Assembly: GCA_016779585.1 (NCBI GenBank)
Contig: JADHNI010000001.1
Span: forward strand, 1 to 64,000
Reading direction: 5' to 3'
Origin: Pseudomonadales bacterium
GTDB taxonomy: Bacteria > Pseudomonadota > Gammaproteobacteria > Pseudomonadales > Azotimanducaceae
DNA length: 64,000 nt
In this document: in pieces, positions 1 to 64,000 of the stretch
Position numbering within the stretch: position 1 is the first letter of the stretch
Layout: every line of letters begins with the position of its first letter
Notes under the pieces: generated by a model
Seen by the model: the letters and a program-made list of their open reading frames with translations, nothing else
The model's database searches: none
What the model was told of the DNA's origin: nothing
Translations under genes and position numbers: made by a program

Positions 1-2
1 GC

Positions 3-314
3 GGCGTCGATCTGTTGATCCACGATGCCCAGTACATCGAGGACGACCTGCCGGGGAAACATGGCTGGGGTCATTCGTTGATCTCACAGGTCAGGGATCT
101 CGCTGTCGATGCGCAGGCAAAAAACCTGGTGATGTTTCACCATGACCCGGAACGAAGCGATAGCGAACTCGATGAAATTGCGATCGAGTCCGCGAAGTAC
201 TTTAAATCCATGAACAGCCAGATTGGATCTTACATCGCGGCTGAGGGCCTGACCTTTGAATTGAAGGCGCGGGTCGATCCGAAAGTCAGTACCATCGATT
301 TACACAAAAGCTAG
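3..314 (+). CDS. MBL-fold metallo-hydrolase, C-terminal fragment
   Basis: The reading frame is open to the left window edge, so only the last ~103 residues are visible. The fragment opens with GVDLLIHDAQY, followed by GWGHS and FHHDP. This is the usual end of metallo-beta-lactamase-fold phosphodiesterase-type hydrolases, where the Asp of HDAQ and the His of the HHDP block bind metal. Substrate cannot be assigned: relatives include cyclic-nucleotide or cyclic-phosphate phosphodiesterases and proteins tied to signal transduction. The gene ends in TAG at 312-314, only 27 nt before the inferred xthA start and in the same frame, so co-transcription with xthA is likely. Confidence 0.75.
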   Translation, partial: GVDLLIHDAQYIEDDLPGKHGWGHSLISQVRDLAVDAQAKNLVMFHHDPERSDSELDEIAIESAKYFKSMNSQIGSYIAAEGLTFELKARVDPKVSTIDLHKS

Positions 315-341
315 ATTCAGAAAAGTAAGCAGGTAACTCCC

Positions 342-1160
342 ATCAAGATCGTTTCATTTAATGTGAACAGCATACGTGCACGGTTGCACCAGCTAGAAGC
401 TGTCATAGAAAAACATAACCCCACGTTTATTGGCCTGCAGGAAACCAAAGTACCCGACGCAGACTTTCCTTTAGAGGAGATCAAGGCGCTCGGTTACGAC
501 GTGGATTTCCACGGCCAGAAAACCCACTATGGCGTTGCCCTGCTCTATCGTGCCGAGGCCGAAAACATGATCAAGGGTTTTCGCGAAGATGATGATGACA
601 GCCAGAAGCGGGTCATCATGGGTACGTTCAAAACCAAACAGGGACCGTTAACGGTCATTAACGGCTACTTCCCCCAGGGTGAAAATCGCGAGCACCCGAC
701 GAAATTTCCAGGCAAACAGAAATTTTATACTGACCTGCAGCAACACCTTGAGGACCTGCACCAGCCGGATGAACTGCTTTACGTGATTGGTGATATGAAC
801 GTTGCCCCCGTGGATAACGATATCGGTATTGGCGAACCCAACATGAAGCGCTGGCTACGGGAAGGAAAAACCAGTTTCCTGCCGGAAGAGCGGGAATGGA
901 TAGAATTGCTGCGCAACTGGGGCGTCGAAGATGTCTATCGACACCATTATCCCGATGTTGACGACCTATTCAGCTGGTTCGATTATCGCAGTCGTGGTTT
1001 CGAAAGAGACCCCAAGCGTGGATTGCGCATCGATCTTATCCTGGCAAGTAATCCGGCTCTCAAGCTGACCAGCGATGCCGGGATAGATTATGACATCCGC
1101 GCCATGGAGAAGCCGTCAGATCACTGCCCGGTGTGGGCAGAATCATCTATTGAGGTGTAG
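342..1160 (+). CDS. xthA: Exodeoxyribonuclease III
   Basis: The product matches the XthA AP endonuclease / 3'-exonuclease of base-excision repair along its whole length (272 aa from position 342; E. coli has 268). Visible signatures are GLQETKV (metal-binding Glu), YGVALLYR, INGYFPQGE, VIGDMNVAP, RIDLILAS and the C-terminal KPSDHCPVW (catalytic Asp-His). The conserved N-terminus IKIVSFNVNSIRAR begins with an ATC codon at 342. The first standard start, GTG at 363, would delete the SFN segment that carries a catalytic Asn. I therefore place the start at the ATC, after a weak AGCAGG; ATT at 315 is also in frame. The 3' end overlaps the convergent yceI-like gene by 14 nt. Confidence 0.9.
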   Translation: MKIVSFNVNSIRARLHQLEAVIEKHNPTFIGLQETKVPDADFPLEEIKALGYDVDFHGQKTHYGVALLYRAEAENMIKGFREDDDDSQKRVIMGTFKTKQGPLTVINGYFPQGENREHPTKFPGKQKFYTDLQQHLEDLHQPDELLYVIGDMNVAPVDNDIGIGEPNMKRWLREGKTSFLPEEREWIELLRNWGVEDVYRHHYPDVDDLFSWFDYRSRGFERDPKRGLRIDLILASNPALKLTSDAGIDYDIRAMEKPSDHCPVWAESSIEV

Positions 1161-1725
1161 CGACCAGCCTGAGGTCGAAAGTGACCGGCACCATCAGCTC
1201 AATTGATTGCAGTCCCGCAACCTTTCGCAGGGCCTCGACACCTTCAGACAGCGCGAATTGGGACGCGTGAACCAGCACGGGGCCGAGGCTGGTCACCTCG
1301 AAGGCGTCGTCTGCACTTCGCGTGACCTTCACCTTGGCGTTGCGGGTAACGTCGGTACCATTCAGGTTGATATTCAGTCGGAGATCCTGGGTGATACTTT
1401 GACCCAACGCCAGTGACGTATATTCGCCAACCGCCAGCAGGCTGGAAACAACGGCAGTCGGGTTATCAGCGACATTAAACAGCATCGCCTGCATGCGTTC
1501 GTTACGGATAGGAATATTGGTTTCGACACTGGCAAGCTCAATAACGATTTCAGCTTCACCGGATGTGCTGACCGAGCCACTGATTTCCTTAAAGCTGTGG
1601 TTTTCCGCGATCAGTTCGTTTTTGACCGAGGCGAAGCCCACGTAGGAGCCCTGCGGGTCTACCGTCCACTGCGCCATTGCAGAACCGGTGATCAGCCATA
1701 CCAATAATCCCAACAATATTTTCAT
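1147..1725 (-). CDS. YceI-family periplasmic protein
   Basis: A 192-aa protein with an N-terminal signal peptide (MKILLGLLVWLITGSAMA, cleavage expected before QWTVD). The mature part has the YceI beginning (WTVDPQGSYVGF) and the region around NERMQAMLFN, where the family usually has R.xHL.s.dFF. YceI proteins form a lipocalin-like barrel that binds isoprenoid or other amphiphilic ligands in the periplasm; the ligand here is unknown. The ATG at 1725 is chosen because it precedes the signal peptide; the frame stays open further upstream but gives no sensible N-terminus. It lies 34 nt downstream of pyrF, same strand, and may share its transcript. Confidence 0.8.
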   Translation of the reverse strand: MKILLGLLVWLITGSAMAQWTVDPQGSYVGFASVKNELIAENHSFKEISGSVSTSGEAEIVIELASVETNIPIRNERMQAMLFNVADNPTAVVSSLLAVGEYTSLALGQSITQDLRLNINLNGTDVTRNAKVKVTRSADDAFEVTSLGPVLVHASQFALSEGVEALRKVAGLQSIELMVPVTFDLRLVATPQ

Positions 1726-1759
1726 TTCTCTCACCACTGTTCCTGATTCACCTGGTCTA

Positions 1760-2593
1760 TCAGTTACTGTACCTGTTGATTTCATCTCGGGTTTCCAGTG
1801 CGACACTGCGAGCCTCGTCTGCAAAATCTTCGCCCGAACCCGCGTATAGGATGGCTCTTGAAGAAGAAATCAGCATGCCACCGCCCTGCCCCGCACCCAT
1901 CATTTCCTTGACGTCAGCGCCCTGCGCACCCACTCCTGGTAATAAGAACGTCATATCACCACAAATGTTCCTGATGCGCCGCAATTCTTCGGGACGCGTT
2001 GCACCTACTACCAGGCCGACGTTGTTATTGCTATTCCACTCGTCCCGGGCGGTTCTTGCAACGTGCTCATAAAGTGTCTCGCCGCTGTCCAGGGTGAGGT
2101 TCTGAAGATCCGAACCACCCGGATTGGAGGTTCGGCACAGTACAAAGACACCGCGGTCCGCGTAGTCCAGGTACGGTTCCAGGGAATCCTTGCCGAGGTA
2201 AGGGTTCACGGTGACCGCATCCGCGCCGTAGCGCTCAAACAGCTCCCTGGCGTACATCTCGGCTGTACTGCCTACATCGCCACGCTTGGCATCCAGGAGT
2301 ACGGGTACACCCTTGCCATGGATATAGTCGATGGTTTCCTGGAGCTGGTCTTCTGCTGCCTCACTGGCGTAGTGGGCTATCTGTGGCTTGAAGCAGGATG
2401 CCAGGTCATGGGTGGCATCAATGATGGCTTTGTTGAATTCGAAAATCGGTCGATCAGAGGATTTGCACACCTCGGGGATACGGGTCAGATCAGGGTCGAG
2501 GCCAACGCAGAGCCTTGTTTTCTGGGCTTTCTGGCGATGTGCGATCTGCTCGAAGAAGGTTGCGCCCGTTGGCTCTGGCATAGTTTCCTGCAT
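1760..2593 (-). CDS. pyrF: Orotidine 5'-phosphate decarboxylase
   Basis: This enzyme decarboxylates OMP to UMP, the last step of de novo pyrimidine synthesis, in the cytoplasm. Residues 101-110 read DAKRGDVGST, the catalytic Lys/Asp motif, and residues 29-33 read CVGLD. Length (277 aa) and the GSTAEMYA continuation place it in the longer type-2 OMP decarboxylase group, found in actinobacteria, myxobacteria and some proteobacteria, not the ~235-aa E. coli type. The C-terminal GVGAQGADVKE and the phosphate-binding SSSRAILYA are intact. ATG at 2593 is used; a second in-frame ATG lies four codons downstream. Confidence 0.93.
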   Translation of the reverse strand: MQETMPEPTGATFFEQIAHRQKAQKTRLCVGLDPDLTRIPEVCKSSDRPIFEFNKAIIDATHDLASCFKPQIAHYASEAAEDQLQETIDYIHGKGVPVLLDAKRGDVGSTAEMYARELFERYGADAVTVNPYLGKDSLEPYLDYADRGVFVLCRTSNPGGSDLQNLTLDSGETLYEHVARTARDEWNSNNNVGLVVGATRPEELRRIRNICGDMTFLLPGVGAQGADVKEMMGAGQGGGMLISSSRAILYAGSGEDFADEARSVALETRDEINRYSN

Positions 2594-2706
2594 ATGATGG
2601 CTTCCCGATTTGGCGTTCAGTCTGTGATAAGTGTCACATAAGGTCAGTTAAGTGACGCAGACTGGCAGAGATTATAGCCCATGGGGGGATGCTAAACGAG
2701 TCCCAT

Positions 2707-2728
2707 AAAACAATTAAGTCATTGTTTT
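2707..2728. promoter_or_regulatory. AT-rich perfect inverted repeat upstream of PilZ gene
   Basis: Two 8-bp arms, AAAACAAT and ATTGTTTT, are perfect inverted copies separated by six bases (TAAGTC). The element lies in the 220-bp gap between the divergent pyrF and PilZ genes, 86 bp before the PilZ start. It is too AT-rich and lacks the terminal T-run expected of an intrinsic terminator. A dimeric repressor or activator site is the most natural reading, but no known operator consensus is recognised. The rest of the gap shows only the PilZ ribosome-binding site (GGAG at about 2801). Confidence 0.4.
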
Positions 2729-2813
2729 GTAAGGCTAAATGCACAGGATGAAAAGTTGGCATGGATATCGCTTCTTAAGAGCCGAGACCAAATAAAGACT
2801 CGGAGTAACAAAC

Positions 2814-3248
2814 ATGCAAACGACGTCAAACATTGTCAGCCTGCAAAAAGCCCGGGGTTCAGAAATGATGGGAATCAAATCAAGTACCGGTGCCGATGTT
2901 ACAGAACAGCGTTCTGAAGTACGGGCGATTACCGGAGAGCGACTCTTTGTCCAGATACCCCAGGCCAATGACAAGGACCTGGTCGGCAAGACAATGGCCT
3001 GCAAAGCCATTGATGCTTCCGCCCATGGGATCAAGTTCCTGGCCGATGATTTCATCCCGGTGGGATGCCTGCTGGACCTCTTGGTCGACGACAAATGCAG
3101 GCCAGGGAAGTTCTTCCTGTTCGGCGATACACGTTGGACCCAGAAAGTAGGACGTGTTTCCACGATGGTAGGTGTGCGACTCCAGGATGGTCTGGCAACA
3201 GATATCGAAAGCTGGAAAGAGAACTACCCGGTTTCCCCCGCCGGATAG
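2814..3248 (+). CDS. PilZ domain protein
   Basis: A 144-aa single-domain protein. An RxxxR element (RSEVR, about residue 33) and a DxSxxG element (DASAHG, about residue 67) are the c-di-GMP-contacting signatures of PilZ domains. The remaining beta strands follow (IKFLADDFIPVG, LFGDTRWTQK, VGVRLQDG). PilZ proteins are cytoplasmic c-di-GMP receptors acting on motility, envelope or secretion machines; the target is unknown. About 35 residues precede the domain and look flexible. A GGAG lies 10 nt before the ATG. It converges with cysS, with 9 nt between stops. A second PilZ protein with the same DxSAHG core sits at 29921-30274. Confidence 0.8.
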   Translation: MQTTSNIVSLQKARGSEMMGIKSSTGADVTEQRSEVRAITGERLFVQIPQANDKDLVGKTMACKAIDASAHGIKFLADDFIPVGCLLDLLVDDKCRPGKFFLFGDTRWTQKVGRVSTMVGVRLQDGLATDIESWKENYPVSPAG

Positions 3249-3257
3249 TTCAGTACC

Positions 3258-4631
3258 TTAGGCCCGGGTGACCTTGGCGCCCTCCGGGGTGTCCTCGATC
3301 ACGTAGCCGAGAGCAGTAATCTCATCGCGGATTTCATCGGCCCGGGCCCAATTTTTTTCTACCCTGGCGGTCTCTCTGGCCTTCAGCAACTCAAGCACTT
3401 CCTCTGACACCTCAACTGCTTCCGGCGACCACTCAGCAATTCCAAGTCCCAGGATTTCATCGAATCTGATGATGGTGGCTTTCTTTACCCCATCAGCAAA
3501 GTCTGATTTCACCAGTTCCCAAACGATGGCCATGGCTTTTGGCATACCCAGGTCATCGTTCAGTGCGCCAAAGAAACGATCCAGGGTGTCCTGGTCAGGC
3601 TCTCCGGGTTCACCCCAGCTGAAAGCAGCCTCGTAGAGCCGATTGAGGGAGGTTCTTGCTGCTTCAAGGCTTTCCCAGCTGAACGTCATCTGGCTGCGAT
3701 AGTGTCCGCCAAGGCAAAAGAATCGATACACCATAGGGTCAAAGCCCCGCTCGATCAGGACATCCAGGGTCAGGAACTCTCCGGTGGATTTGCTCATCTT
3801 GGCGTCATCCAGCTGCAGGAAATAGCCATGCATCCAGAAGTTCGCCAGGCGGGTTCCCCGGGACGCTTCTGTCTGGGCAATCTCGTTGGTGTGGTGAATC
3901 GGAATATGGTCTTCACCGCCACAATGGATATCAAAATAGTCGCCGAGATACTTGGCGGACATGGCGGAGCATTCAATGTGCCATCCTGGGAAACCCTTTC
4001 CCCATGGGCTGTCCCATTCCATCTGCCGCTGCTCTCCCTCCGGGGAGAATTTCCAGAGCGCGAAGTCCGTAACGAACTTGCGTTCTCCCTGGTCAACCCT
4101 TGCACCGGCCTGCAAACCTTCAATATCGAGGCGCGCCAGGTGCCCGTAGCTATTGAGCTTGCGGGAATCGAAATAGATGCCGTCGCTGGTTTTGTAGGTG
4201 AAACCCTTGGCTTCAAGATCCTGAACGAACTCGATCTGCTCCTGGATATGATCGGTAGCTTTACACCAGATGCTGGGAGTCTGGACATTCAGTCGGGCGA
4301 GGTCTTTTTCGAAAGCCCTTGTGTAGAAATCGGCCAGTTCCCAGGCCGTCATCCCTGTACGCTGGGTGCCCAACTCCATCTTGTCCTCGCCAGTATCGGC
4401 ATCAGACACCAGGTGTCCCACATCCGTAATGTTGACGACGTGATTCACCTCAAAACCGTTGGCACGAAGCACTCGGACGAGCAGGTCTTCAAACAGGTAG
4501 GTTCTAAGGTTGCCGATATGGGCAAAGTTATAGACCGTGGGACCACAGCAATAGATACCGACGGTGTTGCCGTTGAGTGGCTGGAAGGTACGAACCTCCC
4601 GCTCATAGGTATCAAACAATTGGAGTGTCAT
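3258..4631 (-). CDS. cysS: Cysteinyl-tRNA synthetase
   Basis: Class I synthetase charging tRNA-Cys. The HIGH-type motif (CGPTVYNFAHIGN) starts at residue 29, its Cys being a zinc ligand; other zinc ligands appear in GWHIECSAMS and GGEDHIPIHHTNE (about 217-250). KMSKS lies at 278-282. Length (457 aa) matches the family (E. coli 461). A full C-terminal DALR/anticodon region follows, ending in AKVTRA. The start is ATG at 4631. ribE ends 26 nt downstream of the divergent side, and the gene is the only cysS in the window. Confidence 0.97.
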   Translation of the reverse strand: MTLQLFDTYEREVRTFQPLNGNTVGIYCCGPTVYNFAHIGNLRTYLFEDLLVRVLRANGFEVNHVVNITDVGHLVSDADTGEDKMELGTQRTGMTAWELADFYTRAFEKDLARLNVQTPSIWCKATDHIQEQIEFVQDLEAKGFTYKTSDGIYFDSRKLNSYGHLARLDIEGLQAGARVDQGERKFVTDFALWKFSPEGEQRQMEWDSPWGKGFPGWHIECSAMSAKYLGDYFDIHCGGEDHIPIHHTNEIAQTEASRGTRLANFWMHGYFLQLDDAKMSKSTGEFLTLDVLIERGFDPMVYRFFCLGGHYRSQMTFSWESLEAARTSLNRLYEAAFSWGEPGEPDQDTLDRFFGALNDDLGMPKAMAIVWELVKSDFADGVKKATIIRFDEILGLGIAEWSPEAVEVSEEVLELLKARETARVEKNWARADEIRDEITALGYVIEDTPEGAKVTRA

Positions 4632-4657
4632 GGTGAAGCTGCTTGTGATCCAGGTTG

Positions 4658-5284
4658 TTAAAGCCGCGCATCATAGCGCTCTGCCATGATGCGTTCCACG
4701 GTTTCCACAATAACCTGTGTCTGGGATTCCACTTCGATGTTGACCTCATCCCCGACTTCCAGGAGCCGGAAGTTTGTGCGTTCCAGAGTTTCTGGGATCA
4801 GGTTGATGGCAAATTCGGACTTTTCTCTATCCAGCAACGCCACGGTGAGGCTGCAACCGTTTACTGCCAGAAAGCCTTTTTCAAAGACAAACTTAAGCCA
4901 ATCGGGATTGGCGGAAAAGGTCAGGCGCCTGTTGTTCTCAGAGACCTCGACCTGGGTGACGTCCGCCGTGCCGACGACATGGCCGCTGAGGATGTGTCCG
5001 CCAATTTCCGCGTCCTGCCTGGCACTGCGTTCGATATTCACCATTGTGCCAGTCTTTATTTCGCTGATGTTGGATAACGCCAGGGTCTCCGCGATGGCAT
5101 CAAAGCTGACACGATTGCCTTGGATGGAGGTCACCGTGAAGCACACGCCGTTTACGGCCACGCTGGCACCCGTTTCCAGGTCCAGGAGCAGTTCCGGCGG
5201 AAATTCCAGGTAAAAAGTGTAAAGACCTGTTTTCTTTTTTACCTCGACTATAGGCAGGCATGCCTGGACGATCCCGGTGTACAT
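4658..5284 (-). CDS. ribE: Riboflavin synthase, alpha subunit
   Basis: Catalyses dismutation of 6,7-dimethyl-8-ribityllumazine to riboflavin. The protein (208 aa) begins with the diagnostic MYTGIVQ and contains two lumazine-binding barrels in tandem: residues ~1-95 with TGASVAVNGVCFTV and GGHILSGHV, then ~96-195 with AVNGCSLTVA and IPETLERTN. It resembles the E. coli RibC type closely. The upstream frame is open for 19 more codons, but MYTGIVQ fixes the start at 5284. That ATG follows the stop of the 80-aa gene by only two bases (TGA TC ATG), so the two are probably translationally coupled. No other rib gene and no FMN riboswitch are seen nearby. Confidence 0.93.
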   Translation of the reverse strand: MYTGIVQACLPIVEVKKKTGLYTFYLEFPPELLLDLETGASVAVNGVCFTVTSIQGNRVSFDAIAETLALSNISEIKTGTMVNIERSARQDAEIGGHILSGHVVGTADVTQVEVSENNRRLTFSANPDWLKFVFEKGFLAVNGCSLTVALLDREKSEFAINLIPETLERTNFRLLEVGDEVNIEVESQTQVIVETVERIMAERYDARL

Positions 5285-5286
5285 GA

Positions 5287-5529
5287 TCAGAAGTCCAGGT
5301 AGTATTCCTGCAGTGATCGCAGGTAGTGTTGAGTGGGACATTGATTCCGGTCGGAGCTAACCCTGGTCGACAGGACCTGCGCCTCATGGAAGTGTCTAAC
5401 GCCGTATAACTCCCGCGAGACCAGGTCCAGGTACTGCATGTAGGATGCATTCCCGAGCGCCCGGCGCCGGCGGCGGGCTTCTTGTTTTATCCGACGCAGG
5501 TCGGGTGTTATGGCGTTGTGCATCTGCAC
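5287..5529 (-). CDS. Small basic protein coupled to ribE (unknown)
   Basis: An 80-aa ORF on the same strand as ribE, ending two bases before the ribE start codon. That spacing argues that it is translated. The start is GTG at 5529 or ATG at 5523. The N-terminal half is very basic (LRRIKQEARRRRRALG) followed by SYMQYLDLVSRELYGVRHFHEA. The layout of a basic helix, then a short helix with LDLVSRELYG, loosely recalls the small domain attached to some glyoxalase-superfamily proteins (pattern LELVARxxGFRDWN), but this resemblance is weak. Function unknown. A nucleic-acid-binding or leader role is possible from its charge and position. Confidence 0.5.
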   Translation of the reverse strand: MQMHNAITPDLRRIKQEARRRRRALGNASYMQYLDLVSRELYGVRHFHEAQVLSTRVSSDRNQCPTQHYLRSLQEYYLDF

Positions 5530-5633
5530 AAGATATCAGAAAACAGGAATACAAAACACCTGAGCTTCTGCACATATCCAGTTGATAAATAGAAGGTTAG
5601 TATTCGATATTCAGCGAATATAGTGGCATCAGG

Positions 5634-6626
5634 ATGATTGATCTTAGAAGCGACACCGTGACACGACCGTCGCCGGAAATGCTGGCCTGTATGGCTGCGG
5701 CAGAAACCGGGGATGATGTTTACGGTGAAGATCCCACTGTGAACGCCCTGGAAGACCTTGCCGCGGAAATGACGGGAATGGAAGCTGCGCTGTTTGTCAC
5801 CAGTGGCACCCAGGGAAATCTTCTCGCCCTTCTCTCTCATTGCCAGAGAGGTGATGAGTATATTGCCGGTCATGAAGCCCATACCTATAAGTTCGAAGGC
5901 GGTGGCGCGGCGGTGCTTGGAGGTATCCAGCCACAACCGGTTGCGTTCAACGAACGCGGGGAGCTGCCTCTTGAAGACATCCAGGCGGTCATTAAGCCGG
6001 ATAATGTACATTTTGCGAGAACACGCCTGCTCTGCCTGGAAAACACAACCGCCGGCAAGGTGCTTTCCCTGGAATACCTGGCTGAATTTTCTGCGTTTGC
6101 AGATGAACGCGGTCTAGCCAAACATCTTGATGGCGCGCGGGTCTTTAACGCCGCCGTGAAACTCGGTGTACGGGTTGCGGAGATAACCCGCCATTTCGAC
6201 AGTGTTTCCATCTGCCTGTCGAAAGGTCTGGCCACGCCGGTTGGCTCTGTACTCGTCGGCTCTGCCTCCCTGGTCAAAGAAGCCAGGAAATGGCGCAAGA
6301 TGGTCGGTGGCGGTATGCGCCAGGCTGGTGTCATAGCTGCAGCGGGTATCCATGCCCTTGAAAATCATGTCGAGCGCCTGGCTGAAGATCATGCCAATGC
6401 GGCCCGATTCGCTGAGGGAATCTCACAGTTATCAAGCGTTTCGTCGGTGCCTCCTGAAACCAACATGGTCATGGTTCAGACAGAGCGGTTCAAGGAACTA
6501 AGCCGTTTTCTCGCAGAACATGACGTCAGGATCTCAACGCCAAGATTTGTGTTCCACCGGGACATTTCCGCTTCTGATGTAGAGACCCTGATTGACCTGG
6601 TCAGGCAGTTTGACCAGCATGGGTGA
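5634..6626 (+). CDS. ltaE: Low-specificity L-threonine aldolase
   Basis: PLP enzyme splitting L-threonine or L-allo-threonine to glycine and acetaldehyde. The protein (330 aa; E. coli 333) starts MIDLRSDTVTRPS. It carries DDVYGEDPT, ALFVTSGTQGNLLAL (PLP phosphate region), LDGARVFNA (Asp and Arg contacts), and SVSICLSKGLATPVGS with the Schiff-base Lys. All expected catalytic elements are intact. The last 8 nt overlap the start of the PfkB kinase gene, so the two form an operon. The start lies in a 103-bp gap divergent from the 80-aa/ribE unit. Confidence 0.92.
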   Translation: MIDLRSDTVTRPSPEMLACMAAAETGDDVYGEDPTVNALEDLAAEMTGMEAALFVTSGTQGNLLALLSHCQRGDEYIAGHEAHTYKFEGGGAAVLGGIQPQPVAFNERGELPLEDIQAVIKPDNVHFARTRLLCLENTTAGKVLSLEYLAEFSAFADERGLAKHLDGARVFNAAVKLGVRVAEITRHFDSVSICLSKGLATPVGSVLVGSASLVKEARKWRKMVGGGMRQAGVIAAAGIHALENHVERLAEDHANAARFAEGISQLSSVSSVPPETNMVMVQTERFKELSRFLAEHDVRISTPRFVFHRDISASDVETLIDLVRQFDQHG

Positions 6627-7578
6627 CGTGGTTCTGGTCACCGGCAGCACGGCGATTGACCATACTGGATTCTACGACGGTTCCTTCGAAGACTATGAGG
6701 AGCAGTATCCGGTCACGGCGTTTAACGCTTCATTCCAGCTGGGCGGGATGCGAACGAGCTTTGGTGGCTGTGCTCCCAACATCGCCTATGGCCTGAACCT
6801 GCTAGGAATCAAAGGCATACCCCTGTCATCGGCAGGTCGTAACTTTCGCGATCACTATGAAGCGCACCTGACATCCAACGGGATCGATACCCGCTTCATC
6901 TTTATCGATGACGATGTGGCCTATTGCGCATCGTGCCTGATGATCAATGACGAGGAAGGTAACCAGGTTATTGGTTTCTACCCTGGCCCGCACGATCCAA
7001 AAAGACAGCTGCCGAGTGAGCTTCCCATCATCAACGAGGTTCGACTGGCCAACCTCGGGCCCGAAGAACCCCATCTCACCCTGAAACAGGCCCGCGATCT
7101 GGCGGCTCTCGGTATTCCTATGGTCGCTGACCCTGGCCAGGTAACAGCATCATTCAGTCGCAAGGATATCCGGGAGTTGCTCGAACTGGTTGATGCCCTG
7201 ATCGTGAACGAACATGAACTTGATGTGCTGCTGTCGAACGGTGGACTCGATCAGCAGGCGTTGATGGCCAAGGTACCCGAGCTGGTGGTAACCCACAGTG
7301 AGCAAGGCGTGGATGTCTATCGCGACGGAGCCTGCACGCATGTATCTGCTGTACCTGATGTTGAGATAGTTGAGGTGACAGGTTGCGGTGATGCCTTTCG
7401 AGCCGGGTATATTTACGGCATGTTGAACAACCTTGGCATTCGAGAGCGCGCCGAGATCGGTTGTGTTATGGCCGCGATCAACCTTGCCTGCGAAGAAACG
7501 CAGCGCTATCGAACCAGTATCGACGAAGTGTTGCAGACGCAGGAACGCGTCTATCGTATCCGGCCAGAGGTTTCCTAG
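6619..7578 (+). CDS. PfkB-family sugar / adenosine kinase
   Basis: A 319-aa ribokinase-fold kinase. The GG pair of the first PfkB signature is in MRTSFGGCAPNIAYGLNLLG, and the anion-hole/catalytic segment VTGCGDAFRAGY holds the catalytic Asp near residue 256. The order of elements resembles adenosine-kinase-like members of the family, but substrate cannot be fixed from sequence. The ATG at 6619 overlaps the ltaE stop (ATGGGTGA), indicating coupled translation; the longer frame upstream is internal to ltaE. Its TAG stop is part of a CTAG that is also the stop of the opposing acyltransferase gene. Confidence 0.85.
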   Translation: MGDVVLVTGSTAIDHTGFYDGSFEDYEEQYPVTAFNASFQLGGMRTSFGGCAPNIAYGLNLLGIKGIPLSSAGRNFRDHYEAHLTSNGIDTRFIFIDDDVAYCASCLMINDEEGNQVIGFYPGPHDPKRQLPSELPIINEVRLANLGPEEPHLTLKQARDLAALGIPMVADPGQVTASFSRKDIRELLELVDALIVNEHELDVLLSNGGLDQQALMAKVPELVVTHSEQGVDVYRDGACTHVSAVPDVEIVEVTGCGDAFRAGYIYGMLNNLGIRERAEIGCVMAAINLACEETQRYRTSIDEVLQTQERVYRIRPEVS

Positions 7579-8285
7579 TCTTTGCCTCCCGGCAGGAGCA
7601 GTGTCCGCAGCCAGTTCAGCAACGTGTTCCCGGCCAGCAGATCAGAGAAGTAATTTTCTTCGAACTCATCGTAAGACTGATCGCCGGTAAACATCTGCCT
7701 CCGCGACGTGATGTCATCCGGGTCGACCTGTCCGATAACCCTTGCAGGGATGCCTGCGACAATACTGTTGGCGGGCACATCGCCGGTAACCACAGCATAG
7801 GCGCCTACGATGCTGTTTTCACCGATGGTGACGCCTTTACCAACGAACGCGCTTTCGCCTATCCAGCAATTGTCACCGATAACAATAGGGGCAGTTTTGC
7901 CGGGCGCGAAAATTCTGTGCTGTACGTCATGCCAGTCAGCATCAGCGAGATAAGCGTTCATCGCCAGCATGCAGCTCTCGCCGATCCTGATACTGGACGC
8001 CGAAGAGATGCGCACACCTGGGTTAACAATGCTGTAGCTGCCAATGGTTATCTCACCCAGGCCTTCGAAGACTGAAAGTCGCACTGGACGATCGTAAAGC
8101 GCCATGACGTGTACATGGTCTCCGGTGTGAACACGAGGGCCGGTGACCTGCAGATGGCGCGGATACATCACGCGGAAATCCCTGCCGGAAGAATCAAGCT
8201 GCGGCCGGATGCGCCAATCTACGTAACGCTGGTTCAGCCGATCCATGAGGACTTTTAGCCAGTAGGGTCGATAATCTTTGCGCAT
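7575..8285 (-). CDS. Left-handed beta-helix (hexapeptide) acyltransferase
   Basis: A 236-aa protein with imperfect hexapeptide repeats at about residues 75-190 (EITIGSYSIVNPGVRI, SIRIGESCMLAMNAYL, PIVIGDNCWIGESAFV, VTIGENSIVGAYAVV, DVPANSIVAGIPARVI). The closing PANSIVAGIPARVIG is typical of the WcaF/NodL/LacA group of CoA-dependent O- or N-acyltransferases. A likely catalytic His is in ADADWHDVQH. The N-terminal ~60 residues contain no signal peptide. Acceptor is unknown; a sugar or envelope polysaccharide is the usual substrate. It is a single gene between two convergent or divergent neighbours. Confidence 0.82.
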   Translation of the reverse strand: MRKDYRPYWLKVLMDRLNQRYVDWRIRPQLDSSGRDFRVMYPRHLQVTGPRVHTGDHVHVMALYDRPVRLSVFEGLGEITIGSYSIVNPGVRISSASSIRIGESCMLAMNAYLADADWHDVQHRIFAPGKTAPIVIGDNCWIGESAFVGKGVTIGENSIVGAYAVVTGDVPANSIVAGIPARVIGQVDPDDITSRRQMFTGDQSYDEFEENYFSDLLAGNTLLNWLRTLLLPGGKD

Positions 8286-8347
8286 AAAGATACCTGAGCT
8301 CTGAGCAAAATTTGCATATTTTACTCAGAGCCCGCAGCATTCGCCCC

Positions 8348-8995
8348 ATGACCGATAGCAAACAATCAAAAGGCACCATAGTCTTCCTGAATGGTACATC
8401 CAGTGCTGGCAAAACCACACTGTCGCATGCTCTGCAGGAAGAGATGCCTGAGCCTTACCAGCATGTTGCACTGGACCAGTTCAGGGATGGATTACCCGCG
8501 AAGTTTCGCGGCCTGAATTCGCCGGAGGGTACAACTGGTGCCCGCGGGTTGAACGTGGTGCCGACAGAACTCGACTCGGGCCAGACCGTTACCGAGGTAC
8601 GTTTTGGCGAAGATGGGTCCCGGCTTCTGAAAGGTATGCGCCGCGCCATCGCGACGCTGGCAGACACAGGTGTTAACGTCATCATCGATGACATCATCCT
8701 GGGTACAGATTTCCTTGTCGACTACCTCGAAGTGATGGAGAACCACAATCTATATTTTGTTGGCGTACGTTGCCCGCTTGAAGTGATCAGCGAGCGTGAA
8801 TCGCAGAGGCTGGGTCGGTTCCCGGGCACAGCGGAGAGCCATTTCGAGCGCTGTCATGCGCACGGCACTTACGATATTGAACTGGATACATCGCTACTGG
8901 CACCGCAGGTGTGTGCGCAGCGGATCAGGCAACGTATTGAGGCCGGCCCTGCGAGGGCATTCGCTGAACTCAGGAAATCGATTGTCGCTGCCTAG
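8348..8995 (+). CDS. Chloramphenicol phosphotransferase-like kinase
   Basis: A 215-aa P-loop kinase. Walker A is FLNGTSSAGKTTLS (residues ~12-25). A putative catalytic Asp is in HVALDQFRD, and the segments VIIDDIILG, LYFVGVRCPLEVISERES and THYDIELDTS-like YDIELDTS follow in the order seen in the CPT family of Streptomyces venezuelae. That enzyme phosphorylates the 3'-hydroxyl of chloramphenicol. In non-producing proteobacteria, members are common and their natural substrate is unknown. The ATG at 8348 is chosen because the frame upstream lacks any family feature. The TAG stop lies in a CTAG shared with the opposing methyltransferase gene. Confidence 0.8.
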   Translation: MTDSKQSKGTIVFLNGTSSAGKTTLSHALQEEMPEPYQHVALDQFRDGLPAKFRGLNSPEGTTGARGLNVVPTELDSGQTVTEVRFGEDGSRLLKGMRRAIATLADTGVNVIIDDIILGTDFLVDYLEVMENHNLYFVGVRCPLEVISERESQRLGRFPGTAESHFERCHAHGTYDIELDTSLLAPQVCAQRIRQRIEAGPARAFAELRKSIVAA

Positions 8996-9603
8996 GCGAT
9001 GCTGGCGATCCCTCGGTAGTTGTAGGTCGCGACCTTCGGTCCCTTCAGGTAGCCTTTTTCAATATCATCAAACACAAAGCCGGAACGTTCATAGAGTTCC
9101 GGAATACGGCGATTGAGGTTGCAGCCACCGCCAATGACATTCCAGTAAGGATTAAAACGAGCCTGCCACTTTGCAACGTTTGCGTCAGGGGCCTCGCCAT
9201 GTTCCGCAAAGATGACCTTGCCCCCGGGCTTGAGCACCCGTCTGATTTCCGAGAGCGCCATGTTCGGGTTGGGAATCGTGCACAGGGTCCAGGTCATGAC
9301 CACAGAGTCAAAACTGTTGTCATCGGCAGGAATTTCTTCACCCCCGACACTGAGGAAGTCGACGGCAACACCTTCCCGTGCGGCGACTTCGCGCGCCATT
9401 ACCTGGAGTTCCAGCGAGGGATCAAGGCCCGTGACTCTGACTGATTTGTCATAGTACGGCAGGTTCAACCCTGAACCGATGCCTACTTCAAGCACATTGC
9501 CTTGCGCTAGCGGCACCAGTTTTTTGCGCAGGGCTTTCATGGCTGGTGCCTTCATAGCCAGGTTCAGCAGTTTCGGCAGAAAATACTTTTCGTAGATTCC
9601 CAA
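8992..9603 (-). CDS. Class I SAM-dependent methyltransferase
   Basis: A 203-aa Rossmann-fold methyltransferase. Motif I is VLEVGIGSGLNLPYYD (residues ~35-50). The acidic residue after strand 2 is in VTGLDPSLE, motif III is DSVVMTWTLCTIPNP, and RRVLKPGGKVIFAEHGEAP is the post-motif region. Layout and length resemble small phospholipid/ubiquinone-type or arsenite-unrelated methyltransferases of the Methyltransf_11 group. Substrate is unassigned. It starts with TTG at 9603, preceded by GGAG seven bases upstream. It diverges from the sirtuin gene across ~112 bp and shares a CTAG stop with the CPT-like gene. Confidence 0.82.
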   Translation of the reverse strand: MGIYEKYFLPKLLNLAMKAPAMKALRKKLVPLAQGNVLEVGIGSGLNLPYYDKSVRVTGLDPSLELQVMAREVAAREGVAVDFLSVGGEEIPADDNSFDSVVMTWTLCTIPNPNMALSEIRRVLKPGGKVIFAEHGEAPDANVAKWQARFNPYWNVIGGGCNLNRRIPELYERSGFVFDDIEKGYLKGPKVATYNYRGIASIA

Positions 9604-9715
9604 GGGGTGTCTCCATTCCTATGAACAATGTGCAAAAGCGTGGCTTACTTTGCCAAAAGCCGGGGTGGATTCACAGTTCGACTGCGTTATTCTTCGGGCA
9701 CTAGCGGAGAAACAT

Positions 9716-10474
9716 ATGGCCGATCAAGAGGTTGCCGAACATATCGCAGCGTTGCGGGACATGATCTATGCCAGCCATCGTGTCGTTGTGTTCACGGGTG
9801 CGGGCATCTCAACCGAGTCTGGCATCCCGGATTTTCGGGGCCCAAGGGGCGTATGGAATAGCCAGACTCCCATCGATTTTCGAGACTTTGTAGAATCCGA
9901 GCAAATGCGCCGGGAGTCATGGCAACGCAAATTTGCAGACGGCCTGAATCTTGATGGCGCTGAACCTAATGCAGGTCATCGAGCGATCACGTCGCTCGTT
10001 GAGGCAGGCAAGATTACCCATATCATCACCCAGAATGTCGACGGCCTGCACCAGAAATCAGGCACCCCGGATGAGCTTGTGATTGAACTGCATGGCAACG
10101 CCAGCTACGCCACCTGCCTCGCTTGCGCGAAACGCTATGAGCTGGAGGACATCCGGGGACCTTTCGTTGAGCGCGGAGTGATCCCCTACTGTGAATCCTG
10201 TGGCGGGATTGTAAAAACCGCGACCATCTCCTTTGGCCAGGCGATGCCGGTTGAAGAAATGCAGCGAGCAGAACAGGCAACTCTCGACTGTGACCTTTTC
10301 ATGGCGATCGGCTCATCCCTGGTGGTGTATCCCGCCGCCGGCTTTCCAAGGATGGCGAAAGAGAACGGCGCCCGACTGGTGATTATCAATGAGCAGGAAA
10401 CCGACCTGGATATGTATTGTGACCTGGTGCTGCACGAGCAAATTGGGCCAACCCTGTCGCAGGTTGTAGATTAG
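9716..10474 (+). CDS. cobB: NAD-dependent protein deacylase (sirtuin)
   Basis: Cytoplasmic NAD+-dependent lysine deacylase, 252 aa. Visible sirtuin signatures are [21 protein letters not shown] (split here for length: GAGIS then GIPDFRG), TQNVDGLH, the catalytic His in VIELHGNAS, two zinc CxxC pairs (CLAC and CESC) and [13 protein letters not shown]. The ATG at 9716 follows a GGAG with good spacing. The frame upstream to 9650 has no recognisable content. Class (II versus III, deacetylase versus desuccinylase) is not determined. The stop overlaps the stop of the PAS/receiver gene on the other strand (TTAG). Confidence 0.9.
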
Positions 10475-11322
10475 TTTTCCTGAACGGCCCGGAGCAGCTG
10501 GTTGAAGTCCAGGGGTTTGCGAATAGTGCCCTCCCCCTCACCTTCGTCCGTTAACCTGAGAACCGGTAATTCGGGTGCAGCCATTTTGAGTGCATCCAGC
10601 AAAGAGCCATCGTCGCTGGACATGGTTTCGTCGACGATAGCCAGCTGCAGAATGTGCGCGTTCATCGTCGCGAACTTGAGAGCTGAACCAGCGTCAGAAA
10701 ATGCTGTGGTCTTGTAACCTTCCCCGCGAAGAAGCTCAGAGATCAGTTCTGCCAGGGTTTCGTGCTGCTCAATGACCAGGATGCTGCCGCTGCGCTGCGG
10801 CTTCTCCTTGCCATCAATCAGATCCTGGATCGCCCTGAGGTTCCGGGTAATCTCCAGCTGGTACTGCTTTACTGTAGACAATTTGTCTGCTGATAACGCC
10901 TCATCGTCACTCATCACGACATCCAACAGTTCCGAGTACCCCATTGCTGTAACGATTAACTGATTAATCTGACGGAACTGCATTGATTCGGGTTTTTTTA
11001 CCTGCCGAAGCTGCTCCGCCAGTGCCAGATGCTCGGAGATGTCCTGTAGCCAAAGGCAGTTAAGTTCAGCAAACGCAATTGGTGTAACCTTGCAGGGTTT
11101 TACCGAAGACATAAACCGGAAACGGAAAATTGTGCTCGAGGGCTGGTAACGGATATGTTCGCAAAAGGGTTCGTTCATGCCGTTGATGTAGTCAGCGACC
11201 CTGTCACCGGACTGAAAACCCATGACGGCAGCAGCATCGTTCAACGTCGTGATAACGTCGTCGCTGTTTACGATCAACAAGGGCATTGGCGCATACTGCA
11301 ATGTCTCTGGTAAATCCTGCAC
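10471..11322 (-). CDS. PAS / degenerate dimerisation / receiver protein
   Basis: A 283-aa signalling protein in three parts. Residues ~1-100 form a PAS-like domain (PMPLLIVNSDDVITTLNDAA). Residues ~110-170 resemble a histidine-kinase dimerisation helix pair (RQINQLIVTAMGYSELLD) but lack the phosphoacceptor His that normally begins such segments (H.FNNLL..I.GY.ELL). No ATPase domain follows. Residues ~178-283 are a receiver domain (ILVIEQHETLAELISELL) with phosphoacceptor Asp in LAIVDETM and Lys in IRKPLD, while the acidic pair is reduced to EQ. It starts with GTG at 11322 after GGAG, 12 nt downstream of the 455-aa gene. Target unknown. Confidence 0.65.
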   Translation of the reverse strand: MQDLPETLQYAPMPLLIVNSDDVITTLNDAAAVMGFQSGDRVADYINGMNEPFCEHIRYQPSSTIFRFRFMSSVKPCKVTPIAFAELNCLWLQDISEHLALAEQLRQVKKPESMQFRQINQLIVTAMGYSELLDVVMSDDEALSADKLSTVKQYQLEITRNLRAIQDLIDGKEKPQRSGSILVIEQHETLAELISELLRGEGYKTTAFSDAGSALKFATMNAHILQLAIVDETMSSDDGSLLDALKMAAPELPVLRLTDEGEGEGTIRKPLDFNQLLRAVQEN

Positions 11323-11334
11323 TACTGCTCCAGA

Positions 11335-12702
11335 TCAGTCATCTGCGAAAAACCCAATGGTGACTTGTTCGCCCGTCCCGAGTCCAATGGAAAGATGAAA
11401 ACCCGAGGCATGTATCTCGGAAAACCAGGATTTCCAGTGTGAACTTCGCCCAATACTGAACATGCTTTTATCAGAGTTGGCCAGCTGCTGAAGCTGTCGT
11501 CGAGTAAGACGAAGTTCATTCAGTTCAAGCTGCAGGTAATGAGCCCATTGCGATTGCTGATTGCAGATAGAACATGTCGCCGCAGGTTGGATACTTAAGG
11601 TGACTCGATCTGAATGGCCATCTTCTTTCAGCATGGCTTTCATGCGGGCGATGAATGTGCCGAGCCGGTAAAATCCGGGAAGCATGATCGGGGTTGCTGC
11701 CGTTTCCTGTTCTACTCCCAGGTCAAAGGCAATGGCGATGGTATTCAGGCTGACCATTGCCATCTCTTCAGGTGGCACGACTCTCAGGCGCGAGTCCAGT
11801 CGATATATTCCCCGCCCCTGCCGGATGCTGCTCACTTTCTGTCTCAGGGTCTGTACGACACCATCCTGCCCTGCGACTCGATAGGTCATCTCATGTTCGG
11901 CTGACAACTCCTTGTGCTGCAGCACCTTTCGGACCCAGGGCCTTTCTTCAGGTAGCACCGCTGAGAAAAAATCTTCGAGTCTTGGCGGTAATACCTCCAT
12001 GGAAACCGGCATGAGTGACAACAGCCTGGAATCCATAGCAATCTCCGACCGACGTCCACGCAGCGTGATAAGCATACGGTAACCGGGGGCTTCTTCCGGT
12101 GACTCCAGGGAATACAAGTCGGCTTTCCAGAAGTCCGGCGAAACTTTTTCTATTAACCACTGCCCAAGGTACAGCCTGCCATCCGGTAAAACTGTTGGAT
12201 GACTCAACCGACACATATCCGTCTTCGCCAGACGATGGCTGTAAGCAGCGTTCAGGCGCCCTGCCCAGCCAATTGGTGCTATCGCGCGACTGAACTCCCT
12301 CCCGACGAAATCACGGTGCTCCACCTCACCGGACAGCACCCTGGTTATAGTGAGTTTTCTGTTCAGGCGAAGAGAAACGAGTTGCTGAAGCGTCGGTGAA
12401 TCCTGGGGCAAGATGCTTGGTACCACATCCAGCTCCATGAGGGATCTGTCACTGTTGATACGCACCTGGAGAATGGTTCCCGCGACCCTGCCCGAACGGT
12501 TCAGAAGTCGAACGTGGCCTGTGGTCTCACGTAAACCAAGTTCGTAAAGCTGCAGGAAGCTTAGATTCTGCAGGTGAGACGATGACAGGAACTCACGCCT
12601 GATCTCTGCGTCCGATGTGTAGCCGAGTGCGGTGCGTAACTGTTCGTCACATTGCACCGGCAAAAAGCTCTCAAGGTCTATCACCAGTCGATTGGCAGAC
12701 AT
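11335..12702 (-). CDS. PAS-like sensor protein of unknown function
   Basis: A 455-aa cytoplasmic protein without signal peptide or membrane segment. The N-terminal 80 residues (LRTALGYTSDAEIRREFLS, then GHVRLLNRSGRVAGTILQVR) and later stretches around 260-320 have the alternating pattern of PAS folds. The middle and C-terminal regions are not recognised; two CxxC-like cysteines (CSICNQQ) lie near residue 385. No kinase, GGDEF, EAL or HTH domain is visible. It is the first gene of a two-gene unit with the PAS/receiver protein, so a shared signalling role is inferred. It diverges from the DAACS transporter with only 32 bp between start codons. Confidence 0.5.
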   Translation of the reverse strand: MSANRLVIDLESFLPVQCDEQLRTALGYTSDAEIRREFLSSSHLQNLSFLQLYELGLRETTGHVRLLNRSGRVAGTILQVRINSDRSLMELDVVPSILPQDSPTLQQLVSLRLNRKLTITRVLSGEVEHRDFVGREFSRAIAPIGWAGRLNAAYSHRLAKTDMCRLSHPTVLPDGRLYLGQWLIEKVSPDFWKADLYSLESPEEAPGYRMLITLRGRRSEIAMDSRLLSLMPVSMEVLPPRLEDFFSAVLPEERPWVRKVLQHKELSAEHEMTYRVAGQDGVVQTLRQKVSSIRQGRGIYRLDSRLRVVPPEEMAMVSLNTIAIAFDLGVEQETAATPIMLPGFYRLGTFIARMKAMLKEDGHSDRVTLSIQPAATCSICNQQSQWAHYLQLELNELRLTRRQLQQLANSDKSMFSIGRSSHWKSWFSEIHASGFHLSIGLGTGEQVTIGFFADD

Positions 12703-12734
12703 GGCAGGATGATAACAGTAGAATCTGGTCTCGT

Positions 12735-14006
12735 ATGCTTCGTAATCTCACATTCCAGGTTTTCCTCTCGGCCGTTGTCGCCGTGGTACTTGCCCTCGTC
12801 TACCAGACAGTCATCCCCGATGGCTCAGGAATAGTAGACGACACCATTGACCTGTTGAAAAGCGCCTTTCTGTCTCTCCTGAAAATGCTGATTGCGCCGA
12901 TGATATTTTTTTCGCTGATTGGCGGCATCATTTCAATTGGTAACGTGGTGCGCCTTCGTTCTCTTGGTGGCGTAACGGTCCTCTACTACCTGACGACCAC
13001 TGGTTTCGCCATTCTCCTGGCTCTAGTCGCCGTATTCTTCGTTCACCCGTGGACAGATTATCCTGCTGCAATGGATGGTGTGAACCTTGATGGCACGGTT
13101 CGACTGCTGGAACCATCATCAGACTCGATCATTGCTGTGCTGGGTTCCATGGCATCTCTCGCTTTCACGAACCCGTTTTCGGCACTCGCACAGCTGAACA
13201 TCCTCGGTATCGTGACCAATGCACTGCTCATTGGAATCGCCATGGTGCTGGTCTTGCGGGAGGACAGCCCGGTCATACGATTCGTTGAGGATGCTAACCA
13301 CATCATCATGCAGATATTGAAATGGGTAATCCGCCTGTTGCCGGCAGGTATCTTCGCCATCCTATTTGACTTCACAATCAGGTTGTCTGCGGATACTGGT
13401 CTGGGCGGTTCCTTCCTGACTCAATTGCTTGAGTTTGCGCTGCTGGTGGTTTTGCTGACCCTCATCCACGGACTTGTTTTCCTGCCCCTGGTAGCCTGGA
13501 TTGCAACCGGCACGTCACCCGTGACATTGATCCGGCGGATAGCGCGCCCTCTGCTGGTAGCCTTCTCGACGTCCTCATCGGCTGCTACGCTGCCCGTATC
13601 CATGCGCACCGCCGAAGACGAACTCGGTGTTAACAACAGCGTCTCAAGTTTCGTGCTGCCCCTCGGGGCCACCATGAACATGGATGGCACCGCCTTGTTC
13701 GAAGCCGTGGCTGCGATTTTTCTTGCTTATCTTTATGGTATTGAGCTTTCCAGCGTCATGATGATTACCGTTTTCCTGATGGCGATGGTGGCGTCCATCG
13801 GAGCGCCCGGAATGCCGTCGGCTTCAATGTCAGGTATGCAGATGGTCATGCTCGCCGTGGGCATTCCCCTTGAGGCTATTGCCATCCTGTTGGTGATTGA
13901 ACGGCCGCTGGATACTATCCGCACGTCGGTGAACGTGGAAGGTGACCTGATCGGTTGTCTCGTTGTGGACCGGTACGTGAACGGGTCTAATCAGGAAGCC
14001 GCGTAA
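12735..14006 (+). CDS. Dicarboxylate/amino acid:cation symporter (DAACS)
   Basis: A 423-aa inner-membrane transporter of the glutamate/aspartate/C4-dicarboxylate symporter family. Family hallmarks are the serine-rich hairpin (AFSTSSSAATLPVSM), the NMDGTALFEAVAAIF motif (substrate and Na+ site) and a following GAPGMPSASMSGMQM hairpin. About eight hydrophobic segments are visible, starting MLRNLTFQVFLSAVVAVVLA. The ATG at 12735 is preferred because upstream residues are antisense to the PAS gene. Substrate (glutamate, aspartate, serine or dicarboxylate) is undetermined. The 3' end overlaps the convergent 131-aa gene by 20 nt. Confidence 0.87.
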   Translation: MLRNLTFQVFLSAVVAVVLALVYQTVIPDGSGIVDDTIDLLKSAFLSLLKMLIAPMIFFSLIGGIISIGNVVRLRSLGGVTVLYYLTTTGFAILLALVAVFFVHPWTDYPAAMDGVNLDGTVRLLEPSSDSIIAVLGSMASLAFTNPFSALAQLNILGIVTNALLIGIAMVLVLREDSPVIRFVEDANHIIMQILKWVIRLLPAGIFAILFDFTIRLSADTGLGGSFLTQLLEFALLVVLLTLIHGLVFLPLVAWIATGTSPVTLIRRIARPLLVAFSTSSSAATLPVSMRTAEDELGVNNSVSSFVLPLGATMNMDGTALFEAVAAIFLAYLYGIELSSVMMITVFLMAMVASIGAPGMPSASMSGMQMVMLAVGIPLEAIAILLVIERPLDTIRTSVNVEGDLIGCLVVDRYVNGSNQEAA

Positions 14007-14382
14007 CGTCCTGAAAGCCTTCAGCTGTAGTGTGAAAGATCAGTTTTGCGAAGTAGTGCAGGAATTCCTTGTGGTTCGCCGTGATGTTCTGGCGTGTCAG
14101 GGACTCCTCACCCTGCCGACTGGTGATAAACTCAAAACAGCTGGTGATGGTTTCACCCGGTCCAACCAGTTCCTCAACGTATCCGTTCAGGAAGTCGTGA
14201 AGCGCCGGCAGATCTGATTCTGTTAGACCGGATCTAGGAGGATCGAGTACTGCGTTGCTCCAGACAGTTGCAACCAGGACCTGGAACTTTTCCTTATCTA
14301 CGAATTCATCGGTCAGGCGACAACGGTTGATGATTTCATCCATCGCTGGCGAAAATACATCATTGATCTCTTCGGGTGTCAT
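13987..14382 (-). CDS. Conserved-looking hypothetical protein, 131 aa
   Basis: A soluble 131-aa protein beginning MTPEEINDVFSPAMDEII and ending DVTRLPD. I do not recognise the family. It appears largely alpha-helical, acidic, without signal peptide, membrane segment or metal motif. The open frame runs much further upstream, but that part is antisense to dinB and lacks protein-like composition, so the ATG at 14382 is used. Its start codon lies only 18 bp from the divergent dinB start. Any promoters for the pair must therefore overlap coding sequence. The 3' end overlaps the transporter gene. Confidence 0.55.
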   Translation of the reverse strand: MTPEEINDVFSPAMDEIINRCRLTDEFVDKEKFQVLVATVWSNAVLDPPRSGLTESDLPALHDFLNGYVEELVGPGETITSCFEFITSRQGEESLTRQNITANHKEFLHYFAKLIFHTTAEGFQDVTRLPD

Positions 14383-14400
14383 GGCGACGATTCTAAACGG

Positions 14401-15471
14401 ATGGAGACTGAACGTCAGCGCAAAATAATTCACGTGGACATGGACTGTTTCTATGCAGCCGTCGAAATGCGTGACGATCCCAGCCTTCGGGACATCCCTC
14501 TCGCTGTTGGCGGCTCGGCTGACAGGCGCGGTGTAATCTCCACCTGCAACTACATCGCTCGAGAGTATGGCGTGCATTCGGCCATGGCGACAGCCTACGC
14601 GAAAAGGCTTTGTCCCGATCTCAGGGTGATTCCTGGCCGTATGTCCTATTACCGGGAGGTGTCTCGACAGATACGGGAAATCTTCCATCGCTACACCGAT
14701 ATTATCGAACCACTCTCGCTCGACGAGGCGTTCCTCGATGTCAGTGAGGCGCCACACCACGAAGGCAGTGCGACATTGATTGCCGAGTCCATCAGGGAAG
14801 CCATTCGCAGTGAATTGCATTTAACCGCATCAGCGGGTGTAGCCCCGAACAAGTTTATTGCCAAGATCTGCAGCGACGAAAACAAACCAGATGGCCAGTA
14901 TGTGGTCAGACCGGAAGACGTCGAGGCATTCTGTCGCGACCTGCCTCTAAAGAAGATACCTGGCGTCGGCAAGGTGACAGTGAAGCGGCTCAGCGCCCAG
15001 GGGCTAAACACCTGCAACGATATTCGAGAGCTCGGAGAGCAGGAATGTGTACGACGATTTGGCAGCCTCGGGGCCCTGCTCTTCAAACGGTCTCATGGAA
15101 TTGATAACCGTGAACTCACCACGAACTGGGTTCGAAAAAGTGTCAGTGTTGAACGTACCTTCCCGGAGGATATCAACGATATCGAAGGCGCAATTTTGGC
15201 GATGGCTAACCTGCTGCCAGAGCTCAGGCGCCGGCTGGAGAAGCATGCGGATCGGAATATCCGGAACCTACAGGTAAAACTCAAGTTCGCTGACTTTAAC
15301 CAGACTACCATTGAGCGAGGCGCGCTCACCCTGGATGAGAGCCTGTTCCATGAACTTCTGCCGCTTGCCTGGGAGCGAGGTCAGGGTCAGGGTATTCGCC
15401 TGCTTGGACTTGGCGTGTCCTTCCGGGACGAGAACCGCATCGCCGAGGCAGCGCAGCTCAACCTTTTCTGA
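14401..15471 (+). CDS. dinB: DNA polymerase IV (Y-family)
   Basis: Translesion DNA polymerase, 356 aa (E. coli 351). The catalytic carboxylates appear in IIHVDMDCFYAAVEMRD (residues ~9-25) and PLSLDEAFLDVS (~103-114). The fingers and palm have YIAREYGVHSAM and ASAGVAPNKFIAKI. A helix-hairpin-helix (KKIPGVGKVTVKRL) and little-finger region follow. The C-terminus ends AAQLNLF, a typical QLxLF beta-clamp-binding motif. No clear LexA box is visible in the 18-bp divergent gap or in the adjoining 60 bp, so SOS control is not supported by what I see. Confidence 0.94.
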   Translation: METERQRKIIHVDMDCFYAAVEMRDDPSLRDIPLAVGGSADRRGVISTCNYIAREYGVHSAMATAYAKRLCPDLRVIPGRMSYYREVSRQIREIFHRYTDIIEPLSLDEAFLDVSEAPHHEGSATLIAESIREAIRSELHLTASAGVAPNKFIAKICSDENKPDGQYVVRPEDVEAFCRDLPLKKIPGVGKVTVKRLSAQGLNTCNDIRELGEQECVRRFGSLGALLFKRSHGIDNRELTTNWVRKSVSVERTFPEDINDIEGAILAMANLLPELRRRLEKHADRNIRNLQVKLKFADFNQTTIERGALTLDESLFHELLPLAWERGQGQGIRLLGLGVSFRDENRIAEAAQLNLF

Positions 15472-15548
15472 CAGACCTGTCCTATACATCCCCACGCGAA
15501 TCGGTATGATTAGCGCCTTTTTTGACCCGGGATGTCCCGTTCTGCACT

Positions 15549-16952
15549 ATGAGAAAGACAAAAATCATCTGTACCATTGGTCCCGCAACCGACAGTTATC
15601 CAATGCTGGAGAAGCTTGCAGAGGCTGGCATGGATGTGGTGCGCCTCAACATGTCCCATGGTAAACACGATGCCTCCGCAGAGGTCATCAAGTCGATCCG
15701 GACACTTAACCGCAAGAGATCAACACCGATTGCTGTCCTGCTCGATACCCAGGGTCCCGAGATTCGCACCGGGGACCTTGACCAGCACCTGGAGCTTAAA
15801 AATGGCTCACGAATCACCATCAGTGTTCGACCGGATGTGGATGTCGAGCAATCCTCCATCCACATCAACTATGATGAACTGATTGATACGGTTGATGTCG
15901 GTGATCGCATTACTGTCGATAACGGCATCATCAACCTGGAAGTTCTCACGAAAAACGATAACGGCACCATGGACTGCAAGGTCATTGATGGCGGTATCCT
16001 GAAAAGCAAACGCCATGTAAACCTGCCGGGCATTCGAGTGAACCTGCCAGCCATTACAAAGAAAGACCGTGAAGACATACTTTTCGGAATTGAACAACAG
16101 GTGGATTTTATCGCCCTGTCGTTTGTTCGCGAAGCCAGCGATATTCTCGAGCTAAAGAAGCTGATGGGTGACAAGGTTGGCAAGATCAAGATCATTGCCA
16201 AAATTGAAGACCAGTCAGGGGTCCAGAACCTGGAAGAAATCCTCGAGGAAGCTGACGGCATCATGGTGGCCCGCGGCGACCTGGGCGTTGAAATCAACGT
16301 GGCAGAACTGCCTAACGTGCAACGGCGTATCGTCCGGCTCTGCGCTGAGCGCGGCAAGCGCGTCATCGTTGCGACCCATCTTCTGGAGTCGATGATTGAG
16401 AACCCGATTCCGACACGTGCTGAAGTCACCGACGTGGCCAATGCCATCTACGAAGAGGTTGACGCGGTCATGCTGTCCGGTGAAACCACCATTGGCAAGT
16501 TTCCCATTCGCTGCGTTCAACAGCTGGGCGAAATTGCAGAGGCGACCGAGGCGGCCCAGGGACTGGGGTTCACTGACAACCTCGAGGCATCCTCTGTCAA
16601 GCAGAGCCTTGCCATTTCCGCAGTACAGTTGGCGGAGTCTCTCGATGCCCAGGGTATCGTGGTGATCACGCGGCGTGGTTTCATGGCGGATTATGTGACT
16701 AACTGTCACCCGCACAAGACCCGCATCTATGCGTTTACCAATGATTCACAAACGCGCCGTCGATTGATCCTGAATCGAAACCTGACGCCCTATCGAACAG
16801 CGTTCAGCTCAGATCCTGAAAAAACCCTGCAAACTGCCTTCGACGTGCTACTGACTCGTGCAGGCCTTAAGAGCGGCGACAAGGTGGTGGTAATTTCAGA
16901 CGTGCTGGCAGGCTCTGGTATCGAAGCCATCCAGGTCCGGCACCTGCCCTAG
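15549..16952 (+). CDS. pyk: Pyruvate kinase
   Basis: Glycolytic enzyme converting PEP and ADP to pyruvate and ATP; 467 aa. It begins MRKTKIICTIGPATD and contains RLNMSHG, LLDTQGPEIRTG, IIAKIEDQSG (catalytic Lys), DGIMVARGDLGVE, the MLESM-type segment THLLESMIE and MLSGETTIGKFP. The C-terminal regulatory domain (~345-467) is complete. The start at 15549 matches the family N-terminus; the nine codons upstream do not. Whether it is the PykA or PykF type cannot be decided here. Its TAG stop is followed directly by the tandem-repeat array that separates it from lon. Confidence 0.95.
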   Translation: MRKTKIICTIGPATDSYPMLEKLAEAGMDVVRLNMSHGKHDASAEVIKSIRTLNRKRSTPIAVLLDTQGPEIRTGDLDQHLELKNGSRITISVRPDVDVEQSSIHINYDELIDTVDVGDRITVDNGIINLEVLTKNDNGTMDCKVIDGGILKSKRHVNLPGIRVNLPAITKKDREDILFGIEQQVDFIALSFVREASDILELKKLMGDKVGKIKIIAKIEDQSGVQNLEEILEEADGIMVARGDLGVEINVAELPNVQRRIVRLCAERGKRVIVATHLLESMIENPIPTRAEVTDVANAIYEEVDAVMLSGETTIGKFPIRCVQQLGEIAEATEAAQGLGFTDNLEASSVKQSLAISAVQLAESLDAQGIVVITRRGFMADYVTNCHPHKTRIYAFTNDSQTRRRLILNRNLTPYRTAFSSDPEKTLQTAFDVLLTRAGLKSGDKVVVISDVLAGSGIEAIQVRHLP

Positions 16953-17118
16953 ACAGCCCTGAGCTGCTTTTGTAGAACAGCCCTGCTGCTTTTGTAGAAC
17001 AGCCCTGCTGCTTTTGTAGAAGCCCTGAGCTGCTTTTGTAGAAGCCCTGAGCTGCTTTTGTAGAACAGCCCTGAGCTGCTTTTGTAGAACAGCCCTGAGC
17101 TGCTTTTGTAGAACAGCC
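16953..17118. repeat. Seven-copy 22-24 bp tandem repeat between pyk and lon
   Basis: Copies run 16953-16975 (23 bp), 16976-16997, 16998-17019, 17020-17041, 17042-17063 (22 bp each), 17064-17087 and 17088-17111 (24 bp each), then a 7-bp partial. The full unit reads AACAGCCCTGAGCTG followed by CTTTTGTAG. Copies 2 and 3 lack GA after CCCT, and copies 4 and 5 lack CA after the leading A. Each full copy holds a 4-bp inverted repeat (CAGC/GCTG) next to CTTTT, so a weak terminator-like hairpin is repeated. The array starts at the first base after the pyk stop and ends two bases before the lon stop. An ORF across it on the minus strand merely translates the repeat. Confidence 0.95.
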
Positions 17119-17120
17119 GT

Positions 17121-19520
17121 CTAAAAAAGCAACCCGGCGACATCCCTGTAATCACTGGCAAAGTGCACCTGAATTTCCTCTTTCAGGTACTCCGGCAACT
17201 CGTCATAGTCACGCTGGTTGTCGATCGGCAGGATCACTTCTGCGATGCCCGCTCGCCTTGCAGCGATGACCTTCTCTTTCACACCACCAATCGGCAGCAC
17301 CTTGCCGGTCAATGTCAGCTCACCTGTCATGGCGATGTTTCTCTTGATCGCTTTGCCCACCGCCAGGGACGTCAGGGCAGAGGCCATGGTAATACCGGCA
17401 CTGGGCCCATCTTTTGGTGTCGCACCTTCCGGCACGTGCAGGTGAATCATTGCATTGTCAAAAAAGTGCTCATCGATCCCCAGGTCCTTCAGGTGTGACG
17501 CGACATAACTGTAGGCAATCTGTGCAGATTCCGTCATAACGTTGCCCAGCTGGCCTGTCTGCCTGAAACCGCGGCTGCCGTCATGTACGAGAGAAGCTTC
17601 CACGGCCAGGGTCGTACCACCGAGCGACGTCCAGGCTAGTCCGTTTACCACGCCCACACCTTTCCTCGGTTTCTGTTTCTTGAATATTGGCGCACCCAGC
17701 ACCTCTTCTACCTGGTTGAGACCTATGGAAATTTTTTGGCTGTCATCCTCGAGCAACTTCACCACGCTCGCCCTCACGAGTCGCGCCAGTTGTTTTTCGA
17801 GGTTACGAACACCGGCTTCCCGGGCGTACCCATCAATGACCTTTCTTAGAGCAGGATCCGTGAGCTTCAACTTACTGGCGGGTACACCCGCCCTTTCCAG
17901 CTGGCGTGGCCATAGGTGGTTTTTCGCGATCTGCATTTTCTCGGAGGTGAGGTAGCCAGCCAGGCGAATGGTTTCCATGCGATCGAGCAGCGGCCCTGGA
18001 ATGGTATCCAGCTGGTTCGCCGTGCAGATAAACAGCACCTTGGACAGGTCTACCCGAAGGTCCAGGTAGTGGTCCAGGAACTCGCTATTCTGTTCAGGGT
18101 CAAGCACTTCAAGCAGTGCAGACGCAGGGTCACCCTGGTACGACGCCCCGATCTTGTCGATTTCATCGAGCATAATGACCGGATTCTGGACGTCGACCTC
18201 TTTCAGTGCCTGGATAAACTTTCCAGGCATCGCGCCGATATAAGTCCGACGATGCCCCTTGATTTCGGCTTCGTCCCGCATGCCACCAAGACTGAAACGG
18301 TAGAACTTACGGCCAAGCGCGTCCGCTACCGATCGGCCGATTGATGTTTTACCGACACCAGGCGGGCCGACAAGCAACAGGATAGAGCCGGCAATCTCGC
18401 CCTTGTAGGCGCCGAGTGCCAGAAACTCAATAATTCGCTTTTTAACATCATCGAGCCCGTCGTGGTCTCGATCAAGCACCTCACGGGCATGGCCCAGGTC
18501 CAGGCTGTCTTCCGAGTACATACCCCATGGAACAGAGGTCGCCCAGTCCAGGTAGTTTCGGGTCACACCATATTCCGCTGACGCTGGTTCCAAAATCTGC
18601 AGTTTCTTGAGTTCCTCGTCAATTCTCTGCCGGGCATGTACCGGTACATCTTTGCCTTCCAGCCGATCGGCAAAGGTATCTGCATCTGACTCGCGGTCGT
18701 CTTTTGAAATGCCCAGCTCTTTCTGGATAACTTTCAGCTGTTGCCTCAAGAAAAACTCCCGCTGCTGTTGCGACAACTGCTCCTGCGTATCCTCGGCAAT
18801 CTTCGCCTGCAGGCGGCCAACCTCAAGCTCACGATTTACCAACAGCAGGACCTTCTCCATGCGAGCCAGCAGCGGCAGGGTTTCCAGAACATCCTGCAGT
18901 TCTTCGGGATCTGCAGACGTAATCGCGGCGGCGAAATCTGTTAACGGTGATGGATCACTTGGCCTGAAGTGATTCAGGTACTGTTTCAGTTCCTCGCTGT
19001 ATAACGGGTTAAGTGACATCAGTTCCTTAATGCCATTGATCAGCGACATCGCATAGGCACGCAACTGGTCATCGCCAGCGTCTGTGGTTTCCTCGGGATA
19101 ATCAACGCGCACTACATAGGGGGGTGTTTTGCGAACCCACTCCCTGATCCGGACGCGACGTAAACCCTGGGCTATGAACTGCAGCTTGTCCTGGGTCTGG
19201 TGGACACGAAGGATCCTGGCCACGACACCAATATTCTTGAATTCACCGGGTTTCGGAATCTCGTCACCGTCAGGTTCGGCGAAGTTCAGGGCAACCAGCT
19301 TGTGGGCACTGTCTGCAACCACTTTGATACCCTCCGCCCAGGGATCCTGGTCAACCACAATAGGCTGAATCAATACAGGAAAGTACGGGCGTGAGGTAAG
19401 TGGCACCAGTTGCAGTGTGTCCGGCAGTACCTCATCGGTTCTGGCCGGTGTCTGCGGTTGGTCGCGCGGAATGAACTCGGCACCGCCATTCGGGTTCTGG
19501 TCGTCGTCTTGATGGCTCAT
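17121..19520 (-). CDS. lon: ATP-dependent protease Lon
   Basis: Cytoplasmic AAA+ serine protease degrading misfolded and regulatory proteins; 799 aa (E. coli 784). Domains in order: N-terminal LON domain (~30-230, LPLVPLTSRPYFPV-like LQLVPLTSRPYFPV), a coiled-coil region (~230-310), AAA+ module with Walker A GPPGVGKTS, Walker B VIMLDEIDKIG, and the C-terminal Ser-Lys dyad protease domain with KDGPSAGITM and GGVKEKVIAARRAG. The N-terminal 25 residues are a polar extension (QDDDQNPNGGAE). It is transcribed towards pyk and separated from it only by the repeat array. Confidence 0.96.
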   Translation of the reverse strand: MSHQDDDQNPNGGAEFIPRDQPQTPARTDEVLPDTLQLVPLTSRPYFPVLIQPIVVDQDPWAEGIKVVADSAHKLVALNFAEPDGDEIPKPGEFKNIGVVARILRVHQTQDKLQFIAQGLRRVRIREWVRKTPPYVVRVDYPEETTDAGDDQLRAYAMSLINGIKELMSLNPLYSEELKQYLNHFRPSDPSPLTDFAAAITSADPEELQDVLETLPLLARMEKVLLLVNRELEVGRLQAKIAEDTQEQLSQQQREFFLRQQLKVIQKELGISKDDRESDADTFADRLEGKDVPVHARQRIDEELKKLQILEPASAEYGVTRNYLDWATSVPWGMYSEDSLDLGHAREVLDRDHDGLDDVKKRIIEFLALGAYKGEIAGSILLLVGPPGVGKTSIGRSVADALGRKFYRFSLGGMRDEAEIKGHRRTYIGAMPGKFIQALKEVDVQNPVIMLDEIDKIGASYQGDPASALLEVLDPEQNSEFLDHYLDLRVDLSKVLFICTANQLDTIPGPLLDRMETIRLAGYLTSEKMQIAKNHLWPRQLERAGVPASKLKLTDPALRKVIDGYAREAGVRNLEKQLARLVRASVVKLLEDDSQKISIGLNQVEEVLGAPIFKKQKPRKGVGVVNGLAWTSLGGTTLAVEASLVHDGSRGFRQTGQLGNVMTESAQIAYSYVASHLKDLGIDEHFFDNAMIHLHVPEGATPKDGPSAGITMASALTSLAVGKAIKRNIAMTGELTLTGKVLPIGGVKEKVIAARRAGIAEVILPIDNQRDYDELPEYLKEEIQVHFASDYRDVAGLLF

Positions 19521-19568
19521 ATGTCATGCACATAACTTCTTGATGGCTATAGAAATTGGGTCGAATTC

Positions 19569-20462
19569 CTACTTTTCAAGCGCATGCTGCCACTGCTGCC
19601 AGAGAAGCCCGCCCACGATGAGGATGAGGCCACCCAGGGTCGCAATATGAATGGTTTCCCCGAGCACAAGGTAGATAAAAACCAGGGACAAAAATGGCGA
19701 AAGAAAAATAAGGTTGCTGACCCGGGAAGCATTGCTGGTGAGTCGAAGGGCCGTAGACCAGAAAAGGAAGCCAAGTGCCATTTCCATTATGCCGACGTAG
19801 ATGGCAGATCCAAGGCCCAGCAAGGAGACCTCGAACGAGGAGAACCACCAGCAGCTGAGTGCAACAAAAGGCAGGGCTACCAGGAAATTGAGGGCTAGGC
19901 CGATCTCTGGCTCCCGCCGATCGCGCATGTTGATAATCCAGTAACCTGCCCAGATTACCGTCGAGAAAAGCGCCAGCACGATGCCTGACGAGCTAAGCTC
20001 ACCCACGGATACGAGCTGCCCGCGGGTCGCGATAACAACCACGCCGGCGTAACACAGGAAGGCTGCAGCAAAGTCGACGGCCTTCATCTTCTGTTTCAGT
20101 ATCAGGCCCGCCATCACGGTCAACACAATCGCCCAGGTGTAATTGATGGACATGGCGACCTGGGCTGGCAGCAAGTCGTACGCTCGGAACAGGATCTCGT
20201 AGTAGATCACCGGGTTCAGTGCACCTGCGATGAAAGTGACTTGCCACTCGCTTCTCAGGTTTGCCATTAGCTTGCCAATCCCGTGTCGCACGACGGCAAC
20301 GCCAACCAGGACGATAGTCGCGGTCAGTGTGGCATAAAACAGCAGCTGCCCCGTCGACAGGAACTCAAGGGAAAATTTGAACGCGGTGGCAACCGTTGAC
20401 CAGCAGGCAACAGCGGCGAGGCCGAAGAGGATGGCGCGTGTTTCGTTGGAGGGGGTCTTCAG
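19569..20462 (-). CDS. DMT/EamA-family transporter
   Basis: An inner-membrane protein of about 297 aa with ten hydrophobic segments in two EamA halves (AILFGLAAVACWSTVATAF at the start; ALNPVIYYEILFRAYDLLPA ends the first group; GLGSAIYVGIMEMALGFLFW in the second). Members export or import small metabolites; substrate unknown. The open frame continues upstream through the tRNA-Leu gene, which cannot be coding. I choose CTG at 20462, six bases after GAGAGG; TTG at 20492 is possible but lies inside the hairpin that follows the tRNA. A non-AUG start is unavoidable, because no in-frame ATG or GTG lies between the tRNA and the first membrane helix. Confidence 0.8.
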   Translation of the reverse strand: MKTPSNETRAILFGLAAVACWSTVATAFKFSLEFLSTGQLLFYATLTATIVLVGVAVVRHGIGKLMANLRSEWQVTFIAGALNPVIYYEILFRAYDLLPAQVAMSINYTWAIVLTVMAGLILKQKMKAVDFAAAFLCYAGVVVIATRGQLVSVGELSSSGIVLALFSTVIWAGYWIINMRDRREPEIGLALNFLVALPFVALSCWWFSSFEVSLLGLGSAIYVGIMEMALGFLFWSTALRLTSNASRVSNLIFLSPFLSLVFIYLVLGETIHIATLGGLILIVGGLLWQQWQHALEK

Positions 20463-20485
20463 GGTCTGCCTCTCGCAGCATCGAA

Positions 20486-20510
20486 GAATCAATCGCTCCG
20501 CGATTGATTC
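20486..20510 (-). terminator. Hairpin downstream of tRNA-Leu
   Basis: A perfect 10-bp inverted repeat (GAATCAATCG and CGATTGATTC) with a 5-base loop, starting six bases after the tRNA-Leu CCA on the tRNA strand. There is no long T-run, only TTC after the stem. It may be a terminator, a 3'-processing barrier for the tRNA precursor, or an attenuator ahead of the transporter gene. Confidence 0.5.
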
Positions 20511-20515
20511 TCGAG

Positions 20516-20602
20516 TGGTGCCCGGGGCCGGACTTGAACCGGCACGGCCTTGCGGCCACAAGATTTTAAGTCTCGCGTGTCTACCAATTTCACCACCCGG
20601 GC
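20516..20602 (-). tRNA. tRNA-Leu (UAA)
   Basis: An 87-nt class II tRNA with encoded CCA. Acceptor arms GCCCGGG and CCCGGGC pair fully, with discriminator A. The anticodon stem CGAGA/TCTTG closes a CTTAAAA loop, giving anticodon UAA. A long variable arm (TGGCCGCAAGGCC) and T-arm GCCGG-TTCAAGT-CCGGC are present. In E. coli the UAA isoacceptor (leuZ) follows pgsA, glyW and cysT; here it lies ~3 kb downstream of pgsA on the same strand. Confidence 0.97.
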
Positions 20603-20626
20603 AGTCAGGTGGATTCTGAAAGGCGG

Positions 20627-21457
20627 CTAGTTTACAGCCTGCTGCATCCGCATCAAACCTTCCTGGATACAGCTTGCAACCAGCAGACCGTCAGCCGTAT
20701 AAATCTCGCCCCGCGTAAATCCGCGCGCATGGCTGGTCGAGGGGCTATCGAGGCTGTAAAGCAACCAGTCGTTCACTGAAACGGGGTGATGAAACCAGAT
20801 GGCATGGTCCAGCGATGCACCCTGCAGCTGTTCACTGACATAGCTGCCTCGGTGCGGCAATCGAGCTGTGCTGAGTAACATTTCATCAGACTGGTAGGCC
20901 AGCAGAGCCATGTTCAGCAGGTCGTCATCGGGCACCTGGCCGTTGGCTTTTAACCAGACGTGTTGTTCCGGGGATTGCGGTTCCGGTTGCATCAGTGCCT
21001 TGTGGTCTTCCCGGAAGCTGAGAAACGGGCGCTGTTTCAGGCCGTCCACCATCCTGCTCTCGTCAGGTGGCGTGTAATCTGAGGGCATCCGGTACTGGTG
21101 TTCCAGGCCTGGCTCTTCGCAATGAAAGGATGCATCCATATTGAAGATGGCTTCACCATTCTGGATCACCACAACGCGCCGCGTGGAAAAAGAGCGGCCA
21201 TCACGAATGCGATCCACTTCAAACACCGCGGGGATACGCCAGTCCCCTGCTTTCAGGAAGTAGGCATGTAAAGAATGTGGACGATGCGCCGCTTCAACGG
21301 TCCTGGCAGCTGCCATGAGCGCCTGGGCGATAATCTGGCCACCAAACAGTCGTTTCCTGCGGGCTGCCGGGTGATGTCCGCGAAACAGGTTACTGTCGAT
21401 CTGTTCCAGGTCGAGTAGCGAAACCAGTTCCTCAAGGGGTGCGGTATTTGTCGTCAT
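20627..21457 (-). CDS. tesB: Acyl-CoA thioesterase II
   Basis: Cytoplasmic double-hotdog thioesterase hydrolysing medium- and long-chain acyl-CoA; 276 aa (E. coli TesB 286). The first hotdog holds FRGHHPAARRKRLFGGQIIAQ (residues ~23-43) and SLHAYFLKAGD; the second holds SLDHAIWFHHP (catalytic Asp), WLLYSLDSPS and ARGFTRGEIYTADG. All family landmarks are present. It diverges from the TetR gene across 76 bp, which may therefore hold a TetR operator. It ends 25 nt from the 5' end of the tRNA-Leu gene. Confidence 0.93.
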   Translation of the reverse strand: MTTNTAPLEELVSLLDLEQIDSNLFRGHHPAARRKRLFGGQIIAQALMAAARTVEAAHRPHSLHAYFLKAGDWRIPAVFEVDRIRDGRSFSTRRVVVIQNGEAIFNMDASFHCEEPGLEHQYRMPSDYTPPDESRMVDGLKQRPFLSFREDHKALMQPEPQSPEQHVWLKANGQVPDDDLLNMALLAYQSDEMLLSTARLPHRGSYVSEQLQGASLDHAIWFHHPVSVNDWLLYSLDSPSTSHARGFTRGEIYTADGLLVASCIQEGLMRMQQAVN

Positions 21458-21533
21458 CTGGTTGGCTGGCGAGCCATTGTCAAAGTGACATACATCGTGC
21501 CACTATCTGGACAGACTATCTACATGTGAGACC

Positions 21534-22124
21534 ATGACCGTAGAGGAAATTACCACCGACGGCCGGAAGCTGCGTAGTGAAGACAGCAAGCGTCGTATCG
21601 TATCAGCGATGCTGCAGCTCGTTCGCGAAGGCAGGATGGCGCCCACTGCCGAGGAAGTGGCAAAGCGGGCGGAGGTAGGTCTTCGAACCGTGTTTCGTCG
21701 ATTTAAAGACATGGAAAGCCTGTATGCCGAAATGTCCGTTGCCATCAACGAGAAAGTTGATTCCATTGTGGATGCAAGTCTAGACAGCAACGACTGGCGC
21801 GAGAACCTCGCTGGCATGGTTGACCGCAGATTGCAGGTTTACGAGGTGATCATGCCCTACCGCGTGGCCGCCGAGGCGCTGAAGTTCCAGTCAACGGTGC
21901 TGCTTAACCGGCATATGGAGATTGTACGGGAAGAGCGACAAAGGCTGCTGACACTTTTGCCGGAATCACTTCTCGATGATCGTCCCCTTATAGAGGGCCT
22001 CGAGGCAGCCCTGTCTTTCGATATGTGGAACCAGCTCCGGAATGACCAGCGATTGAACGCTGAGGAAGCTGGCGCTGTTGTCTCCCGGATCGTGGGCAGC
22101 CTGCTTGCCGACGCTAATTCGTGA
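21534..22124 (+). CDS. TetR-family transcriptional regulator
   Basis: A 196-aa one-component regulator. The N-terminal HTH (~18-65) reads KRRIVSAMLQLVREGRMAPTAEEVAKRA then VGLRTVFRRFKDMESLYAEM, the typical TetR form. The C-terminal ligand domain is variable and its inducer unknown. It is divergent from tesB with 76 bp between starts, so control of tesB or of itself is a reasonable guess (inference from position only). tRNA-Cys follows 39 bp downstream on the same strand. Confidence 0.85.
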   Translation: MTVEEITTDGRKLRSEDSKRRIVSAMLQLVREGRMAPTAEEVAKRAEVGLRTVFRRFKDMESLYAEMSVAINEKVDSIVDASLDSNDWRENLAGMVDRRLQVYEVIMPYRVAAEALKFQSTVLLNRHMEIVREERQRLLTLLPESLLDDRPLIEGLEAALSFDMWNQLRNDQRLNAEEAGAVVSRIVGSLLADANS

Positions 22125-22163
22125 AAATGGTATGGATTTAGGCTAGACTTGCGCGCCTGAAAA

Positions 22164-22238
22164 GCACGGGTGGCTGAGTGGTGAGGCAGCAGATTGCAAA
22201 TCTGTATCACGCCGGTTCGAATCCGGCTCCGTGCTCCA
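22164..22238 (+). tRNA. tRNA-Cys (GCA)
   Basis: A 75-nt tRNA with encoded CCA. Acceptor GCACGGG pairs with TCCGTGC (last pair G-U), discriminator U. The anticodon stem CAGAT/ATCTG surrounds TGCAA, giving anticodon GCA; T-arm is GCCGG-TTCGAAT-CCGGC. In E. coli cysT sits in the pgsA-glyW-cysT-leuZ unit; here tRNA-Cys is close to pgsA but on the opposite strand. Confidence 0.96.
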
Positions 22239-22258
22239 ACATTCGCCAAAAAATTTCG

Positions 22259-22372
22259 TCACAGAAACAGGTAGGTTCCTACCTGGATGACCAGCGCGGC
22301 TGATGTAACGCCCATCAATATTAAAAGAGCCTTATCTGCGCAGTTAAATGGTTCTCGTCGTGTATCCTTCAT
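22259..22372 (-). CDS. Predicted 37-aa single-pass membrane peptide
   Basis: Too short for routine calling. On the minus strand an ATG at 22370-22372 follows GGGGAG (nine bases upstream) and a nearer AAGAG. The peptide has a polar, basic N-terminus (MKDTRREPFNCADK) and then a continuous hydrophobic stretch of about 23 residues (ALLILMGVTSAALVIQVGTY plus LFL) running to the TGA stop. This is the layout of small inner-membrane proteins with N-in topology. It occupies the otherwise empty gap between tRNA-Cys and the AraC pseudogene. No family is recognised. Confidence 0.5.
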   Translation of the reverse strand: MKDTRREPFNCADKALLILMGVTSAALVIQVGTYLFL

Positions 22373-22498
22373 GATCTCTTGCTCCCCTTATTTAAAAAAT
22401 GAGTTCAAGAAAAGAGTCGATGCAAAGAGTTTGAAAGATGCTGGTTGCGCAGCGTGGTCATGACAGGCCAACTGCTGGTCATGTGCTAAGATTTTTTC

Positions 22499-23494
22499 AT
22501 GTCGTATCACCGCTCCAATCTCGCCACGCTGTCCCAGGCGACCTTTAATTACCTTGAGGACAAGGGGTTCGACGCGGAGGATATATTCCAGCGGGCCGGG
22601 CTTGACCCATCGAAACGTGCTGACCCGGATTACCGATACCCGATAAATGAAATCGTCCGGCTATGGCGAATCGCTATCCGTGAAACCAAATGTTCCTGTC
22701 TCGTGTATGACGTGGTTCATTACATAGAACCCTGGATGATGCATGCGGTGGGTCACGCATGGATATCCAGCCACAACCTGCTGGCAGCATTACAGCGACT
22801 CGAGCGCTACCATCGCATGCTGAGCACCAACGTTTATATTCGCCTGGAAAAACTCCAGGGTGCCTGGCAACTGGTTGGCGGCGTCCTCGACCCTTACGAG
22901 CATCCGGCGACGGACGCCACGATCGCATTTATCCTGGAAATGTGTCGCCGCTCCTATGGCGAAGATCTCACACCCCTTCAGGTTCAGATGGTGAGACTAG
23001 AGCCGATGGATGCGAAACCGCTGGAAGATTTTTTTCGCTGTGAGATCAGCTACGGTTGCGATGAGAACACCATGGTTTTCAATTCAACCGACCTGAACCG
23101 GAAGCTGAGCAGTGCAAACCCCGTTATTGCTGCAGCGATGGATGACGTTATCGTTGACTACCTTGCACGATTTGATGCCACGGATATTGCAAACAAGGTA
23201 CGCCAGATAGTTGCCGGCTACCTGGTTCACGGTTAGCCTGACAAGCAGATGATTGCCGATGAACTCCACATGAGTGCCCGCACGTTGCAGCGACGGTTGG
23301 AAGAACAGGATACGTCGGTGAAAGACATCATTGATGAAACCCGGCATCAGCTGGCGCTGGAATACCTCTGCCAGGATCACCTGTCGATCAAGGAAGTGGC
23401 ATTCAGCCTTGGATTCAATGATGCATCGAACTTCTCCCGTGCGTTTAAACGCTGGGAAGGTAAAACCCCAAAAGAATTCAGGAAAGCTGCCTGA
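22499..23494 (+). pseudogene. AraC-family regulator interrupted by in-frame TAG
   Basis: Codons 1-245 encode an AraC-type ligand-binding domain of the OruR/arabinose-binding-like group (MSYHRSNLATLSQATFNYL onward). TAG at 23234-23236 interrupts the frame. After only four further codons the same frame continues through ATG 23249 with a complete HTH_18 domain (MIADELHMSARTLQRRL, then VAFSLGFNDASNFSRAFKRW). Read through, the two parts form a normal 331-codon regulator in which the stop replaces a residue in the linker before the HTH (HG-stop-PDKQMIA). No indel is needed. Either a nonsense mutation, possibly from TCG or another one-step codon, or two separately translated parts. No good ribosome-binding site precedes 23249. 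Confidence 0.85.
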
Positions 23495-23502
23495 CGACGA
23501 TC

Positions 23503-24087
23503 CTAATCGGGATCGTTAGTCATGCCGGATGAAAGATCAGGCCACGCCAGCTTCAGGTATTCATACATGGACCAGAGCGTTAGCGCCGCAGAAATGTATA
23601 GCAGCGTATAGCCGACAATCATCGGATCGCTTTTTCCTGGCCCGGCTCCGAGCAGTAGTATGATGGCGATCATCTGGGAGATCGTTTTGATCTTGCCCAA
23701 TACCGAAACAGCGACGCCCCGCCTCTCACTGTAGTGTGCCATCCACTCGCGCAGCGCGGACACCACGATCTCACGACCAACGATGACCAGTGCAGGCACA
23801 GCCAGAATCGCGCTGGCGTGCACTTCCACCAGCAACACCAGTGCGACGGCAACAATCAGCTTGTCCGCTACAGGATCCAGGAAGGCACCGAAAGGTGTTG
23901 TCTGTCCCCATTTTCGGGCGAGGTAGCCATCCAGCCAGTCCGTGATGGATGCAATGGAAAACACAATGGCAGATAGCAGGTAGCGCCACTCCATCGGTGC
24001 GAGGTAAAACACGATCACCAGCACCGGAATCATGGCGATGCGAAGACTCGTCAATATGTTGGGAGTACTGATACCTTTTATCTTCAT
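23503..24087 (-). CDS. pgsA: Phosphatidylglycerophosphate synthase
   Basis: Inner-membrane CDP-alcohol phosphotransferase making phosphatidylglycerophosphate from CDP-diacylglycerol and glycerol-3-phosphate; 194 aa (E. coli 182). The signature D-G-A-R...G...D...D is visible as DWLDGYLARKWGQTTPFGAFLDPVADK, broken here as DGYLARK, FGAFLDPVADK (residues ~53-80). Several membrane helices surround it. It starts nine bases after the uvrC stop, continuing the conserved gacA/uvrY-uvrC-pgsA order. A 7-bp inverted repeat (23497-23516) spans the stop codon and may act as a weak terminator for both converging genes. Confidence 0.94.
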   Translation of the reverse strand: MKIKGISTPNILTSLRIAMIPVLVIVFYLAPMEWRYLLSAIVFSIASITDWLDGYLARKWGQTTPFGAFLDPVADKLIVAVALVLLVEVHASAILAVPALVIVGREIVVSALREWMAHYSERRGVAVSVLGKIKTISQMIAIILLLGAGPGKSDPMIVGYTLLYISAALTLWSMYEYLKLAWPDLSSGMTNDPD

Positions 24088-24096
24088 GTCGCTAGT

Positions 24097-25920
24097 CTAG
24101 TGGTTATGCAGCGTCGCATAAATCTGTTCTGCCAGGACGCTGCTGATACCGTCGACTTTTGCCAACTCTTCAGCACTGGCGCTGACGACCTGTGCTGTGC
24201 CTCCGAAGTGTCTTAGCAGTGCCCTTCTGCGTTTTGGCCCCACGCCCTCAATACCTTCAAGTACGGATTCTGTTCTTTTTTTGCCACGACGATTCCTGTG
24301 CGCGGTAATGGCGAAACGGTGACTTTCATCACGGATATGCTGGATCAGGTGAAGTGCCGGATCGTCCGGCGGCAGGTCCAGCTCCGGCCCTCCTGAAACT
24401 ATGATGGATTCAAGCCCTGCTTTTCGTGATGGCCCCTTGGCGACACCCACCAGGGTGACACCTTCGATCTGGAGTTCCTCCAGGATGTTTTCTGCCTCAT
24501 GCAACTGACCTTTGCCACCATCAATAAACAGGATGTCGGGCACGCGCCCTTCCCCCTTTTTGATCCTCGTATATCGGCGATTCAGGGCCTGGGACATGGC
24601 CGCGTAATCGTCTCCCGGGGTAATACCCTCGATATTAAAACGCCGGTAATCTGACTTAAGTGGGCCGTTCTGGTCAAAAACCACACAGGAAGCAACAGTC
24701 GCCTCACCGGAACTGTGTGAAATATCGAAACATTCCAGGCGCGATGGCATCTCATCGAGCGACAGGGCCTCCTGCAGAGACTGGAAGCGCTGCTCCAGGT
24801 TATTCCTGTTAGCAAGATGTGATCCAAGGCTCTGTTCGGCATTGGTCACGGCCAGATCAACCCAGCGCTTTCGCTGTGAACGAACGTTGTCGGAAATCAG
24901 CACCTTGCGCCCTGCTTTTTCCGTCAGCGCATTTTCCAGCAGCAGCTTGTCTTCGATACGAGCGTTGATAACGACCTCGGGAGGTGTTTCCCTGCCCCCG
25001 GCACCGCCGAGATAAAACTGGGGCAGGAATGCCGCAAGGACACCCGATTCGTCTTCATCAAGGCGGGTTTTTGGAAAATATGTTTTGTTGCCGAGCAGCC
25101 TGCCCCCGCGTATAAACATCACCAGCACACAGACACCAGCGGGTTTGATAACAGCTGCCATGACATCAATGTCACCCTGGTTGCCCACCACGTACTGCTG
25201 TTCCTGGATCTTTCTCAGGTGTGTTAACTGGTCTCGGTAGTGAGCAGCCCGTTCAAACTCCAGGTTGCCGGATGCTTCCTCCATCTTGTCGGCATAGTCC
25301 TGCATCACGGCGTTGCTCTTGCCTTCGAGAAACATGATGGCGTGGGCAACGTCGTCCGCATAGTCTTCCGGCGTCACGAGATCACAGCAAGGACCGGAAC
25401 AGCGCTTGATCTGGTACTGCAGGCAGGGCCTGGTCCGGTTCTTGAAAAAAGTGTCCTCACACTGCCGGACCTGGAACACCTTCTGCAGGATGTTCAGTGA
25501 GTCACGAACACTGTATGCAGAGGGAAAAGGACCGAAGTAGCGCCCCTTTCTCTTCTGGGCGCCGCGATGAAACGCCAGTCGCGGGTACTTGTCTTCAGAC
25601 GAGAGAAAAATATAGGGGTAGGATTTGTCGTCCCTGAAGACAATGTTATAGGGCGGCTTGTATTCCTTGATAAGGGACTGTTCCAGCAGCAGCGCTTCGG
25701 TTTCACTGCCAGTCACCGTGAATTCCACGTTCCTTATGTGGCTGACCAGGGCCATGGTTTTGGAGTCCAGTGCCGTGGTCCTGAAATAGCTGGATACCCG
25801 GTTTTTCAGGTTTTTGGCTTTGCCGACATACAGGATCGCCTCTTCAGCGTCGTACATGCGATAAACCCCCGGCCTGGTTGGCAGGGTTTTCAGGAAAGAT
25901 TTGGTATCGAACTCCGTCAT
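24097..25920 (-). CDS. uvrC: Excinuclease ABC subunit C
   Basis: Nucleotide-excision repair nuclease making both incisions; 607 aa (E. coli 610). The N-terminal GIY-YIG nuclease (PTRPGVYRMYDAEEAILYVG, residues ~14-33, and NLKNRVSSYF), a central cysteine cluster (CLQYQIKRCSGPC), a UVR motif (FERAAHYRDQLTHLRKIQ), the RNase H-like endonuclease (CFDISHSSGEATVASCVVF; LFIDGGKGQL) and C-terminal tandem HhH (EGIEGVGPKRRRALLRHFGG) are all intact. The ATG overlaps the stop of the upstream glycosylase gene by four bases (ATGA). Confidence 0.96.
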   Translation of the reverse strand: MTEFDTKSFLKTLPTRPGVYRMYDAEEAILYVGKAKNLKNRVSSYFRTTALDSKTMALVSHIRNVEFTVTGSETEALLLEQSLIKEYKPPYNIVFRDDKSYPYIFLSSEDKYPRLAFHRGAQKRKGRYFGPFPSAYSVRDSLNILQKVFQVRQCEDTFFKNRTRPCLQYQIKRCSGPCCDLVTPEDYADDVAHAIMFLEGKSNAVMQDYADKMEEASGNLEFERAAHYRDQLTHLRKIQEQQYVVGNQGDIDVMAAVIKPAGVCVLVMFIRGGRLLGNKTYFPKTRLDEDESGVLAAFLPQFYLGGAGGRETPPEVVINARIEDKLLLENALTEKAGRKVLISDNVRSQRKRWVDLAVTNAEQSLGSHLANRNNLEQRFQSLQEALSLDEMPSRLECFDISHSSGEATVASCVVFDQNGPLKSDYRRFNIEGITPGDDYAAMSQALNRRYTRIKKGEGRVPDILFIDGGKGQLHEAENILEELQIEGVTLVGVAKGPSRKAGLESIIVSGGPELDLPPDDPALHLIQHIRDESHRFAITAHRNRRGKKRTESVLEGIEGVGPKRRRALLRHFGGTAQVVSASAEELAKVDGISSVLAEQIYATLHNH

Positions 25921-26519
25921 TGATAGGCCATGTTACCGGCGAGACGAACTGTATCCAAAAACATCTCTCGAGTGAGGCGACCAGTCTGGGTGTTGTAACG
26001 GCTGCAGTGATAGGAATCGACAATCTTCAGGTCACTCAGTTGATGAACGGCGCCGTGACTGAAAGGAAAATCTGCCTGGCGTGCATCCAGGACTTTGATT
26101 ACCGCCTTATGTGCCACGCCACCAAGAACGAGAAGAGTTGCCTGCGGCAGCAACCGATGTGCGTTGAGCTCATCGACGAGGTAACGGGAACAGTTATTGA
26201 CCTCGCGCGCTGATGGCAGGTTCTTGACCGGCAGGCATTTCACGGCATTGGTTATCCTGACCCGTTCGGTGAGATTAAGGGCGTCCAGTACGTCATGCAG
26301 GAGATTGCCGGAGGCATCACCAACGAAGGGAATCCCGGTTTTATTGGCGCCATGCAGACCGGGCGCGAGCCCGACAATCAGCAGGCGAGCGTCATCGCGG
26401 CCATGGGCGGGTACAGGTTTGTTCCAGTAGTCGGGGTGTTTTTCCGAGAGACGCTTGAGCTGATTCACCAGTCTGCGGCAACGGCGGCAGTTTTCTGAAG
26501 GGTAACTTTCGGGATTCAC
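25917..26519 (-). CDS. Uracil-DNA glycosylase, family 5-like (UDGb)
   Basis: A 200-aa base-excision repair glycosylase. Motif 1 reads GLAPGLHGANKTGIPFVGD (residues ~50-68), the family 5 pattern, and motif 2 reads DSYHCSRYNTQTGRLT, close to the HPSPxNxNTGRLT of that family. N-terminal cysteines (CRRCRRLV) fit an iron-sulfur or metal site as in families 4 and 5. The start is GTG at 26519, which lies in the loop of a 7-bp hairpin. The gene lies between gacA and uvrC, which are directly adjacent in E. coli, and overlaps uvrC by four bases, so it is likely co-transcribed with it. Confidence 0.85.
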   Translation of the reverse strand: MNPESYPSENCRRCRRLVNQLKRLSEKHPDYWNKPVPAHGRDDARLLIVGLAPGLHGANKTGIPFVGDASGNLLHDVLDALNLTERVRITNAVKCLPVKNLPSAREVNNCSRYLVDELNAHRLLPQATLLVLGGVAHKAVIKVLDARQADFPFSHGAVHQLSDLKIVDSYHCSRYNTQTGRLTREMFLDTVRLAGNMAYQ

Positions 26520-26526
26520 CCCGAAA
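26507..26526 (-). promoter_or_regulatory. Hairpin placing the UDG start codon in its loop
   Basis: On the minus strand TTTCGGG and CCCGAAA form a perfect 7-bp stem, and the 6-base loop is GTGAAT, whose first three bases are the GTG start of the glycosylase gene. No T-run follows, so a terminator is less likely than an effect on translation initiation or RNA stability. Confidence 0.4.
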
Positions 26527-26555
26527 TTTTACAACATGTGCGTTTGCCGTGAGCG

Positions 26556-27203
26556 TCAGGCCGCAACCTCGGCATCAATGATGCCGTGTTTGATGGCGAG
26601 CTTGGTCAACCCGACGTCGTTTTTGAGGCCGAGTTTTTCAAATACCCGGTAACGATAACTGTTCACCGTCTTGGGGCTGAGCAACAGTTTCTCGGAAATT
26701 TCCTGGACCTTGTGCCCCATGATGACCATCAGCGTAATTTGCATTTCACGGGATGAGAGTTGATCGAAAGGTGAACTCTCTTCCTCAGAGAATGGGCGCA
26801 ATGCCAGTTGCTGGGCAATTTCGGCACTGATGTATCGCTGGCCGGAGTAAACCTTTCGAATTGCCAGCAACATTTCGTCCACATCGGCCTTCTTCGTCAG
26901 GTATCCCGATGCACCAACATTCAGCAGTTTTGATGGATAGGGTTCATCTTCATAGATGGTGACCGCAAGCACCTTCACATCAGGGTGTGCCCTGAGGCAG
27001 CGCCTTGTGGCTTCAAGACCACCTATACCCGGCATCTGGATATCCATAAGAACCACATCAGGTTTGTGCTGACGAACAAGTTCCACCGCTTCTTCCCCGC
27101 TGCCCGCATCTCCGACAATCTCAATGCCCGGTATGTCTTCCAGCAGTCGGCGGGTACCGATGCGTGCCAGCTGGTGGTCGTCCACCACGATGATTCTGAT
27201 CAC
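26556..27203 (-). CDS. gacA: GacA/UvrY-type response regulator
   Basis: A NarL/LuxR-type response regulator of 215 aa. The receiver (~1-120) has acidic pocket VVDDH, phosphoacceptor in VVLMDIQMPG, Thr in LAVTIY and Lys in LTKKA. The C-terminal LuxR HTH (~150-205) reads LSSREMQITLMVIMGHKVQEI then LSPKTVNSYRYRVFEKL. This sequence and its position upstream of uvrC and pgsA identify GacA/UvrY, partner of the GacS/BarA sensor kinase, which activates Csr/Rsm small RNAs. The partner kinase and small RNAs are not in this window. Uracil glycosylase separates it from uvrC. Confidence 0.93.
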   Translation of the reverse strand: MIRIIVVDDHQLARIGTRRLLEDIPGIEIVGDAGSGEEAVELVRQHKPDVVLMDIQMPGIGGLEATRRCLRAHPDVKVLAVTIYEDEPYPSKLLNVGASGYLTKKADVDEMLLAIRKVYSGQRYISAEIAQQLALRPFSEEESSPFDQLSSREMQITLMVIMGHKVQEISEKLLLSPKTVNSYRYRVFEKLGLKNDVGLTKLAIKHGIIDAEVAA

Positions 27204-27277
27204 GTTTATCTCCCGCAGTCCCTGCCTGATCTATTTTTGTTAACTGAAGAACAAGATAAACCCGGGCGGTTTCGATT

Positions 27278-27301
27278 GAAAGCCGGCAATATCCGGCTTT
27301 C
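27278..27301 (-). terminator. Inverted repeat between gcdH and gacA
   Basis: A perfect 9-bp inverted repeat, GAAAGCCGG and CCGGCTTTC, with a 6-base loop. It lies 39 bp after the gcdH stop and ~75 bp before the gacA start on the same strand. The T-run is poor, so this is either a weak terminator for gcdH or a regulatory element in the gacA leader. Confidence 0.45.
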
Positions 27302-27339
27302 CGTGACCGATAAATCATGCACGTGGCGTGCGAAAAAAC

Positions 27340-28515
27340 CTACCCGCCGGTAAACGCCTGCAGGCCAGTCTGTGCGCGGCCGAGGATCAGTGCATGAATG
27401 TCATGCGTACCCTCGTAGGTGTTTACGGTCTCAAGATTCATGACGTGGCGAATTACGTGATACTCATCAGAAATACCGTTGCCACCATGCATGTCGCGGG
27501 ACATGCGGGCAATGTCCAGTGCCTTGCCGCAATTGTTGCGCTTCATCAATGAAATGTTTTCCACCGGGCAATCATCGTCATCCATCATGCGGCCGATCCT
27601 GAGTGCTCCCTGCAGGCCAAGAGCGATTTCTGTCTGCATGTCTGCCAGTTTCTTCTGGATCAACTGGTTGGCGGCCAGGGCCCGGCCAAATTGCTTGCGT
27701 TCGAGGGTGTAGTTCAATGCCGCCTGCCAGCAAAACTCAGCAGCGCCCATCGCGCCCCAGGCAATGCCGTACCGGGCCTTGTTCAGGCAGCCGAATGGTC
27801 CGCCCAGGCCTTTAACATTGGGCAGCAGGTTTTCTTCGGGAATTTCACAGTCACTCAATACGATTTCACCCGTGACTGAGGCGCGCAGACTGAACTTGCC
27901 CTCAATCTTCGGTGTCTCGAAACCCGGTGTACCGCGTTCCACGACAAAGCCGCGAATCACGCCGTCCAGCTTGGCCCACACCACCGCCAGATCAGCAATC
28001 GGTGAATTGGTAATCCACATCTTGGCACCATTAAGCAGATACCCGCCGTCTGTCTTCTCGGCACGGGTAATCATGCTGCCGGGGTCAGAACCATGGTCCG
28101 GCTCAGTCAGGCCGAAACAGCCCACCCACTCGCCTGTCGCGAGCTTCGGCAGGTACTTTTCGCGTTGCTCCTCCGTGCCGTAGGTGTAGATCGGGTGCAT
28201 GACCAGTGAAGATTGCACGCTCATCGCCGAGCGGTAACCGGAATCGACCCGCTCTACCTCACGGGCAACCAGGCCATAAGACACGTAATTGACGTTGGAG
28301 CAGCCGTATTTTTCCGGCAAGGTTGGACCCAGCAGCCCCAACTCGCCCATCTCATTCATGATTTCCCGGTGAAAATGCTCATCCCGGTAGGCCTGCTGTA
28401 CCCGGCTCAGCAGTCTATCCTGGGCATAGGCCCTCGCTGAATCCCGGATCAATCGCTCATCCTCGGATAGCTGATCGTCCAGTTGGAAAGGGTCTTGCCA
28501 GTTAAAACTTCCCAT
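27340..28515 (-). CDS. gcdH: Glutaryl-CoA dehydrogenase
   Basis: FAD-dependent enzyme that oxidises and decarboxylates glutaryl-CoA to crotonyl-CoA in lysine and tryptophan breakdown; 391 aa. Features are the acyl-CoA dehydrogenase signatures [16 protein letters not shown] and the C-terminal [20 protein letters not shown], with the catalytic Glu in [20 protein letters not shown]. The decarboxylase Arg context [16 protein letters not shown] (residues ~93-108) favours GcdH over ordinary acyl-CoA dehydrogenases. It appears monocistronic here; its usual LysR regulator and CoA-transferase partner are not adjacent. Confidence 0.9.
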
Positions 28516-28700
28516 AGTGTCCTCTAGTCTCAGGGCTCAATTCGTTCGAAGCGGCGCATTATATAGGCTCCGGCGTACAGGTGCATGGACGTCGCCTACA
28601 CAAACAAGTTGTTAGAATGTTTCGAAATAAGCGCTCTATCCCGATGTTTATAAACACTTATTAGATAAATTTGGCGGTCTAATTCAGGCGGAGATCTGAA

Positions 28701-29011
28701 ATGGCGACAAGAGAGATCGGATCCTGGGTCATCTTCCCCCCTATGGTGTTCATACTCGTCAAACTCGTGCTACCGATGCCGCAATCGACGGCGCTGAATT
28801 GAAGCCTGCCATTCAGCTGATTAACCTGGTGTCCGCCGAAAAATTTGAGCCTGGGAACTATACAGATGAAGTCAGACACCATATGCTCAGGGTGATCGAG
28901 CAGAAGGTAAATGGCGAAGAGATCCTGGTCGCGCAGGAAGCCGCGTAGAAGAAACCCGCGTAAAAAGCCCCTGCCAAAAAAGCTCGAGCATCAAAAAAGT
29001 CCAGCAAATAG
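28701..29011 (+). pseudogene. Relic of a ku (NHEJ DNA-end-binding) gene
   Basis: ATG at 28701 opens a short frame (MATREIGSWVIF...FILVKL) resembling the Ku start, and ends early at a TGA. A second frame from about 28770 reads DGAELKPAIQLINLVSAEKF, then EPGNYTDEVRHHMLRVIEQK and VNGEEI. This fits the segment near the end of Ku (ELxMAxxLI...F.PexYxDEyRexvLelIexK). The tail KKPA-stop-KAPAKKARASKKSSK is a Lys/Ala-rich Ku-type tail with stops at 28946 (TAG) and after KKPA (TAA), each one base from a Lys codon. The central ~200 codons of Ku are absent. I infer a large internal deletion plus nonsense changes. Confidence 0.75.
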
Positions 29012-29032
29012 TAAGAGGTAGGCACTGGACCA

Positions 29033-29851
29033 ATGAAGGGTTACTCCACGCGTGATGTGGCGGAACTGCTGGAAATTTCGCCGGAAACCATCCGGGAAAT
29101 TGCCCGGGCAGGCATCCTCGAACCAAGCAGAACCGAAGGCAACCGGTATCGCTTCGACTTCCAGGACATTATTGTCCTGCGAACAGCGAAAGAGCTGATG
29201 GATGCGGGTGTTCGCCGTGCCCAGATTAACAATGCCCTGTTCAAGCTAAAAACCCGCCTGCCTTCCAATCGGCCGCTGACATCCCTGCGAATATCCGGCG
29301 ATGGCGGCAAGGTTGTGATCCGGGAGGAAGACCAGGTGTACGATCCTGATTCCGGGCAGATTCACTTTAATTTCGCGGTGGCAGACCTGGCCGGCACCGT
29401 GGCTCCGCTGGCACGCCAGGCGGCAGAAGAAGCGGAAGGCAGCGATCAGCTGTCATCGGACGACTGGTTTGACCTGGGTGTCGATCTCGAGGCCGTGTCT
29501 CCCGAAGATGCACCGGCTGCCTACCTCCGGGCCCTGGAACTGGACCCCTATCATTCAGATGCCCACGTTAACCTTGGTCGATTACTTCAGGAAGCAGGTG
29601 AATACGAGGCCGCGGAAGGTCATTACAACCAGGCACTGGATGCAGAACCGGACAATGTGCTCGCCGCGTTTAACATGGGAACACTGTTTGAAGACATGGG
29701 CCGTGTGCAGGATGCGATAGCGGCTTACAAGCGAGCAACCAACCTGGCTGATGCTCACTACAACCTGTCCAGGTTATACGAACTCGTGGGTGAACACGCT
29801 GAAGCGCTCAAGCATCTGAAGACATATCGGAGCCTGATCGATCCCGGTTAG
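29033..29851 (+). CDS. MerR-type HTH / TPR fusion protein
   Basis: A 272-aa protein. The N-terminus (~1-75) is a MerR-like winged helix: YSTRDVAELLEISPETIREIARAGILEP (in parts), then NRYRFDFQDIIVLRTAKELMDAG. A linker with acidic stretches follows, then TPR units from ~155: AYLRALELDPYHSDAHVNLG, EYEAAEGHYNQALDAEPDNV, RVQDAIAAYKRATNLADAHY. No effector cysteines typical of metal-sensing MerR proteins are visible. It starts 21 bp after the ku relic on the same strand, suggesting the two once formed a unit. DNA target and partner are unknown. Confidence 0.75.
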   Translation: MKGYSTRDVAELLEISPETIREIARAGILEPSRTEGNRYRFDFQDIIVLRTAKELMDAGVRRAQINNALFKLKTRLPSNRPLTSLRISGDGGKVVIREEDQVYDPDSGQIHFNFAVADLAGTVAPLARQAAEEAEGSDQLSSDDWFDLGVDLEAVSPEDAPAAYLRALELDPYHSDAHVNLGRLLQEAGEYEAAEGHYNQALDAEPDNVLAAFNMGTLFEDMGRVQDAIAAYKRATNLADAHYNLSRLYELVGEHAEALKHLKTYRSLIDPG

Positions 29852-29868
29852 TACTAAAATTGTAGTAC
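29851..29868 (+). terminator. Weak hairpin after MerR-TPR gene
   Basis: GTACTA and TAGTAC form a 6-bp inverted repeat with a 6-base loop (AAATTG), starting at the last base of the MerR-TPR stop codon. AT-rich and without a T-run; termination is possible but weakly supported. Confidence 0.25.
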
Positions 29869-29920
29869 CGGTTTAGTAGCACACCGGGCCTGATGGTCCG
29901 AATCAAGGAAGATTTCATCC

Positions 29921-30274
29921 ATGGAGCAGAGAAAAGAAACGAGAATCGACTATAACGTTCGTTTTTTCGTCCACGTTCACGAATCAGAAACCGAACCCGA
30001 GATGGTGGGCATGTCGCTTGAGTGTGAGGCCATTGATTTCTCTGCCCACGGCCTGCAGTTTTCAACCAACTCAGAACTGACGGCAGGCACTTTGGTCAAC
30101 ATTAATATCGGCGTCGGTGAACCCTTCGCCATGTACACGTTGCGGGGCCAGGTCCGCTGGGTGAGGCCCAAGGAAGAAGCGGTTTACATGGGCATCCTGC
30201 TGGTTCCTACTGACGACACCGACCTTGAGCGGTGGCTTGAGAATTTCGAGCAGCTGCAGCCGCGCGAAGCGTAA
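29921..30274 (+). CDS. PilZ domain protein (second copy)
   Basis: A 117-aa protein that is almost entirely PilZ domain: RKETR (RxxxR) at residues 4-8 and DFSAHG (DxSxxG) at about 44-49, followed by VNINIGVGEP, RGQVRWVRPKEE and YMGILLVP. It lacks the N-terminal extension of the PilZ protein at 2814-3248 but shares the CxAIDxSAHG core with it, so the two are probably paralogues. c-di-GMP binding is expected from the motifs. It lies 69 bp after the MerR-TPR gene and converges on the M28 pseudogene. Confidence 0.85.
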   Translation: MEQRKETRIDYNVRFFVHVHESETEPEMVGMSLECEAIDFSAHGLQFSTNSELTAGTLVNINIGVGEPFAMYTLRGQVRWVRPKEEAVYMGILLVPTDDTDLERWLENFEQLQPREA

Positions 30275-30283
30275 CCTCCTCCT

Positions 30284-31081
30284 TCAGAGCCGATCGATCT
30301 CGATAATGGCATTCAGAATCGTCACGTAGGCTTCCTGCAACAACTCTTCATCGACAAGTTCCCGGTTATCTGCAGGACCATGCAGGCTCACCAATAAAGC
30401 TTCATTCAGGGCATGGAAAGCCAGCACATTTGCGCCATTTTCACGAAATGGCTGCCAGTCACCGGTAATGTCCCTGAGGTAAGTTTCCTGCAGACTCACA
30501 CCCAGGCTGGTAGCGGCACCGCGCGCGATGCACTGTAGACCGGGGGCGCTTTTGGATTCTACCTTCAGTGGTGCTGTACCGAGGGTGTCCAGGTTGATCA
30601 TGGTTACCGGCAGTAATTCTTGTTCGACATAGACCCGGGCGCCCCGAAGGTCTTTCTCTTACCTGGAAAACAGGACAAAGCGCATCGTGTGGCCGGGGTT
30701 GTTCAGCATGAAGTAATGAGCAAGTGATACAATGGATGCCACGCCAGTCCAGTTATCCGCGATGCCATTCGAGACCCCATATTTGTCGTGATGAGCGCCC
30801 ACCAGGATAGGGGACTCACGCTGGCCGTTGATCTCGCAGATGAGATTATGGCCGTACTGCTCTGATACAAACTGCCGTTCAAGACGATCGCAGCCCACCG
30901 CCTCAAGCAGCCGCAGCGCCCTTGCTTCCCGTTGCCGGTTGGCAAACGGCACATCGTCTAGCATCGACAGATGCAACTCGCTGACGACCGGCTGAATGTC
31001 TCGTGGCGGTTCACAGGGAGGAACACTGCTGCACCCTGCGAGCAGGCAGAGGCTAATGAATAACAGGCTTGGATGTTTCAA
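30284..31081 (-). pseudogene. M28-family lipoprotein peptidase with nonsense codon
   Basis: The N-terminal part (from ATG 31081) has a lipoprotein signal (FISLCLLAGCSSVPP) and M28 metal-binding elements: VGAHHDKYG and IADNWTGVASIVSLAHYF. It runs into TAA at 30659-30661 exactly after FVLFSR. The same frame continues EKDLRGARVYVEQ, then MINLDTLGTAPLK to the normal end at 30284. Aligned with the family pattern F...EExGLxGS, the stop replaces the first Glu, the catalytic base; GAA to TAA is one substitution. No indel is needed. The product is very probably inactive. Its start overlaps the DUF3301 gene by 29 bases. Confidence 0.85.
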
Positions 31082-31367
31082 GGGCTGATCTCAGCAGGCG
31101 ATTGCCCAGCAGGACAAGGCGACCCTGGTAACGGTTTACACCATCAATGGAGTAGTCAAACCGGTATTCCCGCCATAACCGCCAGCCGTCGTTGTGATCG
31201 CGGCTGGCTGACAGCCGGATCTGCTGCACGGTCTGGTCGAGGAGTTGCACGCCCTCCTTACTGCACTCACGCCGGGCAAAAAAAAGTGCCATGGCCTTGG
31301 CCTGGTTTGAGTCATACCAGAAGTAAACGCCGGCACAGAGGCAACCCAGAGCGAAAAGTGTTTCCAA
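31053..31367 (-). CDS. DUF3301 family protein
   Basis: A 104-aa protein with an N-terminal hydrophobic segment (LFALGCLCAGVYFWYDS) and the DUF3301 pattern AMALFFARRECSKEGVQLLDQTV, then WRLWREYRFDYSIDG and RYQGRLVLLGNRLL. The family is found mainly in gammaproteobacteria and has no known function. Start is TTG at 31367 (MET-LFALG), seven bases after the stop of the 152-aa membrane protein gene. The three genes 31833-30284 are closely spaced on one strand and could be one transcript. Confidence 0.75.
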   Translation of the reverse strand: METLFALGCLCAGVYFWYDSNQAKAMALFFARRECSKEGVQLLDQTVQQIRLSASRDHNDGWRLWREYRFDYSIDGVNRYQGRLVLLGNRLLRSALETSKPVIH

Positions 31368-31374
31368 TCAGAAG

Positions 31375-31833
31375 CTATACAGGAGCGCTGGAGGCATCAG
31401 CCACGGCTTCCCGTTTCACAGTCACCCAGTGGAAGACGAAACCACCTATTCCTCCTGCGATTCCCTGCGCAAGCAGCCCGGTGATTTCGCGGGTCGGAGC
31501 GATACCGGATACACCGAGCGCAGCCTTGGCGAGCACATGAAGCGCAATCATGCCGACGAACCCGGCGGAAACGTAACCAACCATCCTGAGGTGCGGGACA
31601 AAGCGGATAATGGCTGCCGCAACACTGAGGCCAATCGCCAGACCGATGGCAACCAGCGGCAGATAAACGTCGTACATATGGGTCACGTCGTGAATCAGGG
31701 CGTCGATTCTCTGCGCGAAGGTTACTTCGTAGCCGAGACTCACTACCGTTGCGATGTTTCCCTGGCTGACGAACGCAGCACCAAATATATAGGCTGCCAC
31801 CACGGCGGCGATGAATCCTGCAATTACCTTCAT
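31375..31833 (-). CDS. Hypothetical four-helix membrane protein
   Basis: A 152-aa protein with about four membrane segments: IAGFIAAVVAAYIFGAAFV, YLPLVAIGLAIGLSVAAAII, MVGYVSAGFVGMIALHVLAK and LLAQGIAGGIGGFVFHWV. No family is recognised and no catalytic motif is seen. It is probably in the inner membrane. The gene diverges from the PQQ sugar dehydrogenase gene and leads the DUF3301/M28 group. Confidence 0.6.
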   Translation of the reverse strand: MKVIAGFIAAVVAAYIFGAAFVSQGNIATVVSLGYEVTFAQRIDALIHDVTHMYDVYLPLVAIGLAIGLSVAAAIIRFVPHLRMVGYVSAGFVGMIALHVLAKAALGVSGIAPTREITGLLAQGIAGGIGGFVFHWVTVKREAVADASSAPV

Positions 31834-31902
31834 AACGGGTCGTATCTCATATTCTGCTTAGCCGTATAATAGAATCTATATACCTTAAGCTTAAGTCGAA
31901 TC

Positions 31903-32982
31903 ATGAAAAAACTTTTCTCCCTATTCACCTCATTGTTCATGGCTGGTGTTGTCAATGCAGCAGACTACCAGATCGAGACCGTCGCGGAGGGCTTCGAACT
32001 GCCCTGGTCGATCGATTTCCTGCCGGACGGTGGTTACCTGGTAACCACTCGACCAGGAGAGATTTATCGACTTTCTCCGGATGGTGAAAAGGGCGAGCCT
32101 TTGGAAGGGACACCCGCCACGTATTTCGCTGGCCAGGGCGGTTACTTTGACATCGTCCTCCATCCCGATTTCGGGGAGAACGATACTGTCTACCTTGCCT
32201 ACGCGGGTGGCACCCCGGAAGCAAATGGTACGACGATTACACGTGCAATACTTGCAGAGTCCGGATTCGTCGATGCAGAGGTCATTTTCACGGCTTCGCC
32301 CACCAAGGACACTCCCCTTCACTATGGCGGCAAGATGCTTTTCCTGCCGGACGGCACACTGATGGTAACTACTGGCGACGGCTTCCAGTACCGCGAGGCA
32401 CCGCTGGATAAGTCCAGTCACCTGGGCAAGGTCATCCGCATCAACGATGACGGCTCGACACCTGAAGGAAATCCTTTCTCAGGCGAAGACGGAGACCCAC
32501 TGGTTTTCTCGTATGGCCATCGCAATCCACAGGGTCTGGCGATCGATTCCGAGACCGGAGACGTCTACCTGCATGAACATGGGCCCAAGGGTGGCGATGA
32601 GGTCAACCTGATTTCTGCCGGCGCAAATTACGGTTGGCCGGCTGTGACTTATGGTGACAATTACACAGGGGCCTACGTCTCTCCGTTAAAGCAGTACCCG
32701 GGTGTGACTGATCCATTGCACTATTGGGTACCCAGCGTCGCTCCTTCCGGGCTCGCGGTTTACCGTGGCGAGATGTTTCCTGAATGGCAAGGAGATCTGC
32801 TGGTCGGTGCGCTTGTCGACAAGGAGGTCCGTCTGCTGGAAATGGACAAGGGTGAGGTCGTGAACGAGATGCCCCTGTTTTCCGAAATCGACCAGCGCAT
32901 ACGTGATGTTCGGGTCGGTCCTGAGGGTCAGGTCTACCTGTTGACTGATGAAGGTCGGATTTTGAGAGTCACAGCCAAGTAG
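31903..32982 (+). CDS. PQQ-dependent soluble aldose dehydrogenase (YliI-like)
   Basis: A 359-aa periplasmic six-bladed beta-propeller. Signal peptide MKKLFSLFTSLFMAGVVNA precedes ADYQIETVAEG. Conserved propeller and active-site segments are LPWSIDFLPDG, TRPGEIYRL, LHYGGKMLF, FSYGHRNPQGLAID, HEHGPKGGDEVNL (catalytic His and Ca-binding region) and GANYGWPAVTYG. Relatives oxidise aldose sugars with PQQ, but no PQQ biosynthesis genes occur in the window. A 12-bp palindrome CTTAAGCTTAAG lies at 31884-31895, close to the ATG, and a TATAAT at 31865-31870 without a matching -35. Confidence 0.85.
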   Translation: MKKLFSLFTSLFMAGVVNAADYQIETVAEGFELPWSIDFLPDGGYLVTTRPGEIYRLSPDGEKGEPLEGTPATYFAGQGGYFDIVLHPDFGENDTVYLAYAGGTPEANGTTITRAILAESGFVDAEVIFTASPTKDTPLHYGGKMLFLPDGTLMVTTGDGFQYREAPLDKSSHLGKVIRINDDGSTPEGNPFSGEDGDPLVFSYGHRNPQGLAIDSETGDVYLHEHGPKGGDEVNLISAGANYGWPAVTYGDNYTGAYVSPLKQYPGVTDPLHYWVPSVAPSGLAVYRGEMFPEWQGDLLVGALVDKEVRLLEMDKGEVVNEMPLFSEIDQRIRDVRVGPEGQVYLLTDEGRILRVTAK

Positions 32983-33003
32983 ACACTTTTTGGGGGGCAT
33001 GGT

Positions 33004-33735
33004 TTGTTTAAGCAATGGCTGACAAGCACCCTGGTCGGTTACCTGACCAAGGAGGTCGATCAACCCGATGCCGTCAGGGGGCTGGGGTACAGTTGGCAAG
33101 CAGAGGTCAAACCAGGTGACATCCTGCTGGTTGAGGGTCGTTCACGTATCAGCACAGCCATCAAGTACCTGACCCAGTCCACCTGGTCGCACTCTGCACT
33201 GGTTATCAACAGCGAACCGGGTGAGGTGATCGAGGCGGATGTAAAAAATGGTGTAGGTATCCAATCATTTTCCAAGTATGAGAACTTCAATGCCCGCATC
33301 TGTCGGCCAATTGGTCTTAGTGAGGAAGAAATTCAGCAGGTGCTGGATTTCGCGATACAGCACATTGGCGTCAGCTATGATGTCAAAAACCTGGTTGACC
33401 TTGCCCGGTACCTGATTCCGACACCCCCGGTGCCTGTGAGATACCGTCGTCAAATGCTGACACTTGGCAGCGGCGATCCCACGGAAAAACTGATTTGCTC
33501 TGCACTGATTGCGCGCGCTTTCCAGAGCGTGCGTTACCCGATCATGCCGACACAGTGGTGGTCAGAAGAAGGTGACATCATCTCACAGGTAAGGCATTAC
33601 TCGGTGTTTGTACCCAGGGATTTTGACCTGTCGCCCTACTTCGACATCATCAAGCCAACAGTAACCCACGGGTTTGATCATCGGGCGATGATCTGGAGCA
33701 GCGAGGAAGAAGCTGGCGGAGGGGGTGGGATTTGA
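33004..33735 (+). CDS. YiiX/YaeF-like permuted papain-fold hydrolase
   Basis: A 243-aa protein resembling the C92 group of permuted NlpC/P60 enzymes. A probable catalytic His is in STWSHSALVIN (residue ~63) and a probable catalytic Cys in KLICSALIARAF (~165). GDILLVEGRSRIS and IEADVKNGVGI are typical surrounding segments. Substrate is unknown; relatives act on peptidoglycan peptides or acyl groups. It starts with TTG at 33004 behind a G-run, 21 bp after the sugar dehydrogenase gene. The last seven codons (AGGGGGI and stop) run into the tRNA-Ser gene on the other strand, so the C-terminus may be longer than the ancestral one. Confidence 0.7.
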   Translation: MFKQWLTSTLVGYLTKEVDQPDAVRGLGYSWQAEVKPGDILLVEGRSRISTAIKYLTQSTWSHSALVINSEPGEVIEADVKNGVGIQSFSKYENFNARICRPIGLSEEEIQQVLDFAIQHIGVSYDVKNLVDLARYLIPTPPVPVRYRRQMLTLGSGDPTEKLICSALIARAFQSVRYPIMPTQWWSEEGDIISQVRHYSVFVPRDFDLSPYFDIIKPTVTHGFDHRAMIWSSEEEAGGGGGI

Positions 33736-33801
33736 ACCCACGATGCCTCTCGACATGCCGGTTTTCAAGACCGGTGCATTCGACCACTCTGCCACCCCTC
33801 C
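33714..33801 (-). tRNA. tRNA-Ser (UGA)
   Basis: An 88-nt class II tRNA with encoded CCA. Acceptor GGAGGGG pairs with CCCCTCC, discriminator G as expected for Ser. Anticodon stem CCGGT/ACCGG with loop CTTGAAA gives UGA. Long variable arm and T-arm GTGGG-TTCAAAT-CCCAC are present. Its linkage to yccA is also found in E. coli (serT). Its 3' end overlaps the end of the YiiX-like gene by 22 bp. Confidence 0.97.
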
Positions 33802-33847
33802 GAAGAAGGTGCGAAATATACGCGATTCACAGATAGGCATCAATGAC

Positions 33848-34393
33848 TCAAGGCCTGTCCCCGGAGACCACCCGGAAAGTTTTTCGAATCAGTCGTGCAT
33901 CGCCGTGCCAGATTTCGAAACTCCAGTCGCCGGGCACGATCTCCCAGGCTTCATCGAAACCATAGCCGTGCAGACTGGGCTCACCGATACGAATGTATTT
34001 GCTTTCAACCGACTCACGGTAGACGCGCTCGGTTGATGGATGCACCAGGCCTGGTTCGGGGAAGCGAATGATTGAACGAATGGCAACCTTCTGGCCTTTT
34101 GGTGTTGAGTTCAGGCTGTACTGGAAGCCAAAGTTGGTACCCACCTTTCCAGGAATATCGGTGGTCTGCTGGACGAACCGAATGCCGGAGACCGTATCCA
34201 CAGCCAGTGTCCTCTTGGAGTACCCACTGTGCCGGCGTGAACTCGAAGCTTCAAACACGCCGTAGCCAGTGATTTTGGCGACGCTGATATGTAGCTCTTC
34301 TTCGTCACCCTGAACGAATGTACCCGGCAACAACAGCACCACCAGGAGTAGAATCCTGTGCAAAACGGTCCCCCAACCAAAAGCTCCACGCAT
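33848..34393 (-). CDS. DUF3859 family secreted protein
   Basis: A 181-aa protein with a signal peptide (HRILLLVVLLLPGTFVQG, cleavage before DEEEL). The mature domain fits DUF3859: ISVAKITGYGVFE, VGTNFGFQYSLNSTPKGQ, IIRFPEPGLVHPSTE, FDEAWEIVPGDWSFEIWHGD and KTFRVVSGDRP. Function of the family is unknown; a periplasmic beta-sandwich is likely. The frame is open a further 71 codons upstream, but that region lacks a signal peptide and overlaps the yccA promoter, so ATG 34393 is used. Confidence 0.75.
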   Translation of the reverse strand: MRGAFGWGTVLHRILLLVVLLLPGTFVQGDEEELHISVAKITGYGVFEASSSRRHSGYSKRTLAVDTVSGIRFVQQTTDIPGKVGTNFGFQYSLNSTPKGQKVAIRSIIRFPEPGLVHPSTERVYRESVESKYIRIGEPSLHGYGFDEAWEIVPGDWSFEIWHGDARLIRKTFRVVSGDRP

Positions 34394-34511
34394 GCAATGT
34401 ACAACATATTTCACACTTAAGGCAGTGGGAACTTTCCCCACAACTGCTGTCCAACAGTGCACAACCCTTTGTTTTATAAGGGCTTGAGAATTACTGTACA
34501 GGCGGATTTCC

Positions 34512-34539
34512 TTGCCTTTTGATGGCACTCCCGTACAAT
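34512..34539 (+). promoter_or_regulatory. Predicted sigma-70 promoter for yccA
   Basis: TTGCCT (34512-34517) and TACAAT (34534-34539) are separated by 16 bp, each one or two bases from consensus, placing transcription start about 35 bp before the yccA ATG. AGGAG precedes the ATG. The remaining ~120 bp towards the DUF3859 gene shows no other clear element. Confidence 0.5.
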
Positions 34540-34581
34540 TTTGAATTCTAGTCGCATTGCCAAAATCAGGAGATAAATTCG

Positions 34582-35256
34582 ATGGCTGAGACACAAATCG
34601 CAACACACCACGAAACGGCGGTTACGGCCACCAACAAGGTGCTGCGTAACACTTACATGCTGCTGTCCATGACACTGCTCTTCAGTGCATTCATGGCCGG
34701 CGTTTCAATCATGATGAACGCCCCTTACCTTGGCATCCTGTCATTGGTTGGCTTCATCGGTCTGTTCTTTGCCGTTCACAAAACACAAAACAGCGTCTGG
34801 GGCCTTTTCTGGACCTTCGCATTAACTGGTTTCATGGGATTTACCATCGGGCCAATTATTAACATATACATACAGACAGCGAATGGCAGCGGCATCGTCA
34901 TGCAGGCCATGGGTCTGACCGGTTTGATTTTCTTTTCGCTGTCCGGCTACGTCCTGGTCACCAAGAAAGATTTTTCTTTCATGGGTGGGTTCCTGTTCAC
35001 AGGCCTGATGGTAGTCATTGGTGCCGCCCTGCTCCTCTGGGGCGCCAGCTTCTTCGGCTACTATGTTTCCGGCGCACACCTGGCTATCTCATCAGCCATC
35101 GTGCTGCTGATGTCAGGTTTCATCCTGTACGACACTAGCCGGATTATTAACGGTGGTGAGACCAACTACATCATGGCGACGGTCTCGCTTTACGTGAGCA
35201 TCTACAACCTGTTTACCAGCCTGCTCCACCTGCTCGGTGCGCTCGGCGACGAGTAA
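34582..35256 (+). CDS. yccA: Bax inhibitor-1 / YccA family protein
   Basis: A 224-aa inner-membrane protein with seven hydrophobic segments after a polar N-terminus (MAETQIATHHETAVTATNKV). Family marks are LRNTYMLLSMTLLFSAFMAG and the C-terminal half-helix ending FILYDTSRIINGGETNYI with YVSIYNLFTSLLHLLG, where conserved Asp residues control ion leak in characterised BI-1 proteins. In E. coli YccA is a substrate and modulator of FtsH. A strong intrinsic terminator follows 27 bp downstream. The yccA-tRNA-Ser-tus neighbourhood matches other gammaproteobacteria. Confidence 0.92.
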   Translation: MAETQIATHHETAVTATNKVLRNTYMLLSMTLLFSAFMAGVSIMMNAPYLGILSLVGFIGLFFAVHKTQNSVWGLFWTFALTGFMGFTIGPIINIYIQTANGSGIVMQAMGLTGLIFFSLSGYVLVTKKDFSFMGGFLFTGLMVVIGAALLLWGASFFGYYVSGAHLAISSAIVLLMSGFILYDTSRIINGGETNYIMATVSLYVSIYNLFTSLLHLLGALGDE

Positions 35257-35283
35257 CGGTTGGCAGGGTAAACGTGCAAACCA

Positions 35284-35316
35284 GCCCTGGCGTGGTTACC
35301 ATGCCAGGGCTTTTTT
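35284..35316 (+). terminator. Intrinsic terminator after yccA
   Basis: GCCCTGGC and GCCAGGGC form an 8-bp GC-rich stem with an 11-base loop, followed directly by six T. A preceding A can pair with the first T. Clear rho-independent terminator separating yccA from the tus operon. Confidence 0.92.
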
Positions 35317-35336
35317 GTTTCTGACAGTTAACTTTT

Positions 35337-35729
35337 GTGAAATTCGCCATCGTCGTACAAGGCAATCCCTACGCATCCCAGAGCTGCCACTCTGCGCTTT
35401 CATTTGCCCAGGCTGTTGTCGATGGTGGGCATGAAATCCTGCGCGTGTTTTTCTACCACGATGGTGTGCTGGTGGCGAATCACTTGACCGCACCACCGCA
35501 GGACGAACTGGATATTGGCGCAGCCTGGCAGGCGTTTGCCGAGGAACATGACATTGAACTGGTAGCCTGTATCGCATCCTGCCTGCGTCGGGGTATCCTG
35601 GATGAAACGGAAGCTGCCCGGTATGAGAAGACGTCAGCCACGATTGCGCCAGGATTTGTCATATCAGGCCTCGGGCAACTGGTTGATGCCACTATCAATG
35701 CCGACCGCGTAGTGACTTTCGGAGCCTGA
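35337..35729 (+). CDS. tusD: Sulfurtransferase complex subunit TusD
   Basis: DsrE-like subunit of the TusBCD complex, which passes persulfide sulfur from TusA to TusE for 2-thiolation of U34 in tRNA; 130 aa (E. coli 128). The N-terminus KFAIVVQGNPYASQ is the family start and the active-site Cys lies in LVACIASCLRRGI (residue ~79). Start is GTG at 35337, a few bases after the yccA terminator, with no convincing Shine-Dalgarno. It leads tusD-C-B-E. The final acceptor enzyme, MnmA, is encoded at 52363 in the same window. Confidence 0.92.
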   Translation: MKFAIVVQGNPYASQSCHSALSFAQAVVDGGHEILRVFFYHDGVLVANHLTAPPQDELDIGAAWQAFAEEHDIELVACIASCLRRGILDETEAARYEKTSATIAPGFVISGLGQLVDATINADRVVTFGA

Positions 35730-36086
35730 ATGTCTTCCATACTATTTATCTTCAGCGGCGCGCCACATACCAGCCTGAATGCCCAGGAAGGCCTCGATGC
35801 CCTGCTCATGGGTTCAGCGTTTACAGATTGCAGGCTGCTACTTATTGGCGATGGTGTGACCCAGCTAATTAAACAACAGGACGCTGAACAGATCGGCAGG
35901 AAAAACTACACCCAGGGATTCGCTGCGCTTAAAGAGTACGGTGTTACCAGTATTGCATGCCGGCAATCCGATCTTGAGGATCGGGGCATAGCCTCATCCC
36001 AGCTTGCAATAGATGTTGATCTACTGGATGACAGCAGCTGTCGTGACTGGCTTGAAAGTGCTGACAAGGTACTCAACTTCAGATGA
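35730..36086 (+). CDS. tusC: Sulfurtransferase complex subunit TusC
   Basis: DsrF-like structural subunit of the TusBCD heterohexamer; 118 aa (E. coli 119). Typical start SSILFIFSGAPHTSLNAQEGLD and middle LLLIGDGVTQLI. It begins directly after the tusD stop (no gap) and overlaps tusB by four bases (ATGA), so the subunits are likely made in fixed ratio by coupled translation. Confidence 0.9.
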   Translation: MSSILFIFSGAPHTSLNAQEGLDALLMGSAFTDCRLLLIGDGVTQLIKQQDAEQIGRKNYTQGFAALKEYGVTSIACRQSDLEDRGIASSQLAIDVDLLDDSSCRDWLESADKVLNFR

Positions 36087-36337
36087 TCCTTCATACGATA
36101 AACAAACCGGCTGCCCTCACGCTTTGCGAACACCTGATTCGGGACGACGATCTCGTTGTGTTGATTGAAGAAGGCGCTTACCTGGCGGGTCATGAGATAC
36201 CCGGTCAGGTTTCAGTCATAGGCAGTGACATGAGCGCCCGGGGCCTTGGAGATACGGCAAAAGAGATACAAAGAATCGACTACGCTGCCTTCGTCGCTAT
36301 GTGTGCCAGCGCGGACAAGATCTGCAGCTGGTTCTGA
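36083..36337 (+). CDS. tusB: Sulfurtransferase complex subunit TusB
   Basis: DsrH-like small subunit, 84 aa (E. coli 95). It begins MILHTINKPA and carries DDLVVLIEEGAYLA, then ends with the aromatic ICSWF, where the family usually ends in a conserved Trp. Overlaps tusC by four bases; tusE follows after one base. Confidence 0.88.
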   Translation: MILHTINKPAALTLCEHLIRDDDLVVLIEEGAYLAGHEIPGQVSVIGSDMSARGLGDTAKEIQRIDYAAFVAMCASADKICSWF

Positions 36338-36338
36338 C

Positions 36339-36665
36339 ATGTCTGCAAGTACAGAACTTCCTGAAACGGACAAAGAAGGCTTCCTGCGCAACCTGGAAGA
36401 CTGGTCTGAAGACGTTGCTGTTGAACTGGCCAGGCTGGATGACATTACACTGTCGGAAGATCACTGGGAGATCATTCGCCTGGTACAGGACTACTACAAC
36501 TCCTATCGGCTGTTTCCACAGAATCGCGTACTGGTGAAGCGTGTTGGTGAAGCGTATGGCATCGAAAAAGGCACAAGCATTCACCTGATGACACTGTTTA
36601 CCGGCAAGCCGGCCAGGGTGATTGCACGGGTTGCCGGTTTACCAAAACCGCCGAACTGTGACTGA
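36339..36665 (+). CDS. tusE: Sulfur-relay protein TusE (DsrC family)
   Basis: A 108-aa DsrC-fold carrier accepting persulfide from TusBCD and delivering it to MnmA. Segments DKEGFLRNLEDWSEDVAVELA, split as FLRNLEDWSEDVA, and HWEIIRLVQDYYNSYRLFP are typical. The C-terminal arm ends PKPPNCD, with the catalytic Cys next to last. The second C-terminal Cys of true DsrC proteins is absent (AGLPKPP region), favouring TusE over a dissimilatory sulfite-reductase role. ATG 36339 follows the tusB stop by one base; the longer frame is internal to tusB. Confidence 0.92.
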   Translation: MSASTELPETDKEGFLRNLEDWSEDVAVELARLDDITLSEDHWEIIRLVQDYYNSYRLFPQNRVLVKRVGEAYGIEKGTSIHLMTLFTGKPARVIARVAGLPKPPNCD

Positions 36666-36670
36666 CGGCA

Positions 36671-38026
36671 TTACCTGGCCGCCAATTTCGAGAAGTTCAC
36701 CACGTCTCCAACGATAATCAGCGTCGGCGTTTGTATCTGCGTCCGGGCGACCAGGCCGGGCATGGATTCCAGTGTACCCTTCAAAACCTGTTGTTCAGGC
36801 GTGGTTCCTTTAGACACGATTGCAATAGGTGTCGACGCGTCGCGGCCGGCTTTAATCAGCTGAGCACAGATAGTCGCAAGCCCACCCAGGCCCATGTAGA
36901 AAACCACGGTCTCCATTGGGTGCACAAACTCTTTCCATGGCAGGTCAACCTTGCCATCTTTGGGGTGGCCCGTGACGAACCTCACGCTCTGTGAGAGCTC
37001 GCGGTGGGTCAATGGGATACCGGCATAGGTGGCACAGCCCGATGCTGCAGTAATACCCGGCACAACCTGGAAAGGGATATTGCCATCAATCAGCTTTTGT
37101 ATCTCTTCACCTCCCCGACCAAAGATAAACGGGTCTCCACCCTTTAGTCGCAGCACGCGTTTGCCATTGCTGGCGAGCCTGACAAGCAGGTCGTTAATGT
37201 CTTCCTGACTGGTAGACTTGTAGCCACTGCGCTTGCCGACGAACTCCATATCCGCATCCCGTCTCACTCGATCCAGAACGCGGGCTGACACCAGGTTGTC
37301 ATAAAGCACAACTTCAGATTTCTGCATCAGCTGCAGGGCTCGTAAGGTCAAAAGATCAGGATCACCAGGACCGGCACCCACAAGATAAACCTCACCCACC
37401 TTGTTGGTATGGCTGGTATCGAACAGAAACCGTTCCGCCGTCCTGTTGTCACCATTCATGGCGGCCTCGGCCCCGGGCGTCTGCAGAAAATCTTCCGTAT
37501 GCCGTCTGCGGGCATCAATATCGGGCAGAGTCTCTTTGAGTCGATCTCGTGTCTGGGCAAAGAAGCCAGCCAGTCTGGAAATACGTTCCGGCAACATCTG
37601 CTCGATGAGTTCCCTGACATGTCGGGTCAGCACGGGAGCGCCACCGGCGGAACCCACCGACACCACCAGGGGCGAACGATCGATAATCGCGGGGAATGTC
37701 ACGGTGCAGAGATCAGGTGCGTCGACGACGTTTACAAGAATGTTTCTCGCCTGCGCATCTTCCGAAACCTGGCGATTGACAGCATCATCACTTGTTGCTG
37801 CAACGGCGAGCACGACCCCTTCAAGTTGAGATGGATCGTAACGGTCTTCGAGAACGTCATGGTCTGCCAGTGTTTCCTTGAGTCGCTCTTCGATGCTGGG
37901 TGCTACCAGAAGGATTTTCGCATGTGCTTTTAGCAGCAGCGTGACCTTGCGGGTGGCGATTTCACCGCCACCCACCACCAGTACACGGCGACCCTTCAAG
38001 TCAATGTGCAATGGCAGGTAACGCAT
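36671..38026 (-). CDS. cysG: Siroheme synthase (multifunctional)
   Basis: A 451-aa fusion making siroheme from uroporphyrinogen III. The N-terminal NAD-binding precorrin-2 dehydrogenase/ferrochelatase part (~1-205) has [34 protein letters not shown] and [18 protein letters not shown]. The C-terminal SAM-dependent methyltransferase (~210-451) has [44 protein letters not shown] and [22 protein letters not shown] 38026 is used; upstream codons belong to antisense of serS. It is the last gene of the ftsK-lolA-rarA-crcB-serS-cysG series, seven bases after serS. Confidence 0.94.
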
Positions 38027-38033
38027 GGCGAAA

Positions 38034-39326
<1,293 letters not shown>

Positions 39327-39374
39327 CTAAAGGGTTTTTCAGTGGTGTTTCAAAGGGGCGCAATCTTACCAGAA

Positions 39375-39755
39375 TTAGCCGGTGATCTGGCGTGTTGCGG
39401 CCATGCCTGCCCAGGCACCGATAATACTCAGGAAAACCGAACCAAACACGTAGAACGCAGCAGACATCAGCCTGCCATCCTGCAGGAGACCAACGGCTTG
39501 CACTGAAAATGTGGAAAAAGTAGTAAACGCACCGAGAAACCCAACCATCAGGAGTGACCGCCACACCTCCGGCAATAGAGCCTTTTCAAACAGCAGCACA
39601 AAACAGACGCCGATGGCGAATGAGCCCGCGACATTGGCAATGAATATGCCGTAAGGAAATTCGGTGCCCAGAGCCTGCTCGGACCAGAGGGTAAGGCCAT
39701 ACCTCGCAAGTGAACCTATTGCGCCCCCGATCGCGATCGCGATGAGTGTACCCAC
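39375..39755 (-). CDS. crcB: Fluoride channel/exporter CrcB (Fluc)
   Basis: A 126-aa inner-membrane Fluc protein with four hydrophobic segments. Diagnostic motifs: GGAIGSLARYGL, ANVAGSFAIGV (the conserved Asn-containing pore segment) and GFLGAFTTFSTFS (Phe-box and central Na+ site). It is single-domain, so expected to form an antiparallel dimer. It starts two bases after the rarA stop. No fluoride riboswitch is seen, consistent with expression from the upstream operon. Confidence 0.93.
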   Translation of the reverse strand: MGTLIAIAIGGAIGSLARYGLTLWSEQALGTEFPYGIFIANVAGSFAIGVCFVLLFEKALLPEVWRSLLMVGFLGAFTTFSTFSVQAVGLLQDGRLMSAAFYVFGSVFLSIIGAWAGMAATRQITG

Positions 39756-39757
39756 AG

Positions 39758-41107
39758 TCAGCCCTCCTCTTTCCTGGTCGTAGCGGATGGATACCTCTGG
39801 AAATCACTGTTTTCGTTGAGCTGCCGGAGATAGGCCAGCTTCTCCTGGATCTTCGTTTCAAGGCCGCGATTGACGGGTTGATAAAACTGCCGGTTAGCAA
39901 GTTCTTCCGGAACGTAAGACTCTCCGGGCACAAACGCATCTTCGAAGCTGTGGGCATAGCGATAGTCCTCGCCATAACCCATACCTGCCATTAGCCTGGT
40001 GGGTGCGTTGCGGATATGCATGGGAACTTCCAGGCTTCCGGTCTCGGAAATGACCTGCTTGATCTCACCCAACGCGCTGTAGACCGCATTGCTTTTTGCT
40101 GCAACGGCCAGGTACGCAACCGCCTGGGCTATCGCCAGTTCTCCTTCCGGAGATCCAAGTCGTTCCTGAACTGACCAGGCATTCAGGGCAATCTCCAGGG
40201 CTCGTGGATCGGCGTTGCCAATATCTTCGCTCGCCATACGTACAACTCTCCTGGCGATATAGATCGGGTCACATCCACCGTCGATCATGCGCACGAACCA
40301 GTACAGTGACGCATCCGGGTCTGAACCACGGACGGCCTTGTGCAAAGCTGATATCTGTTCGTAGAAAATATCTCCGCCTTTGTCGAACCGCCGCATTTCA
40401 TCGCCGAATACCTGGCCGATCAGTTCATCATTGATTTCACCGTCTGCCATGTCGGACGCAACTTCAAGGATGTTCAATGCACGTCTTGCATCACCATCCG
40501 CTGCCTTTGCGATTGTCGAGAGGACCTCAGGGGTGACCCGAAGCTGTTTCTGTTGCAGCTCCAGGTCGGAATCAAGTGCCTGTCGAAGGACCTGAGCCAA
40601 TTGCTTTTCTGTCAGCGATTCCAGCTTGTAGATGCGAGCGCGCGACAAAAGCGCGTTGTTCAGTTCAAAAGACGGGTTCTCGGTGGTTGCGCCAACGAAG
40701 ATGATCGTTCCGTCTTCGACATGCGGCAGGAAAGCGTCCTGCTGCGACTTGTTGAACCGGTGCACCTCGTCGACAAACAAGAGTGTTTTTCGCCCGGAGG
40801 TCAGCTTGTGCTGCTTTGCGATATCGATCGCCTGGCGAATGTCCTTCACGCCGGAAAGCACTGCAGAAATTGACTGGAACTCAACGTCAGAAACGCGTGA
40901 AATCAGCCGCGCTATCGTTGTTTTGCCAACACCTGGCGGACCCCAGAGAATCATTGAATGCAGCTGAGATGAGTCAATGGCTTCGCGAAGCGGTTTGCCT
41001 GGTGACAGCAGGTGCGACTGCCCGATGTACTGATCGAGCGCCTCCGGTCGCATTCTTGAAGCGAGAGGTTGGTAGCCCCCTGGATTATTGAGCAGTCCGG
41101 GGGGCAT
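39758..41107 (-). CDS. rarA: Replication-associated recombination protein RarA
   Basis: Clamp-loader-like AAA+ ATPase acting at stalled forks; 449 aa (E. coli RarA/MgsA 447). Landmarks: PLASRMRPEALDQYIGQSHLL, Walker A WGPPGVGKTTIARL (residues ~57-70), Walker B LLFVDEVHRFNKSQQD, sensor 1 VGATTENPSFELNNALLSRA, and the C-terminal MgsA domain (YRYAHSFEDAFVPGE). The start overlaps the lolA stop by one base (TAATG), suggesting reinitiation. Confidence 0.95.
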   Translation of the reverse strand: MPPGLLNNPGGYQPLASRMRPEALDQYIGQSHLLSPGKPLREAIDSSQLHSMILWGPPGVGKTTIARLISRVSDVEFQSISAVLSGVKDIRQAIDIAKQHKLTSGRKTLLFVDEVHRFNKSQQDAFLPHVEDGTIIFVGATTENPSFELNNALLSRARIYKLESLTEKQLAQVLRQALDSDLELQQKQLRVTPEVLSTIAKAADGDARRALNILEVASDMADGEINDELIGQVFGDEMRRFDKGGDIFYEQISALHKAVRGSDPDASLYWFVRMIDGGCDPIYIARRVVRMASEDIGNADPRALEIALNAWSVQERLGSPEGELAIAQAVAYLAVAAKSNAVYSALGEIKQVISETGSLEVPMHIRNAPTRLMAGMGYGEDYRYAHSFEDAFVPGESYVPEELANRQFYQPVNRGLETKIQEKLAYLRQLNENSDFQRYPSATTRKEEG

Positions 41108-41736
41108 TATTCCAACCGGTCATCGATGACATCGATTTCGTCCGGGATAGTAAACGTGAACGTTTCGTCTGCGATGTCCGGATCAGGCTGTAACTCCAGG
41201 TTAATGACGGTTCGTTCATGGGTGGAGGTGTCTACACCCACGGAAACGGGTGAACCATCTTCAAAGGTAATACTCAGCCTGTCCAGGATGCCTTCGGACT
41301 TCAGAGGCTGCAGCAGGAAAAATTGCTGCACTTCGTCTTCAAAGTAGTCGACCCGGTAATCATCCACGAGGTTGGCAGCATCACCGGCCAGCAGAAGGAT
41401 TGGCAGCTCTTCTACACGATGACTTATTGAGCTGATGACAACCTGTTCAAGGTCACGATCATAGGTCCATAACGACTCCCCATCAGACACGATGGTCTGG
41501 CTGAGCGGCGCCGCGGTTTCCAGCCGGAACCGGTTGGGTTTCTGCAACCAGACCGTTCCGGATTGTGCTTCCTGCGTTCGGGAAGATTGCTGGAAGCTGG
41601 CCTTCATGGATGTAATGTTGTCCAGCAGAGTGACCAGGCGATCAGCGGGTGAGCGTTCTTCCTCTGCCAGTGCCGGGGAAAAGATGGAAAGTAGCCCGAT
41701 CAGCCATCCGGACAGAATCTTATTCCGGCGGTGCAT
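41107..41736 (-). CDS. lolA: Outer-membrane lipoprotein carrier LolA
   Basis: Periplasmic chaperone carrying lipoproteins from LolCDE to LolB; 209 aa. Signal peptide [18 protein letters not shown] precedes [10 protein letters not shown]. Family segments: [47 protein letters not shown]. The ATG at 41736 gives a good signal peptide; an in-frame ATG eight codons upstream (41760) is possible but lies deeper inside ftsK. Overlap with ftsK is 17 bases. Confidence 0.92.
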
Positions 41737-44077
41737 TGGCGAGGACTTCCCGGGAACCATTGCTGTTCATTTCACTGACCACACCTGCCGCTTCCATGGT
41801 TTCGATCATCCGTGCAGCACGGTTGTAGCCGATCCTGAGTTTTCGCTGGACTGCTGATATTGATGCCCTCCGGGATTCTGTAACAAAAGCGACAGCCTCG
41901 TCATACAGAGGATCGGCTTCTTCCTCAGAATCAGCATCGCCACCCGCTCCGGCGGAGCCAGGCAACATTTCTGTTTCGGACGCCCCATGAAGGATCGAAT
42001 CCAGGTAATTGGGTTCGCCCAGTTCCTTCCAGCTTTCAACGACACGGTGAACCTCATCATCGTCAACAAAAGCTCCATGGACCCGGATAGGTAATGGTTT
42101 GCCGGCTGGCAGGTAAAGCATGTCACCATGCCCCAGCAGCTGTTCCGCGCCACCCTGGTCCAGGATGGTTCTCGAATCGACCTTCGAGGATACCTGGAAC
42201 GCAATTCGTGTCGGGACATTAGCCTTGATCAGGCCGGTAATGACATCGACCGAAGGTCGCTGGGTTGCAAGAATCAGGTGAATACCAGCGGCTCGCGCCT
42301 TCTGGGCGATTCGGGCAATCAGTTCTTCTACCTTTTTACCGACAATCATCATCATATCGGCAAACTCATCAATGATGACCACAATAAACGGTAGTGTTTC
42401 GAGTTCCGGTACCTCCTGGTCTGCCTCATCCAATAAAGGGTCCGGCTGCCAGAGCGGATCCAGCAGCGGTTCACCGGCCTTCTTCGCATCCCTGACCTTC
42501 CGGTTAAACCCTCCGACGTTACGAACACCCATGGCAGCCATCAGGCGATACCGGCGTTCCATCTCAGCGACGCACCACCTGAGTGCATTCGCAGCGTCCT
42601 TCATATCGGTAACAACAGGTGTCAGCAGGTGAGGAATACCCTCGTAGACCGCGAGTTCCAGCATCTTGGGGTCGACCATGATCAAACGCACATCTTCAGG
42701 AGAGGCCTTGAACAGGATTGACAGGATCATGGCATTGAGCCCGACGGACTTGCCGGATCCGGTGGTGCCAGCCACCAGCAGGTGAGGCATCCTGGCGAGA
42801 TCCTCGACCACAGGTTCTCCTGAGATATCGTGCCCGAGAGCCAGGGACAATGGCGACTGTGAGTCGTCATAAGCCTTGGATTTGAGGACATCGCTCATCT
42901 GGACAATTTCGCGGTCCACGTTCGGAATTTCGATGCCAACAACTGATTTCCCGGGAATCACCTCCACGACGCGTACACTGATGACCGCGAGTGAACGGGC
43001 CAGGTCCTTCGCCAGGCCGGAAATCCGTGAGACCTTGACGCCAGGCGCTGGCTGGATCTCGAAACGGGTAATCACAGGCCCAGGGAAAACAGCAACCACC
43101 TCGGCTTCGACACCGTAATCCTTGAGTTTCAGCTCCAGCAAGCGGGACATGGCCTCCAGGTCTTCTGCAGAATAGCCCCGGGTGTGGTCTTTCACCTGTT
43201 CATCAAGTAAGTGTAGGGCCGGCAGGCCGTCCACGGCACTGATCTTGAAGAGATTTCCTTGCCGTTCACGCGCCACGCGCTTGCTCTCTTCTTTCCTGGG
43301 TGCTGCCCGTGCCTCAATAACCGGGGCCGGGCGCTGTTGTTTTTTCTCGACGTGTTTCTCCAGGGCTTCACGCCGGTGCTCTGCAGACTTGCGAATCTCG
43401 GCCCTTTCCCTGACCTCGGCCACCAGGCGGTTTGAATAGCGATGCAACTGGCCGGCAAACACCAACGACAGGTGTCCGGTGATATCCATGACACGTAGCC
43501 ACGAGATATCAAGAAAGGCGGTCAAACCGAACAGGAACATGGCAAGCAGGATCAGGGTGGTTCCGACGTATGAGAACACCGGTATTAGCAGATTTGCTAT
43601 TTCACTACCCACGATCCCGCCGCTGCCATACTGGTAATCCAGTCCAAACGTATAGAAATGCATCGCTGCGAGCCCCGTGCCCGCGCAAATTGTCAGGAAT
43701 AAGCCTACGCCCCTGAAGATGAATATTGGCCAACTAAATTCACCTGCTGTTTCTCGCTCCCTGAAGATGAGCCAGGCCTGCCAGGCGAGCATCATCGGGA
43801 ACATGAAAGCGAGAAAACCGAAGAAGAACAGGAATACGTCAGCGACCCAGGCACCACTCCTTCCGACAATGTTATTAACGGTTTCATTGGCACCCGTATA
43901 GGTCCAGCCGGGATCCTGTTTATCAAAGCTAAGGAGTGCCAGGACAAGGTAAAGGGCAATGGCAACCAACCCGATAAAGGCGCCCTCCTTCAGGCGTGGC
44001 GCAACCAGTTCAGCAAAGTCGGTACTGGCCTCGTTTGACACGGATTTTGATGTGGATGTGGGTTTGGATTGGGCCAC
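41720..44077 (-). CDS. ftsK: DNA translocase FtsK
   Basis: Membrane-anchored septal DNA pump resolving chromosome dimers; 785 aa, the short-linker type seen in Pseudomonas rather than the 1,329-aa E. coli form. Four membrane helices lie in ~30-200 ([20 protein letters not shown] first). A charged linker follows (~210-275, [14 protein letters not shown]). The motor has Walker [17 protein letters not shown] and Walker [15 protein letters not shown]. The C-terminal gamma winged helix ([18 protein letters not shown] onward, [19 protein letters not shown]) reads KOPS. Start is GTG at 44077. Confidence 0.96.
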
Positions 44078-44253
44078 GGTCTGCGGAATACTTTAAAAAT
44101 CAGCGTGTTACATCTTATAACTAATGTCGGTCTGCTTAAATGCTTTTATGCGATTAAGTAGGCCTGGTTATGCCCGGTTGTCGCTACTCCCTTATTTCCA
44201 GTTGATGTAGAATGCGCGGCTTTTAATAACTCATTTTACGCAGGGACATACTC

Positions 44254-45491
<1,238 letters not shown>

Positions 45492-45497
45492 CCGGCC

Positions 45498-46232
45498 ATG
45501 AAACGCGTTCCCTGGCTACCGCGGGAACACTGTGTATTCCCTGATATAGCAGAGGCGCTGGAAGAACCCAACGGGCTGCTCGCGGCTGGTGGTGATTTGA
45601 CTCCCGACTGGCTGCTGTGTGCCTACCAGGCTGGAGCTTTCCCCTGGTACGATGAGGAACAACCCATTCTATGGTGGTCCCCCGACCCCCGATGCATCAT
45701 CATTCCCACATCTTTTATGCCAAGTCGAAGCCTGGCCAAGCGGCTTCGACGCTCGAATTATGAGGTCCACGTCGATCGCGACTTCCACTCTGTGATTCGT
45801 CTATGCAGCGAACGTCCCTCAACAAAAGGCGATGACGGCGCCAGTCGTGGCGAAGGCACCTGGATTACGCCGGAAATGATGCACGCCTACATCGAGTTGC
45901 ACGAACTGGGTTTCGCACATTCCGTTGAATGCTATATTGAAGGCCGCCTCGCTGGCGGCCTCTACGGCGTCGCGATGGGCAATCTCTTTTTTGGTGAATC
46001 GATGTTCCATCGCGAAACCGACGCGTCAAAAATTGCTTTTGCTTACCTGATGAAAATGATGGCCAGTAAAGGCAGTGAAATGGTCGATTGCCAGATAACC
46101 AATCCGCACCTCGAGTCACTGGGGGCGATCGAAATACCCCGTGAGGCGTTCAGACAAAAACTACAGGCCGGACTGGCGGCATCGGAAATTGACTGGCAGA
46201 GGATCAAGGGAAAAGTTAATTTAGAACAATGA
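45498..46232 (+). CDS. aat: Leucyl/phenylalanyl-tRNA-protein transferase
   Basis: N-degron enzyme adding Leu or Phe from aminoacyl-tRNA to proteins with N-terminal Lys or Arg; 244 aa (E. coli 234). Core segments: GLLAAGGDLTPDWLLCAYQAG, split as GLLAAGGDLT and AYQAGAFPWYDE, then ILWWSPDPRC, TWITPEMMHAYIELHELG, HSVECYIEGRLAGGLYGVAM and FFGESMFHRETDASKIAF. A short insertion around TKGDDGASRGEG accounts for the extra length. It overlaps the arginyl-transferase-like gene by four bases (ATGA). Confidence 0.95.
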   Translation: MKRVPWLPREHCVFPDIAEALEEPNGLLAAGGDLTPDWLLCAYQAGAFPWYDEEQPILWWSPDPRCIIIPTSFMPSRSLAKRLRRSNYEVHVDRDFHSVIRLCSERPSTKGDDGASRGEGTWITPEMMHAYIELHELGFAHSVECYIEGRLAGGLYGVAMGNLFFGESMFHRETDASKIAFAYLMKMMASKGSEMVDCQITNPHLESLGAIEIPREAFRQKLQAGLAASEIDWQRIKGKVNLEQ

Positions 46233-46939
46233 CTTCACTGTCCGAACTCAGGTTCTTTACGACACCTGCGCATGATTGCAGCTACCTGGAAGGCAAGCAG
46301 GCTATTACCCTGTTTGCGGACCCACTGGCGAGAATAGATAAAGACCTTTACTCATCACTGTCTGCCGTGGGCTTTCGCCGCAGCGGCACACATATCTATC
46401 GACCCTATTGCCAGACCTGCACTGCCTGCATACCGGTCCGGCTACCGGCGAACGATTTTGCACCAAGACGCCGCCACAAGAGGGTTCTTCGGGCGAACAC
46501 TGACATCACGGTGACACCCCACAGACCGGCGCTTACAGAGGAGTACTTCTCATTGTATGACAGGTACATCTCAGAGCGCCATGATGATGGCGACATGTAC
46601 CCTGCTTCGCGGGACCAGTTTCAGAGCTTCCTGGTAGACGGACGTCCAGAGGCCCGCTTTTACGAGTTTCGCGCCTCAGGGAAACTGTTGGCTGTTGCTG
46701 TCGCAGATGAGTTAAATGATGGACTTTCTGCCATTTACACTTTCTTTGACCCGGAGGAAGACGCCAGGTCACTTGGAGTGTTCGCGATACTCTGGCTGAT
46801 CGAACAGACGAACCGCATGGAGCTTAATTACCTTTACCTCGGTTACTGGATAAAACAGTGCCAGAAAATGAGCTACAAGATGGATTACAAACCCATCGAA
46901 CTTTACGTTAACAACAGCTGGATACGCCTTGATTCCTGA
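46229..46939 (+). CDS. bpt: Bacterial arginyl/leucyl-tRNA-protein transferase (Bpt/Ate)
   Basis: A 236-aa N-degron transferase of the ATE1 family. Bpt members add Leu (arginyl in other kingdoms) to N-terminal Asp or Glu. The N-terminal cysteine cluster ([20 protein letters not shown]) and the GNAT-fold C-terminal part ([37 protein letters not shown]) are typical. Its translation is coupled to aat. With Aat and ClpS/ClpA encoded next to it, both branches of the bacterial Leu/N-degron pathway lie within ~5 kb. Confidence 0.93.
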
Positions 46940-47022
46940 CGCCGATACCGTTTGTCCGGCATTTTGCGATCACCCCTCTTTTAGTGCACAATGCACGCCG
47001 TTTTAACCATCACAGAGACAGA

Positions 47023-47238
47023 ATGGCGAAGGAAGAAAATATTCAAATGTCCGGCACAGTCATAGATACGCTGCCGAACACCATGTTTCGAGTAGAACTT
47101 GAAAATGGCCACGTAGTAATCGCGCACATCAGTGGCAAGATGAGAAAAAACTACATCAAGATCCTGACAGGTGACACGGTGAAAGTTGAACTCACACCGT
47201 ATGACCTGACCAAGGGAAGAATCACCTTCCGCGAGTAA
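47023..47238 (+). CDS. infA: Translation initiation factor IF-1
   Basis: A 71-aa S1/OB-fold protein binding the ribosomal A site during initiation. Sequence [19 protein letters not shown], then [20 protein letters not shown] and [20 protein letters not shown], is the near-universal IF-1 sequence. ATG 47023 follows the standard start; the frame opens earlier at 46984 but has no support. It converges with clpA (17 bp between stops). Confidence 0.97.
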
Positions 47239-47255
47239 GCTGTTTAGAAATCAGT

Positions 47256-49520
47256 TCAGACTGTTTCCGGCTCTTCGATCTCGAGCGAAAGATCACCATC
47301 TACAACAGTCACACGCACGACCCCGCCCCCGTCTGACAACCTGCCGAATAGAATATCTTCCGCCAGTTCCTTCTTGATGCGGTTCTGTATTAGGCGCTGC
47401 ATGGGGCGCGCACCCATCTTCTCGTCATAGCCATTTTCGGCAAGCCACTCCCTCGCCTCTTCGGTGACATCAAGCTGGACTTTTTTGGAATCCAGCTGTA
47501 CCTGGATCTCCACCAGGAACTTGTCGACGACGGTCTTGATGACTTCTTTGGACAGTGCACCAAATTGAATGATTGCGTCGAGACGATTGCGGAATTCAGG
47601 CGTAAACATCTTCTTGATGACTTCCATACCATCAGTGGTGTGGTCCTGAGTCTGGAACCCGATAGAGCTTCGGCTCATTTCCTGGGCGCCGGCATTGGTC
47701 GTCATAATGATAATGACGTTCCTGAAGTCCGCCTTGCGTCCGTTGTTGTCCGTAAGGGTGCCATGGTCAAAGACCTGCAGTAACAGGTTAAAGACCTCCG
47801 GGTGCGCCTTCTCGATCTCGTCCAACAGAAGAACGCAGTGCGGTTGCTTGGTGATTGCCTCGGTCAGCAGGCCACCCTGGTCGTACCCGATGTAACCCGG
47901 TGGTGCGCCGATGAGTCGGGAAACCGTGTGCCGTTCCATGTACTCGGACATGTCAAAGCGCAATAGCTCAATACCCATGGTGCTGGCCAGCTGCCGGCAC
48001 ACTTCGGTTTTACCAACACCGGTCGGCCCACTGAACAGGAACGAACCGATTGGCTTGCCATCTTCCTTGAGACCGGCGCGGGAAAGCTTGATGGCGCTTG
48101 CCAGTGTGTCGATTGCCTCATCCTGCCCAAAGATGGTCATCTTCAGATTGGTCTCAAGGTCACGCAGGGATTCCTTGTCTGAAGACGACACATTTTTCGG
48201 AGGAATGCGTGCGATCTTTGCCACCATCTGTTCGACATCTCCTACACCAATCTGCTTTTTGCGTCGGCTTGGTGGTTGCAACTGCTGGAAGGCACCCACC
48301 TCATCTATGACGTCGATAGCCTTGTCGGGCATGAATCGATCGTTGATGTACTTGTCCGCCAGCTCCGCTGCGACTTTTAGCGACCGGTCTGTGTACTTGA
48401 GCTGGTGATGCTCCTCGAATCGAGTCTTCAATCCTTTCAGGATCTGGTAGGTGTCGTCGACACTGGGTTCGTTGACGTCAATTTTCTGGAAGCGACGACT
48501 GAGCGCTCGGTCCTTGTCAAAAATACCGCGGTACTCCTGATAGGTCGTTGATCCGATACAGCGAATCTCACCGGAAGCCAACAGAGGCTTCAAAAGGTTT
48601 GAAGCATCCATAACACCGCCCGACGCGGCGCCGGCGCCGATGATCGTGTGGATCTCGTCGATAAAAAGGATCTGGTTCGGTGTTTCCTTGAGTTCATTCA
48701 GCAATGATTTCAGGCGTTTTTCAAAATCACCGCGGTACTTGGTTCCAGCCAGCAATGCGCCGAGGTCCAGCGAGTGTACAGTACTGTCCTTGATGACATC
48801 CGGGACCTGGCCATCAACGATCAGCTTCGCCAGTCCTTCTGCTATAGCAGTTTTACCAACACCGGATTCACCAACCAGCAGCGGGTTGTTCTTTCTGCGG
48901 CGAGAAAGGGTCTGAATGACGCGCTCGACCTCTGAATCACGTCCGACCAACGGATCAATCAGCCCTTTCTTGGCCTGCTCGTTCAAATTGGTGGCGTAAG
49001 ACTCCAGGGCACTTGCCTGCTTCCCACCGTCTTCATCTCCTTCAGCCATGCCTTCAGGATTGCCCGCTCGCTCCATGTCATCGCCACTCTTGGACACGCC
49101 ATGAGAGATATAGTTGACCACGTCGATGCGCTGCACATCCTGCTGTTTTAACAGGAACACTGCATGGCTTTCCTGCTCACTGAAGATCGCGACCAGCACA
49201 TTGGCGCCATCCACTTCCTTCTTGCCACTGGACTGTACGTGGAAAACAGCTCTTTGCAGGACGCGCTGGAAACCAAGGGTCGGCTGCGTTTCCCTTTCGG
49301 TTTCGTTTTGAGGGATCAGAGGCGTGGTCGCATCCAGAAACTCTTCAAGCTCGCTTCGGAGCTTTTCGATATCAGCCCCACAGGCATTGAGGACGTTAAC
49401 CGCCGAGTTGTTATCCAGCAAGGACAGGAGCAGGTGCTCCACTGACATGAGTTCATGTCTTTTCTTGCGGGCGTCTTTGAAGGCCAGGTTCAACGTGACC
49501 TCGAGTTCTCTACTTAGCAT
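47256..49520 (-). CDS. clpA: ATP-dependent Clp protease, ATPase subunit ClpA
   Basis: Hsp100 unfoldase feeding ClpP and receiving N-degron substrates from ClpS; 754 aa (E. coli 758). The N-domain (~1-140) with two Clp-N repeats, D1 with Walker A GESGVGKTAIAEG and Walker B QILFIDEIHTIIGAG, and D2 with Walker A SGPTGVGKTEVCRQ and CVLLLDEIEKAHPEV are intact. The ClpP-binding IGL-type loop region appears as RSSIGFQTQD. It starts 18 bp downstream of clpS on the same strand. clpP is not in the window. Confidence 0.96.
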   Translation of the reverse strand: MLSRELEVTLNLAFKDARKKRHELMSVEHLLLSLLDNNSAVNVLNACGADIEKLRSELEEFLDATTPLIPQNETERETQPTLGFQRVLQRAVFHVQSSGKKEVDGANVLVAIFSEQESHAVFLLKQQDVQRIDVVNYISHGVSKSGDDMERAGNPEGMAEGDEDGGKQASALESYATNLNEQAKKGLIDPLVGRDSEVERVIQTLSRRRKNNPLLVGESGVGKTAIAEGLAKLIVDGQVPDVIKDSTVHSLDLGALLAGTKYRGDFEKRLKSLLNELKETPNQILFIDEIHTIIGAGAASGGVMDASNLLKPLLASGEIRCIGSTTYQEYRGIFDKDRALSRRFQKIDVNEPSVDDTYQILKGLKTRFEEHHQLKYTDRSLKVAAELADKYINDRFMPDKAIDVIDEVGAFQQLQPPSRRKKQIGVGDVEQMVAKIARIPPKNVSSSDKESLRDLETNLKMTIFGQDEAIDTLASAIKLSRAGLKEDGKPIGSFLFSGPTGVGKTEVCRQLASTMGIELLRFDMSEYMERHTVSRLIGAPPGYIGYDQGGLLTEAITKQPHCVLLLDEIEKAHPEVFNLLLQVFDHGTLTDNNGRKADFRNVIIIMTTNAGAQEMSRSSIGFQTQDHTTDGMEVIKKMFTPEFRNRLDAIIQFGALSKEVIKTVVDKFLVEIQVQLDSKKVQLDVTEEAREWLAENGYDEKMGARPMQRLIQNRIKKELAEDILFGRLSDGGGVVRVTVVDGDLSLEIEEPETV

Positions 49521-49538
49521 GATAGGTAAGGTTATCCT

Positions 49539-49973
49539 CTATTCGTCGTCATCCACTGCCTCAATTTCCGAGATCAGGGGATGCTGGTTGTCCTGCGCAT
49601 ATTGATTTACCTGCGCAGATTTTGTCTCCGCAATGTCGCGGGGATAGATACCGCAAGTTGCCTTGCCGGTGGTATGAACGGCAAGCATGATCTGCGTTGC
49701 TTTCTCACGATCCATCCCAAAGAACATCTGTAATACCTCAACAACGAACTCCATCGGTGTGTAGTCATCGTTAAGCAATACTACTTTAAACAGTGGCGGT
49801 TTCTTCAGCCTGGGTTCAACAGGCGCTTCAAGAACGCCAAGATCGCGCCCGGGTTCTTCGGGGTCAGTGCCCGCGGCCGAGTGAAAATGGCCCGCGGCCG
49901 CGTAAAAATGGCCTGCGGTTGACCTGAAAGGCCCTGAAGCCCTGACCAAAATACGTTTACTAAGATGTTCCAC
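49539..49973 (-). CDS. clpS: ClpAP adaptor ClpS (N-recognin), with repeat-bearing N-terminus
   Basis: Adaptor delivering substrates with N-terminal Leu, Phe, Trp or Tyr to ClpA. The core (~50-144) has [22 protein letters not shown] (in parts), with the Asn-Asp-Asp substrate pocket, [20 protein letters not shown] and the [19 protein letters not shown] stretch. The start is uncertain: no ATG lies near. GTG 49973 gives 144 aa; TTG 49949 and GTG 49982 are alternatives. All include a leader with three seven-residue repeats ([21 protein letters not shown]), encoded by 21-bp tandem repeats. Usual ClpS leaders are ~25-35 residues, so this one is somewhat long. Confidence 0.85.
49871..49933. repeat. 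21-bp tandem repeat x3 in the clpS leader
   Basis: Units 49871-49891 and 49892-49912 differ at two positions (CCGCGGCCG shared, then AGTG versus CGTA, then AAAATGGC). A third unit at 49913-49933 is more diverged. The 21-bp length keeps the clpS frame open and yields heptapeptide repeats. Only the two near-identical copies look recent. Confidence 0.85.
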
Positions 49974-50285
49974 TACACTCACTTTAATATGGGCTGAGGT
50001 CTGAATATCACGGCGCAGGGCGCCTGTCCGATTCCTGTCTATTCTAACCACATTCCCACGGACGTTAATACTTGACGGCGTCTGTCCAGCAGGGCTGCCT
50101 AACCCACTGTTATTGTAGGGATAATAAGTCTTCTTGACTGAACCTTTTAGCACCTCGTATGGTACTCACTAGATATAAGAGCTAGCCGTCGTTTTCATAC
50201 GTCCGGAAGGCGCGGATGTTCAAACTGTATGACCTGACCGGGCCTATGTCATGGCTGTGTAGTTAACAGCAGTGAGGTCACCACT
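49974..50285. other. clpS-cspD divergent intergenic region
   Basis: About 312 bp without a supported gene. The clpS frame is open on the minus strand through much of it (to 50153), so a longer ClpS cannot be excluded, but codon content there is not protein-like. The region should carry the clpS-clpA and cspD promoters; no convincing -35/-10 pair stands out. CAGTGAGGTCACCACT just before the cspD ATG holds its likely ribosome-binding site (GAGG) and a GGTCACC palindrome. Confidence 0.4.
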
Positions 50286-50522
50286 ATGCCCACGGGACGT
50301 GTTAAGTGGTTCAACAATGCTAAAGGTTACGGCTTCATACTCCCTGAAGATGAGAGCGAGGATTACTTCGTACACTACTCTTCTATCGTCATGGATGGCT
50401 ATAAAACACTGAAGGCAGGCCAGCCAGTCACTTTCGATATGATCGATGACCCGAAGGGAACCCACGCCGTAAACGTCAAACCGCTGAATTCAGGCGAAGA
50501 CAGCGACTCAGTAGACAGCTGA
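50286..50522 (+). CDS. cspD: Cold-shock-domain protein (CspD-like)
   Basis: A 78-aa OB-fold protein. RNP1-like KGYGFI (in KWFNNAKGYGFILPED) and RNP2-like DYFVHYSSI are present, followed by LKAGQPVTFDM and VNVKPL, with an acidic tail (SGEDSDSVDS). Divergent linkage to clpS is characteristic of cspD in E. coli and Pseudomonas, where CspD binds single-stranded DNA and inhibits replication in stationary phase. The functional call rests on that synteny, because cold-shock domains alone are alike. Confidence 0.88.
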   Translation: MPTGRVKWFNNAKGYGFILPEDESEDYFVHYSSIVMDGYKTLKAGQPVTFDMIDDPKGTHAVNVKPLNSGEDSDSVDS

Positions 50523-50549
50523 GCAAACCTTTAGAGAGGAGGCTCCAGG

Positions 50550-51092
50550 ATGTCACGGGGCAACCTTATCCTGTTCAACAAACCCTTTGGCGTTCTCAGC
50601 CAGTTTACGGGTGAAGAGCCTACGCTTGCTCGTTATATACCACTCAAGGGTTACTACCCCGCTGGACGCCTGGACAAGGACTCCGAGGGGCTCCTGCTTT
50701 TGACAAGTGAGGGCAGTCTGCAAGCCCGCATCGCCAACCCCAAGTTCAAAATGGAGAAGACCTACTGGGCACAGGTTGAAGGAGATATCGACAACGTGGC
50801 ATTGAGGCACCTGGCGAAGGGCGTTGAGCTAAAAGACGGGCTGACCCGGCCGGCGAAGGCTCGACGTATTGAAACGCCCCTTCCACGGCGTGATCCAGAT
50901 ATCCGGTCACGAGATTCCGTGCCCACCAGCTGGATCGAGCTCACCCTGTCAGAAGGGAAAAACCGGCAGGTGCGACGCATGACTGCCGCGGTGGGATTCC
51001 CAACGCTGAGGCTTTACCGGGCAAAAATTGGCCCGTGGGATCTTGAGGGGCTGGCTCCCGGTGAGTACCGGCTAACCAATAGGAATTTCTAG
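50550..51092 (+). CDS. rluE: 23S rRNA pseudouridine synthase RluE
   Basis: RsuA/RluB/E/F-type pseudouridine synthase of 180 aa lacking the N-terminal S4 domain, as RluE does. The catalytic Asp lies in YYPAGRLDKDSEGLLLLT (residues ~38-55), preceded by ILFNKPFGVLSQF, and KNRQVRRMTAAVGFPTLRL is the C-terminal motif. It likely modifies U2457 of 23S rRNA (E. coli numbering). A GGAGG lies before the ATG, 28 bp after cspD. The TAG stop overlaps that of moaE (CTAG). Confidence 0.88.
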   Translation: MSRGNLILFNKPFGVLSQFTGEEPTLARYIPLKGYYPAGRLDKDSEGLLLLTSEGSLQARIANPKFKMEKTYWAQVEGDIDNVALRHLAKGVELKDGLTRPAKARRIETPLPRRDPDIRSRDSVPTSWIELTLSEGKNRQVRRMTAAVGFPTLRLYRAKIGPWDLEGLAPGEYRLTNRNF

Positions 51093-51553
51093 GGATCCGA
51101 TTCCCAGGATTCAGCGGCTTCGACATCACTCTGACGTGTCGTGAGCCAGCGGTCTCCTTGCACCGTTTTTTCTTTCTTCCAGAAGGTTGCCCTGGTTTTC
51201 AGGTAATCCATCACAAACTCGCACGCCTGGAACGCATCGCCGCGATGCTGGCTGGCGATGCCGACGAAAACGATCTCGTCTCCCGGGTAAAGGTCACCCA
51301 CCCGGTGAATCACAGTTGCGCCCAGAACCTGCCAGCGATCCGAGGCTTCTTCGAGTATTTTTGACAGTTCTTTCTCTGTCATGCCGGGATAGTGTTCCAG
51401 ATGCAGGACCTTGACCGTGTCGTCATCGTTGATATCACGGACTGTGCCAGCAAAAGTGACCACGGCACCGACCGAGAGGCTATTCGAGCGTAGCGCATCG
51501 TACTCTGCCTGCTGGCTGAATGGTTCCTCCTGGACAAGAATCCGGAAATCCAA
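51089..51553 (-). CDS. moaE: Molybdopterin synthase catalytic subunit MoaE
   Basis: Large subunit that inserts sulfur into cyclic pyranopterin monophosphate to form molybdopterin; 154 aa (E. coli 150). Segments GAVVTFAGTVRDIND, LEHYPGMTEKEL, HRVGDLYPGDEIVFVGIASQHRGDAFQACEF (in parts) and the active-site Lys pair in KTRATFWKKEKTVQGDRW are intact. It begins one base after the moaD stop in the compact moaC-moaD-moaE unit. moaA, moaB and other Mo-cofactor genes are not in this window. Confidence 0.94.
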   Translation of the reverse strand: MDFRILVQEEPFSQQAEYDALRSNSLSVGAVVTFAGTVRDINDDDTVKVLHLEHYPGMTEKELSKILEEASDRWQVLGATVIHRVGDLYPGDEIVFVGIASQHRGDAFQACEFVMDYLKTRATFWKKEKTVQGDRWLTTRQSDVEAAESWESDP

Positions 51554-51554
51554 G

Positions 51555-51806
51555 TCAACCTCCTGTCACCGGTGGAAAGAAAGCAATTTCATCGTCAGGG
51601 CCTAGCTCCACATCACCGGAAATCAACTCCTGGTTAACCGCTATCTTGATGTTCTCGGCCCTCAACACAGCGCCCCATTCCGGACCATTTCGGGTCGCAA
51701 GCTGCTCAATCAGCGCAGAAACCCGGGTGCCTGCCTCAATATCGCAGGAAACCTCGTCGGTACCCAGGTCCTCCCGGATACTGGCAAACAGGACGACGGT
51801 TGCCAT
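51555..51806 (-). CDS. moaD: Molybdopterin synthase sulfur carrier MoaD
   Basis: Ubiquitin-like sulfur carrier of 83 aa. [15 protein letters not shown] starts the beta-grasp fold and the C-terminus PPVTGG ends in the Gly-Gly tail that is thiocarboxylated. The ATG at 51806 overlaps the moaC stop by one base (TGATG); the six codons upstream in the open frame are part of moaC. Confidence 0.93.
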   Translation of the reverse strand: MATVVLFASIREDLGTDEVSCDIEAGTRVSALIEQLATRNGPEWGAVLRAENIKIAVNQELISGDVELGPDDEIAFFPPVTGG

Positions 51807-52300
51807 CAGCGCGAACGGCTCCACGTACCGGACTTGCCACCAGATTTTTCCTCCAGGGCTACCTCGCTGATCACCATACCCCGGTCAACGGCTTTGCACA
51901 TGTCATAGATCGTAAGGGCTGCAATCGATGCGGCGGTCAGGGCTTCCATCTCGACACCGGTTTTGCCGGAAACCTTGCATGTCGCCTGGACCAGCACGCG
52001 CGAGTTTTCCTCATCACTGTCAAAAGTCACCTCCGCAGAGTTAAGTGCGAGCGGATGACACAGCGGAATGAGGTCCGAACATTTCTTGGCCGCCTGGATG
52101 CCAGCAATCCGCGCGACACCCAGTACATCACCTTTCTTTGAATCGCCGGACAGGATGAGTGCAAGTGTTTCCGGTTGCATCGAAATGATGGCAGACGCTG
52201 TTGCCTCGCGTTCAGTGACGTCCTTGCCACCAACGTCGACCATCCGCGCACGGCCCTGTTCATCGATATGAGTAAGCTTGTTTTCGTTCATGGGCGCCAT
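51806..52300 (-). CDS. moaC: Cyclic pyranopterin monophosphate synthase MoaC
   Basis: Converts the MoaA product to cyclic pyranopterin monophosphate; 164 aa (E. coli 161). Family landmarks: [71 protein letters not shown] (active site) and [16 protein letters not shown] 52300 or ATG 52291 could be the start; neither has a strong ribosome-binding site. It diverges from mnmA across 62 bp. Confidence 0.94.
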
Positions 52301-52362
52301 TGTACACCGGAATTTGCGTGCTCCACGGGATATAATGCGCCTTTAACCATCTGCCTCTTTCC

Positions 52363-53475
52363 ATGAACAGCTCCAGCTCGAACAAGGTCATTGTCGGTAT
52401 GTCCGGCGGGGTCGATTCCTCGGTAACCGCCCTGCTCTGCCTGCAGCACGGTTATGAGGTGGAAGGTCTCTTCATGAAGAACTGGGACGAAGACGACGGC
52501 ACCGAATACTGCACGGCCATGGAAGACCTGGCCGACGCCCAGGCGGTATGCGACCGGCTCGGCATCAAGCTGAACCAGGCTAACTTCGCGGCGGAATACT
52601 GGGATAATGTATTCGAACACTTCCTGACGGAATACCGTGAGGGGCGAACACCCAACCCCGACGTACTCTGTAATCGAGAAATAAAGTTCCAGGTGTTTGC
52701 CCAGTATGCGCATCTGCTGGGCGCTGATCGAATTGCGACGGGACACTACGCCCGCCTTGCCGGTATCGACGGCGAACTGCGTCTTTTGAAAGGCCTGGAT
52801 CCGAACAAGGACCAGAGCTATTTCCTGCAGTCCGTATCCCAGAAACAGTTTGATCGAGTCATGTTCCCGGTCGGCGAGCTGCAGAAATCAGAGGTTCGTG
52901 ACCTGGCGGAAGCGAATGGCCTGCCGACACATGCCAAGAAAGACTCAACCGGCATATGTTTTATCGGTGAGCGCCGGTTCAAAGACTTCCTCCAGGACTA
53001 CCTGCCGGCAAATCCCGGAGAGATTGTCTCGCTTGAAGGACAGGTAATCGGCCGCCATGATGGTTTGATGTACAACACACTGGGTCAGAGGCAGGGCCTC
53101 GGTATCGGTGGCCTCAGAGGCGGCAGCGAAGCACCCTGGTATGTCGTCGGCAAAGACCTTGCAAACAACCGACTGATTGTCGCCCAGGGTAATGACAACC
53201 CTGCCCTATTCTGCAGCGCCATGACCGTGCAGAACATCGAGTGGATAGGCACGCCACCTGAACTGCCGGCTGAACTGAACGTGAAAGTACGCTATCGACA
53301 GGCCGACCAGGCCTGCTGGCTGAAGACATCAGGTGATGGCTACGAGATAACCTTCGAGCAGCCACAACGCGCAGTCACACCCGGCCAGTGGGCCTGTTTC
53401 TACGATGGTGAGATTTGCCTTGGCGGTGGCATCATTGTCAGCACTGACAGTGACCTGTCGAGCATCGCACCATGA
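52363..53475 (+). CDS. mnmA: tRNA-specific 2-thiouridylase MnmA
   Basis: Thiolates U34 of tRNA-Lys, Glu and Gln using sulfur from TusE; 370 aa (E. coli 368). PP-loop [18 protein letters not shown] (residues ~9-26), first catalytic Cys in [16 protein letters not shown], second Cys in [14 protein letters not shown], with the C-terminal beta-barrel ([18 protein letters not shown]). Its sulfur-delivery partners TusDCBE are at 35337-36665. The last four bases overlap hflD (ATGA), as in other gammaproteobacteria. Confidence 0.96.
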
Positions 53476-54107
53476 ACCTGAATCGCAGCGATGAACGGGC
53501 GCTGGCATTTGCAGGTTTGCTCCAGGCCTGCCACCTGGTAACTGGTTTGGCGCGAACCGGGATGATTAGCCAAGATAGCCTTGTCGGCAGCCTGGAATCT
53601 GTCTTTGTCACCAACCCGGAAACCACACTCGATGTTTATGCAACAGGCAACGGCGTCAGGACCGGGCTCAGGCTGATCATGGAGATTATCGGTGACCTGA
53701 ACTTCAGTGAGCATGGCGATACCATTCGTTATGTCCTGGCTGTTATCGCGCTGGAAAAGAGGCTTCGGTTAAACCCCGAGGTGTTGCAGGCCATTGGTGC
53801 CGGAATCAGCAACATCCAGGAGCATCGTATAGTCCAGGGGTTGTCAGTGGCTGATGAAGCGTGCGTGAATCGATTATCAGAGCTGTACGAAGGAACCGCC
53901 GGACGATCAGAACCACGTATTCGGGTTCAGGGCCAACAGAAACACCTGACCAACCGGGCAAATCAGGCGAGAATAAGGGCTCTACTGATGGCCGCACTAC
54001 GTTCTGCAGTTCTCTGGCGGCAACTGGATGGCAGGCTCAGCCAGTGCGTGCTCGGGCGTGGAAAACTGCTCAAATCCACGTATCGAGCTCAAACAATACT
54101 CAATTAA
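53472..54107 (+). CDS. hflD: HflD-like high-frequency lysogenization protein
   Basis: A 211-aa, largely helical protein (E. coli 213) between mnmA and purB, its invariable place in gammaproteobacteria. Typical parts: [45 protein letters not shown] and [20 protein letters not shown]. In E. coli HflD is peripheral to the inner membrane and binds lambda CII; its housekeeping role is unclear. Ends 28 bp before purB. Confidence 0.9.
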
Positions 54108-54135
54108 ATCAATGTAATAGACGACCTTTACAGAT

Positions 54136-55518
54136 ATGACCTTAGAATTAACTGAACTGACCGCAATCAGCCCCACCGATGGCCGATACGCACGCTACAC
54201 CTGGCCACTGCGGGAAACCCTGAGTGAATATGGCCTGATTCAGCATCGCTGCCTCGTGGAATACCGCTGGTTCCAGTGCCTGGCATCTGAACCCACCATT
54301 GCGGAACTGCCTGTGCTGTCGGAAGCGCAACACCAGGCAATTGACGGTCTGATAGAAGGTTTCTCGCTGGGAGATGCAAAGGCTGTTAAAGCGCTGGAAG
54401 CTACCACCAACCATGATGTGAAAGCCGTTGAATACCACGTTAAAAACCAGCTACGCGGGATCGAAGGGCTGGCGCCTTACGTCGAATTTGTGCATTTCGC
54501 CTGCACCTCGGAAGACATTAATAACCTGGCTTACGGCCTGATGCTACAGAAGGCCATGAAATCCACTGTTGAGCCCGACATGAAAGAGGTGATCGACACC
54601 ATCTCGGAGCTGGCTCGAGAATATGCGGCGGTGCCCATGCTGTCCCGAACCCACGGGCAGGTGGCGTCACCGACAACCATGGGCAAAGAGCTGGCCAACG
54701 TGGTAGCACGTCTGAAACGCCAGCTGGCAACGGTCCAGAACACGCCTATCCTGGGAAAAATCAATGGCGCGGTGGGTAACTATAACGCCCACGTCTCGGC
54801 CTACCCTGACGTGGACTGGCTGGCACTCAGCGAGCAGTTTGTGACCCACCTGGGGCTGACCTGGAATCCCTACACAACGCAGATAGAGCCGCACGACTAC
54901 ATCGCTGAACTGTTCCAGGCGATGACTCGATTTAACACAGTTCTCCTGGATTTCGACCGTGACATCTGGTCTTACATCTCTATCGGCTATTTCCGCCAGA
55001 GAAAGGTGGAAGGTGAAACCGGTTCATCGACCATGCCACATAAGGTCAACCCGATCGATTTCGAGAACAGCGAAGGCAACCTTGGCCTTGCCAATGCAAC
55101 CCTGGGCCATCTTGCGGAAAAGCTGCCCGTCTCAAGATGGCAGCGGGATCTCACCGATTCAACGGTGCTGCGTAACATCGGCGTTGGTCTCGCTTACAGT
55201 GTCGTGGCCTACCAATCTGCGCTCAAAGGCATCGACAAGTTGCAATTGGCACCTGAAGTACTTGCTCAAGACCTGGATGACAGCTGGGAAGTAGTGGCCG
55301 AGCCGGTACAGACCATTATGCGCAAACACGGCATCGAAGAACCTTACGAGAAACTCAAGGCGCTGACCCGAGGCGAGAGCCTGACGCAGGAAAAAATCGA
55401 AGGGTTGCTTCAATCGCTGGATCTTCCCGCAGATGTCAGTGATGCTATCCGGGCGATTACGCCGGCAAACTATATTGGTGAGGCCGAAAAGCTCGTTCAC
55501 CGACTGCTTTCCGACTGA
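54136..55518 (+). CDS. purB: Adenylosuccinate lyase
   Basis: Acts twice in purine synthesis, releasing fumarate from SAICAR and adenylosuccinate; 460 aa (E. coli 456). LTAISPTDGRYARYTWPLRE opens the protein. HFACTSEDINNLAYGLML (~118-135), MLSRTHGQVASPTTMGKELA with the catalytic His, and the flexible signature loop GSSTMPHKVNPIDFENSEGN with catalytic Ser are intact. Completes the rluE/mnmA/hflD/purB order known from E. coli. Confidence 0.96.
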   Translation: MTLELTELTAISPTDGRYARYTWPLRETLSEYGLIQHRCLVEYRWFQCLASEPTIAELPVLSEAQHQAIDGLIEGFSLGDAKAVKALEATTNHDVKAVEYHVKNQLRGIEGLAPYVEFVHFACTSEDINNLAYGLMLQKAMKSTVEPDMKEVIDTISELAREYAAVPMLSRTHGQVASPTTMGKELANVVARLKRQLATVQNTPILGKINGAVGNYNAHVSAYPDVDWLALSEQFVTHLGLTWNPYTTQIEPHDYIAELFQAMTRFNTVLLDFDRDIWSYISIGYFRQRKVEGETGSSTMPHKVNPIDFENSEGNLGLANATLGHLAEKLPVSRWQRDLTDSTVLRNIGVGLAYSVVAYQSALKGIDKLQLAPEVLAQDLDDSWEVVAEPVQTIMRKHGIEEPYEKLKALTRGESLTQEKIEGLLQSLDLPADVSDAIRAITPANYIGEAEKLVHRLLSD

Positions 55519-55529
55519 ACCTGACAGGC

Positions 55530-56618
55530 ATGCTGGATAAGGAGCAACTGGCAGAGTTTCGCGAGGCGTCCTGGGGCAAAAAGCCATGCCTGTTCCGAGG
55601 TGCCATCGACGTTACCGGGTTTCCGCTGACATCACATGACCTTACCAGCCTTGTCCAAAACGACCTGGTTGAGTCGCGACTCATTACCGGCGACTTTGAG
55701 CTGATACACGGTCCTTTCGAGCCAGCAGCCGAATCCCGGGATCATGACTCAACGCACTTGCCACCGGATTCAATGTTGATGGTTCAGTGCCTTGAGCAAC
55801 ACCTCCAGGTGGCACGGGACCTGCTGGACCAGGCGTTCCCGTTTATACCTGGCTGGCAGGTTGATGATGTGATGGCCAGTCTGGGCGAAGAGTCCGCCAG
55901 CTGCGGTGCCCATTTCGATAAGTACGACGTTTTCCTGGTCCAGCACACCGGCGGCAAGATATGGCACCTGGACGATGGCGGCCACCGGGAAGAGGATCTG
56001 GCCCCCGCCGCTGACATCCGGCTGCTTCGGGAGTTTGAGCCTGCTCACACCTGGATAGTCGAACCGGGAGATGTCCTCTACGTGCCACCCGGGTTTGGGC
56101 ACCATGGCATCTGCCAGGATGTTTCACTGACCCTGTCCGTCGGTATTCGCAATCCCACGATGGCCGAACTGCTAGCCGACCTCTCTGAATTTGCGCTGTT
56201 GTCACTGAATGAAAACCCGACGATCACTGACCAACTGTTCGCGGCAGAAAGCACCATCGGTGCCCAGGCAATCAGCCAGATTCAGTCTGCACTTGAGGGG
56301 ATGCTCAACAACGACATGCTGCAACGCTGGTACGGCAGCTTTTCCACGAGACTCCGGGAACCTGACCTGCTGGTAGCTGGTGTTGCCGCACAGCCAGCAA
56401 GCGGCATGAACCTCGTCGCTGCACTGGCCAGCCGTTTTGCGATATCCGGGCAGCTGCTTTTTGTGAATGGTGAAGTCTTTGAACTGGAAGATGTTGATAT
56501 GAGCTGGGCAGCGGAACTCACGACTCGCAGAAAACTGCTGATACCCCGTGCAATCTCGGAAAGAGGTCTTGCCTGCCTCGAATCACTGCTGGCCACCGGC
56601 GCCCTTCTCGCAAGGTAA
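55530..56618 (+). CDS. roxA: Ribosomal oxygenase RoxA (YcfD-like, JmjC fold)
   Basis: A 362-aa 2-oxoglutarate/Fe(II) oxygenase of the ROX family, which in E. coli hydroxylates an Arg of ribosomal protein L16. The double-stranded beta-helix has the HxD pair in CGAHFDKYDVFLVQHTGGK (residues ~128-146) and the distal His in VPPGFGHHGICQD. The 2-oxoglutarate Arg and the C-terminal winged-helix dimerisation and tail domains follow. It starts 11 bp after purB and ends 11 bp before the GNAT fusion, forming a transcriptional unit as in Pseudomonas. Confidence 0.9.
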   Translation: MLDKEQLAEFREASWGKKPCLFRGAIDVTGFPLTSHDLTSLVQNDLVESRLITGDFELIHGPFEPAAESRDHDSTHLPPDSMLMVQCLEQHLQVARDLLDQAFPFIPGWQVDDVMASLGEESASCGAHFDKYDVFLVQHTGGKIWHLDDGGHREEDLAPAADIRLLREFEPAHTWIVEPGDVLYVPPGFGHHGICQDVSLTLSVGIRNPTMAELLADLSEFALLSLNENPTITDQLFAAESTIGAQAISQIQSALEGMLNNDMLQRWYGSFSTRLREPDLLVAGVAAQPASGMNLVAALASRFAISGQLLFVNGEVFELEDVDMSWAAELTTRRKLLIPRAISERGLACLESLLATGALLAR

Positions 56619-56629
56619 ACTGTACCCAT

Positions 56630-58072
56630 ATGGAAATACGAAAGTTCAACATCCGCGAGGCGGACTGGGAAACAGACGGTAAACAGCTCTCCAATATCAG
56701 GAGACTGGTCTTTATTGTCGAACAAAAGGTTTCCCAGGAAGAAGAATGGGACGGACGTGACGAGGAATCCTGGCACTGGATTGCCACGGATTCCTCTGAC
56801 GTACCCATCGGTACCGCTCGCCTGCTTCCCGATGGCCAGATAGGTCGTATGGCGGTACTCGGGCAGCATCGAAAACATGGTGTAGGCGCAGCACTGCTGG
56901 AGCAGGCGGTAGAGAAAGCAAGGCACCTTGGTTTCGAGCAGGTCTATCTCAATGCCCAGACCCATGCGCAGGGTTTCTATGAACGAAGCGGGTTTGTGCT
57001 GGATGGCGAAGAATTCATGGAAGCCGGGATACCACACATTCGAATGATTCAGGAACTTTCACCGCCGGTGGATAATGTGCAGCGGCGAGCCCTGGCAAGC
57101 CCTGAGCTAGATGTCTCTGTAAAACCCTTTGATACAGCAGAGGTTCGCTGGGTCGATGAGTCGAGAACCATCACCCGCATTCGAAAGCAGGTATTTGAAA
57201 CGGAACTGAAACTGGCCGATTACCAGGCGCAGGAAGAGGACGACGACTCTGCCATCCACTGGATAGCCACCAATGACGATGATCATGTGGTCGGCAGCAT
57301 CCGCATGACTCCGAAAGGTGAGATTGGGCAGTTCGCCGTGGTTGAAGAATGCCGCGGCCAGGGCATCGGCACCACGCTGCTGGAACTGGCCCTGCAACGT
57401 GCACGAAGATTTCGCCTGCCCACGGTTCACATGATCACCGACCTCGATGCAACCATCCTCGAGAACAATGGCTTTGAGGCAGCAGAGCCAGGTCTGTTTG
57501 AACGAACCATCGAGCCCGAGAACATGGAAGTGGAAAAGCGGCAGAATGCCGGAGAAGAATTCACTGGCGACATTACCTACAGGCTTGGGCACGACAAGCA
57601 GCTGATCCTGTTGCGCCGCGAATCAGACTTTCAGAACATCATTATTGAAATGTGCCGGCAGGCGAAACAGAGCATCCAGATCTATTCACCCAACCTGACC
57701 CACGACCTGTTCGACAGCGCTGAGCTTATGCAGATCTGTTCCAGGCTCGCGCGTCGCAATCGTTATACGAAAGTAGAGATGCTGATCTTTGACCCGCATC
57801 GCATCATCAAGAACGGCCATGCCCTGCTCAATATTTCCCGCAAGCTACCTTCTTCCATCGGGATCAGGATCGTGGACCCGGACATGCGCCAGCTGAACCA
57901 CGAGTTTGTGCTGGTGGACAGCCACGGTGTGATCTACCGGCAGGACTATGAGTCCTGGGAAGGCACAGCCTGCTTTTTTGATATTACCGAGGGCAACCGC
58001 CTCGGTCGCCAGTTCACCGCAGCCTGGGAATCCGGCTTGCTGGACCCGAACCTTCGCCAGTTAAGAATCTAG
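56630..58072 (+). CDS. Tandem GNAT acetyltransferase fused to PLD-like domain
   Basis: A 480-aa three-domain protein. GNAT 1 (~1-145) resembles ElaA/Yit[20 protein letters not shown], acetyl-CoA loop [20 protein letters not shown] 2 (~160-300) repeats the layout: [27 protein letters not shown]. The C-terminal part (~320-480) resembles the phospholipase-D-like DUF that accompanies single GNATs in Pseudomonas ([36 protein letters not shown]). Its HxK core is altered to HEF, so phosphodiester activity is doubtful. GNAT 2 shares several positions with GNAT 1, suggesting an internal duplication. Substrates unknown. The stop overlaps that of rraA (CTAG). Confidence 0.8.
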
Positions 58073-58560
58073 CTGGGGGGCATCGAGAGGGGTTTTGCCG
58101 AGGCGATCACGCCATTGTTGTCTGCATAGACGAATTCACCGGGAATAAAGTCCACACCCCCGAAGTTTACCCACTCGTCCCTAAGGCCAATTTCCCGCTT
58201 GACGCTTTTCATGGGATTGGCAGTAATAGCCTGAATGCCCAGTTCGATTTCGGCCAGTGCATCCACATCGCGAACACAACCGTAAACAATGATGCCCTCC
58301 CAGCCATTGTTGGCGGCTTTTATCGCGAGGTTATCGCCAAGTAGTCCACAGCGCAGTGAGCCGCCACCGTCAACTACCAGCACGCGCCCCTCGCCAGGCT
58401 CGTTTACAGCGTGCGCCACCAGGGAGTTGTCTTCATGGCACTTGATGGTCGTAATGGGTCCGCCAAAAGAAAGCCGGGCCCCGAAGTTCCTGAACATCGG
58501 GGTCATGACACGTACCAACTCGGGGTATTCATCACACAAATCTGGAAGAATGTACTTCAT
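58069..58560 (-). CDS. rraA: RraA-family regulator of RNase E activity
   Basis: A 163-aa protein (E. coli 161) that in enterobacteria binds RNase E and the degradosome scaffold. Typical parts: [75 protein letters not shown] and [20 protein letters not shown]. RraA proteins can also carry aldolase activity; the length and sequence here favour the regulator. Diverges from the transglycosylase gene. Confidence 0.92.
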
Positions 58561-58650
58561 AAAGGCTCCTTATCAGTTGGTCGTTTCGGGGTTCAGCTTT
58601 TCACTAAGGCTGGTTTACAATGCCGCGACCATCATACCAAAGCCATTGGA

Positions 58651-59295
58651 GTGAGAGTAAACCGCCCAAATTTCAGCGTATTACCTTCGCTTCTTCAAGC
58701 GTTGGTTTATGCAGTGATCGCTGGTTATCCGCTCAGCGCCAGCGCAGAGCTGTATATCTACCAGGGTCCCGATGGCGAACGCATGATTTCGGACAGGCCG
58801 TTGCGCGGATACACCCTTCTGACAAAACGAGACAGTTTCAGCAACGCCGGTCATATCCTCGCTGACCGACCCATCGAAACCGGTGGCACCAGGGCGTTCA
58901 GGGCACACATCCGAGCGGCCAGCGACAAGTACATGGTTGACCCGGCACTGGTGGAAGCCATCATCCAGGTGGAATCCAGTTTTCGCCCCGATGCGGTATC
59001 CAGCTCTGGCGCCACCGGGCTGATGCAGTTAATGCCGGGCACCGCGAAGGACCTTGAGGTGGATGATCGCTACAACCCCAGGCAAAACATTCATGGTGGC
59101 GTGCGCTACATCAGTGAACTGATGGAGCGATTCGACAACGACCTGACAATGGTGCTGGCTGCTTACAATGCAGGACCCAATGCCGTCGCCAGACACAATG
59201 GCATTCCCCCCGACAAACCTGAAACCGTGCGATATGTACAAAAGGTAATGAAGTCGTATCATGAATTTCGAATGATTCGCTATGGTGCCGAATAA
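58651..59295 (+). CDS. Lytic transglycosylase (SLT domain)
   Basis: Periplasmic peptidoglycan lyase. A signal-like segment (VLPSLLQALVYAVIAGYPLSASA) precedes a short DUF4124-like stretch (ELYIYQGPDGERMISDRPL). The SLT domain (~110-215) has the catalytic Glu in VEAIIQVESSFRPDAVSSSG, then GLMQLMPGTAKDLEV, NIHGGVRYISELMERF and LAAYNAGPNAVARHNG. The start is uncertain: GTG 58651 gives 214 aa but has no clear ribosome-binding site. The open frame upstream to 58411 is antisense to rraA and not coding. The lipoprotein gene follows three bases later. Confidence 0.85.
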   Translation: MRVNRPNFSVLPSLLQALVYAVIAGYPLSASAELYIYQGPDGERMISDRPLRGYTLLTKRDSFSNAGHILADRPIETGGTRAFRAHIRAASDKYMVDPALVEAIIQVESSFRPDAVSSSGATGLMQLMPGTAKDLEVDDRYNPRQNIHGGVRYISELMERFDNDLTMVLAAYNAGPNAVARHNGIPPDKPETVRYVQKVMKSYHEFRMIRYGAE

Positions 59296-59298
59296 CGC

Positions 59299-59748
59299 AT
59301 GAAACTATTGTCCGGTTTATTACTACTGGTACTCCTGGCTGGCTGCGAGTACCTGCCCTTTGGCCAGGGTCCGCTTGAAGGCCAGGTTGTGGCCAACCCG
59401 AATGACTGGACCGAAGTGGGTAAAGTCGAAATCATTCAGCTCGAAACCAACGGCACCGATGGCCCCTACTCGGTGAACCTGTGGATCGCAAATATTGAGG
59501 GCACCCTGCATGTCTTTGCCGGTGACAATCTCAGCGACTGGGTAGCCAATATACAGTCAGACCCGAATGTCCGTTTGGGTGTGAACGGTTCGATCTACGA
59601 GCTGATGGCCACCAGGGAAACCAGCGCTGAGAAGTTTGGGAAGTTTGGCCAGGAATGGAAAAACAAATACGGCAACCGGCCGCGTAATGAAAACGTGGAT
59701 GAAACCTACCTTTATCGCCTGACGCCACGATCCTGGAGTGAAGGATAA
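59299..59748 (+). CDS. Lipoprotein with split-barrel (nitroreductase/PNPOx-like) domain
   Basis: A 149-aa predicted lipoprotein. Lipobox LLLLVLLAGC at the end of the signal places Cys16 as the lipidated residue. The mature part (VGKVEIIQLETNGTDGPYSV, NLWIANIEGTLHVFAGDNLS, WVANIQSDPNVRLGVNGSIY) resembles split-beta-barrel flavin or F420-binding proteins of the nitroreductase/pyridoxamine-oxidase-like type. That fold is unusual in a lipoprotein. Function unknown. It starts three bases after the transglycosylase gene, so the two are likely co-transcribed. Confidence 0.65.
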   Translation: MKLLSGLLLLVLLAGCEYLPFGQGPLEGQVVANPNDWTEVGKVEIIQLETNGTDGPYSVNLWIANIEGTLHVFAGDNLSDWVANIQSDPNVRLGVNGSIYELMATRETSAEKFGKFGQEWKNKYGNRPRNENVDETYLYRLTPRSWSEG

Positions 59749-59771
59749 GCAGGCCGGTTGTTGACTGATCG

Positions 59772-60953
59772 CTAGAAAGCGTCTCCCGGAACCCGCACAA
59801 AACCTTCCATCAACACTCGCATGCTGCGACTCATGGAAGCTTTCTTCACCTGCCACTCTCCATTGATTTCTTGTGCTTCGGCGCCTACCCGCAAAGTGCC
59901 GGAAGGATGACCGAAACGAACAGAAGAGCGCTCTCCTCCACCCGCGGCCAGGTTGACCAGTGTTCCGGGAATGGCCGCTGCAGTACCGATAGCAACGGCA
60001 GCTGTACCCATCATCGCGTGATGCAGCTTGCCCATGGATAAAGCCCTGACCAGGAGATCAATGTCACCTGCGTCAATGGCCTTGCCGCTGGACGCGGCGT
60101 AACTCGCGGGGCCAGCCACAAAAGCCACCTTCGGCGTATGCTGCCGGGAAGCCGCTTCACTGACATCAGAGATCAACCCCATGCGCAGGGCGCCGTAGGC
60201 ACGAATGGTTTCAAACTTCTTCAGCGCTGCGTCATCGTTGTTGATATCGTCCTGCAACTCCGTCCCGGTGTATCCGATCTCATCTGCATTGACGAAAACA
60301 GTAGGTATGCCTGCATTGATCAGTGTTGCCTTGAGGGTGCCGATGCCTGGTACTTCAAGGTTATCAACAAGATTCCCGGTCGGGAACATGGAGCCACCTT
60401 CATCATCAGCGGGATCCATGAAATCCAGCAGAACCTCTGCCGCAGGGAAAGTGACGCCATCCAGTTCAAAGTCGCCGGTCTCCTGGGGTTCACCATTGGT
60501 TACTGGCACATGGGCAATGATCGTCTTCTGGATATTCACCTGCCATATGCGAACCTCACAGATACCGTTATCAGGCACGCGATCCGGATCCATCAGACCA
60601 GCCATGATGCCAAAGCCACCAATAGCGGCAGACAGGTTGCCGCAATTACCACTCCAGTCTACGAACGGCTGGTCAATCGAGACCTGTCCGAACAGGTAGT
60701 CGAGGTCATGCCCTTCCTTTGTACTTTTGGAAACGATCACAGTCTTGCTGGTACTGGACGTTGCCCCACCCATGCCATCGGTGTGTTTACCGTAGGGGTC
60801 GGGTGACCCAATGACCCTGAGCAGGAGTTTGTCCCGGGCTTCACCGGGCACCTGTGCACTTTCAGGCAGATCTTCAAGACGGAAAAATACCCCCTTGCTG
60901 GTGCCGCCACGGATATAGGTCGCAGGTACCCTTATTTGTGGAACTGTGCTCAC
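59772..60953 (-). CDS. prpF: 2-methylaconitate cis-trans isomerase PrpF
   Basis: Isomerase of the AcnD-dependent methylcitrate cycle; 393 aa (family ~395). Typical pieces: VPATYIRGGTSKGVFFRLED, GSPDPYGKHTDGMGGATSST, VDWSGNCGNLSAAIGGFGI, and FGHPSGTLRVGAEAQEINGE near the C-terminus. The conserved Cys in SGNCGN and the Lys in TSKGVF are present. Start GTG overlaps the acnD stop by four bases (GTGA), showing operon organisation prpC-acnD-prpF. Confidence 0.95.
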   Translation of the reverse strand: MSTVPQIRVPATYIRGGTSKGVFFRLEDLPESAQVPGEARDKLLLRVIGSPDPYGKHTDGMGGATSSTSKTVIVSKSTKEGHDLDYLFGQVSIDQPFVDWSGNCGNLSAAIGGFGIMAGLMDPDRVPDNGICEVRIWQVNIQKTIIAHVPVTNGEPQETGDFELDGVTFPAAEVLLDFMDPADDEGGSMFPTGNLVDNLEVPGIGTLKATLINAGIPTVFVNADEIGYTGTELQDDINNDDAALKKFETIRAYGALRMGLISDVSEAASRQHTPKVAFVAGPASYAASSGKAIDAGDIDLLVRALSMGKLHHAMMGTAAVAIGTAAAIPGTLVNLAAGGGERSSVRFGHPSGTLRVGAEAQEINGEWQVKKASMSRSMRVLMEGFVRVPGDAF

Positions 60954-63538
60954 GCCGCACCCTCAAGAAAATCCTGTGCGAACCGTTGCAGTACGCCACC
61001 AGCGGCATAAATGGAGACCTCTTCAGCTGTATCCAGCCGACAGGTCACCGGCAACTCAACGCTTTCACCGTTCGCCCGATGAATCACCAGGGTCAGGTCG
61101 GCTCGAGGTGTCGGTTCACCAATCACGTCAAAAGTTTCCGTACCATCGATATTGTAGGTGTGACGCGTGTCCCCCGCCTTGAATTCCAGGGGCAGCACGC
61201 CCATACCGATCAGGTTGGTTCTGTGGATACGTTCGAATCCTTCCGCGACGATAGCTTCAACACCAGCGAGGCGAACACCTTTCGCCGCCCAGTCCCTGGA
61301 AGAACCCTGGCCGTAGTCGGCACCGGCGACAATAATCAGCGGCTGACCACGATCCATGTAAGTTTCGATAGCTTCCCACATGCGAACCACTTCACCTTCC
61401 GGTTCAATACGCGCCAGCGAACCCTGTTTTACCCCGCCGTTTTCCTGGACCATTTCGTTTAGCAGTTTCGGGTTCGCAAATGTGGCTCTTTGGGCTGTCA
61501 GGTGGTCACCACGGTGAGTCGCGTAGGAATTAAAGTCTTCTTCCGGCAGGCCCATCTTTGCGAGATATTCGCCCGCAGCACTTGAAGCAAGAATAGCGTT
61601 TGACGGAGAAAGGTGATCGGTGGTGATGTTGTCACCGAGAACCGCCAGCGGCCGCATGCCCTTCAGGGTACGTTCTTTGGCGAGAGCACCTTCCCAGTAT
61701 GGTGGCCTGCGAATATAGGTACTTTGCGGGCGCCATTCGTAGAGAGGACTTGGTGCATCCGTGGTGTCTTTGACCGTGATGAACATCGGGTCGTAGACCG
61801 CGCGGAACTGCTCCGGTTTCACACAGCTGGACACGATTTCATCAATCTCTTCATCGGTGGGCCAGATATCTTTCAGCGTCACAGGGTTGCCATCCTGGTC
61901 AACACCCAGCGGGTCTGCCTCGATATCCACACGAACGGTTCCTGCAATTGCGTAGGCAATAACGAGCGGCGGTGATGCCAGAAATGCCTGCTTCGCATAG
62001 GGATGGATGCGTCCGTCGAAGTTTCGGTTGCCGGACAATACCGCTGTCGCGTACAGGTCACGCTCAATCACTTCCTGCTGGATCTTCGGGTCCAGTGCGC
62101 CACTCATGCCGTTGCAGGTCGTACAGGCAAACGCCACGATGCCAAAACCCAGTTGTTCCAGTTCCGGCAGGAGGTTTGCTTCCTCCAGGTACAGTTGCAC
62201 GGCTTTGGAGCCGGGTGCCAGGGAGGTTTTCACCCAGGGCTTTCGAGTCAGGCCTTTGGCATTGGCATTTCGGGCCAGCAGCCCGGCAGCAATAACATTG
62301 CGTGGGTTACTGGTGTTTGTGCAGCTCGTGATGGCGGCGATGATGACAGCGCCGTCAGGCATCAGGTCGCCTTCCTGCTCCCAGGGGGCAGCAATACCCT
62401 GGGCTGCCAGCTCGGAGGTTGCCACCCGGCGATGCGGATTGGAGGGACCGGCCACGTTGCGAACCACTGAAGACAGGTCGAATGTGAGAACGCGCTCGTA
62501 TTCAGCTTTGCGCATACCGTCGACCCAGAGGCCGCTTTCTTTAGCGTAGGTTTCTACCAGCTTGACCTGCTCGTCATCACGGCCGGTCAGCTTGAGGTAG
62601 TCGATGGTGTTCTGGTCGATGTAGAACATTGCCGCGGTTGCACCAAATTCCGGCGTCATGTTCGAGATCGTGGCGCGGTCACCCAGAGTCAAGGCCTCGG
62701 CACCTTCGCCAAAGAACTCCAGGTAGGATGAAACCACCCTCTCCTGTCTCAGGAACTCGGTAATGGCGAGAACAATATCGGTTGCCGTAATACCAGGCTG
62801 GCGCTTACCTGTCAGCTCAACACCAACAATGTCAGGAAGGCGCATGTAGGATGCACGGCCCAGCATGACGCTCTCAGCTTCAAGGCCTCCCACGCCTATC
62901 GCGATCACGCCAAGGGCGTCCACGTGTGGCGTGTGGCTGTCTGTACCAACCAGGGTGTCCGGGAAGGCAATACCATCACGGTTATGGACCACCGGCGACA
63001 TCTTCTCCAGGTTGATCTGGTGCATGATGCCGTTCCCGGGCGGAATGACATCAACATTTTCAAACGCGGTTTTGGTCCAGTTGATGAAATGGAAGCGATC
63101 ATCATTGCGACGATCTTCAATGGCCCGGTTCTTTTCAAAGGCGTCTTTCTCAAATCCGGCATGTTCCACGGCCAGAGAGTGGTCCACGATCAGTTGTGTC
63201 GGCACGACGGGGTTAACCTGTGAAGGGTCGCCGCCTTTATCAGCAATGGCATCGCGCAAGCCAGCCAGGTCAACCAGTGCGGTCTGGCCAAGGATGTCGT
63301 GACAGACAACACGAGCTGGGAACCAGGGAAAATCCAGTTCCTGTTTCCGCTCTATGAGCTGCTTCAGGGAATCCGTCAGGGATTCCGGGTCACAACGCCG
63401 CACCAGGTTTTCGGCCAGCACCTTGGAGGTGTATGGCAGTCCATCATAGGCTCCAGGCTGGATGTCCTCGATAGCCTGACGAGTGTCAAAGTAGTCCAGG
63501 TCAGTACCTGGCAGTTGCTTGCGATACTTGCTGTTCAC
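60950..63538 (-). CDS. acnD: 2-methylcitrate dehydratase, Fe-S type (AcnD)
   Basis: Aconitase-family enzyme of 862 aa (family ~865) dehydrating 2-methylcitrate to 2-methyl-trans-aconitate in propionate breakdown, replacing PrpD. 4Fe-4S ligands: AAITSCTNTSNP and FACTTCNGMSGALDP. Substrate-binding parts GTDSHTPHVDALGVIAIGVG, ILASSAAGEYLAKMGLP and the C-terminal swivelling domain (GADYGQGSSRDWAAKGVRLA) are intact. Start is GTG at 63538. The adjoining prpF and prpC confirm AcnD over the general aconitases. Confidence 0.95.
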   Translation of the reverse strand: MNSKYRKQLPGTDLDYFDTRQAIEDIQPGAYDGLPYTSKVLAENLVRRCDPESLTDSLKQLIERKQELDFPWFPARVVCHDILGQTALVDLAGLRDAIADKGGDPSQVNPVVPTQLIVDHSLAVEHAGFEKDAFEKNRAIEDRRNDDRFHFINWTKTAFENVDVIPPGNGIMHQINLEKMSPVVHNRDGIAFPDTLVGTDSHTPHVDALGVIAIGVGGLEAESVMLGRASYMRLPDIVGVELTGKRQPGITATDIVLAITEFLRQERVVSSYLEFFGEGAEALTLGDRATISNMTPEFGATAAMFYIDQNTIDYLKLTGRDDEQVKLVETYAKESGLWVDGMRKAEYERVLTFDLSSVVRNVAGPSNPHRRVATSELAAQGIAAPWEQEGDLMPDGAVIIAAITSCTNTSNPRNVIAAGLLARNANAKGLTRKPWVKTSLAPGSKAVQLYLEEANLLPELEQLGFGIVAFACTTCNGMSGALDPKIQQEVIERDLYATAVLSGNRNFDGRIHPYAKQAFLASPPLVIAYAIAGTVRVDIEADPLGVDQDGNPVTLKDIWPTDEEIDEIVSSCVKPEQFRAVYDPMFITVKDTTDAPSPLYEWRPQSTYIRRPPYWEGALAKERTLKGMRPLAVLGDNITTDHLSPSNAILASSAAGEYLAKMGLPEEDFNSYATHRGDHLTAQRATFANPKLLNEMVQENGGVKQGSLARIEPEGEVVRMWEAIETYMDRGQPLIIVAGADYGQGSSRDWAAKGVRLAGVEAIVAEGFERIHRTNLIGMGVLPLEFKAGDTRHTYNIDGTETFDVIGEPTPRADLTLVIHRANGESVELPVTCRLDTAEEVSIYAAGGVLQRFAQDFLEGAA

Positions 63539-63547
63539 AAAATGTCC

Positions 63548-64000
63548 TTAACGATCCTGGATCTCTACAAAAGGTCTGGTGTCCGGGCCAATGTAGTCCG
63601 CGCTCGGACGAATCAGCCGGTTATTGGAACGCTGTTCCATAACGTGAGCAGCCCAGCCTGTCAGGCGAGACATCACAAAGATCGGTGTAAAGATCTTTGT
63701 TGGGATACCCATGTAGTTATAGGCAGATGCGTGGAAGAAATCCGCATTCGGGAACAGTTCTTTTTCATCCCACATCACGCGAGCAACTTCAACGGATATA
63801 TCGAAGAGCGTCGTGTCGCCATTCAGGTTGGCGAGCTTTTCTGACCAATCCTTGATCAGTGCATTGCGAGGGTCAGAGGTTCGATAGATAGCATGGCCGA
63901 AGCCCATGATAAGTTCCTTGCGCTCAAACATGCCCTTGATGGCAGGCTCAACTTCCTCTACGGAACTGAACTTTTCGATCAGCTCCATGGCTGCCTCGTT
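63548..64000 (-). CDS. prpC: 2-methylcitrate synthase, C-terminal fragment
   Basis: The reading frame runs off the right edge; about 150 C-terminal residues are visible. Citrate-synthase signatures present: NEAAMELIEKF, IMGFGHAIYRTSDPRNALIK (substrate His and Arg), FFHASAYNYMGIPTKIFTPI (catalytic-region Asp/His neighbourhood) and SRLTGWAAHVMEQRSNNRLI. Together with acnD 9 bp downstream this is PrpC, condensing propionyl-CoA with oxaloacetate. The cluster's usual prpB and GntR regulator would lie beyond the window. Confidence 0.93.
   Translation of the reverse strand, partial: NEAAMELIEKFSSVEEVEPAIKGMFERKELIMGFGHAIYRTSDPRNALIKDWSEKLANLNGDTTLFDISVEVARVMWDEKELFPNADFFHASAYNYMGIPTKIFTPIFVMSRLTGWAAHVMEQRSNNRLIRPSADYIGPDTRPFVEIQDR

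Follow-up and report, generated by a model that had tools for sequence, protein, structure and literature searches.

A decayed ku gene upstream of a MerR-TPR gene and a conserved 33-base block within it as the candidate promoter of that neighbor

The gap upstream of a MerR-TPR gene in the window, by which we mean the whole 64,000-nucleotide stretch analyzed here, holds the remains of a ku gene, and a 33-base block inside these remains recurs in related genomes. The best explanation overall, to which we assign a probability of about 0.65, is that ku died, that the NHEJ pathway was lost, and that one scrap of the gene was kept as a putative promoter of MerR-TPR. The window belongs to a 3.49-Mb draft genome of 130 contigs that is 94.6% complete. 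A 517-base gap separates a leftward acyl-CoA dehydrogenase gene from the rightward MerR-TPR gene, and the Ku pieces lie on the rightward strand of this gap, split over two frames (Table 1). The closest named relative of the MerR-TPR protein comes from a Pseudomonadales bacterium metagenome assembly, with 96% identity.

Table 1. Coordinates of the ku remnant, the conserved block, and the flanking genes in the window.
Feature	Position	Strand	Evidence
ku remnant, N-terminal part (about Ku codons 1–25)	28701–28774	+	in-register alignment with intact ku of L032 and L018 and with remnant L013
ku remnant, end of the Ku core (about residues 181–235)	28775–28945	+	TIGR02772 and tblastn against L018
Lys/Ala-rich tail remnant, terminal TAG at 29009–29011	28946–29011	+	translation; alignment with L013
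Conserved block AACTATACA-N17-TATGCTC, proposed MerR-TPR promoter	28856–28888	+	motif kept in the genus
Hexamers inside the block, TATACA and TATGCT	28859–28864 and 28882–28887	+	
MerR-TPR gene, open frame of 272 aa, MerR-type HTH and TPR repeats	29033–29851	+	Pfam
acyl-CoA dehydrogenase gene, left flank	27340–28515	-	Pfam; collinear in G014

The initial annotation had recognized a decayed ku gene here, and this identification was borne out. The frame from 28701 reads MATREIGSWVIFPPMVFILVKLVLPMPQSTALN up to a stop, while the frame from 28775 reads DAAIDGAELKPAIQLINLVSAEKFEPGNYTDEVRHHMLRVIEQKVNGEEILVAQEAA, a stop, KKPA, a second stop, and KAPAKKARASKKSSK followed by a third. A profile search, which could have revealed no Ku similarity, matched the 57-aa C-terminal piece to the NCBIfam Ku_bact model TIGR02772 (E 2.6e-7, profile positions 185–231 of 259); the score of 30 bits is under the curated cut-off of 150, as expected for a fragment. 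By tblastn, the same piece is 62% identical to residues 181–235 of the intact ku at the same place in L018 (E 3.5e-16), and the intact ku genes of L018 and L032 match the NCBIfam model at 7.6e-75 and 3.3e-74, respectively. Both pieces gave no Pfam match up to E 1, and a PF02735 search of the whole genome also returned no match; most of the core modeled by PF02735 is gone. The N-terminal piece is weak by itself (best tblastn E 0.068; no NCBIfam match up to E 1) but can be aligned in register with the starts of intact ku genes and also with L013, a sister remnant. Relatives were also checked for a different ancestral gene at this place; they carry an intact ku there, and the ancestral gene was therefore ku. 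Judged from these matches, it is practically certain that 28701–29011 is a ku pseudogene.

Alignment with intact ku and with L013 showed that one base was lost immediately after 28769 and that the core lacks about Ku codons 26–180. The KIIDIM segment that precedes the tail is missing through a second deletion; a worn copy of this segment persists in L013. Together with this frameshift and the two deletions, the disabling lesions of the window ku include two in-frame stops in the tail, TAG at 28946–28948 and TAA at 28961–28963. The Lys-to-stop changes proposed for the tail were confirmed, as L013, itself a remnant, has AAG opposite both stops. The proposed joining of the N-terminus to the C-terminus across a lost core also stood, but the N- and C-terminal pieces lie in separate reading frames. 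With its core deleted, its frame shifted, and stops in its tail, the remnant cannot make a Ku protein. No lesion common to the window and L013 was visible in the alignment. Sister species carry different ku lesions, and it seems that the frame broke separately in each or that an older common lesion was masked by later loss.

The decay had also been taken to imply loss of bacterial NHEJ in this lineage. Among 17 genomes (our own and 16 other drafts of the genus), Ku was present in none, and LigD, judged by its polymerase domain, was likewise found in 0/17 of these drafts; ligD was also sought elsewhere in our own genome, and no LigD polymerase domain was found. Completeness of 90% or more together with contamination of no more than 5% is reached by five of these genomes, none of which has LigD. 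RecB is present in our own genome. The absence of both Ku and the LigD polymerase domain indicates that two-component NHEJ is in all likelihood gone from this genome and its genus, in support of the earlier claim, with the limit that all 17 are drafts and only 5/17 reach these levels of completeness and contamination.

Relatives with an intact ku upstream of MerR-TPR were sought in a sample of 150 genomes of the family. Ku was present in 36, the LigD polymerase domain in 38, and MerR-TPR, at a threshold of E 1e-40 or better, in 110. In 32 of the 36 Ku-positive genomes ku is directly upstream of MerR-TPR on the same strand (two tables compared by hand). The exceptions are G018 and G134, where the two genes are on separate contigs, G104, where contig ends intervene, and G112, which has no MerR-TPR match at the threshold. 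This strong pairing suggests that the MerR-TPR protein may work with NHEJ, or be co-regulated with it, where the pathway is alive. A ku located apart from MerR-TPR also occurs in one other genus, g15 (G082, G146, and G134): Ku was matched twice in both G146 and G082, with a TAG in one frame of G082, while in G134 the copy at MerR-TPR is decayed and a separate contig carries an open ku. On a contig titled Gemmatimonadetes (L048), a MerR-TPR gene of 47% identity directly follows ku, an arrangement that could reflect a transferred pair, an old pairing, or a binning error.

Remnants of ku occupy this place in nine genomes, six of the genus (the window, L013, L014, L015, and L017 by tblastn, and L105 by alignment) and three outside it (L058, L021, and L031). 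A MerR tree of 49 rows, which leaves out L001, L008, L011, and L012 (no MerR-TPR), the remote matches L049–L053, and duplicate copies of loci, recovered the genus as a clade with support of 99/96 and grouped the window with L013 (99/79). The label of intact ku requires five changes on this tree (gains or losses), four of them forced by well-supported branches, although several long branches make some placings unsure. All 10 genus rows are without intact ku. A single loss of ku at the base of the genus is the simplest reading, yet the window and L013 share no visible lesion.

The 33-base block encodes the Ku codons N-Y-T-D-E-V-R-H-H-M-L of the last core helix and fits the pattern AACTATACA-N17-TATNCTC. 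This motif, which was defined after the alignments had been inspected, has an exact copy in eight of the 10 MerR-TPR-bearing genomes of the genus (G000, G014, G009, G005, G001, G015, G002, and G008) and is carried exactly by no intact-ku locus. It is missing from G011 and G007, though both have MerR-TPR. In G011 (locus L016), an acyl-CoA dehydrogenase gene of the same direction (L016 2860–4011) is in the place of ku and ends about 70–90 bases before MerR-TPR; this gene may drive MerR-TPR, which would make a promoter of its own unneeded. No reason was found for the missing motif in G007. The motif is located 45 to 231 bases from the MerR-TPR start across genomes. Among the codons of the helix, Arg is CGC or CGT in all 14 intact ku genes listed and AGA in all six genus remnants.

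In G009, the block is identical to that of the window, synonymous sites included, while only 5/20 of the bases that follow it and 11/20 of those that precede it agree. When the window was compared with 28.6 kb of G009, only two exact matches were longer than this block, and the longest overlaps a tRNA. In G002 and G008, where no other trace of ku was recognized, all 15 fixed bases and their spacing are kept, while the spacers agree with that of the window at 4 and 3 of 17 positions, respectively, about as expected by chance. The spacer is also kept in the other six motif genomes, at 14–17 of 17 positions relative to the window.

The specificity of the motif was evaluated with controls. A relaxed pattern occurred once in the whole 3.49-Mb genome, at the MerR-TPR locus, and its backward control gave no match. 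A slightly shorter pattern gave six matches in the 150 family genomes, five at MerR-TPR of genus members and one elsewhere in G030, compared to one match for the backward control. With three mismatches allowed, the window had one match and 35 of 100 shuffled windows had at least one; therefore, only exact or near-exact matches carry meaning.

Neutral divergence was gauged by comparison of the window with G014. Over 68 matched genes, third codon positions are 46% identical, and fourfold sites are 36% identical over 7744 sites, which is near saturation. Measured against fourfold sites, the block is conserved far beyond expectation. Other between-gene stretches are also well conserved in this pair, for example 153 of 170 bases at 44078–44253, and G009, G002, and G008 therefore carry more weight for the claim than G014 does. 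A conserved regulatory stretch alone is not special; what is special about the block is its location in a dead gene and its persistence in these three genomes. The same pair differs farther right, where a 2.48-kb stretch of the window (31368–33847) with a glucose/sorbosone dehydrogenase gene, a C92 peptidase-like gene, and a tRNA at its right end (33717–33801) has a counterpart of only 350 bases in G014, reflecting an insertion or a loss beside the tRNA.

A pair of AT-rich hexamers with 17 bases between them is typical promoter geometry. The hexamers of the block agree with the sigma-70 consensus (TTGACA, TATAAT) at 8 of 12 bases with a spacing of 17, within the 16–18 bases expected for sigma-70, and a promoter scan of 28400–29100 at threshold 9 found none; a terminator scan of the same range also found none. 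Hexamers and spacing are conserved while the spacer varies when G002 and G008 are compared with the other six genomes, within which the spacer is also kept. Two such hexamers, aimed at MerR-TPR and kept without their surroundings in two species, fit a promoter, and the variable distance from motif to start suits one as well. Thus we consider the block a likely candidate for the MerR-TPR promoter, one that would have arisen within ku and outlasted it. Between the block and MerR-TPR (28889–29032), complementary GTCCAG and CTGGAC were seen by eye to flank the likely ribosome-binding site.

The order of events can be sketched as follows. The gene ku would have become dispensable, perhaps, as a guess, after loss of ligD, and its frame would then have broken differently in sister species. 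In or near the ancestor of the genus, the stretch of the last core helix would already have served as the MerR-TPR promoter, with a -35 hexamer TATACA drawn from Tyr-Thr codons and a -10 hexamer TATGCT from His-Met-Leu codons; because the block spells a normal Ku helix, its origin probably dates to a time when ku was being read. Selection on MerR-TPR expression could then have kept this scrap while the remaining ku eroded. We lean slightly towards this fuller scenario, in which the promoter arose in a living ku, the gene dissolved around it once NHEJ was abandoned, and ku survives only as the switch of its neighbor.

An unlikely alternative is that each species lost its working ku recently and independently, that the similarity is leftover coding constraint, and that the block is functionless. 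Such a history would account for the window and L013 having no visible common lesion, for the normal Ku helix spelled by the block, and for the spacer being kept in six genomes. Within the block, the window and L013 differ at two sites, both at third codon positions; outside it, the differences fall on all three positions (2, 6, and 7 of 24 each at positions 1, 2, and 3), unlike a constrained frame. Recent death also sits poorly with the identity of the block in the window and G009, whose flanks and MerR-TPR fourfold sites differ widely, and with G002 and G008, which have no recognizable ku and keep the 15 fixed bases and their spacing but not the spacer. Since these two genomes retain both motif ends at the exact spacing around random spacers, neutral survival is unlikely as the whole story. 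The kept spacer of the six genomes and the third-position differences between the window and L013 nevertheless suggest that part of the conservation may be coding constraint that lasted until a late death of ku.

A role of the block as a protein-binding site, whether for MerR-TPR or for another regulator, rather than as a core promoter is quite improbable. The kept ends do reach past the hexamers, with AAC before and C after, the neighbor encodes a MerR-type DNA-binding domain, and a binding site could also explain the spacer kept in six genomes. No dyad symmetry was seen in the block by eye, however, the spacer has diverged in G002 and G008, and two AT-rich hexamers 17 apart match promoter geometry instead. 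Selection on a short peptide or small RNA made from the remnant is scarcely credible: a 57-codon stretch is open in the window, but the frame is broken or shortened in sisters and only the two ends are kept in G002 and G008. A structured RNA was rejected, as 28400–29150 gave no Rfam match up to E 1.

Outside the genus, another ku trace was observed 132–154 bases before MerR-TPR, reading TTGATATCAT in L022, L023, and the remnant L021, with the equivalent TTGATATGAT in L026. These traces stem from the KIIDIM codons and hold a -10-like TATCAT or TATGAT, and they are possibly a parallel case of promoter retention.

Relative to bacterial Ku of two-component NHEJ (TIGR02772; PF02735), the remnant is alike in its last core helix, its Lys/Ala-rich tail, and its gene position, and differs by the deleted core, the shifted frame, and the stops in the tail. 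A promoter inside an upstream coding sequence can serve the next gene of an operon. The block resembles such an intragenic promoter in that it would drive the next gene from within an upstream coding sequence; here, in contrast, the host sequence is dead and only two promoter-like ends are recognizable in two species. Narrow word searches of the open-access literature, which are no proof of absence, found no title or abstract opening that dealt with MerR-TPR paired with ku or with retention of a promoter after the death of ku. Sharda et al. 2020 (PMC7719229) describe multiple gains and losses of NHEJ across bacteria with rare transitions to Ku only, and the loss seen here is alike in that some lineages lose the pathway while relatives keep it. 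Passages of that paper deduce the losses from presence and absence by means of ancestral reconstruction, and the word "pseudogene" does not occur in its main text (count 0), whereas the present locus holds dead ku genes at several stages of decay in one place. Repeated NHEJ loss is already published, and what is new here is the conserved 33-base block inside the ku wreck.

With ku deaths at different stages in one place across related genomes, the order and repeatability of NHEJ loss become testable. The block offers a clear candidate case in which the promoter of a neighbor determines what is left of a dying gene, and the frequent pairing of ku with MerR-TPR is a lead to an uncharacterized gene linked with NHEJ.
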